This document shows, one piece after another, positions 1-27,809 of a DNA stretch of 27,809 nt (positions within the stretch are counted from its first letter, which is position 1; every line of letters starts with the position of its first letter). Under the pieces are notes generated by a model, which saw only the letters and a list, made by a program, of their open reading frames with translations, was not told the origin of the DNA and did no database searches. The position numbers were made by a program, and so were the translations under genes. This stretch comes from a virus: IMG/VR virus record IMGVR_UViG_3300024518_002812, positions 1-27,809 of that record. One strand, given 5' to 3'.

Positions 1-111
1 TGGTAATGGCTGATCGATTGACCAACCATTTTTACACCATCCTGATACATCAACATTACGTACATGAATAACCTTAGAGCCTCTGTAAAGTGGTACTCTT
101 TTATTACTCAT
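1..111 (-). CDS. Small protein downstream of the capsid gene, partial (3' end off the window)
   Basis: The ATG at 111 opens a reading frame with no stop to base 1 (37 codons seen). The start is preceded by a TAGGGG-type ribosome site 7 bases upstream, lying in the 12-base gap after the capsid gene. The visible residues begin MSNKRVPLYRGSKVI and include a NGWSID segment. Short proteins of this general look (a compact basic start, then a GW motif) often sit just after capsid genes in phages, but no specific function can be assigned. The remainder lies to the left of the window. Confidence 0.7.
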   Translation of the reverse strand, partial: MSNKRVPLYRGSKVIHVRNVDVSGWCKNGWSIDQPLP

Positions 112-123
112 ATATAACCCCTA

Positions 124-1017
124 TTACTTAACTACAGGAACGTTTGTAATTCCTGAAATCTGATAGGCACTATCAGGGTTAGCAATGTAATATGAAAGAA
201 TCCACTCAATATCAAACTCAGTACCAACCGACTCTTTTACAGGCTCGAAAGCTTGAAGAGGTTTAGCCTGAATACCAGTTACACCATTAGATTCAAATGC
301 ACATACATAGATAGAAGTAGTTGTATTAGCTTCTGTGAAATCAAGGATCTGAGAACCATCTGTAGCTTCACCAGCCATTACTACTGGAATTCCTGCGAAG
401 TAAAAGATAGGTGCACCAAATTGATCTGTAGCTTGACTAAGTTGATTAGAAAGAGCTGGATCATTAAGAGCATCAGAGAGACGTAGATACATCTCTTGTC
501 CTACAAAGATCACCTTATTAGATCCTTTAGTCTTAACTACAGCTTCACGGAGTTTACCCAATGAAAGAGCCGTGTCACCTTGTACAAGTTGTTGATCACC
601 ACTAATACGAGTCTGGAGACCATCAAATTCAAGTGCATTAGATCCAGTATCACCTTTGAAGAAAGCAAGTGAAACTGTACGAGCCATTGATTTTACTTTC
701 ATTTCCATATCTGTTTTAAGACGATCATCACCATACATATCTCTAAGTGCACGGTCAATAGTAATCTTACCACCACCAATTTTGATTTCTTCAGTACTTG
801 TATTAACAACACCAGAACTAGTAGCAAATGGTGTATTAATTGCACGGAAATCAGTATCAGGAAGTGTTCCCTCAGCATTATAAGAATATACCGACCCTAC
901 AATATTTGTAAATGATAGATAGTTCAATACTGGTGCATTGTCCATAAATGTTTGAATCACACCCGCTCTGAGTGGTTCACGAGTTGTTTTTTTGTATTCT
1001 GCTAATGTCATAGCCAT
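124..1017 (-). CDS. Major capsid protein (HK97-like fold expected)
   Basis: This 297-aa protein should be the main shell subunit of the phage head. The assignment rests on position: it directly follows terminase, portal, MuF-type protein and scaffold genes, the canonical head order. Length also fits. The N-terminal part (about residues 1-45) resembles the N-arm start of many capsid proteins, and the middle (about 75-110) has the charged helix and short strands expected of a capsid spine. The start is MAMTLAEYKK; an AAAGGA site 8 bases upstream supports the first ATG, and the third codon is also Met. No cysteine-rich or enzymatic motifs are present. It lacks an obvious fused protease, in keeping with the separate scaffold gene. 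The exact capsid subfamily cannot be told from sequence alone. Confidence 0.88.
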   Translation of the reverse strand: MAMTLAEYKKTTREPLRAGVIQTFMDNAPVLNYLSFTNIVGSVYSYNAEGTLPDTDFRAINTPFATSSGVVNTSTEEIKIGGGKITIDRALRDMYGDDRLKTDMEMKVKSMARTVSLAFFKGDTGSNALEFDGLQTRISGDQQLVQGDTALSLGKLREAVVKTKGSNKVIFVGQEMYLRLSDALNDPALSNQLSQATDQFGAPIFYFAGIPVVMAGEATDGSQILDFTEANTTTSIYVCAFESNGVTGIQAKPLQAFEPVKESVGTEFDIEWILSYYIANPDSAYQISGITNVPVVK

Positions 1018-1046
1018 AATTAATATCCTTTGTGATATTGTTTTGT

Positions 1047-1074
1047 ATTATATTTGTAATAGTATTTTGTATAA
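1047..1074 (-). promoter_or_regulatory. Possible internal promoter ahead of the capsid gene
   Basis: In the 143-base gap before the capsid gene the minus strand carries a perfect TATAAT (1047-1052) with TTATAC (1069-1074) 16 bases upstream. The -35 is weak and the surroundings are very AT-rich, so this is only a candidate. An extra promoter would fit the need for many capsid copies relative to scaffold and portal. Confidence 0.35.
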
Positions 1075-1160
1075 GTCTTGTTACTGTTACACAATAGAGA
1101 CTCAATCTCATGTTTTGTGTGTGCCTCAATCACATAACTATTTATACGGTTGTTGTGTTC

Positions 1161-1787
1161 TTAAATATCTAATGAATCAAAAGCCATATCAAAAGCTTCA
1201 TTAGCTGATAGGTTAGATACATCTACTACTTTAGCTGATGCTTTAACACCGCCTGTAGTCCCTGTACCAGCTTCACCTACAACATCATTAGGGTTCATTG
1301 TTCTAATCTGTTCAATAACTTCATCACCTTCATATAGAGCACCATTAACTTTGAGAGTGCGTACACCATCTTCATTAATAGAGAGTGATCCGTCTGTGAT
1401 ATATTCATTAGTCATCAATCCACCCAAACGAGCACCGAACATTGTACTCATATCAGTAGATACATTATCTTTAATAGATTGAATACGCTGTGCTGATTTC
1501 GCTTCATTGAGTGCTTTAGTATCAGCTTCTTTATCAAGTTCGATCTTGTTAAATTTGCCTTGAAGGATCTCAAAATCTTGTTCTAGTTTCGACTTCTCAG
1601 TATTAACAGTGGTTGTCTTAGACTCTAGATCAGTCACTTTAGCAATAGCTTCATCTCGATCTTTATTAGATAATCTCAATTTAGCCTCTACGTCATCGAA
1701 TGATTTTACACTTTCTTTTACTTCACTAAGAATCTCTTTTCCTTCATCTGAAGTCTCTAGAAATTCATATACTTTCTTCCAATTCAT
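1161..1787 (-). CDS. Capsid scaffolding protein
   Basis: A 208-aa acidic, strongly helical protein directly upstream of the capsid gene. Residues about 10-105 are rich in Glu, Lys, Asp and Leu with heptad-like spacing, typical of a coiled coil. The C-terminal half contains a short globular-looking segment (around NGALYEGDEVIEQIR), a Gly/Thr linker, and a final small helix (SANEAFDMAFDSL) that could contact capsid subunits. Scaffolds act inside the prohead and are lost before DNA packaging. The start ATG has an AGAGGG site that overlaps the stop codon of the preceding MuF gene, so the two are probably translated in tandem. No protease motif is seen. Confidence 0.82.
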   Translation of the reverse strand: MNWKKVYEFLETSDEGKEILSEVKESVKSFDDVEAKLRLSNKDRDEAIAKVTDLESKTTTVNTEKSKLEQDFEILQGKFNKIELDKEADTKALNEAKSAQRIQSIKDNVSTDMSTMFGARLGGLMTNEYITDGSLSINEDGVRTLKVNGALYEGDEVIEQIRTMNPNDVVGEAGTGTTGGVKASAKVVDVSNLSANEAFDMAFDSLDI

Positions 1788-1795
1788 TTAACCCT

Positions 1796-2932
1796 CTACG
1801 GTTCGTTTGTTGTAAATAATGTTTGTGGTATCATCTTAGGATTCTTATGGAGATCTACACCTTGTTTAGCTAACCCTGTTTGATAGGTCTTTGCTGATTG
1901 TGCGTTACCAACACCAATTATATTACCACGTTCTTTATCACCAATATTAGAAAGGTATTTGTTAGCTCTCTTCTGAGAATATTGCGGTTTTCTTTTAATA
2001 TCAGTATCACCAGCCATTATATAGTTCTTTTGACATAAACAATTAGGGTGAGCTGGTATAGGAGCACTAGCATCTTTAGGATACACACCCTCACCTATAC
2101 CGTATAAATCAGCATCTGCATAAAAATCACAGATATCAGTTCTAGGATGTGCTGAAGATAGAACCCATTCAAAACCTACTATATCGTCATCTTCATACAT
2201 AGCTCTTTGAAAACTCATCTCATATGATCGTGCAATCTCAGTTCTGGCAATCCGTTTGTTAAGATAGCTAACCTTAGATTGTACCGCCCTGTCTACAGCT
2301 TTATCTATTAGTGCTGTCTTATCCGACCTCATAACATTAATAACATTCTGATATGACTTCTGTAGAGCCTTGTTAGATCTCTCATTGAATGATAATTTAC
2401 TTACTTGTCTCTGTAGCTTATTCAATTCTTTTTCTACTGCGGGTGTTAGTCCTATCTTCTTGAACTCTGCAATTGCTTTAGTCATAGAATCAGGAATCCT
2501 ATCTAATGATGAGAATCCCTTCTTCTTAATCTCTGAGAATACAGTTTCTACACTGGTAGCCTTTTTAGCCTGATCTCTTAAAACCTCTTTAACAGCTCTT
2601 TGTGCATCTTTAGAGTGTAACCTATCACTAAGTGACAACCCACCCACAAATTGAGTATTTAAGAAGTATTCAGAAGCTAATGCACTATCCACAGCTATAG
2701 TTGTTTTCTCTACAGCACTTTCAGCCACATCACCCAGCACTTTACTATAGAGAGATTCCATATTTTGAGTGTATGATACATCAATGAATGCAGTATCTAC
2801 AGCTTTAGCTATAGTCATACCCTTATTAATATTCTTAGTAATCTCTTTATTCAACACAGCATATAGTTTATCTGCTTCACTCTCAAATACACCGAATGCT
2901 GTTTGTAATAGTGTTGTTCTTCCACGTGGCAT
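1796..2932 (-). CDS. Minor head protein with MuF domain (head morphogenesis)
   Basis: This 378-aa protein is helical through residues 1-225 and ends in a MuF-like (Mu gpF, SPP1 gp7 type) domain at about 228-305. The signature is visible: RIARTEIARSYEMSF, then HPRTDICDFYA, and PAHPNCLCQ, giving the paired Cys/His pattern usual in this family. Such proteins bind the portal, are carried in small numbers in the head, and take part in head assembly or DNA delivery. It begins 5 bases after the portal stop and ends within the ribosome site of the scaffold gene. The ribosome site of its own start is weak, so translation may be coupled to the portal gene. Confidence 0.88.
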   Translation of the reverse strand: MPRGRTTLLQTAFGVFESEADKLYAVLNKEITKNINKGMTIAKAVDTAFIDVSYTQNMESLYSKVLGDVAESAVEKTTIAVDSALASEYFLNTQFVGGLSLSDRLHSKDAQRAVKEVLRDQAKKATSVETVFSEIKKKGFSSLDRIPDSMTKAIAEFKKIGLTPAVEKELNKLQRQVSKLSFNERSNKALQKSYQNVINVMRSDKTALIDKAVDRAVQSKVSYLNKRIARTEIARSYEMSFQRAMYEDDDIVGFEWVLSSAHPRTDICDFYADADLYGIGEGVYPKDASAPIPAHPNCLCQKNYIMAGDTDIKRKPQYSQKRANKYLSNIGDKERGNIIGVGNAQSAKTYQTGLAKQGVDLHKNPKMIPQTLFTTNEP

Positions 2933-2937
2933 ATTGT

Positions 2938-4428
2938 TTACTCTAATCCGTTATTAGCAAGTATTTTGCTGTTGTCGATCTCTGATAATAGTATTGATGT
3001 TGTACTGTCATCACCATATATTTCACTTACAATACTTTTTAGAATAGCTTTCGTATTATCAGCTAGTCCACGTTCTTCCATGATGATCAATTCTTCATTG
3101 AGTTCTGATAGTGTAACTTTAGGTTTAGGAGAGAAACTATCTTTATATTTGGTATTAGCTACAAATGAACCACCACCCATATATAGTTTATACTCTTCTA
3201 CTCTCCAATTATCCACAGCCTTTAGAATCATTGTTGTGTGTAATAGAGCATCATTGATAGGTGTAAAGCTAAACTCTTTACTATATCCACTTTCAGGACT
3301 ACCCAAACGAGTTACAGATACACCGCCCTCACTCATCATTTGATGTAAGTTCTCTAGCTTCTGGTTAATACGTGCTATCTGTACTGTAACCTTATTAGCA
3401 TCTGGTGATACAACACCAACTGATGCACCATCAGTACCGTCAATTTGTAACATATTATCTACACCGTAACGTATACCATCCACAATACCAGTAGTCCATA
3501 AATAGTCGTGTGCTTGCTTCTCAATAACCCAATCAAGTTTAGATTCAGCACTATAGATATTCAGGTTCATAGATGCAATGGAATATGATTTAGGTTTAGG
3601 AAGATAATCATATACACTAGTACGAGCACCAGCAAATACAGCTAGAATCGGTATATGTGATATAGCTTTTACTTCTGGTTCATTCCACTTTTGACCGTCA
3701 TCACTGGTATATATCCGTACTTCATTAGTAGACCATTCATTCATGATAAATGTACCATTAGGTAGTTCATTGATGAATGTTATTTCAATTAGATTACCAT
3801 CAATATCAGTATTATACCCTTGTACAGATTCAGCATATTGTATATACTCCTTAGGTACAGTATCACCCTCTCGTTTATCCATTACTAAAAATGCTACCTC
3901 ATCACGGTAAACACCAGCCATTAGATTCTGTGAACTCTCATTCTTAGAAGTACCAGCACCGTTAACATCTTTAACATAATCTAGGTATGGATGGTTCTCT
4001 ATAACCTTACCACCTAGTCCAGCAGTTACAAAAGTTTGTGGTGGTAGCTTGAATACTGCCTGATATTTAGCATCAATATAATTTCTAAAGTTATTAGTGT
4101 ATTCACTAGACCTCACCCGTGTTTTATAGAAGTTCTCAGTTGGATTCGGGATAAGATAAGAGTACACATCTTCATTAGTACACAATGTTAAATTACCTAA
4201 TGACATTGTACTCAGTTTAGTTTTACCAGTTCCTGTCTTACCACTAACACCACCTGAACCTTCATACATATCTTTTAAGAATCTATAAGATGATACATCT
4301 CGATAGTCTATAAAGATCTCTTGTGTTTCTGGCATTGGTGCATTAACTGGTGCTGATCGTGCACCAGTAGCGTGTGAAGGTAGTGTATTGAAATCCTGTT
4401 CAATATCTAATTCTATTTGTTCACTCAT
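2938..4428 (-). CDS. Portal protein
   Basis: A 496-aa protein between large terminase and the MuF protein, the standard portal position, and of portal length. The portal forms the dodecameric ring at one head vertex through which DNA is pumped. Supporting features are an N-terminal mixed region beginning around SYRFLKDMYEG, a central alpha/beta part containing a KAISHIPILAVFAG stretch, a long helix-rich segment (about 285-370, ending IARINQKLENLHQMM) and an acidic C-terminal tail. The start lies inside the end of the terminase gene region with AAAGGA 9 bases upstream. Residues 63-70 read GKTGTGKT, which matches a P-loop pattern by chance; no Walker B partner is apparent. Confidence 0.85.
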   Translation of the reverse strand: MSEQIELDIEQDFNTLPSHATGARSAPVNAPMPETQEIFIDYRDVSSYRFLKDMYEGSGGVSGKTGTGKTKLSTMSLGNLTLCTNEDVYSYLIPNPTENFYKTRVRSSEYTNNFRNYIDAKYQAVFKLPPQTFVTAGLGGKVIENHPYLDYVKDVNGAGTSKNESSQNLMAGVYRDEVAFLVMDKREGDTVPKEYIQYAESVQGYNTDIDGNLIEITFINELPNGTFIMNEWSTNEVRIYTSDDGQKWNEPEVKAISHIPILAVFAGARTSVYDYLPKPKSYSIASMNLNIYSAESKLDWVIEKQAHDYLWTTGIVDGIRYGVDNMLQIDGTDGASVGVVSPDANKVTVQIARINQKLENLHQMMSEGGVSVTRLGSPESGYSKEFSFTPINDALLHTTMILKAVDNWRVEEYKLYMGGGSFVANTKYKDSFSPKPKVTLSELNEELIIMEERGLADNTKAILKSIVSEIYGDDSTTSILLSEIDNSKILANNGLE

Positions 4429-4433
4429 TTATA

Positions 4434-5654
4434 TTATTCCTTTGTATGGTTTATACCACGTTTAGCCATTGGAGCGGTTGCATATCTTATAGCATCCCAA
4501 CCATGATTATATTTGTCTATGATTATAGGTAAGACCTCATCTGTCATAGGGTCTATTTTACGTTTATAATTCTCAGCTTCTTCTATCATCTCTGTTAGGC
4601 TGGTGTGTATGATTATCTCATCAAATGACCTTAGATAGCGTATACCCTGTTTAATAGATCCTGCACCCTTATAAGCTCTACGAACATCAAAGCCGTCTTT
4701 CTTAAGATATTTACGTGCAAATCCTTCATTATGATCAGTCCATATAGTATATTCATTAGTTGTTGGGCACGTCTCTCTTAACCACATAGGTAAATCGTTT
4801 GTGTCCGCATCATATATGAAAGAAGCTTTATCTATATAGAGTTTGTTCTTGTTAACAAAACATCTCACTATCACTGTTGGATCACCTTGTGCACCAGAAC
4901 CCCAATCAAGGCCATGATAGAACACAACACGGTTTTCATCTGGTGATTTGAAGTTTTGTACTACCCATTTACCTTTGAATATTTGAGCGTGTGAATGCTG
5001 TTCACATTGACCTAACCACACATGATTATAAAGATCTATATCAGTGTTCTGTGCGTGTATTCGGATTTCATCTAGAGCTTTCGGAAACCATGGATTGTCT
5101 TGATAATTCATTTCAATTATCAAAGAATTCTCTGGTGGTTCCTGAACACAAAACATATTATGAATACAATCTTTTTCGTGTCTAGGATTGTATGTTATCC
5201 ATATCTCTGAATCTTGAAACATTCCTGAAACTTTCTCACCACGGATAGTAGGATCTAAATCTTCCCACGACTTTTTAGTGATAGCTTCACCCTCTTCAAT
5301 CCAGCATATATTAATACCTTCCAGAGACTTGATACCGCGTGTGTTTTGCCATAATCCAGCAAATATGAATTGAGTACCATTAATGCCTGTAATAGAGTGA
5401 TCTGTAATCCTGTAGAAATCTTCTAAACCCATGTTGTATATCTGGTCACACAGTAACTTATGCACAGACTGTTTAATGTTGTTCTGAATCTCTCTTACAC
5501 ACAAAATCCTTAATGGTTCATCCCTACCCAGCAACAACAACATTCTAGCTACAGTCCACGATTTACCAGAACCACGACCACCGTATACAACCTTGTAACG
5601 TGCTCTATATGTAGCCAACATCTTTAACTTCTTAGGAAGTGATATTATTCCCAC
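4434..5654 (-). CDS. terL: Terminase large subunit (packaging ATPase/nuclease)
   Basis: The 406-aa motor that cuts concatemers and pumps DNA into the prohead. The ATPase domain shows Walker A GGRGSGKS (25-32), Walker B ICWIEEGE (116-123, with the catalytic Glu pair) and a coupling motif ITYNPR (153-158). The C-terminal RNase H-fold nuclease shows the acidic residues expected of the family: D250 in GLDWGSG, D307 in WTDHNE and D387 in HGWDAIRY. The layout fits the Terminase_3/PBSX-type group. The start is GTG at 5654, overlapping the small-terminase stop by 10 bases; no strong ribosome site is seen, which suggests translational coupling. An ATG at codon 12 is too close to Walker A to be preferred. 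Confidence 0.97.
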   Translation of the reverse strand: MGIISLPKKLKMLATYRARYKVVYGGRGSGKSWTVARMLLLLGRDEPLRILCVREIQNNIKQSVHKLLCDQIYNMGLEDFYRITDHSITGINGTQFIFAGLWQNTRGIKSLEGINICWIEEGEAITKKSWEDLDPTIRGEKVSGMFQDSEIWITYNPRHEKDCIHNMFCVQEPPENSLIIEMNYQDNPWFPKALDEIRIHAQNTDIDLYNHVWLGQCEQHSHAQIFKGKWVVQNFKSPDENRVVFYHGLDWGSGAQGDPTVIVRCFVNKNKLYIDKASFIYDADTNDLPMWLRETCPTTNEYTIWTDHNEGFARKYLKKDGFDVRRAYKGAGSIKQGIRYLRSFDEIIIHTSLTEMIEEAENYKRKIDPMTDEVLPIIIDKYNHGWDAIRYATAPMAKRGINHTKE

Positions 5655-6052
5655 GAGATAACCGTTTTACTATCTTTAACTTCACCTGTTGCTGTACCAT
5701 CATTATTATACAGCCCTAATAGCTTACTTAGTTCTTGCTGTACAGATAGTGCATCCTTAACTTTTCCACGCTCCACACACGATCTGTATAGCCGTGTCAA
5801 TCTGGTTACAGCTTGCGTTCTTTCATATTCAAAATCTTCTCTAAGATCTTCATGAAATTGTATCTTGGCTTTACGAATAACATTACGGATTGCACTCTCT
5901 TTAATATCCCAGTATGTGCTATCAGTCCAGTTTGCTTTATCTGTTACATAATTTATAATTTCAGGTGTTGACCATCCAGCCATTAACCACTTCTGAATCT
6001 GAAACATTCTTAGAGCAAATTTACTTTCATTTGCTTTATCTTCTTTAGGCAT
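5645..6052 (-). CDS. terS: Terminase small subunit
   Basis: A 135-aa protein that recognises the packaging site and regulates the large subunit. The frame stays open further upstream, but the start MPKEDKANESK at 6052 is chosen because it has a GTGGGG ribosome site 6 bases upstream and because the longer version adds an implausible hydrophobic extension overlapping the divergent gene. The N-terminal part has a helix-turn-helix look (QKWLMAGWSTPEIINYV), followed by a helical middle region for oligomerisation and a short Gly/Asp-rich tail. It overlaps the large terminase by 10 bases. Confidence 0.88.
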   Translation of the reverse strand: MPKEDKANESKFALRMFQIQKWLMAGWSTPEIINYVTDKANWTDSTYWDIKESAIRNVIRKAKIQFHEDLREDFEYERTQAVTRLTRLYRSCVERGKVKDALSVQQELSKLLGLYNNDGTATGEVKDSKTVISWE

Positions 6053-6171
6053 AATTAACCCCACTTTAATTATTATTGTCACTACTATTAGAAAGACATT
6101 CCATAATAAATATCGACCATGAGACTTTATATAAATAGTATTGAGGGTTATATTTAACAAAGGAATATACA
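6053..6171. promoter_or_regulatory. Divergent control region between terminase operon and sigma-like gene
   Basis: This 119-base gap must contain the start of the leftward packaging/head operon and of the rightward sigma-like gene. It holds TTTATATAAATAGT (6126-6139), whose reverse complement recurs exactly at 14955-14968, and a minus-strand TTTATTATGG stretch (near 6100-6109) resembling the -10 region of the phage's other promoters but without a good -35. No clear host-type -35 is found on either strand, which would suit an activator-dependent late promoter. That last point is inference. Confidence 0.4.
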
Positions 6172-6627
6172 GTGATAAAACTGACAAAAGAAGTACGTGA
6201 TAGATTCGATGAATTAGCACGAGAGTACAGAACAGAAGAAACTACAGATAGAAGACGTGGAAAGATATTGATGATTATATCTGACACCTACAGAAACACT
6301 AAACTAAAAGAATCTAAAACGATTGTCCCACGTGATCAAGATGACTACTGGCAGTGGTTCTATTATAAGATCATATACGCTCTGAATAAGTGGAAAGATA
6401 ACGGTAGTGCATCATTCACAACCTTTTTAGGTATCTGTTTAGTAGGTGTACGCCAAACGTATCTGAATAATGATTATAAGAAGCTGAAGGTGAATCTATA
6501 TAAGAAATACGATAATAGACCAGTACAGATAGTTCATTCTGCGTGTATGGACTATGACAAGGACTATCTAGAAGATATATATCCTGAACGTGAATGGTCA
6601 CTTGTTAAAAAATCTGTGATGAAATAA
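6172..6627 (+). CDS. Sigma-70 region 2-like protein (possible transcription regulator)
   Basis: One of only three convincing plus-strand genes. It starts with GTG at 6172 behind AAAGGA and encodes 151 aa. Residues about 60-100 read like sigma factor region 2: YYKIIYALNKWKDNG, then SASFTTFLGICLVGVRQ, then YLNNDYKK, where the usual pattern is an acidic helix, a K/R-FD-G-(K/A)-FSTY core and a basic recognition helix. No region 4 helix-turn-helix is visible in the last 45 residues, so it would be a minimal or diverged factor. It lies divergent to the terminase operon and convergent to the pilin genes, sharing their terminator. An alternative is a helical DNA-binding protein unrelated to sigma. 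The assignment is an eyeball match and needs profile searching. Confidence 0.5.
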   Translation: MIKLTKEVRDRFDELAREYRTEETTDRRRGKILMIISDTYRNTKLKESKTIVPRDQDDYWQWFYYKIIYALNKWKDNGSASFTTFLGICLVGVRQTYLNNDYKKLKVNLYKKYDNRPVQIVHSACMDYDKDYLEDIYPEREWSLVKKSVMK

Positions 6628-6633
6628 AAAAAT

Positions 6634-6664
6634 GGCAACATATTTAATTATATGTTGCCTTTTT
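6634..6664. terminator. Bidirectional intrinsic terminator
   Basis: A perfect 10-bp stem (GGCAACATAT / ATATGTTGCC) with a 6-base loop, flanked by seven As on the left and five Ts on the right. It ends the plus-strand sigma-like gene, whose stop is 6 bases upstream, and the minus-strand pilin operon from the other side. Confidence 0.93.
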
Positions 6665-6688
6665 CTGTACCATAAAGTATTTTGAGGG

Positions 6689-7210
6689 TTACTGATTTAT
6701 ATAGTATACACCAGTGATAAATTGATCAACTAACCCTTTATAGTATTGACTTGCTCTACGTTTGTAATGTATCTCTGATAAATCTTCTGTTGGTGACGAT
6801 CTCTCTATAGTTAATGCAATATCTACAGAGGGTATTTTTAACATATTCCGTACAGATTCCATAGGGTATGCAGAAAGTACTATAGTATTACCATCTACAA
6901 CTTCAAATCCATACGCCCATCGATTCAACGGGTCTACCATCCATCCTTGTGCATTCTGTACATACTTATAACCCATTGATGTACCATATCTTATAAAATA
7001 ATCTTGATCCCATGTATACGGTAAATCACCAGTTTCTTCTATTACCTTGTCAAGTGCCTTATCCATTGCTAATAACGTCTCACACGCCTCTGTGACAATA
7101 GATTTATGATACCATATGACCATTGATGGTATTGCTGTTGTAGCTAGTATCATGATGATAGCCATAACTACAATTAATTCAAGTAACGTGAACCCCTGTT
7201 CATTTTTCAT
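6689..7210 (-). CDS. Type IV pilin-like protein A (pseudopilin type)
   Basis: A 173-aa protein with a textbook class III signal: a 6-residue basic leader MKNEQG, cleavage before Phe7, then FTLLELIVVMAIIMI with the conserved Glu at mature position 5 (residue 11). It should be processed by a prepilin peptidase and held in the inner membrane by its first helix. The soluble domain contains GWMVDPLNRWAYGFEV (about residues 88-103), reminiscent of the DPWGNPY element in GspG-type major pseudopilins. The start has AAAGG 8 bases upstream. It follows pilin-like B and ends at a strong terminator. Such genes normally belong to host pilus or type II secretion operons; in a phage it is unusual and suggests host acquisition. 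Confidence 0.88.
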   Translation of the reverse strand: MKNEQGFTLLELIVVMAIIMILATTAIPSMVIWYHKSIVTEACETLLAMDKALDKVIEETGDLPYTWDQDYFIRYGTSMGYKYVQNAQGWMVDPLNRWAYGFEVVDGNTIVLSAYPMESVRNMLKIPSVDIALTIERSSPTEDLSEIHYKRRASQYYKGLVDQFITGVYYINQ

Positions 7211-7236
7211 TACTACTACCTTTCTATATAGTAAAA

Positions 7237-7259
7237 GGGTGCACCATTACAGTACACCC
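7237..7259 (-). terminator. Weak terminator or attenuator between the two pilin genes
   Basis: On the minus strand an 8-bp stem (GGGTGTAC / GTGCACCC pairing with one wobble) and a 7-base loop are followed by four Us. It lies 16 bases past the pilin-like B stop and 26 bases before the next start. The short U-run suggests partial termination that would lower expression of the second pilin. Confidence 0.45.
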
Positions 7260-7275
7260 AGTTCAAAGGGAATTA

Positions 7276-7830
7276 TTAGTGTATAGTTACATTATCACCC
7301 ACGAGTAGACCATCATATATAGGCGGTGCAAAGAATTTATATGAATGACCTTCACGCCCTGCTAAAGGTGGGATAACATCAAAGTAAATCAAATCTGTTA
7401 CAGTTAATCCACCAAATTCACGTTTAGGAGTAGCCACAAACCAAGTATTAGCCACGTCCCACGTAAAACTATAATCTTTAGATCCATCTAATAGTAAATC
7501 AGTACCACCACACCCTTTAAATATCTGTGCCTCTGTTAGTGTAGTAATATCTTTTCCATCCATCAATAATGACTCTATACCAACCTTAAATGAACTCATT
7601 GATGATTGAGCATTACTAATACGAGCTTTGACCATAAACTTACTGTAACTAGCAATAGATGCTGTTGCAAGTATCCCTAAAATAACTACTACTACAATCA
7701 GTTCAACTAATGTGAAACCAGACTGTGACCGCATCCGACGTTCTTTATTCTCTCTAAGAATCTGTAATTCTTTCTGTTCTTGAGACTGAGAATGTACTAC
7801 TGTTGCTGGTGTTTCTTTTCTTGAAGTCAT
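7276..7830 (-). CDS. Type IV pilin-like protein B with long N-terminal leader
   Basis: A 184-aa protein. The frame is open further upstream, but the ATG at 7830 has an excellent GGGAG site 6 bases upstream, while the later Met (7734, just before RSQSG) has none. The prepilin motif is G38 followed by FTLVELIVVVVILGILATA, with the conserved Glu at residue 43 (mature position 5). Cleavage would therefore remove a 38-residue polar, Gln/Glu/Arg-rich leader, far longer than the usual 5-10. The soluble domain has two central Cys/Gly-rich turns (GCGGTD) and several aromatic strands. It is probably a minor pilin or pseudopilin. It precedes pilin-like A under a shared promoter. Confidence 0.86.
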   Translation of the reverse strand: MTSRKETPATVVHSQSQEQKELQILRENKERRMRSQSGFTLVELIVVVVILGILATASIASYSKFMVKARISNAQSSMSSFKVGIESLLMDGKDITTLTEAQIFKGCGGTDLLLDGSKDYSFTWDVANTWFVATPKREFGGLTVTDLIYFDVIPPLAGREGHSYKFFAPPIYDGLLVGDNVTIH

Positions 7831-7892
7831 AAACTTCTCCCTATTGTTTATATTACTAATTGAGTATAATCCCTTATCGTACCCATAGTGAT

Positions 7893-7930
7893 AATATAGA
7901 TTGTGGTCACTCGGTGGTGTAACCACAATC
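7893..7930 (-). promoter_or_regulatory. Promoter of the pilin pair with overlapping inverted repeat
   Basis: On the minus strand TATATT (7893-7898) lies 18 bases downstream of TTACAC (7917-7922). A perfect 9-bp inverted repeat, GATTGTGGT at 7899-7907 and ACCACAATC at 7922-7930, spans the spacer and the -35, as expected of an operator. The same repeat could instead form a hairpin after the upstream gene, but no U-run follows it. Confidence 0.5.
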
Positions 7931-7941
7931 AAAACTTTTTA

Positions 7942-8244
7942 TTAGTCTTTCATCAACTCACTAATATGATGGTTTACACATTCACTGAGACCTTCGACAG
8001 AAACACACCCACCCATTGAATCATCAATCTCTTTTGTTATGATAGCGATTTCTGTAACGATATCACAGATTTCTTTGTAACGTGCTTTAAACTCTTTAAC
8101 AGAATCAGCAGATTCATCAACATCAATCAACGACTTTAGCACATTGATACGAACATTTGAAAGTGTACTACCTTTTGATGATATCACATCTGAAACGAGT
8201 TTCATCATTAATTCTTCTGATACTTTAACTACTTGTACATCCAT
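7942..8244 (-). CDS. Hypothetical helical protein, 100 aa
   Basis: A small, mostly helical, acidic protein beginning MDVQVVKVSEEL. The ATG at 8244 has AAAGGG 9 bases upstream. The sequence contains amphipathic helices (about 3-20, 28-45, 48-75) and a Cys/Gly-rich turn near residues 79-80. I recognise no family. It has its own promoter and palindrome upstream and is separated from the pilin genes by a promoter with an inverted repeat, so it is an independent accessory gene. Confidence 0.72.
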   Translation of the reverse strand: MDVQVVKVSEELMMKLVSDVISSKGSTLSNVRINVLKSLIDVDESADSVKEFKARYKEICDIVTEIAIITKEIDDSMGGCVSVEGLSECVNHHISELMKD

Positions 8245-8267
8245 TGTCTAACACCCTTTGTTTACTG

Positions 8268-8295
8268 TATGAGTATACAATAATGTATACTCATA
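8268..8295. promoter_or_regulatory. 11-bp palindrome, candidate operator
   Basis: TATGAGTATAC (8268-8278) and GTATACTCATA (8285-8295) are perfect inverted arms around AATAAT. It lies 10 bases downstream of the -10 of the 8305-8334 promoter, in the transcribed leader. There is no U-run, so it is more likely a repressor site or an RNA hairpin than a terminator. Confidence 0.55.
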
Positions 8296-8304
8296 TTGAT
8301 AAAC

Positions 8305-8334
8305 TGTATAGTGAAGGTGTACCAGCATGTGCAA
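8305..8334 (-). promoter_or_regulatory. Promoter, TTGCAC class
   Basis: On the minus strand TTGCAC (8329-8334) and TATACA (8305-8310) are separated by 18 bases. The -35 is identical to those at 8928-8933 and 10131-10136. It would drive the 100-aa gene ending at 7942. Confidence 0.55.
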
Positions 8335-8380
8335 GCTAAACAGCAATTACACACACACGGGAACACCCACAGGGGTATTT

Positions 8381-8848
8381 TTACGCTATAGCTACATTTC
8401 CTACCATTGTAGCTGATTGATAACCGTATTTCTTTTGAATCGTTTTAAAGTTAGTACCGCGCTTTTTCTTTTGTACTGTACCTTCTGGAGCCTTGTACCA
8501 CTTCTTCTTGCTTTTTGACCACTTAAAACCGTTCTCTTTAATGATATCTTTGAATGAAAACGTATTACCAGACAACCAGACCCATGTACCAGTAAGTTCA
8601 ACAGTTACACCATCCATACCTTTTACAAACTCATTAGCGTTGATAAAGTCTTTAAGAGCGTTTGACTCTTCTTTTGCATCCTTAGTAGTATACGCAAATG
8701 TTCCACGTAAAAGAGACTCGTACTGTGATTGCATCTTGATAAACTCAACAGCATTACCAGAAGCTTTATCTGGATGAAGTTCGATACACCATTTACGAAA
8801 AATCTTTTTTGCTTCTTCTTTTGTCATTTCTTTTGAAAAGTAAATCAT
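8381..8848 (-). CDS. J-domain (DnaJ-like) protein with C-terminal WYK motif
   Basis: A 155-aa protein. Start ATG at 8848 has AGGGG 6 bases upstream; a GTG one codon earlier is less likely. Residues 8-48 form a short J domain with the catalytic HPD tripeptide at 25-27 in the context KIFRKWCIELHPDKASG, the element that stimulates DnaK ATPase. There is no Gly/Phe region or zinc finger, so it is a minimal class C type J protein. A second segment (about 81-118) reads VTVELTGTWVWLSG then FKDIIKENGFKWSKSKKKWY, a pattern I associate with small phage and plasmid J-domain proteins. It may recruit host DnaK for phage assembly or replication-complex remodelling. It has its own promoter. Confidence 0.85.
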   Translation of the reverse strand: MIYFSKEMTKEEAKKIFRKWCIELHPDKASGNAVEFIKMQSQYESLLRGTFAYTTKDAKEESNALKDFINANEFVKGMDGVTVELTGTWVWLSGNTFSFKDIIKENGFKWSKSKKKWYKAPEGTVQKKKRGTNFKTIQKKYGYQSATMVGNVAIA

Positions 8849-8904
8849 CACATACCCCTATGTTTTGTTTAGTGTTGTTAGTGTCTCTCACTCTCAACAC
8901 TAAT

Positions 8905-8933
8905 AATATATATTATGACATAAGGGTGTGCAA
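8905..8933 (-). promoter_or_regulatory. Promoter, TTGCAC class, for the J-domain gene
   Basis: On the minus strand TTGCAC (8928-8933), a 17-base spacer and TATATT (8905-8910). The box ATAATATATATTAT (8903-8916) is itself a perfect palindrome. Sequence on the downstream side (CTCTCAACACTAATAA on the plus strand) is nearly repeated at the 10108 promoter. Confidence 0.72.
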
Positions 8934-8934
8934 A

Positions 8935-9396
8935 CTATTTTAATTTAATTTCTTCAAATTTTTCTGAGAATCCTGCACAATCCATAGTGTATATTTTCCG
9001 TTTAGCTCCTATTAACACTGATATTGTAATACGTCCATTTTGCTTTAATATATCAATTGTGCTTTTATCTACTACTACACCTATAGCTATACCTAACTGC
9101 ATAGTGTTGATTGATGTTACAGGATGAACAGTACCATGTTTGTCTTTGATTTTAATTACTACATTTCCAGATATAATAGAATTATTCAGAATTATATTTA
9201 CTGGTGATATTTCCGAATCTGGTGATATTACTACTACACACCCTTCACCGTATTCAGAAAAACCAGTATCCGCTACAAACAATTGAGACATACCAGTGTT
9301 ATCACCAAAATCATCAGTGATGGGATGTATTTCCATTAATGCACCAGTAGCAACAACAACAGCAATAAACAATACTAACAACAATACTTTTTTCAT
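8935..9396 (-). CDS. Exported protein of unknown function
   Basis: A 153-aa protein with a clear N-terminal export signal: MKK, then a hydrophobic core LLLVLFIAVVVATGA. The rest is beta-rich (NVVIKIKDKHGTV, GRITISVLIGAKRKIYT) with Cys53 and a second Cys near residue 139 that could form a disulphide outside the cytoplasm. AAAGGA lies 7 bases before the ATG. I recognise no family. A periplasmic or membrane-anchored phage accessory protein made from an early-type cluster could act in superinfection exclusion or envelope modification; that role is speculation. Confidence 0.75.
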   Translation of the reverse strand: MKKVLLLVLFIAVVVATGALMEIHPITDDFGDNTGMSQLFVADTGFSEYGEGCVVVISPDSEISPVNIILNNSIISGNVVIKIKDKHGTVHPVTSINTMQLGIAIGVVVDKSTIDILKQNGRITISVLIGAKRKIYTMDCAGFSEKFEEIKLK

Positions 9397-9424
9397 TTTT
9401 CATTCCTTTGAAAATTTGATTTTA

Positions 9425-9442
9425 CCATAAAATATATTATGG
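9425..9442 (-). promoter_or_regulatory. Near-palindromic -10-like element upstream of the exported protein
   Basis: CCATAAAATATATTATGG differs by one base from 18425-18442. On the minus strand it presents TGCCATAAT, close to an extended -10 (TGnTATAAT), and the box TATTTT at the position used by the other promoters. The -35 is poor. It would transcribe the gene at 8935-9396. Confidence 0.45.
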
Positions 9443-9466
9443 CATTTGAATACAGGATATTTATTT

Positions 9467-10066
9467 TTACACTGACCGAAAAACACCATCGAGAGTACGA
9501 GTACACTCTATAGTAAAAGGTCGCTTTCTGGTTCCAGTTGTGATACGTTTTAAATAGTATAGAGTAGTTTCATAGCCTCTAGAAATATGCAATTGCTTCA
9601 GCATTGGTTGGTGATCCATCGTAGATGTTCGTGCAATGGTAAATGTTTCACCTTCAAATGCTTTACCCTCTATAGTGAATACAGTAGTTTCTTCTTCTTT
9701 CAATGACTTCTTTGTAGTCACTTTAGCATTAGCTCTAATATCTGCAAGCTTTTTACGAGAATCGAATAGCTTATTCTCTCTGTATGCTTCAATTTCATCA
9801 TGTTCAAATTTACATTCAGTATCAAACGTTACCACCTTTTTAATACTAACTACTTCACCATCGCCTCTACAAATCATATCAACAGTTGTGAACGAACAAA
9901 ACACGAACAATACAACAGAATCTTTCTTGATCTCAGTATTACTAGCTAGCTTCTCGTTATCATCAAACATATAAGAATTAGCACCTATAACTTTAGTTGA
10001 TTCACCTTTTAGGTATTTCATCAACTCACTAGCCTTTTTAAATTCTAAATCATTTACACTGTACAT
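9467..10066 (-). CDS. Hypothetical protein, 199 aa
   Basis: Start chosen as the ATG at 10066, 5 bases after GGGGG; the preceding GTG codon is too close to that site. The protein is mixed alpha/beta with an N-terminal helix region (EFKKASELMKYLKG), a central part with two Cys near CSFTTVDMIC, a Lys/Glu-rich stretch (about 105-130), and a basic C-terminal end (TTGTRKRPFTIE). I recognise no family. It has a strong promoter with an inverted repeat immediately upstream, so it is regulated on its own. Confidence 0.72.
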   Translation of the reverse strand: MYSVNDLEFKKASELMKYLKGESTKVIGANSYMFDDNEKLASNTEIKKDSVVLFVFCSFTTVDMICRGDGEVVSIKKVVTFDTECKFEHDEIEAYRENKLFDSRKKLADIRANAKVTTKKSLKEEETTVFTIEGKAFEGETFTIARTSTMDHQPMLKQLHISRGYETTLYYLKRITTGTRKRPFTIECTRTLDGVFRSV

Positions 10067-10089
10067 CACAACCCCCGTTGTTAGTTTGT

Positions 10090-10136
10090 CACTCTCTGAA
10101 CACTAATAATATATATCATGGTATCAGAGAGTGCAA
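10090..10136 (-). promoter_or_regulatory. TTGCAC-class promoter enclosed by a 10-bp inverted repeat
   Basis: On the minus strand TTGCAC (10131-10136), a 17-base spacer and TATATT (10108-10113). Perfect inverted arms CACTCTCTGA (10090-10099) and TCAGAGAGTG (10124-10133) bracket the -10 and overlap the -35, the geometry of a repressor-controlled promoter. It drives the 199-aa gene. Confidence 0.68.
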
Positions 10137-10138
10137 AT

Positions 10139-10597
10139 TTATTTTAATTTCTTTTTATCAAATATCATTTTCACGTTGTTCTTCTTCAGAGTCATATACA
10201 CCACATCTACATGGGTATGACTCAATATATGCCACTTATTTTTTTCTGGTCTCCATACATATTTCAATAACTGATTAGCCTTTAGCACATACCGTATCTC
10301 ACTCTTAGATATTTTACACTCAGTGACCATATCAACACCAAACAATTCACCGTATTTCTGTTCATGGTAATGTTTGATAGCTATACATTTCTCTTCTAGT
10401 GTTGGTTCTCGTTTGGTTCTGCTGGTTGGTAATGATTTACTTACCGAACGCTTAACAACCAATACATTCACAGCGGTTCTAACCTTAGATTTCAACAGCT
10501 GTTTACGTTTAGGATTAATACTTTTATTGATAACCTTTTTAACGTTAACACCCCAGCCAGCATTTTTTGCTGTAGTACTTCTATTGTAATGATTCAT
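10139..10597 (-). CDS. Basic hypothetical protein, 152 aa
   Basis: A very basic protein, with residues 1-65 full of Lys, Arg, Ser and Thr (KKVINKSINPKRKQLLKSK and similar), then a helical part (about 66-110, EEKCIAIKHYHEQKYGELFG) and an aromatic/basic C-terminal end (YVWRPEKNKWHILSH). The charge suggests nucleic-acid binding. AAGGGA is 7 bases before the ATG, and the start overlaps the end of the upstream gene by 17 bases, so the two are coupled. No family recognised. Confidence 0.72.
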   Translation of the reverse strand: MNHYNRSTTAKNAGWGVNVKKVINKSINPKRKQLLKSKVRTAVNVLVVKRSVSKSLPTSRTKREPTLEEKCIAIKHYHEQKYGELFGVDMVTECKISKSEIRYVLKANQLLKYVWRPEKNKWHILSHTHVDVVYMTLKKNNVKMIFDKKKLK

Positions 10598-11069
10598 ACA
10601 TACGTCCCTTATATTTCATCATGAAATCAATATCAAGGATATTACAACATATATCGGACAGGTTAGAAAATACTAACCACTGAACATATGACATTAGACC
10701 ACTATACCAATCAGCACCAGAACCAGACTGTATATAATAATCTGCTAATCTGTCAGTAATACGGTGTGTAGTACCATGTAATAGATTAATTATTGTGGCA
10801 GTTTCAGAACAATTTAAACCACGTCCATGAAGTATCTGGTACTCATCGTTGTATTCTAGCTTATCAGCATCTACAAAGGTGATAGTATTAACAGCATGAA
10901 ACAATTCTTTCTGTACAAGTATATATGCCTTGAATGTGTCACTATATGGTTTGAAATCACTACCAGATACTTCTATTTGCTTCATAATGTCTACAATGTT
11001 TTCAATTGCTACTCTACAGGTTGTGTGATTCTTAGTCACAGCTACCAGTTTATCCTTGTTTAGCATCAT
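10581..11069 (-). CDS. Hypothetical helical protein, 162 aa
   Basis: Begins MMLNKDKLVAVTKNH with GAGGGG 7 bases upstream of the first ATG. The sequence is mainly helical with a possible histidine-containing middle (LHGTTHRITDRLADYY) and a C-terminal hydrophobic helix pair (SYVQWLVFSNLSDICCNIL). I recognise no family. It follows a strong terminator; no separate promoter is convincing in the 18 bases between, so it may depend on read-through of that terminator. Confidence 0.7.
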   Translation of the reverse strand: MMLNKDKLVAVTKNHTTCRVAIENIVDIMKQIEVSGSDFKPYSDTFKAYILVQKELFHAVNTITFVDADKLEYNDEYQILHGRGLNCSETATIINLLHGTTHRITDRLADYYIQSGSGADWYSGLMSYVQWLVFSNLSDICCNILDIDFMMKYKGRMYESLQ

Positions 11070-11087
11070 ACATATACCCCTCAGTAT

Positions 11088-11122
11088 AAAAAAATGGTGT
11101 TGACTTTATCTATCAACACCAT
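11088..11122 (-). terminator. Intrinsic terminator after the replication/HNH operon
   Basis: A perfect 10-bp stem, ATGGTGTTGA (11094-11103) and TCAACACCAT (11113-11122), with a 9-base loop. On the minus strand it is followed by seven Us. It separates the nuclease/primase operon from the accessory genes to its left. Confidence 0.92.
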
Positions 11123-11162
11123 CAATATAATTAATGTATTCCTATAGTGGGAACTTTTTACA

Positions 11163-11258
11163 TTATATTTCTTCATTTATAATAATATTAGTTCGTGTAT
11201 CTCTTCTTGTTTTCTCTACTGTTGCTATTACTACTACTCCTGCTAATACTATAATCAT
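11163..11258 (-). CDS. 31-aa membrane micro-protein
   Basis: A short frame starting MIIVLAGVVVIATVEKTRR, whose ATG overlaps the HNH gene's stop (ATGA), a classic coupling arrangement. AAGGA lies 10 bases upstream. The first 13 residues are hydrophobic, followed by a basic cluster, so a single short membrane span with the rest in the cytoplasm is plausible. Its function is unknown. Confidence is limited by length. Confidence 0.45.
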   Translation of the reverse strand: MIIVLAGVVVIATVEKTRRDTRTNIIINEEI

Positions 11259-11620
11259 TTTTGGTTCTTCCTTTGCTCGTTCTGTTCGTCTGTGATCGTC
11301 TGATGACATTTTTTACACAATAGCTGTAACTCACTCATATGACACCAGAGCCTATGCCAGAACTCATCAAAGGTGTATTCTGTATAGTGTTTGCCTATTT
11401 CTATTACTTCAATTGTATGATGGGCTTCTACTTGTGTGGGTGAAAAGTCCTTACCGCATATGTCACAGTCGTATCGAACTCCGTTTCTTGCTCCACGTTT
11501 CTTAGATTTCTTTGTTTTCTTGAATGCCTTGACATATTCAGATCTTGAAAATGTCTGTCGCATAGCCTGTAATAGCTTATACCACTCTGAATTGAGTATC
11601 CACGGTTCGTTATTTTCCAT
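11255..11620 (-). CDS. HNH endonuclease
   Basis: A 121-aa protein with a zinc-stabilised HNH domain: CDIC (52-55), EAHH (65-68, catalytic His pair), and CKKCHQ (102-107). Residues 30-50 are strongly basic (KAFKKTKKSKKRG) and likely bind DNA. The family nicks or cuts DNA; in phages such genes serve in packaging, in recombination or as homing nucleases. Here it sits in the replication operon, two bases after the primase-like gene, with a strong AGGAG ribosome site, far from terminase. A recombination or homing role is therefore more likely than packaging. Confidence 0.88.
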   Translation of the reverse strand: MENNEPWILNSEWYKLLQAMRQTFSRSEYVKAFKKTKKSKKRGARNGVRYDCDICGKDFSPTQVEAHHTIEVIEIGKHYTEYTFDEFWHRLWCHMSELQLLCKKCHQTITDEQNEQRKNQK

Positions 11621-11622
11621 TA

Positions 11623-12456
11623 TTATCTCCTAGCATTATTAATAGCTCTGTTTATCTCTTCAGTTGAGAATGAATCTTGGTACATCTTGAGAGTTATAGC
11701 ATCTAATGTATCTTGGTCACCACATGCTACAGCAACTGCAATAGCTACGAACGAAAGGTGCCCCATTCCATTAGGTGATATTCCTGCTTCAAGATAGTCT
11801 AAGACCTTCCTGTTATTAGCTACAGATGGTTTACGTACAGGACGATCAGCAAATGCCCGTTCCTTAGCTTCCCTACGTGACTTCTTAATAGCTTCCCTCT
11901 TCTCCCATTTAGACTTCTCCTTCATGATCTCATCTCGGTAGTCTTCGAAGTCGAATATCTTACCTATATGATAATCAAATTTATAATTATCTAAGGTCTT
12001 ACAGTTGGGTGAATATTGTCCTGCGACCTTAATTGTCGCTGGATCATTCCACTTAAACTTCTTTTTCATCCAAGTTTTATAATACTTACTTCGAAGTGTG
12101 TCAACAGTAATAGGAGTTTTAATAGGGACTATAATTCTATACTTATTCTTAGCTTCTGTGTTACTAAAACTTGTGTATCTGAAATGAGTAAACTCAAATT
12201 TGAAATCATCCCAATGTAATCCATCATCTATATCCAATATAAGGACTGTCATACATTCTGCATTATCTTGTATTGTATATGATTCACCGTTTTCATCATA
12301 ATAGAATGCGAAGGGCATCAAATATGGAGCGGAATTCTTCGTGTCTGATATGATTGGATTAGATATCAATTCAATTACATCATCGTAATCTAAATCAATC
12401 TCGTTATCTAACGTGATATTTCTATCATATTGTGTTTTTGTTATAGTAAATATCAC
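11623..12456 (-). CDS. Primase-like protein (archaeo-eukaryotic primase/prim-pol type)
   Basis: A 277-aa protein with the hallmarks of an AEP-type primase domain: LILDIDD (72-78) supplies the metal-binding D75 and D77, followed by RYTSFSNTEAKNKYRIIVPI in about 93-112, matching the family's pattern of a Ser/His-containing strand then R-hh-hP, and a third element NDPATIKVAGQYSPN (137-151). The last 90 residues are basic then helical, typical of a PriCT-like tail. It should make primers for DNA replication with the helicase at 15280-17094. The start is GTG at 12456, overlapping the Rha stop by four bases, with GGTGA upstream. Confidence 0.75.
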   Translation of the reverse strand: MIFTITKTQYDRNITLDNEIDLDYDDVIELISNPIISDTKNSAPYLMPFAFYYDENGESYTIQDNAECMTVLILDIDDGLHWDDFKFEFTHFRYTSFSNTEAKNKYRIIVPIKTPITVDTLRSKYYKTWMKKKFKWNDPATIKVAGQYSPNCKTLDNYKFDYHIGKIFDFEDYRDEIMKEKSKWEKREAIKKSRREAKERAFADRPVRKPSVANNRKVLDYLEAGISPNGMGHLSFVAIAVAVACGDQDTLDAITLKMYQDSFSTEEINRAINNARR

Positions 12457-13112
12457 TGTTTATCACCGACTGTAATTGATTCTGCTTCGATTTTATTCCA
12501 AACGAATCGAGGTAAAGCGATACCGCTCCATTTGTTATTGTTAGTATTACGGTACTTACAATTGTTGTCTTTGATATACTCTTTGATTTTATCCTTAGAT
12601 ACGTCGAACCCAACATTACACATTGCTCCGTAGGTAATATACTTTACGTCACGGTCGAGATCCACATCAAAATAATCTTTAACATCGTCAAGGCAATTAC
12701 GTTTCCGTGTATCATGACCTTTGAGTGTACGTGTTGATAGTTTATTATCTACAAGAGACTGTTCTAACTCTTTATTCTTACGAACAGCTATAAGCGACAT
12801 TTCAAGTTGAGCTTCAAGGTCTAACACTGGTGCTTGAACTTTCATATCTATCCATTCGTGGATAATCTTCTGACGGAGTTTCACGTTGTATCCTGAAGCG
12901 AGAATTAATGATTGCTCTTCATCAAGATTGAACATAGGTAACTCTTTACCGTTGATACCAATATAGTAGCCCCCAAATTTGGGGGCATCTATTTCAAGCT
13001 CTTCAAGTTGCTTTTTAATATCACGTATAACGTGATCGTGTCGTTTACCTGTAATATCTGCAATCTTCAAAGAACTCATTGCGTTAGTCGCCACTGTAAT
13101 TTCATTTTTCAT
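12453..13112 (-). CDS. rha: Rha family phage regulatory protein
   Basis: A 219-aa protein. The ATG at 13112 is preferred over an earlier Met because AAGGA lies 7 bases upstream. Residues 12-92 match the Rha N-terminal domain: SSLKIADITGKRHDHVIRDI, then PKFGGYY, FNLDEEQSLILASGY and KLRQKIIHEWIDM. Rha proteins are phage regulators known to interfere with growth of lambdoid phages in some hosts. Residues 95-219 form a different domain of unknown role ending in a basic, aromatic segment (ALPRFVWNKIEAE). The gene lies between the micro-protein genes and primase, coupled to the latter. It contains an 18-bp perfect palindrome (12969-12986). Confidence 0.88.
   Translation of the reverse strand: MKNEITVATNAMSSLKIADITGKRHDHVIRDIKKQLEELEIDAPKFGGYYIGINGKELPMFNLDEEQSLILASGYNVKLRQKIIHEWIDMKVQAPVLDLEAQLEMSLIAVRKNKELEQSLVDNKLSTRTLKGHDTRKRNCLDDVKDYFDVDLDRDVKYITYGAMCNVGFDVSKDKIKEYIKDNNCKYRNTNNNKWSGIALPRFVWNKIEAESITVGDKQ
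12969..12986. repeat. 18-bp perfect GC-flanked palindrome inside rha
   Basis: GCCCCCAAATTTGGGGGC is a perfect self-complement coding for Ala-Pro-Lys-Phe-Gly-Gly. Runs of five C and five G are rare in this AT-rich genome. It may be chance codon choice or a protein-binding site within the gene. Confidence 0.6.
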
Positions 13113-13147
13113 CTTTATATCCTTCTGCCTCATCGGGTAATGTATGT

Positions 13148-13163
13148 GGGAGCCGAAGCCCCA
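13148..13163 (-). ncRNA. UUCG-loop mRNA hairpin ahead of rha
   Basis: On the minus strand GGGGC-UUCG-GCUCC forms a 5-bp stem (one GU pair) capped by a very stable UUCG tetraloop. It sits just after the 37-aa gene and about 35 bases before the rha start. There is no U-run, so mRNA stability or processing is likelier than termination. Confidence 0.5.
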
Positions 13164-13167
13164 ATTA

Positions 13168-13281
13168 TTACTCTGTTATTAACAATACGTACTGATCACC
13201 TGAGTGACCACATTCGAACTTGTAACCCTGATCCATCATTGAGTTAACAACGAGGTCTGTACCTTTACTATATTCTATCAT
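13168..13281 (-). CDS. 37-aa micro-protein
   Basis: Starts MIEYSKGTDLVVNSM with an excellent GGAG ribosome site 6 bases upstream of the ATG at 13281 and ends at the TAA at 13168-13170. The sequence includes DQGYKFECGHSGDQYVLL, which looks like a small folded beta protein with a Cys and a His that might bind metal. Function is unknown. The good ribosome site and operon position support expression. Confidence 0.55.
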   Translation of the reverse strand: MIEYSKGTDLVVNSMMDQGYKFECGHSGDQYVLLITE

Positions 13282-13311
13282 ATTCTCTCCATATTTCAGA
13301 GGTTATAATCA

Positions 13312-13467
13312 TTACTCTAAACCATTATCTGTTACTGTTACTATAAACTCTTCTGAACATTCCCCTACATCAACAGTGAACGATTTAATATCTACTGCTA
13401 TAAGTTCTCCTATATAGTCATATAGTTCATCTATATCAAAGGCAACGTATTTATCATTTGTTTTCAT
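13312..13467 (-). CDS. 51-aa acidic micro-protein
   Basis: Starts MKTNDKYVAFDIDELYDYI at 13467 behind a modest GAGAA site and ends LE at 13312. The protein is strongly acidic with beta-prone segments (KSFTVDVGECSEEFIVTV). Acidity and size fit a DNA-mimic or inhibitor of a host enzyme, but nothing specific can be recognised. It follows a strong 11-bp hairpin that lies after the SSB-like gene. Confidence 0.55.
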   Translation of the reverse strand: MKTNDKYVAFDIDELYDYIGELIAVDIKSFTVDVGECSEEFIVTVTDNGLE

Positions 13468-13482
13468 TATATTCTCGTTTCT

Positions 13483-13511
13483 AGTTGAGGTCTATATTCC
13501 AGACCTCAACT
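13483..13511 (-). ncRNA. 11-bp intercistronic hairpin
   Basis: AGTTGAGGTCT (13483-13493) and AGACCTCAACT (13501-13511) pair perfectly around a 7-base loop. It lies between the SSB-like gene (stop at 13526) and the 51-aa gene. No U-run follows on either strand, so it is more likely an mRNA-stabilising or processing element that sets unequal expression within the operon. Confidence 0.7.
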
Positions 13512-13525
13512 GTATTGGTGTGTAA

Positions 13526-14203
13526 TTAGTTTAATTCATCAAAAAACGCATCGTCACTATCATCTTCAATAATAACCTCTTCATCCACATCTAAAACGTC
13601 ATCAGCTACTTCTTCTGCTACAGCTTTCTTCAGTTTGCGATCTGGTTTATCAGTTGTTTTCTCTACACCAATTGTCACACCATCAATCAAATCAATAAGA
13701 TCTGTATCAATATTGTCACCGTCGCGTGTTTGACCGAACCAGTACGGCAACTCTAGTTCACCATCTAGTGTGATATCATCTTGATTCTTTTTAGCCTTTG
13801 TGATACTACTGATAAAGTTATATTCATTACCTTTAGCACTTGTTTTAGTCTCTACATTAACTCTGAGTTGTTCACCTATTAATTCATAGAATTCATTTAC
13901 AGATAGTTCAAACTTCTGAAGCATCTTATATATGTTAGACTTATCAAATCCTGATACTGTGAAATCTTTTTGAAGTTGTACAGCACCCTCATCAGATGGA
14001 ATTTGGAAGATGTAACTGACTTTATCATTAGTTTTCTCTACACCTTCAAATGTTGTGACTTGATCAGGCATATATGTTATTCCAATACATAACGCGCTGT
14101 ATAGATCATCTTCTAATACAATCTTCTTAGATCCTGCTGATTCGATGATAGTTGTAACTCTTGCACCAATTTTACTGAACTTGCTAATTGACTTTTTTTC
14201 CAT
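13526..14203 (-). CDS. Candidate single-stranded DNA-binding protein (acidic C-terminal tail)
   Basis: A 225-aa protein starting MEKKSISKFSKIG at 14203; a GTG 10 codons earlier sits directly against its would-be ribosome site and is rejected. The middle (about 110-150) is a basic strand-rich stretch with KTSAKGNEYNFISSITKAKKN, compatible with an OB-like fold. The last 30 residues are almost all Asp/Glu and end DDAFFDELN, resembling the acidic, aromatic-tipped tails of T7 gp2.5 and bacterial SSB that recruit replication partners. It lies with helicase and primase genes. No direct homology is recognised, so the role is inferred from the tail and neighbours. Confidence 0.55.
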   Translation of the reverse strand: MEKKSISKFSKIGARVTTIIESAGSKKIVLEDDLYSALCIGITYMPDQVTTFEGVEKTNDKVSYIFQIPSDEGAVQLQKDFTVSGFDKSNIYKMLQKFELSVNEFYELIGEQLRVNVETKTSAKGNEYNFISSITKAKKNQDDITLDGELELPYWFGQTRDGDNIDTDLIDLIDGVTIGVEKTTDKPDRKLKKAVAEEVADDVLDVDEEVIIEDDSDDAFFDELN

Positions 14204-14259
14204 TTTAAATCTTCTTTCGTTTGAGAGGAACACCCCTCGAATTATTATTATTAATACTA

Positions 14260-14685
14260 CTAGTTATTGCTACACCCTTGAGTGTTAAATTCCTGCATTT
14301 GTTCGAATAACTCATCATCAGTCATTCGTTTTTTCGTTTTCATCCACTGTTTGTATTCACTACTATTAGATAGTTGATCTAGCTTCTTAAATGTTTTTTT
14401 TATCTTCCTTCTCTGTTTGTTAAACAGTGGAGATATTTGGTCAAACTTATCAATATATGAATGTTCAATACTTCCAACATCAGATTTTATACCATCCTCT
14501 ATAATAATATATTCATATTCATTCTTATTCATCCACTGATACAAATCTTTATCTATATTATTTTTAGCTGATGTATCATGTTCTTTTGATCTTTGTTCTA
14601 AATTATATGTATTACCAACATATTTACACACGCCATCCATATCAAAAATCCCATACACTAATCTATCTTTACCATAATTATCCAT
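14260..14685 (-). CDS. GIY-YIG endonuclease
   Basis: A 141-aa protein with the GIY-YIG nuclease core: VYGIFD (10-15), YVGNT (22-26), Arg32 in NLEQRSKEH, and Glu74 in GSIEHSYIDKF, the expected metal ligand. The C-terminal 55 residues are Lys-rich (KQRRKIKKTFKK) and should bind DNA. Free-standing GIY-YIG proteins in phages are usually homing nucleases or act in host-DNA breakdown. Its ATG overlaps the stop of the small upstream gene by 8 bases, so they are coupled. There is no interruption in neighbouring genes that would mark a homing site. Confidence 0.88.
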   Translation of the reverse strand: MDNYGKDRLVYGIFDMDGVCKYVGNTYNLEQRSKEHDTSAKNNIDKDLYQWMNKNEYEYIIIEDGIKSDVGSIEHSYIDKFDQISPLFNKQRRKIKKTFKKLDQLSNSSEYKQWMKTKKRMTDDELFEQMQEFNTQGCSNN

Positions 14686-14836
14686 TTATTAATCCTTTTT
14701 CTATGAGAAACTCTTTAAGAGGTTCAAGTGATAATTCAATTAATTTGTACATTGGTAATCCTGTATACTCTTTTAGAGATGCCAACTCATCTCTACTTGT
14801 GACTGTTACCGCAATTGTTGCTGTCTCATCTTTCAT
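14678..14836 (-). CDS. 52-aa ribbon-helix-helix-like protein
   Basis: A short gene from the ATG at 14836 (AGGG just upstream) to a TAA at 14678 that overlaps the GIY-YIG start. The layout is a short strand (ATIAVTVTSRDE), then helix (LASLKEYTGLPMYKLIEL) and a second helix (LEPLKEFLIEKGL), the form of a CopG/Arc-type ribbon-helix-helix repressor. Such proteins dimerise and bind short palindromes, often their own promoter. A strong promoter lies 46 bases upstream. The assignment is by pattern only. Confidence 0.6.
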   Translation of the reverse strand: MKDETATIAVTVTSRDELASLKEYTGLPMYKLIELSLEPLKEFLIEKGLING

Positions 14837-14881
14837 CTTTCCCTACTTTCTAAAAATAATACTTGATTTTCTTATACCCAT

Positions 14882-14910
14882 AATATACAGTATTTTTTGT
14901 AGAAAGTCAA
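14882..14910 (-). promoter_or_regulatory. Strong promoter, TTGACT class, for the RHH/GIY-YIG operon
   Basis: On the minus strand TTGACT (14905-14910), 17 bases, TATATT (14882-14887) followed by ATGGG. The -35 element and its flank form one arm of an inverted repeat (GAAAGTCAA 14902-14910 and TTGACTTTC 14931-14939), which could be an operator. Confidence 0.82.
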
Positions 14911-15279
14911 GAACTATTTTCATTTTCTTATTGACTTTCACAATCCCATATATAACTATTTATATAAATTCTTGCGCAGATGTTACAACTTTCTACACTT
15001 TTATGAAAATAGTTGTAATTCTGTTTTGGCATAAGGTATATTTGAATTGATACTCTTATAGTTGTAACTCAAATACCCAGAAATCCCAAAACAACCCTTC
15101 ACACCCTTCACACCCTTATCAATGCTAGAGTTATGACGATATCATACCCTTAACATACCCTTAACAACCCTTAACATTTCTTACTATAACACACTATTAT
15201 ATTATATTATATAGAATTACCCGTTATAATATACACTATATTTACTGTTTTGTCAATACTGTTTTATTGTACAGTACTT
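14911..15279. other. Candidate replication origin: iterons and AT-rich tract (no gene)
   Basis: No convincing gene lies between 14837 and 15279. ACCCTT is repeated six times in one orientation: starts at 15094, 15103 and 15112 (period 9) and at 15146, 15157 and 15167 (period 11 then 10). A 55-base AT-rich tract rich in TATTA repeats follows (15181-15235), then a strong leftward promoter (15228-15256). AGTTGTAA-type elements occur at 15010 and 15060 and inverted at about 14981. Iterons plus an AT-rich unwinding tract next to the helicase gene are the classic make-up of an origin. An operator array is the main alternative. Confidence 0.55.
15228..15256 (-). promoter_or_regulatory. Strong promoter, TTGACA class, firing into the iteron region
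   Basis: On the minus strand TTGACA (15251-15256), a 17-base spacer and TATATT (15228-15233), preceded by TG. It lies just beyond the helicase stop and would transcribe the AT tract and iterons. It may supply an activating transcript for an origin or an alternative leader of the downstream operon. Confidence 0.8.
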
Positions 15280-17094
15280 TTAAAACTGTATAGCTGTTGA
15301 TACTTTCTGTCTCATAGTCTGTACAGTTTTACTTTTAATAGTTTTATTATTATAATCAGAAGCTGAAGGTATGTATATTTCCTCATCTTCTACTATCACC
15401 TCAGATTCTATTACACTACCCATATCTTCTACTGCTACACTATACAATTCATTATCAGCAAAGAAGTGTCCATTCTTAAATATACCAGCCACTGTAGATG
15501 ATATAGAGCAAAACATTTCTTTATAGTCTTCATTGATAGCTGGTACATCACAGTAAATAGAATTACGATATTTATCTGTAGAGTATTTCAACCCTAGAGC
15601 ACTGACCATATTTTCAAGATCAGATACAAATTTATTATTACCTTTGGGTTTATGCCCATTACTTTGGGCAAACTTCATATACATCTCATATACAAAACTT
15701 CTTCTAACTCTAATAGTTTTAGATCCAGTAAATACTTCTTCATAGAATGAATGCTCTACTGTAGAGGTATAGTTACTGTTAAAGATCTTACTAATAGATA
15801 TATCTTGCTCTTCAAAATCTATATAGCCTCTATCTAGATCTTCATCAATACTTTTCCACATTGACAACCAAGCTTCACCATCTGGTTGAAACTCCTCATA
15901 GTATTGATGATCTGTATTAAAGATATCGATATACTCATTCATCTTTTGCTTTAGAGGAAAGTCTACAAATCGTCTATTTCCTGTATTATCCTGAATGATC
16001 TTTCCTAGACTCTCATTATTACTACCGATAGCCATAGACTTCTTTTGTACAGTCACTGAACTGTTAGTACCCATTGGTCTATAAATCGTCTCTTCAGCAG
16101 TAACCCAGCTCTTCAGCTTGTCCATATCCATCTTCTTAGCGAATGGTAGTTCGTCTAATACCCAAATGAGTTTAGTTGAATCAATAGCGGCACTTCTTTC
16201 TTCAGAGATCTGTGAGAATTTAGCATCTTTCAGAACATGAGTATTAAAGGTATTCACTAGATGATTAATACTATATGTCTTTCCTGTACCTTGTGCACCT
16301 GTAAATACTATCATTAGTTGATATATAGTAGATCTATTCAATGCTCTACGCTTCACACACCACATCCAGTGTCTAAGTATCTTACAATATCCTACCCACT
16401 GACTTTCATCACCTATCACAGCCTTAACGAACTCTAATACATAATCTACAGCAGGTTCTTCATATACTAAATCTTTCATGAGTAAATCTAATTCAGCATC
16501 AGCTTTAGTAGTTAAATATTCATCCATTGCACGACTTATATCAACCTCATATGGTATCTTCTTCTTCTCAGTTGCTAGATGTGACATATATGTCTTAATG
16601 ATGGAAGGAATATCACTCATTTGAATAGGTGCACCCTCTTTAACTTGATCATATAACCGTGCATATCTATCATTAAAGTGATAGTTCTTCATAGGGAACT
16701 CATCAATGATATAGATATTTGTTGAATCATCAATTCTAATGTATGAGAAAAAACCATCTAGAACGTCACTAGACCCTATCCACTCTGTTTCACCTTCACC
16801 ATCACCATCACCCTCTTCTTTTAGCTTCTTAGTAAGTAGATGTTGAATGATTACGTTGATATGATCAGATATAAATTGTTTATCTCCTGTATGCTTCTTC
16901 TGTAGATCACTAGCAAAATCAAATTTGTCTAGTGCTGTCTGCTTTCTACCGTAATAGATTCGTACTGAATCAATATCTACTACTCTACCATCGTCATCTT
17001 TAGTAGGGAATTTAGATGTTTTCCAGTTGATTTCGCTGTAAACCTCATTACATATAAGGATTACTTTTTCTTTATCGCCTTTTGATAATGCCAT
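15280..17094 (-). CDS. SF3/VirE-like replicative helicase
   Basis: A 604-aa protein with a D5/VirE (DUF5906-type) helicase core: Walker A GAQGTGKT (266-273), Walker B LIWVLDE (309-315), sensor AIGSNN (355-360), and an arginine-finger-like GNRRF (372-376). Residues 1-220 would be the N-terminal accessory region and 420-604 a C-terminal region with an RRSFVYEMYMKF helix. It should form a hexamer that unwinds DNA at the phage origin. The separate AEP-like primase at 11623 would supply primers, a split arrangement of what is often one polypeptide. The gene follows a long, hairpin-rich leader and is followed at once by the iteron region. Confidence 0.9.
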   Translation of the reverse strand: MALSKGDKEKVILICNEVYSEINWKTSKFPTKDDDGRVVDIDSVRIYYGRKQTALDKFDFASDLQKKHTGDKQFISDHINVIIQHLLTKKLKEEGDGDGEGETEWIGSSDVLDGFFSYIRIDDSTNIYIIDEFPMKNYHFNDRYARLYDQVKEGAPIQMSDIPSIIKTYMSHLATEKKKIPYEVDISRAMDEYLTTKADAELDLLMKDLVYEEPAVDYVLEFVKAVIGDESQWVGYCKILRHWMWCVKRRALNRSTIYQLMIVFTGAQGTGKTYSINHLVNTFNTHVLKDAKFSQISEERSAAIDSTKLIWVLDELPFAKKMDMDKLKSWVTAEETIYRPMGTNSSVTVQKKSMAIGSNNESLGKIIQDNTGNRRFVDFPLKQKMNEYIDIFNTDHQYYEEFQPDGEAWLSMWKSIDEDLDRGYIDFEEQDISISKIFNSNYTSTVEHSFYEEVFTGSKTIRVRRSFVYEMYMKFAQSNGHKPKGNNKFVSDLENMVSALGLKYSTDKYRNSIYCDVPAINEDYKEMFCSISSTVAGIFKNGHFFADNELYSVAVEDMGSVIESEVIVEDEEIYIPSASDYNNKTIKSKTVQTMRQKVSTAIQF

Positions 17095-17138
17095 ACTATA
17101 CCGCTCTTTCGTTAATAATTGACCATTGAGACCAAAAA

Positions 17139-17218
17139 GATCCAGTCTATTGTGAGGATGTGGTGGTCAAACCATGTGAGCACGAAAGACACCCACCATC
17201 CCCAGAATACACTGGATC
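17139..17218 (-). ncRNA. Long imperfect hairpin in the helicase leader
   Basis: An 80-base inverted repeat: GATCCAGT at 17139-17146 pairs with ACTGGATC at 17211-17218, and pairing continues through TATT, TG, GGAT and GGTGG with three mismatches and one bulge, giving about 27 paired positions around a 25-base loop. It ends 44 bases before the helicase start, on the strand of its mRNA. It could control translation, or it could be a DNA-level cruciform at an origin. Confidence 0.7.
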
Positions 17219-17298
17219 ATAAAATTTTAAATTGTTGTTTTTCGTATTGTACTTCTATATGGTTGACTAGACCACATTGACATATTTTTAAAATTGGT

Positions 17299-17339
17299 GG
17301 GTCGGTAACAATGTCATTTAAAAGGACTGTTACCGACCC
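17299..17339. repeat. 12-bp perfect inverted repeat
   Basis: GGGTCGGTAACA (17299-17310) and TGTTACCGACCC (17328-17339) are exact inverted arms around 17 bases. It has no U-run on either strand. It is GC-rich against an AT-rich background and lies in the gene-free region between the promoter at 17613 and the helicase. Confidence 0.8.
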
Positions 17340-17394
17340 GAAGGAACCGCTATGTCAAACGGTTGTCTTGCTTATAATGGTATTTATATAACTT

Positions 17395-17413
17395 TCCAGA
17401 ATGCCTCTCTGGA
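17395..17413. repeat. 6-bp stem-loop in the same non-coding region
   Basis: TCCAGA and TCTGGA pair around ATGCCTC. Alone it is weak, but it adds to the series of hairpins in 17139-17572. Beside these structures I see no gene in 17095-17771 beyond the short promoter-terminator unit. Confidence 0.5.
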
Positions 17414-17534
17414 TTTAGGTATAATATGACCACTTTTTGAAAATTATTTTATGTTGTAACTCTAGGAATATCTGGGAGATATGGAGAAGATATAACTGAT
17501 TTGAAAATAATTTCTAGAATGTACGATTTTAAAA

Positions 17535-17606
17535 GAAAAAAGGATCTGTACCAAGGAGTTAGTACAGATCCTAATTAGGCTACGCCAGCAACCCTAACTA
17601 TATGTA
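17535..17606 (-). ncRNA. Candidate small RNA or attenuated leader
   Basis: A predicted transcript of about 70 bases from the promoter at 17613-17641 to the terminator at 17541-17572. It would fold into two hairpins: TTAGG/CCTAA extended by four more pairs with a bulged G (17575-17597), then the terminator stem. It holds no open frame. It may be a stand-alone phage RNA, or a leader whose terminator must be overridden for the helicase to be expressed. Confidence 0.55.
17536..17572 (-). terminator. Intrinsic terminator 40 bp downstream of a strong promoter
   Basis: A perfect 11-bp stem, AGGATCTGTAC (17541-17551) and GTACAGATCCT (17562-17572), with a 10-base loop. On the minus strand it runs into six Us. 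No gene lies between it and its promoter. Confidence 0.9.
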
Positions 17607-17612
17607 CCCCAT

Positions 17613-17641
17613 AATATACATTAATTATTTGTAAAAGTCAA
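17613..17641 (-). promoter_or_regulatory. Strong promoter, TTGACT class
   Basis: On the minus strand TTGACT (17636-17641), a 17-base spacer and TATATT (17613-17618) followed by ATGGGG. It matches the promoter at 14882-14910 in the -35 flank (TTGACTTT, then TACAAA) and in TGTATATTATGGG. Confidence 0.85.
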
Positions 17642-17717
17642 GAGGAAAGTGTGAAATTTATGTTTTTATATTGAAATTTGGCTTAATCTCAGTGTATTGT
17701 AGAATCTCAGATTGAGA

Positions 17718-17729
17718 ATTTATATAAAT
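17718..17729. repeat. ATTTATATAAAT palindrome upstream of the plus-strand operon
   Basis: This 12-base palindrome also occurs exactly at 14958-14969, and 11 or 10 of its bases occur at 6126-6136 and 17382-17391. All copies are in intergenic control regions, suggesting a protein-binding site or part of a promoter. Confidence 0.5.
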
Positions 17730-17771
17730 ATTGGTGTGATAAGAAATTAATCAATAGCAAAAGAGGCTAAA

Positions 17772-18029
17772 ATGAGAAATGCAATGTACAGAGTTAAACA
17801 TACTGGAAATGACAGTGACACTATAGATATCGATACTCTAGAACTTAACTGGTGTGAGTGTATTCCAAAATCATCACCACCTTATAAGTTTGAAGGGTTT
17901 ACAGATGTATGCACGTGCTACTGGACTGAATACAAATCTAGACTAATCAAGAATGGTGCTGAACGTGTATTTGATAATATTACTGGTGAAGTTATTGCTT
18001 TTAGTGGTATTGTATTGGAGTTGATCTAA
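17772..18029 (+). CDS. Hypothetical CxC protein, 85 aa
   Basis: Begins MRNAMYRVKHTGND at 17772 with AGAGG 5 bases upstream. It contains two CxC pairs, WCEC at 27-30 and VCTCYW at 46-51, which could bind a metal. The end (GEVIAFSGIVLELI) is hydrophobic and beta-prone. The stop and the start of the next gene share one base (TAATG), so it is coupled to the metallopeptidase. I recognise no family. It is on the strand opposite to nearly all other genes and so is probably controlled separately. Confidence 0.72.
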   Translation: MRNAMYRVKHTGNDSDTIDIDTLELNWCECIPKSSPPYKFEGFTDVCTCYWTEYKSRLIKNGAERVFDNITGEVIAFSGIVLELI

Positions 18030-18430
18030 TGAAATATAAAGAAATTGAGATTCCTATTTATGGTGGATCTGTTATGTTATATTCTGGAAAAGTAGATGAT
18101 TGTAATATTCACTTTTATAAAACAAACAATACAGACCATAAAGATATTATATCAAATGGTTATTATGGTGTATGTATGACATTGAATACTGGTGTAGAAA
18201 TGATATGGATTAATTCTCATAATGATTATAATACAGTATCTCATGAGATCACACATCTAGTTAAAAACATATTACTTGTTAGGTGTGGTATGATTCATAC
18301 ATCAGACAGCACTGAAGCATGGGCATACCTTACAGGATGGATTACAGAACAATGGTTTTCTAAAGATGGTTGGAAGTCATACACAAGAACAGAATTAAAA
18401 AAGATGAGAAAGAAGAAAACAAATCCATAA
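18029..18430 (+). CDS. HExxH zinc metallopeptidase-like protein
   Basis: A 133-aa protein with the zincin signature HEITH (72-76) inside TVSHEITHLVKNIL, and a downstream Glu at residue 96 in DSTEAWAYLTGWI that could be the third zinc ligand (gluzincin-type layout). No signal peptide is present, so it acts in the cytoplasm. The basic C-terminal tail (KKMRKKKTN) may bind nucleic acid. Small phage-borne zincins of this size are known but poorly studied; ImmA/IrrE-like proteases that cut repressors have a related layout. Its partner and target are unknown. It is coupled to the CxC protein and ends 30 bases before a bidirectional terminator. Confidence 0.7.
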   Translation: MKYKEIEIPIYGGSVMLYSGKVDDCNIHFYKTNNTDHKDIISNGYYGVCMTLNTGVEMIWINSHNDYNTVSHEITHLVKNILLVRCGMIHTSDSTEAWAYLTGWITEQWFSKDGWKSYTRTELKKMRKKKTNP

Positions 18431-18457
18431 AATATATCATGGTTCTGTGAGATGCAA
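18429..18457 (-). promoter_or_regulatory. Candidate antisense promoter at the end of the metallopeptidase gene
   Basis: On the minus strand TTGCAT (18452-18457), a 17-base spacer and TATTTT (18429-18434), within a CCATAAAATATATCATGG element. It faces into the two plus-strand genes and lies inside the bidirectional terminator, so its product would be antisense RNA to them. Confidence 0.45.
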
Positions 18458-18459
18458 AC

Positions 18460-18499
18460 AAAAAAGGTCAACTAACTTAATTGCTAGTTGACCTTTTTT
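18460..18499. terminator. Bidirectional intrinsic terminator
   Basis: GGTCAACTA (18466-18474) and TAGTTGACC (18485-18493) form a 9-bp stem with a 10-base loop, with six As before and six Ts after. It ends the metallopeptidase operon from the left and the lysis/tail operon from the right. Confidence 0.93.
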
Positions 18500-18557
18500 G
18501 ACATTATCACTGTTGAACACATATCATAGATTCGTCAGAGGTGTGTGATAATGTCAA
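18498..18557. repeat. 13-bp perfect inverted repeat with 34-base loop
   Basis: TTGACATTATCAC (18498-18510) and GTGATAATGTCAA (18545-18557) are exact inverted arms directly beside the terminator. The rest of 18558-18682 shows no supported gene. Confidence 0.75.
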
Positions 18558-18682
18558 TAGATGTAGATCACCTTCTTTCCACTTATAGCATAATCATTAA
18601 ACAATCTAGTTTCATTTTTCATTGTTGATACCGCCTATGTGAATAGTCATCTACTACTTATTACACTAATATTAGAATAACC

Positions 18683-18964
18683 TTAATTCTTTTTATGTGT
18701 ATTTTTCTCTAGATCAGCTATTCTACTATCCATCTGATTCAATCTATATTCTATACCACCGACTTTAACAACTAATACACTAGTATTTTTATCAATCTTA
18801 TGTATATTATCTGCTATCTTCTCTATCTTATTTATCTGGACACTGGTAGCAGTTGTATCATTACCAGCAACAGCAGTGCCACCAAATACACCAACCAACA
18901 TTGTCGTTAGTCCAATTATGATATTTTTCATAATTTCTCCATTCCCTGTTGAGTTTTCACTCAT
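18683..18964 (-). CDS. Holin-like or spanin-like membrane protein with two possible starts
   Basis: A 93-aa protein whose first start (18964) has AGGAG 9 bases upstream; a second Met at codon 12 (18931) has its own GGAG 5 bases upstream. From the second Met, NIIIGLTTMLVGVFGGTAVAG gives one membrane span or a signal peptide. It is followed by a coiled-coil-like tail (QINKIEKIADNIHKI, then RLNQMDSRIADLEK). It directly follows the endolysin gene. Dual starts with a short charged extension recall holin/antiholin pairs, while a membrane anchor plus periplasmic coiled coil recalls an inner-membrane spanin. A lysis role is likely; which one is open. Confidence 0.65.
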   Translation of the reverse strand: MSENSTGNGEIMKNIIIGLTTMLVGVFGGTAVAGNDTTATSVQINKIEKIADNIHKIDKNTSVLVVKVGGIEYRLNQMDSRIADLEKNTHKKN

Positions 18965-18966
18965 TA

Positions 18967-19392
18967 TTATTTACTCCTATTAAACATTAAACCGTGGTAA
19001 CACCAACTATCATTTTTATTAGTTTTAGTACCATACCATGTACCAAGCTCGTTACGTGTATCAAAATGAAATGAATAAGCTTCACCATTCCAATATACTC
19101 CAATACCTCTAAAACCAACAGAGACCCCGTATAGAGCCACTTTAACAGCTTCGGTATGTGATATATCATCCATCACATAAAAGTCTACAGCACACCCCTC
19201 TAAATGAGTTCTAGAGGTATGATTACCAGATGTCAACCCGTTATGTATTAATTTAATAGGTTTATCAACTAAAGATCTAACTCTATCTAGATATTTTATT
19301 GTCAAGTATGCTACATCTTCAATATGTGCACCAGTAGCAATAACTTCATTACTAGTGAAATGTGTGATATAATCAAAGTCTGTATATTTCAT
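18967..19392 (-). CDS. Endolysin, peptidase M15 type
   Basis: A 141-aa protein with the M15 signature: SRTHLEGCAVDF supplies H63 and D70, and YSFHFDTR supplies H109, the three zinc ligands of the D-Ala-D-Ala peptidase-like fold. The N-terminal HFTSNEVIATG segment resembles the start of the family's cell-wall-cutting members. It would cut peptide cross-links of peptidoglycan at the end of infection. There is no signal peptide, so export must depend on a holin, for which the next gene is the candidate. AGGAGG lies 5 bases before the ATG. It lies at the end of the tail operon. Confidence 0.88.
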   Translation of the reverse strand: MKYTDFDYITHFTSNEVIATGAHIEDVAYLTIKYLDRVRSLVDKPIKLIHNGLTSGNHTSRTHLEGCAVDFYVMDDISHTEAVKVALYGVSVGFRGIGVYWNGEAYSFHFDTRNELGTWYGTKTNKNDSWCYHGLMFNRSK

Positions 19393-19436
19393 TAGTTCCT
19401 CCTACAATAAGAGGTATGATATACCTCTTTGATGAA

Positions 19437-19715
19437 TTACCAGAACAACATTATATTAGTGATAGCTACAGCACCATCGTCATAAATTGTATCTACTGAG
19501 AATAGATTATATACACCTGCTAAAACTGGAATCTCCACAAATACATCCATCCCAGTTAACAGAACCTTAACAGAACCATCAACACTAGATACAAATCCAC
19601 GACAACTTGCACCATCAGATTTACCACCTAGACCTTCAGTAGCTGTTGTAGCTGTTGGGAAATTTACCGCAACAATACTTTTACCTGTTCCATCTCTTCC
19701 ATTTTCTTTACTCAT
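19437..19715 (-). CDS. Spike-base-like small virion protein
   Basis: A 92-aa beta-rich protein. The flow of ASCRGFVSSVDGSVKVLLTG, then VEIPVLAGVYNLFSVDTIYD and a terminal ITNIMLFW strongly resembles the small RCAP_Rcc01079-type spike base proteins, which end in a similar aromatic strand. They are found in phages and gene transfer agents and sit at the base of head or tail spikes. It lies between the LamG protein and the endolysin. AAAGG precedes the ATG. The family call is from memory of the pattern. Confidence 0.6.
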   Translation of the reverse strand: MSKENGRDGTGKSIVAVNFPTATTATEGLGGKSDGASCRGFVSSVDGSVKVLLTGMDVFVEIPVLAGVYNLFSVDTIYDDGAVAITNIMLFW

Positions 19716-19772
19716 TTTTGTTACCTTTTCACTTTATCATTAGTTATATTACTACTATTATTTTGAATAGGT

Positions 19773-20831
19773 TTACAGATATAAACCTTGTTTTAGTTTA
19801 AAATTATTGTCAACTATAGACCCATTATAAGACCCTTTAGTGCTGTTAACATTAAAACTGTATACTGAGTCAATATTATAATCGTTCCAGTACACGTTAT
19901 TTGTATCATAGAATGTAGTATTAGGATCTACATATCTAACTAACTGTGCTTGCTCCATAGGAGATACCCACGATGCCTTGTATGTTGCTGGGTCTGGATA
20001 GGTTGAATCTACACCTTGCTTATTCCAAGTAGCTCCGTTGATTGTACCGTCGTTACCATTACCAGAATGGTCGATTAAAGTAGCAGAACCAAAGTCACCG
20101 TTTTGTATATATGAGAATACTAAACCATCAACATTTGAAGTATAAGAGTATTGCGATATTTCACCAACCCAATATCTATTCTGAGCTACACCTATTTTAG
20201 TTGTAGAATTAATATACGCACCATCAAAATCGTTGATTGTACCTTGTGATACACTATTAATAATTAACTCAACAGAGCTACCACTAACTTTCAATTCAAA
20301 CTCATCATAACCACCAGTAGGAGCTGTACCCAAAATAAACTCATAACTCGTAGCTAATGTGCGGTATTGAAACAAATAGATATTAGGTCCTGTGTCAAAC
20401 CTTAGTTGAAACCCTGAACTATCATCACCAAAAATAGAACGGTCAGTAGACATATCATCAGTATATTTTGCTGTTACTTTATGAGTGCCATCTAATAATG
20501 AAGATGTCAATATACCAGTATCACAGTAATCATCTACACCATCAAACTTCAAAGCATCAGAACCCTTATAAAGCTCAAGGTCACCTATTACCACATCATT
20601 GACAGTCTTAGTATCAACTTGAAATGAATAGGTCACATCGGTATTAAATGGACTCCAGAAGGTATTTGATGTTAGGTATATAGGTTGAGCATCTTCTGTA
20701 TAAGTTACAAATTGATTATCATCCATTACACCCCATGAATTTTTATAGTCGGTAGGAGTAGCGAATACTTCATCAAACACTATATTTCCATCGTAGTCAT
20801 TAATATCACCAATTAAAACATTGTTAGCCAT
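19773..20831 (-). CDS. LamG-domain tail fibre or decoration protein
   Basis: A 352-aa protein. The start at 20831 (MANNVLIGDIND) has a perfect AAGGAGG site; longer frames are rejected. Residues about 91-270 form a concanavalin A-like (LamG) jelly roll: KFDGVDDYCDTG, then KVTAKYTDDM, FELKVSGSSVELIIN and HSGNGNDGTING. It is flanked by two copies of a second module: 27-75 (TDYKNSWGVMDD to TYSFQVDT) and 282-330 (ATYKASWVSPME to VYSFNVNS). The jelly roll probably binds glycans on the host surface. The duplicated module may attach it to the virion. It overlaps the zinc-ribbon gene by eight bases. Confidence 0.82.
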   Translation of the reverse strand: MANNVLIGDINDYDGNIVFDEVFATPTDYKNSWGVMDDNQFVTYTEDAQPIYLTSNTFWSPFNTDVTYSFQVDTKTVNDVVIGDLELYKGSDALKFDGVDDYCDTGILTSSLLDGTHKVTAKYTDDMSTDRSIFGDDSSGFQLRFDTGPNIYLFQYRTLATSYEFILGTAPTGGYDEFELKVSGSSVELIINSVSQGTINDFDGAYINSTTKIGVAQNRYWVGEISQYSYTSNVDGLVFSYIQNGDFGSATLIDHSGNGNDGTINGATWNKQGVDSTYPDPATYKASWVSPMEQAQLVRYVDPNTTFYDTNNVYWNDYNIDSVYSFNVNSTKGSYNGSIVDNNFKLKQGLYL

Positions 20832-20979
20832 ATATTTCCTCCTTATATTGCCATTTATATCCACCAGCTGTTTCCTGTAAACCTTTACAACTAGGAGATA
20901 ATCCATCTTTAGACTTGGTTCTTTTAAAAAACTCTCTTATATTTTTCACACAACCACATACTGAACAAGTTTTATTCAT
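20824..20979 (-). CDS. 51-aa zinc-ribbon mini-protein (HNH-like start)
   Basis: The ATG at 20979 has GGAGG 6 bases upstream, overlaps the previous stop, and the gene ends within the next ribosome site region. MNKTCSVCGCVKNIREFF then RTKSKDGLSPSCKG matches the N-terminal zinc ribbon seen on many phage HNH and recombination-related proteins, where the pattern is CxxC then CKxC. Here the final Cys of the second pair is replaced (SCKGL), though Cys10 could substitute, and the nuclease part is absent. It may be a remnant of a homing nuclease or a small zinc-binding virion protein. Confidence 0.6.
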   Translation of the reverse strand: MNKTCSVCGCVKNIREFFKRTKSKDGLSPSCKGLQETAGGYKWQYKEEIYG

Positions 20980-21304
20980 CTGTAACCTCCACTGGTGTAT
21001 ACATCTCAACTACCTTATCAACAAACCACATCTTAAGTTCATCACTAGCTAAGTCAGTTGTTGGTATCTCTGAAGCACGCACAGTAATAGTATTACCGAT
21101 GTACTCGTATTCACCTGTTAATACACCATCTTCAATGTACTCACAAGTAATAGCCATCTTAATCAATGGATCTTCAGCACTTAATGGTGTATGGGTGCTA
21201 TCACCCATTCTAAAATCACTCATATGAACCTTAGCTATAACACCACCAAATAGAGTAGCGTGTGCTGTTAGTTCATCAATCTTTTCAATACTTTTAATCT
21301 TCAT
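20972..21304 (-). CDS. Hypothetical tail-region protein, 110 aa
   Basis: Starts MKIKSIEKIDELTAHA with AGGAG 6 bases upstream. It is a beta-rich, acidic protein (TCEYIEDGVLTGEYEYIG, TITVRASEIP) with a C-terminal amphipathic helix. It lies between the two fibre genes, so a small tail or fibre-assembly protein is likely. No family recognised. Confidence 0.7.
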   Translation of the reverse strand: MKIKSIEKIDELTAHATLFGGVIAKVHMSDFRMGDSTHTPLSAEDPLIKMAITCEYIEDGVLTGEYEYIGNTITVRASEIPTTDLASDELKMWFVDKVVEMYTPVEVTDE

Positions 21305-21349
21305 TTTTATCTCCTATTGAAGAGGGCTTTCACACCCTCTAGTTAATTA

Positions 21350-24226
21350 TTATACAATTTTAAGTAACAGTGCAGAACCAGATGGTAATGTTGAAATCGG
21401 ATTATTAATCACATTAACAGTTAAGACACACTGACCCGTAGATGATACAAAGGTATTCATTATGTCAAACCTATCATTACTCCATGGAGCCATTGTAGCG
21501 TTCAATGAAGCAACAACAACATCATTTACTGCAAATGAAGCATCTGGGATTGTTATGGAGTGAACACCGACTGCAAAACTCTGACCAGTTAAGTCGTGAG
21601 TTATTACTGGTTTTTTATACTCACTATTCACCTGTAGCTTCCAATCAGACCAAGTAGTGTCAGCCGTAGCATATCTTATGTAATCACCATTCTGAGCGTG
21701 AGCCGTTTGTGTAATCGGAATTGATGAATCACCCCAAGGAATGTTTGAATCTACCATACACAATGATGAACCAGAGATAGGAATACTCAGAACAGATTTA
21801 AGCTTTAGCTCGTTAACATATCCAAGACCATATTTAGCGTATAATTCAGCAGGAGTATCATTATCATTTCTAGTATCATATCTATTAATACGACCTGTTT
21901 TACTTTGATTAACCCACTCTTTAGTAGTCAGTGTCGTAGCTTCTGATGCATCAATCGCGGCAATAGTAGTAAGTGGAGCTATAATAGCATCAGCATTCCA
22001 AGATACAGATAATGTAGCTGTAGAACTAAATGGAACACCACCATTAGAGCCTTTGTGGATTTCTATAGCATCGTCTTCTAATTTAACATAACCATTCTCA
22101 CCACCGCCAACAGGAGATGTGTTTGCAACAATAACACTAGAACCTGTTATGTTTACATTATCAACATCAGCACCTGTCGCTGGTCCAACTAAAATACCAT
22201 TAGGCTCAACTTCAAGTTTCTCTAGGTTAGTTGTACCCGTACCAACACCATTAACAATATCCATCTTAGTATCAAGTTGTGCTTTAGTAACTGCATCTTG
22301 TGGATCGGTACCATCAGTTAAACTCTTAATCTGATTACCCGCAATATTACCCACTGCAAGAGTTTGTGCTAGATTAGGAGTGAATGAACCACCACCAGAA
22401 GCACCACCACTAATACCAATAGGATTACCCAAAAGATTAATAATGAATTCACCACTATCTGTACCGTTACCATCTGGATCTAAGAACTGCACACTTGCAA
22501 GTCCTTCAACTCTCCATGGAATACGAGCAATTAAGAACGCTGTTAATCTGAGTTCTTCTGGTACAACAAATACACTAGTACCATCTTCATCATAGTACAT
22601 CTTTCTACCATCACCACCACCTGTGTTTTTGAGTCTTACAGGTAGATTAACAAATAGCTTACATTCACTTGTATCTTTATTAACAACACCAAATATTACA
22701 ATGTTTCCTGTAGCTGAAGTGTCGCGTATATCACCTTCAATATTAGTGTAACCTAATGCATCAGTAAGATTAGTTAACTTAGTATAGCTTGGTAAACCAC
22801 TAGTAGTACCATTAGCAACATATATTCCACTTGTATCAATTGATAAAGCAGGGAACTGATGTAAGTGTGTTTGATAGATCTCACCTGCAATTACATCTAA
22901 GGTCATAATATCATTAGTTACTGTAGCAGTAGGTGTAACACCTTTCCACCATTTAGGAGACTCTACACCCCAACGTTCTGTTAAGTATGATATTCTACCA
23001 CGGCCATCATGTGCACGAGCTGAAGTAATACGTCTGTGAACATCAGCTCCATCAGTAGTAACACTTACATAGTCTCTGATAGATACATTAGCTACACTTG
23101 CAAAAGGCTTTGGTGGGTATCCTGTTGTTGTTTTAAGTACAGGTAGATCATTAGTTAGATCAATGTACACTGTTTGCGACTGTGGCATATCTACAGTACC
23201 TTGAATAAGCTCTATACGAGACGCACCATTAACACCTGTACCTGTACCACTTACAGTTGTTTCAAGTTCATATATATTTGCTTCTAATTGTATTGGTAAG
23301 TTTCTTGATGGGTCTGCTAAGTTTGATACATCCATGTATACAGAAGTACCATCAACAATAATGTTAGTTTGTTGCTTCTCAATGATACAGCCATCAAATT
23401 CAAATTGATAGTTATCACGACTCATATTAATACCAAGTACACCATTCACTGCATCTTTAACAAGTACAGCACCAATTATGATAGGTTGAGCAGGAAAATC
23501 AGGTCTAGTATTAGTTAAAGCACCTCTGATAATATCCATATAGAGTGGTACACTTAAATCTAGTGCTGTAGTATCTACACCTGTGATAAAACCCTGTTGC
23601 ATGAACTCACATATTTCACCTGTTATAGCATCATTTGCGGCAACACCAAATACCCAATTCTCATTATAAGTATCTGATTTAGCTAGTTTAACACCGTATA
23701 CTCCAGGCGATACAAGGTTAGATGCGTATAGTACTTGACCTTTTAGAATATCTTCTTCAGCTGTAAATCTACTGGACACAAATCTACCCATTTGTATTGG
23801 TAGTCCTGTATCAGTATGTGCTACCATTGTTTGTGCAAACTCATCATACCATAGACGACCCTCTAAATATGTAGGTGCGGGTGATTGAGGAATAAAATCA
23901 ATGTATTCGGTTTGTTCGTCACCTAGATCAACAACTTTACCGTTGGCATCTAATCCTGCTTTTCTGGTACCTGTTCCCGCCAAATTAGAGATAGTTAAAT
24001 CTCTAAATTCGGTGGTGCTTCCTTCAGCTGGAAATGTAGCGAAAAACTTACTTCTATCACCAGCACTAGCAGAGTAATATCCACTATGTTTAACAGCTAT
24101 TTTATGATTAGGTTCGATATTGATAGTATCTTTAATAATAGCTAGTTGTTTCTCTTTGATAGTAGCCTCTCCACTAGCACTACTATCTGTTTCTACTCGA
24201 ATTACATCTTTATTTTCTATTGCCAT
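21350..24226 (-). CDS. Large tail fibre / receptor-binding protein
   Basis: A 958-aa protein with fibre composition: rich in Thr, Ser, Gly, Asn and Val, no enzymatic motif, long beta-prone runs. The N-terminal 110 residues carry short fibre-like repeats (FRDLTISNLAGTGTRKAGLDANG resembles the collar motif of many tail fibres). Residues 115-270 form a beta domain seen in phage appendage proteins (TYLEGRLWYDEF, QVLYASNLVSPGVYG). The centre has a glycine run (GISGGASGGGSF, about 615). The C-terminal 150 residues resemble a fibre tip (GLGYVNELKLKSVL, then GDYIRYATADTTWSDWKLQ). It probably binds the host and trimerises. AGAGGG precedes the ATG. Confidence 0.8.
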   Translation of the reverse strand: MAIENKDVIRVETDSSASGEATIKEKQLAIIKDTINIEPNHKIAVKHSGYYSASAGDRSKFFATFPAEGSTTEFRDLTISNLAGTGTRKAGLDANGKVVDLGDEQTEYIDFIPQSPAPTYLEGRLWYDEFAQTMVAHTDTGLPIQMGRFVSSRFTAEEDILKGQVLYASNLVSPGVYGVKLAKSDTYNENWVFGVAANDAITGEICEFMQQGFITGVDTTALDLSVPLYMDIIRGALTNTRPDFPAQPIIIGAVLVKDAVNGVLGINMSRDNYQFEFDGCIIEKQQTNIIVDGTSVYMDVSNLADPSRNLPIQLEANIYELETTVSGTGTGVNGASRIELIQGTVDMPQSQTVYIDLTNDLPVLKTTTGYPPKPFASVANVSIRDYVSVTTDGADVHRRITSARAHDGRGRISYLTERWGVESPKWWKGVTPTATVTNDIMTLDVIAGEIYQTHLHQFPALSIDTSGIYVANGTTSGLPSYTKLTNLTDALGYTNIEGDIRDTSATGNIVIFGVVNKDTSECKLFVNLPVRLKNTGGGDGRKMYYDEDGTSVFVVPEELRLTAFLIARIPWRVEGLASVQFLDPDGNGTDSGEFIINLLGNPIGISGGASGGGSFTPNLAQTLAVGNIAGNQIKSLTDGTDPQDAVTKAQLDTKMDIVNGVGTGTTNLEKLEVEPNGILVGPATGADVDNVNITGSSVIVANTSPVGGGENGYVKLEDDAIEIHKGSNGGVPFSSTATLSVSWNADAIIAPLTTIAAIDASEATTLTTKEWVNQSKTGRINRYDTRNDNDTPAELYAKYGLGYVNELKLKSVLSIPISGSSLCMVDSNIPWGDSSIPITQTAHAQNGDYIRYATADTTWSDWKLQVNSEYKKPVITHDLTGQSFAVGVHSITIPDASFAVNDVVVASLNATMAPWSNDRFDIMNTFVSSTGQCVLTVNVINNPISTLPSGSALLLKIV

Positions 24227-24228
24227 GT

Positions 24229-27200
24229 TTAATTACCCTCTATAATATTAGTGTCTTCCGTTCCACTCTCTACTATGTCAGTAGGTTGTGAACCAGTTTC
24301 ATGTATTTCTGACCAACCACCACCACCAGTTATATCACCTCTCATTTGTGCTGTTATAACTACTACAGGTTTAGCACTGATACTAATAGATATATCTGTG
24401 ATAATTCCTTTATGTTCTGAACCAGATGGTGCAATTGTTGGTATTTCTAATTGAATAGGTGATCCATGATCTAAACCTTGTTCTATATAGAAATCTAAAC
24501 CCACTGTAAACGTTGCTGTATATCGTTCGTCTACTACTAGATTTTCACCCTCTTCTCGTACACCTTGCCATTCATACAACTTTAGTAGAAAATCAACAGC
24601 TCCGTCTTGATCTTTAATGAGTTTAACTTCACCCAGATCTGATGGAAATTCTGCAATTATATTGTAAGTTTGATATAGTTTAGATGCTAATTTCCAAAGC
24701 TTAGCGCTTAACTCAGCCTTGATAGATTCTATTCCTTCAATACCAGTTACGAACGTACTTTGATATGATGGTGCATCTACATTAGTGATAGATATCTCTT
24801 TTTGAAAATCACCCACTACATCATTATAGTTATACCTGATTTTACCTTGTGTGAATATGTCAGAATATTGTGTAGGATTAAATTTATATTTACCTTCAAT
24901 ATCTGAATATTTAATAACAGTACCGATATCTTCAGATATTGAAGGTATCAGCGGATACACTTTCTCTACACCATCATTACTAATAGTTCCCATAGACCAC
25001 ATTGTTCTATTAAGTTCATTCTTCATAGCTGTAGTATTCATATCACTAAAAGTCAGTTTCTGACCTTCTAATTCATACGTAGTTGCTAGACTAGGGTTAT
25101 TAGTACCACCATTATTAGAACTATAATCAATCAATGATGACCATGTTGCTGTAGGATAATCTGAACCCCAACCATTTAAAGGTTTTTCAATGCCTTGAAT
25201 CGTATAGTTTTGTAGTCTTAGAATATGATCATATAAAACATTAGCGTATATTATCTTATTAGCTCTACTAGAAGAATTATCAAAAGCTCTACCAACATAT
25301 GAAAAAGCTGTTTTATCTGGTTCTGAATCATATTCTGCTGAAATCGCTAATTGCTTAGTAGTCCATTTACAATAACTAAGAGTACCAGAAACCCCAGTAC
25401 CACGAGCACATAAGAATACAAAGAATTTAGATTGACTTGTTAATAGGAAATCATCAAGATCAAACTCTAATGACATCTTGTTTACGATCATAATTCCATT
25501 TGATTTATAACCTACAGTATTATTATCATAATAGTTGTATAGATTATCGTCATCAGTATAACCACCCTCTACACTTTCAGGAAATAGATTACTTAAGTAC
25601 TTATATGTACCTCCTGCTGGTGCTGGATCTTCAGTATTACCAGTACCTCCGATATTTTCAGACCATTTACCACTAATAAAATTCCATCCACGATAATCAT
25701 GCACCATCAAAAATACAGCTTTATCTGTTTGTGTATCATAACCACTTTGATTCTTAGATCTAATAGCTACATCACCAGTGAAGTACATTTTATTAGGTGA
25801 CTTTTTAAAATCAGGCATACCACATTTATATACTAGTCCTGTTCTTTGAAATGTATTATCAGGAATTTGTGGTAGTATTGGTGATGTATCTGGTATAGTT
25901 CCACGAGTTATAGATAGTTCTGCAAATGAATCATAATCATTATCATATATAAATCGTTCACTCACTATAATATTTTCAGTTACAGGTGCATTGATAGACT
26001 CCATTTGAGCATATATACCATGTGATTGATATTGACTAGTACCAAAACACCAGAACTTTTTAAAGTCTTCTGGTAGATCCCCAACACTTAAACTATCTAA
26101 ATCTGTACCGAAAGCGTGCTGTACTGGTGTATTAGCACCACCATCACTAAAATTCTTGAATGGTAGATATGTTTCACCTGTTTGTTTAACCTGAACCATT
26201 CTATCACCTGAATTTATAAAACCACCTTTATATGTAGGTGCTTCTTGGAATCCTTCACCCTCAGCATATAAATATGATTTTCCTGCATAACCATTTTCAG
26301 TATTAACCCATCCATCCATTTGTATATATTTGTCAACTTCTACAAACTTAATAATAGAATATTCTGAAGGGGAAGGTTCGTATGTACCATCTTTCCAAGG
26401 ATCATAGACCACTCCTAATATCCCATCAGGGGTTACATTCTTAGTACCAGCTACACCATTACCTAATCGTATTGTAAGTGTACTATTAATTGAATTCACT
26501 TCAATAGTATTATGTGATGAAACCATAGTGAACAACTCACCAGAACCAGAACCATCTATTACAGATATATACGGGTCACCTTGTTGGTTGCTGTTATTGA
26601 TAGAGTATATAAGAGATACATAATCATTTAACTGTTGAGTAGTAAGAGTTTTATTGATACACTTAATAATTATTCTATCAGATGTACTAATGTATACTTT
26701 CCAAAAATATGGAGTAGCACCATCTATGATATCATTAATACCGTTATCAACTGATATACCTTTAGTATATTGTACGTTATCAGATTTATCAGTAGATGTA
26801 TCTCCTATAAACATTGGTTTATATATATCTGTATTGTATATCAATTCCGATGCTGGTGATTTATATCCCTTTGATACTGATTCTGTCTTGATATCGATAT
26901 AATCAAAGTGTGGTGTCACTTTAGTGATAATACCAGTGTATAGTGAACCTCTAGTATTACTACCACTTTCATTAATATAGCTATACTCTATTGATATCTT
27001 CTGATTATATAGAGAGATTTCATTCTCTTTTAACCATTCTAATAGTCCGAAGTTGTTACTGAGTTTAATAGTTGAACCATTCAGTGATGCATAGTTCCCA
27101 GACCGCCTTACATCTACACTTTTAGCTATAGATGTAACCCAATTCTTAGATAGAACTCCTACTTTATATGGTTTATTATAAATAATTGCGTCTGACTCAG

Positions 27201-27297
27201 AATAGTTTAGATATCCATTATATATACCTACAGATGTATCAGTTGCTGTTACACCATTAAGCTTTATAGATACACCTATTGCTAGTGTTGAATTCAT
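24229..27297 (-). CDS. Large tail/baseplate-associated structural protein
   Basis: A 1022-aa protein, upstream of the fibre gene with a 2-base gap. It is beta-rich and Asn/Tyr/Ser-rich, with an N-terminal domain (about 1-150) that includes ISIEYSYINESG and GIITKVTPHFDYIDIK, a pattern like baseplate hub or distal-tail components that handle ring geometry. Residues 920-1000 are another compact beta region (YTATFTVGLDFYIEQGLDHG). The Gly-rich tail is short (TGGGGWSEIHETG). No enzymatic motif is visible. The start codon shares a base with the previous stop. By position it should be the adaptor to which the fibre attaches. Confidence 0.7.
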   Translation of the reverse strand: MNSTLAIGVSIKLNGVTATDTSVGIYNGYLNYSESDAIIYNKPYKVGVLSKNWVTSIAKSVDVRRSGNYASLNGSTIKLSNNFGLLEWLKENEISLYNQKISIEYSYINESGSNTRGSLYTGIITKVTPHFDYIDIKTESVSKGYKSPASELIYNTDIYKPMFIGDTSTDKSDNVQYTKGISVDNGINDIIDGATPYFWKVYISTSDRIIIKCINKTLTTQQLNDYVSLIYSINNSNQQGDPYISVIDGSGSGELFTMVSSHNTIEVNSINSTLTIRLGNGVAGTKNVTPDGILGVVYDPWKDGTYEPSPSEYSIIKFVEVDKYIQMDGWVNTENGYAGKSYLYAEGEGFQEAPTYKGGFINSGDRMVQVKQTGETYLPFKNFSDGGANTPVQHAFGTDLDSLSVGDLPEDFKKFWCFGTSQYQSHGIYAQMESINAPVTENIIVSERFIYDNDYDSFAELSITRGTIPDTSPILPQIPDNTFQRTGLVYKCGMPDFKKSPNKMYFTGDVAIRSKNQSGYDTQTDKAVFLMVHDYRGWNFISGKWSENIGGTGNTEDPAPAGGTYKYLSNLFPESVEGGYTDDDNLYNYYDNNTVGYKSNGIMIVNKMSLEFDLDDFLLTSQSKFFVFLCARGTGVSGTLSYCKWTTKQLAISAEYDSEPDKTAFSYVGRAFDNSSSRANKIIYANVLYDHILRLQNYTIQGIEKPLNGWGSDYPTATWSSLIDYSSNNGGTNNPSLATTYELEGQKLTFSDMNTTAMKNELNRTMWSMGTISNDGVEKVYPLIPSISEDIGTVIKYSDIEGKYKFNPTQYSDIFTQGKIRYNYNDVVGDFQKEISITNVDAPSYQSTFVTGIEGIESIKAELSAKLWKLASKLYQTYNIIAEFPSDLGEVKLIKDQDGAVDFLLKLYEWQGVREEGENLVVDERYTATFTVGLDFYIEQGLDHGSPIQLEIPTIAPSGSEHKGIITDISISISAKPVVVITAQMRGDITGGGGWSEIHETGSQPTDIVESGTEDTNIIEGN

Positions 27298-27803
27298 TAT
27301 GATATTACTCCTGTTAATTGTAGCTTGAATGCTATTAGAAAATCATCACTATTTCTATGTGTTATTTTAATACTAGAATTTGATAGAGATACACTAAACT
27401 CAGTATTAGTATTGTATTGTTGTCCGAATGGTACAAATATTGCAGGAGATACTAAACTTATAGTGTTATCTCTCTGAGTTAGTAACATATTGAGCAACTT
27501 AACAGCACTGTTATAATTCACTTTGACACTAATAGTAGTCTCTTCTAGGTAGTTAACAACATTTCTATCTACACAGCTATAATTATTATGTAACTGTAAA
27601 CCGCTCTGTATTTCGTTGTTATCCTGATTAAATGATGATTCAGGATATGGTAAGTCAACACCACCTAGTGACCATGATGTAGATGATTGATAACACACAC
27701 CATTAATATCACTAGGTGTTAATGGTATGAAATCCCTTATGTTGTCATACGCTGGGATTATATCGATATCGTAATGGTTCACATATCCGTAAAGATCAAC
27801 CAT
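27297..27803 (-). CDS. Tail-associated protein, possibly 5' incomplete
   Basis: The frame gives 168 aa from MVDLYGYVNHYDID to GVIS. It is beta-rich and appears to be a small tail component translated just before the 1022-aa protein. No ribosome site can be checked because only six bases remain before the window ends, and the frame stays open to the edge, so the real start may be further right. No family recognised. Confidence 0.65.
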   Translation of the reverse strand: MVDLYGYVNHYDIDIIPAYDNIRDFIPLTPSDINGVCYQSSTSWSLGGVDLPYPESSFNQDNNEIQSGLQLHNNYSCVDRNVVNYLEETTISVKVNYNSAVKLLNMLLTQRDNTISLVSPAIFVPFGQQYNTNTEFSVSLSNSSIKITHRNSDDFLIAFKLQLTGVIS

Positions 27804-27809
27804 AGGTTT

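Follow-up and report, generated by a model that had tools for sequence, protein, structure and literature searches.

A tandem pair of type IV prepilin genes ahead of the terminase genes in a phage record from IMG/VR

Two adjacent genes, here called P1 and P2, encode what are, to judge from their sequences, genuine type IV prepilins, and lie within a tailed-phage sequence, flanked by replication-type genes on one side and by the terminase on the other, as a preliminary description of this DNA had maintained. The window analysed is the whole of IMG/VR record IMGVR_UViG_3300024518_002812, which comprises 27,809 bases. The preferred reading, held at a probability of about 0.42, is that these phage-owned proteins would enter a filament of the host, its type IV pilus or that of type II secretion, and alter or jam it. 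The features on which the argument draws are as follows.

124-1017, minus strand: major capsid protein (phrog_212, E 4e-45)
2938-4428, minus strand: portal protein (phrog_145, E 4.5e-15)
4434-5654, minus strand: terminase large subunit (PF04466, E 8e-36; phrog_3717, E 6e-69)
5645-6052, minus strand: putative terminase small subunit, assigned by position only (the ORF opens at 6220, with a likely ATG at 6052)
6634-6659, both strands: probably bidirectional terminator between P2 and a convergent plus-strand ORF (-15.4 kcal/mol, z -5.5)
6689-7210, minus strand: P2 prepilin, 173 aa (PF07963, 37.1 bits, E 1.9e-9)
7237-7259, minus strand: terminator-like hairpin between P1 and P2 (-14.5 kcal/mol, z -4.0)
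7276-7830, minus strand: P1 prepilin, 184 aa (PF07963, 36.8 bits, E 2.4e-9)
7899-7930, minus strand: inverted repeat GATTGTGGTTAC-8-GTGACCACAATC (-18 kcal/mol, z -5.4)

The two matches to the Pfam N_methyl family, for which the cut-off is 21.2 bits, are far beyond chance at E ~2e-9 each, and bear out the earlier claim that both genes carry full prepilin signals. The features of a class III signal are present in P1 and P2 alike: a leader ending in Gly, Phe at +1, Glu at +5 and a hydrophobic helix. With the cleavage site marked by a slash, the context is MKNEQG/FTLLELIVV in P2 and RRMRSQSG/FTLVELIVV in P1. The P2 leader is the six residues MKNEQG, and the mature protein, beginning FTLLELIVVMAIIMILATTAIPSM, has Pro at +22. 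The P1 leader, ending RRMRSQSG, is unusually long at 38 residues and precedes a mature protein of 146 aa that begins FTLVELIVVVVILGILATASIASYSK; a start at the internal ATG of 7734 would shorten the leader to six residues, but the best start is the ATG at 7830, which is preceded by AGGGAG and is the only one of the two with a clear ribosome-binding sequence on inspection. Solved pilins in the PDB match the P1 helix with E down to 6e-11, and P2 at E 6e-6. The two proteins share 27% identity over 114 residues, most of which lie in the helix.

Beyond this helix, little can be related to known families. The P1 and P2 ectodomains match nothing in IMG/VR, in the GenBank phages, in 12 genomes with related terminases or in 398 genomes from the single phylum to which a Methylophaga MAG belongs (assumed to be Pseudomonadota); the sole match in this last set, to a two-component-type protein at E 0.047, was rejected as chance. 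The likeness to GspG, PpdD, PilA and geopilin is confined to the N-terminal helix, the leader cleavage site and Glu+5, with scores of 30-40 bits set against cut-offs of 88.85-400 for GspG and type IV pilins, and the globular part unmatched. P2 reaches 32.7 bits with the NCBIfam GspG model (cut-off 88.85), through its N-terminus only, and the curated cut-offs of the GspG, GspH, ComG and PilA equivalogs are all missed, the best score being 40.2 bits against 138. By eye only, the P2 ectodomain has a GspG-like stretch, DPLNRWAYGF. Single-sequence structure predictions, with a mean pLDDT of 44-48 for the two proteins, place a helix over 41-90 in P1, followed by two strands, and a helix over 9-60 in P2, followed by strands; Foldseek searches with these low-confidence models gave no match at E <= 0.001.

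The transcriptional signals around the pair correspond only partly to those first described. Terminator-like sites are enriched in the region (four, compared with 1.3 expected from shuffles), and those proposed between P1 and P2 and after P2 both exceed shuffled sequence. The hairpin between the genes suggests that P1 and P2 may be expressed in unequal amounts. The terminator after P2 is probably bidirectional, because it is detected on both strands and lies between convergent frames, and would therefore also serve the convergent ORF. No support was found for a promoter belonging to the pair: 15 sigma-70-like sites were counted in the region, compared with 16.9 +/- 4.0 in shuffles, and none falls within 7893-7930 at a threshold of 9 of 12. 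The inverted repeat said to overlap this promoter is itself real. It has a 12 bp stem, lies approximately 12 bases past the stop of the next gene upstream and has a terminator-like score; it looks more like the terminator of that gene, with a role as operator also possible.

The setting of the pair is that of a phage. The head block at 124-5654 encodes the terminase large subunit, portal, a MuF-type head morphogenesis protein and the major capsid protein; family searches with the ORF of the putative small subunit returned no significant match. Rha, HNH, GIY-YIG and D5/VapE-type helicase genes are found at 11-17 kb of the record, and past the helicase region lie large tail-type ORFs and an endolysin-like gene (18967-19392; phrog_2649, E 9e-6). 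The typical mid-tail genes are absent, and the record is probably a fragment. No tRNA was detected in it. Neither an integrase nor a repressor occurs among the scanned ORFs of this incomplete record, and the earlier reference to a lysogen is correspondingly unsupported.

Several neighbouring frames deserve mention in their own right. Just upstream of the pilins, the minus strand at 8381-9396 encodes a DnaJ-domain protein, at 26.0 bits to PF00226 against a cut-off of 27.8, and also a small protein with a signal-like hydrophobic N-terminal stretch. Between the pilins and the putative small terminase subunit lies the convergent ORF (6172-6627, plus strand, 151 aa); by eye it resembles sigma region 2, but its reading as a sigma factor found no support in the libraries searched. 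The plus-strand ORF at 18029-18430 contains the HExxH motif SHEITHLV and is metallopeptidase-like, with no match in a family search.

In the collections searched, this phage represents a lineage without close kin. Among GenBank phages, the best matches reach at most 40% identity for the terminase and at most 33% for the capsid, and there are none to the portal, the 1022-aa tail ORF, the D5-type helicase, P1 or P2. In IMG/VR neither P1 nor P2 has a close relative, nor do the capsid and the 1022-aa tail protein, and no syntenic relative of the phage was found in any of these collections. The search for the same pair in related phages, which had been proposed at the outset, likewise found none: no prepilin motif is present near the terminase at 21 viral and 80 genome loci with terminase relatives, nor anywhere in 19 whole records with related terminases.

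Prepilins are nevertheless encoded by other phages. The clearest comparison is with VpKK5 (orf64), 033B (gene0062) and GH32, isolated tailed phages of the Queuovirinae that infect V. parahaemolyticus and carry a full-length prepilin scoring 38.2 bits to PF07963; the VpKK5 homologue is 60.6% identical to that of 033B and GH32. The GenBank note to VpKK5 orf64 records a methylation site and 'similar to MSHA pilin protein of Vibrio vulnificus'. In VpKK5 and 033B the pilin gene is directly upstream of that for the small terminase subunit, which is followed by an amidase gene; the pair described here also stands ahead of the terminase genes, from which a single convergent ORF separates it. These Vibrio phages differ from the present one in lineage and in having one pilin rather than two, and their pilin is alignable with P1 in the helix region only (31% over 68 residues). 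Three genes upstream of the VpKK5 pilin lies a gene for a zinc metallopeptidase, which may be compared with the HExxH ORF mentioned above.

A second group is represented by PHROG 3433, annotated 'pilin' in the category moron, auxiliary metabolic gene and host takeover. It has no full-length similarity to the pair, sharing only an N-terminal part with P1 (E 2e-8; 7-81 of the 127-position profile) and P2 (E 9e-5; 17-63). A protein of the Synechococcus phage ACG-2014f, in which annotated pilins were reached from a marine pilin query against the GenBank phages, matches this profile over its full length (E 4e-60). At 123 aa, it has a different ectodomain from P1 and P2, and its gene lies among photosynthesis genes and is followed by a phrog_3415 gene whose product has no PF07963 match. 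The same query also reached the full-length pilin of 033B and GH32. A generic pilin consensus found nothing among GenBank phages, probably owing to masking of the helix by the low-complexity filter.

A strict prepilin DNA pattern identified 46 stretches in IMG/VR, and relaxing the pattern raised this to at least 120; some are likely to be host flanks or otherwise non-viral, but many are not. One family of tandem prepilins accounts for 51 sequences in 24 loci, and four of its contigs carry a T4-type gp23 capsid gene, two of them with a terminase as well. On these marine-type viral contigs, at ten loci among others, the prepilins stand two to four in tandem, an arrangement for which no published description was found; in three of them the cassette opens with a divergent prepilin-like protein (G/NSLAEFAVTTAMM) lacking a PF07963 match. 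These cassettes resemble the pair in being tandem prepilins on viral contigs, but their ectodomains form a family of their own, with nothing detectable in common with P1 and P2 beyond the helix. A further prepilin-like family of 75-88 residues, with a small conserved ectodomain (CIEGYKFVVGEKGQARQILDEFGKG), is present on seven viral contigs; Synechococcus phage BUCT-ZZ01 provides a distant match. Minimal prepilin-like peptides, consisting of signal and helix with almost no ectodomain, are encoded at L053:7432-7629 (plus strand, approximately 66 aa) in a 244,834-base record and at L047:10919-11005 (minus strand, approximately 27 aa) in one of 233,234 bases, which are presumably vibriophage KVP40 and aeromonad phage Aeh1, respectively. 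Eight prepilin-like ORFs lie within 14 kb of a 41-kb IMG/VR record, which may be of plasmid or host origin and not viral.

The literature contributes a passing mention, for the KVP40-like phage ValKK3, of an ORF231 that is PilE-like (PMC13142089), and no study was found on the function of any phage-encoded pilin. The preliminary statement that no such phage pilin was established is hence overtaken at the level of annotation, by PHROG 3433, the GenBank pilins and the marine cassettes, but stands at that of function. A terminase operon preceded by two tandem genes for full-length prepilins whose ectodomains are orphans is a variant unseen in the isolates found here.

The proposal that P1 and P2 tamper with pili or pseudopili, already made on first description, was accepted as a sensible hypothesis. 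Host machinery would be needed, as first supposed, because a prepilin peptidase is encoded neither on this record nor on nine other pilin-bearing viral records. During infection, the host peptidase would cleave and methylate P1 and P2, which would then join the inner-membrane pool of pilins, and their canonical alpha1 helices, with Glu+5 in both, may allow them to co-assemble into, cap or jam a type IV pilus or type II secretion pseudopilus, replacing the native filament surface with foreign ectodomains. The two would act as a two-subunit insert, as part of the filament or a tip pair, rather than as independent genes. The benefit could lie in fewer or altered pili, such that pilus-dependent competitors are excluded and less progeny is lost to cells already infected. 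The helix is conserved and the ectodomains differ between groups of phages, which would be expected if the helix gives access to the host filament: it would be required by the host assembly platform, leaving the ectodomain free to vary with the filament. The pattern suggests a recurrent habit of phages, with different ectodomains in different lineages.

The same features could be turned to the opposite purpose. As accessory pilins, P1 and P2 might prime or decorate the host filament in the manner of a minor-pilin tip pair, improving adhesion or uptake, or keeping pili available as the receptor for progeny. The retention in both proteins of Glu+5, the residue for normal assembly, and of Pro+22 in P2, is consistent with such a helping role, as are the three to four tandem prepilins of the marine cassettes, which recall minor-pilin operons. 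It is considered unlikely, though, as a native partner was not found, the ectodomains match none of the minor pilin families known and the scores fall far below the GspG, GspH and ComG cut-offs.

Less likely again is that the genes are passengers, host pilins picked up by accident and under no selection, or else components of the virion. Pilins are abundant in bacterial genomes, with control matches in 8 of 14, some of the viral-contig cases are likely host flanks, and the pair is absent from the relatives of this phage that were searched. Set against this, both frames are intact, Glu+5 is kept twice and codon usage is phage-like (z +0.4 for P1 and -1.4 for P2, relative to the other phage genes), while a like gene is kept beside that of the small terminase subunit in two Vibrio phages even though the pilins are only 60.6% identical. 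The suggestion of a moron acquired from a host is not supported, given this codon usage and the lack of a donor for P1 or P2 among 410 genomes. The G+C content is flat across the locus, and derivation of the cassette from a host operon was rejected with both donor and compositional contrast absent. Among the hallmarks of a moron, the pair has its own terminator (6634-6659), but neither foreign composition or an identifiable donor nor a sigma-70-like promoter of its own. Hence the analysis demonstrates no recent origin from a host for it, and no donor. Elsewhere in the record, codon usage gives z -5.0 for HNH, -4.8 for Rha and -2.4 for the terminase, a poorer fit than that of either pilin gene; the first two (11255-11620 and 12453-13133, minus strand) are outliers and likelier recent imports than the pilins.

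A role in virion release or envelope disruption, through prepilins that destabilise the inner membrane late in infection or build a filament spanning the periplasm, seems improbable. It would suit the placement of the genes immediately ahead of the terminase in this phage and in VpKK5 and 033B, where the amidase gene also follows, as well as the 27-66 aa peptides of large phages that almost lack an ectodomain. However, this phage has a separate endolysin-like gene, and the large ectodomains of P1 and P2 would be superfluous in a simple membrane disruptor. An assembly artefact joining host to phage DNA, raised in the preliminary description, is highly improbable even for a single metagenome record, because with phage genes on both flanks one join cannot explain the pair and two would be demanded, and because composition and codon usage are continuous.

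That the proteins would enter and alter or jam a host filament remains the preferred reading, although the low confidence of the ectodomain models and the terminator between P1 and P2, with the unequal expression that it suggests, count against it. Other pilin-bearing phages include T4-type lineages, which are generally regarded as virulent, and any version of this reading based on lysogenic conversion is weakened by them. Phages are known to target type IV pili in order to exclude superinfection, as with D3112 Gp05, Aqs1, Gp21 and Pf4 proteins (PMC11436027). D3112 Gp05 (Tip), DMS3 Aqs1 and the Pf4 proteins have the same supposed target and benefit (PMC11436027), but are not pilins, which counts against this reading, and several act on the assembly ATPase PilB, whereas here the effector would be a pilin.

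It is conceivable, at somewhat less than even odds, that the encoding of prepilins is a general and so far unrecognised strategy by which phages remodel or disable the pili or secretion of their hosts. Such genes would then have been taken up independently by this phage, the Queuovirinae, cyanomyoviruses, marine T4-type phages and giant vibriophages, with the prepilin N-terminus acting as the ticket into the filament machine and lineage-specific ectodomains attached to it. The known phage blocks on pili are small inhibitors of the assembly machinery, from which the feeding in of a phage's own pilin subunits would differ. If true, this would offer phages a new way of excluding superinfection and would be a natural source of pilins that are dominant-negative or chimeric; isolates that carry a gene of this kind exist (VpKK5, 033B, GH32 and ACG-2014f), which makes the idea directly testable.
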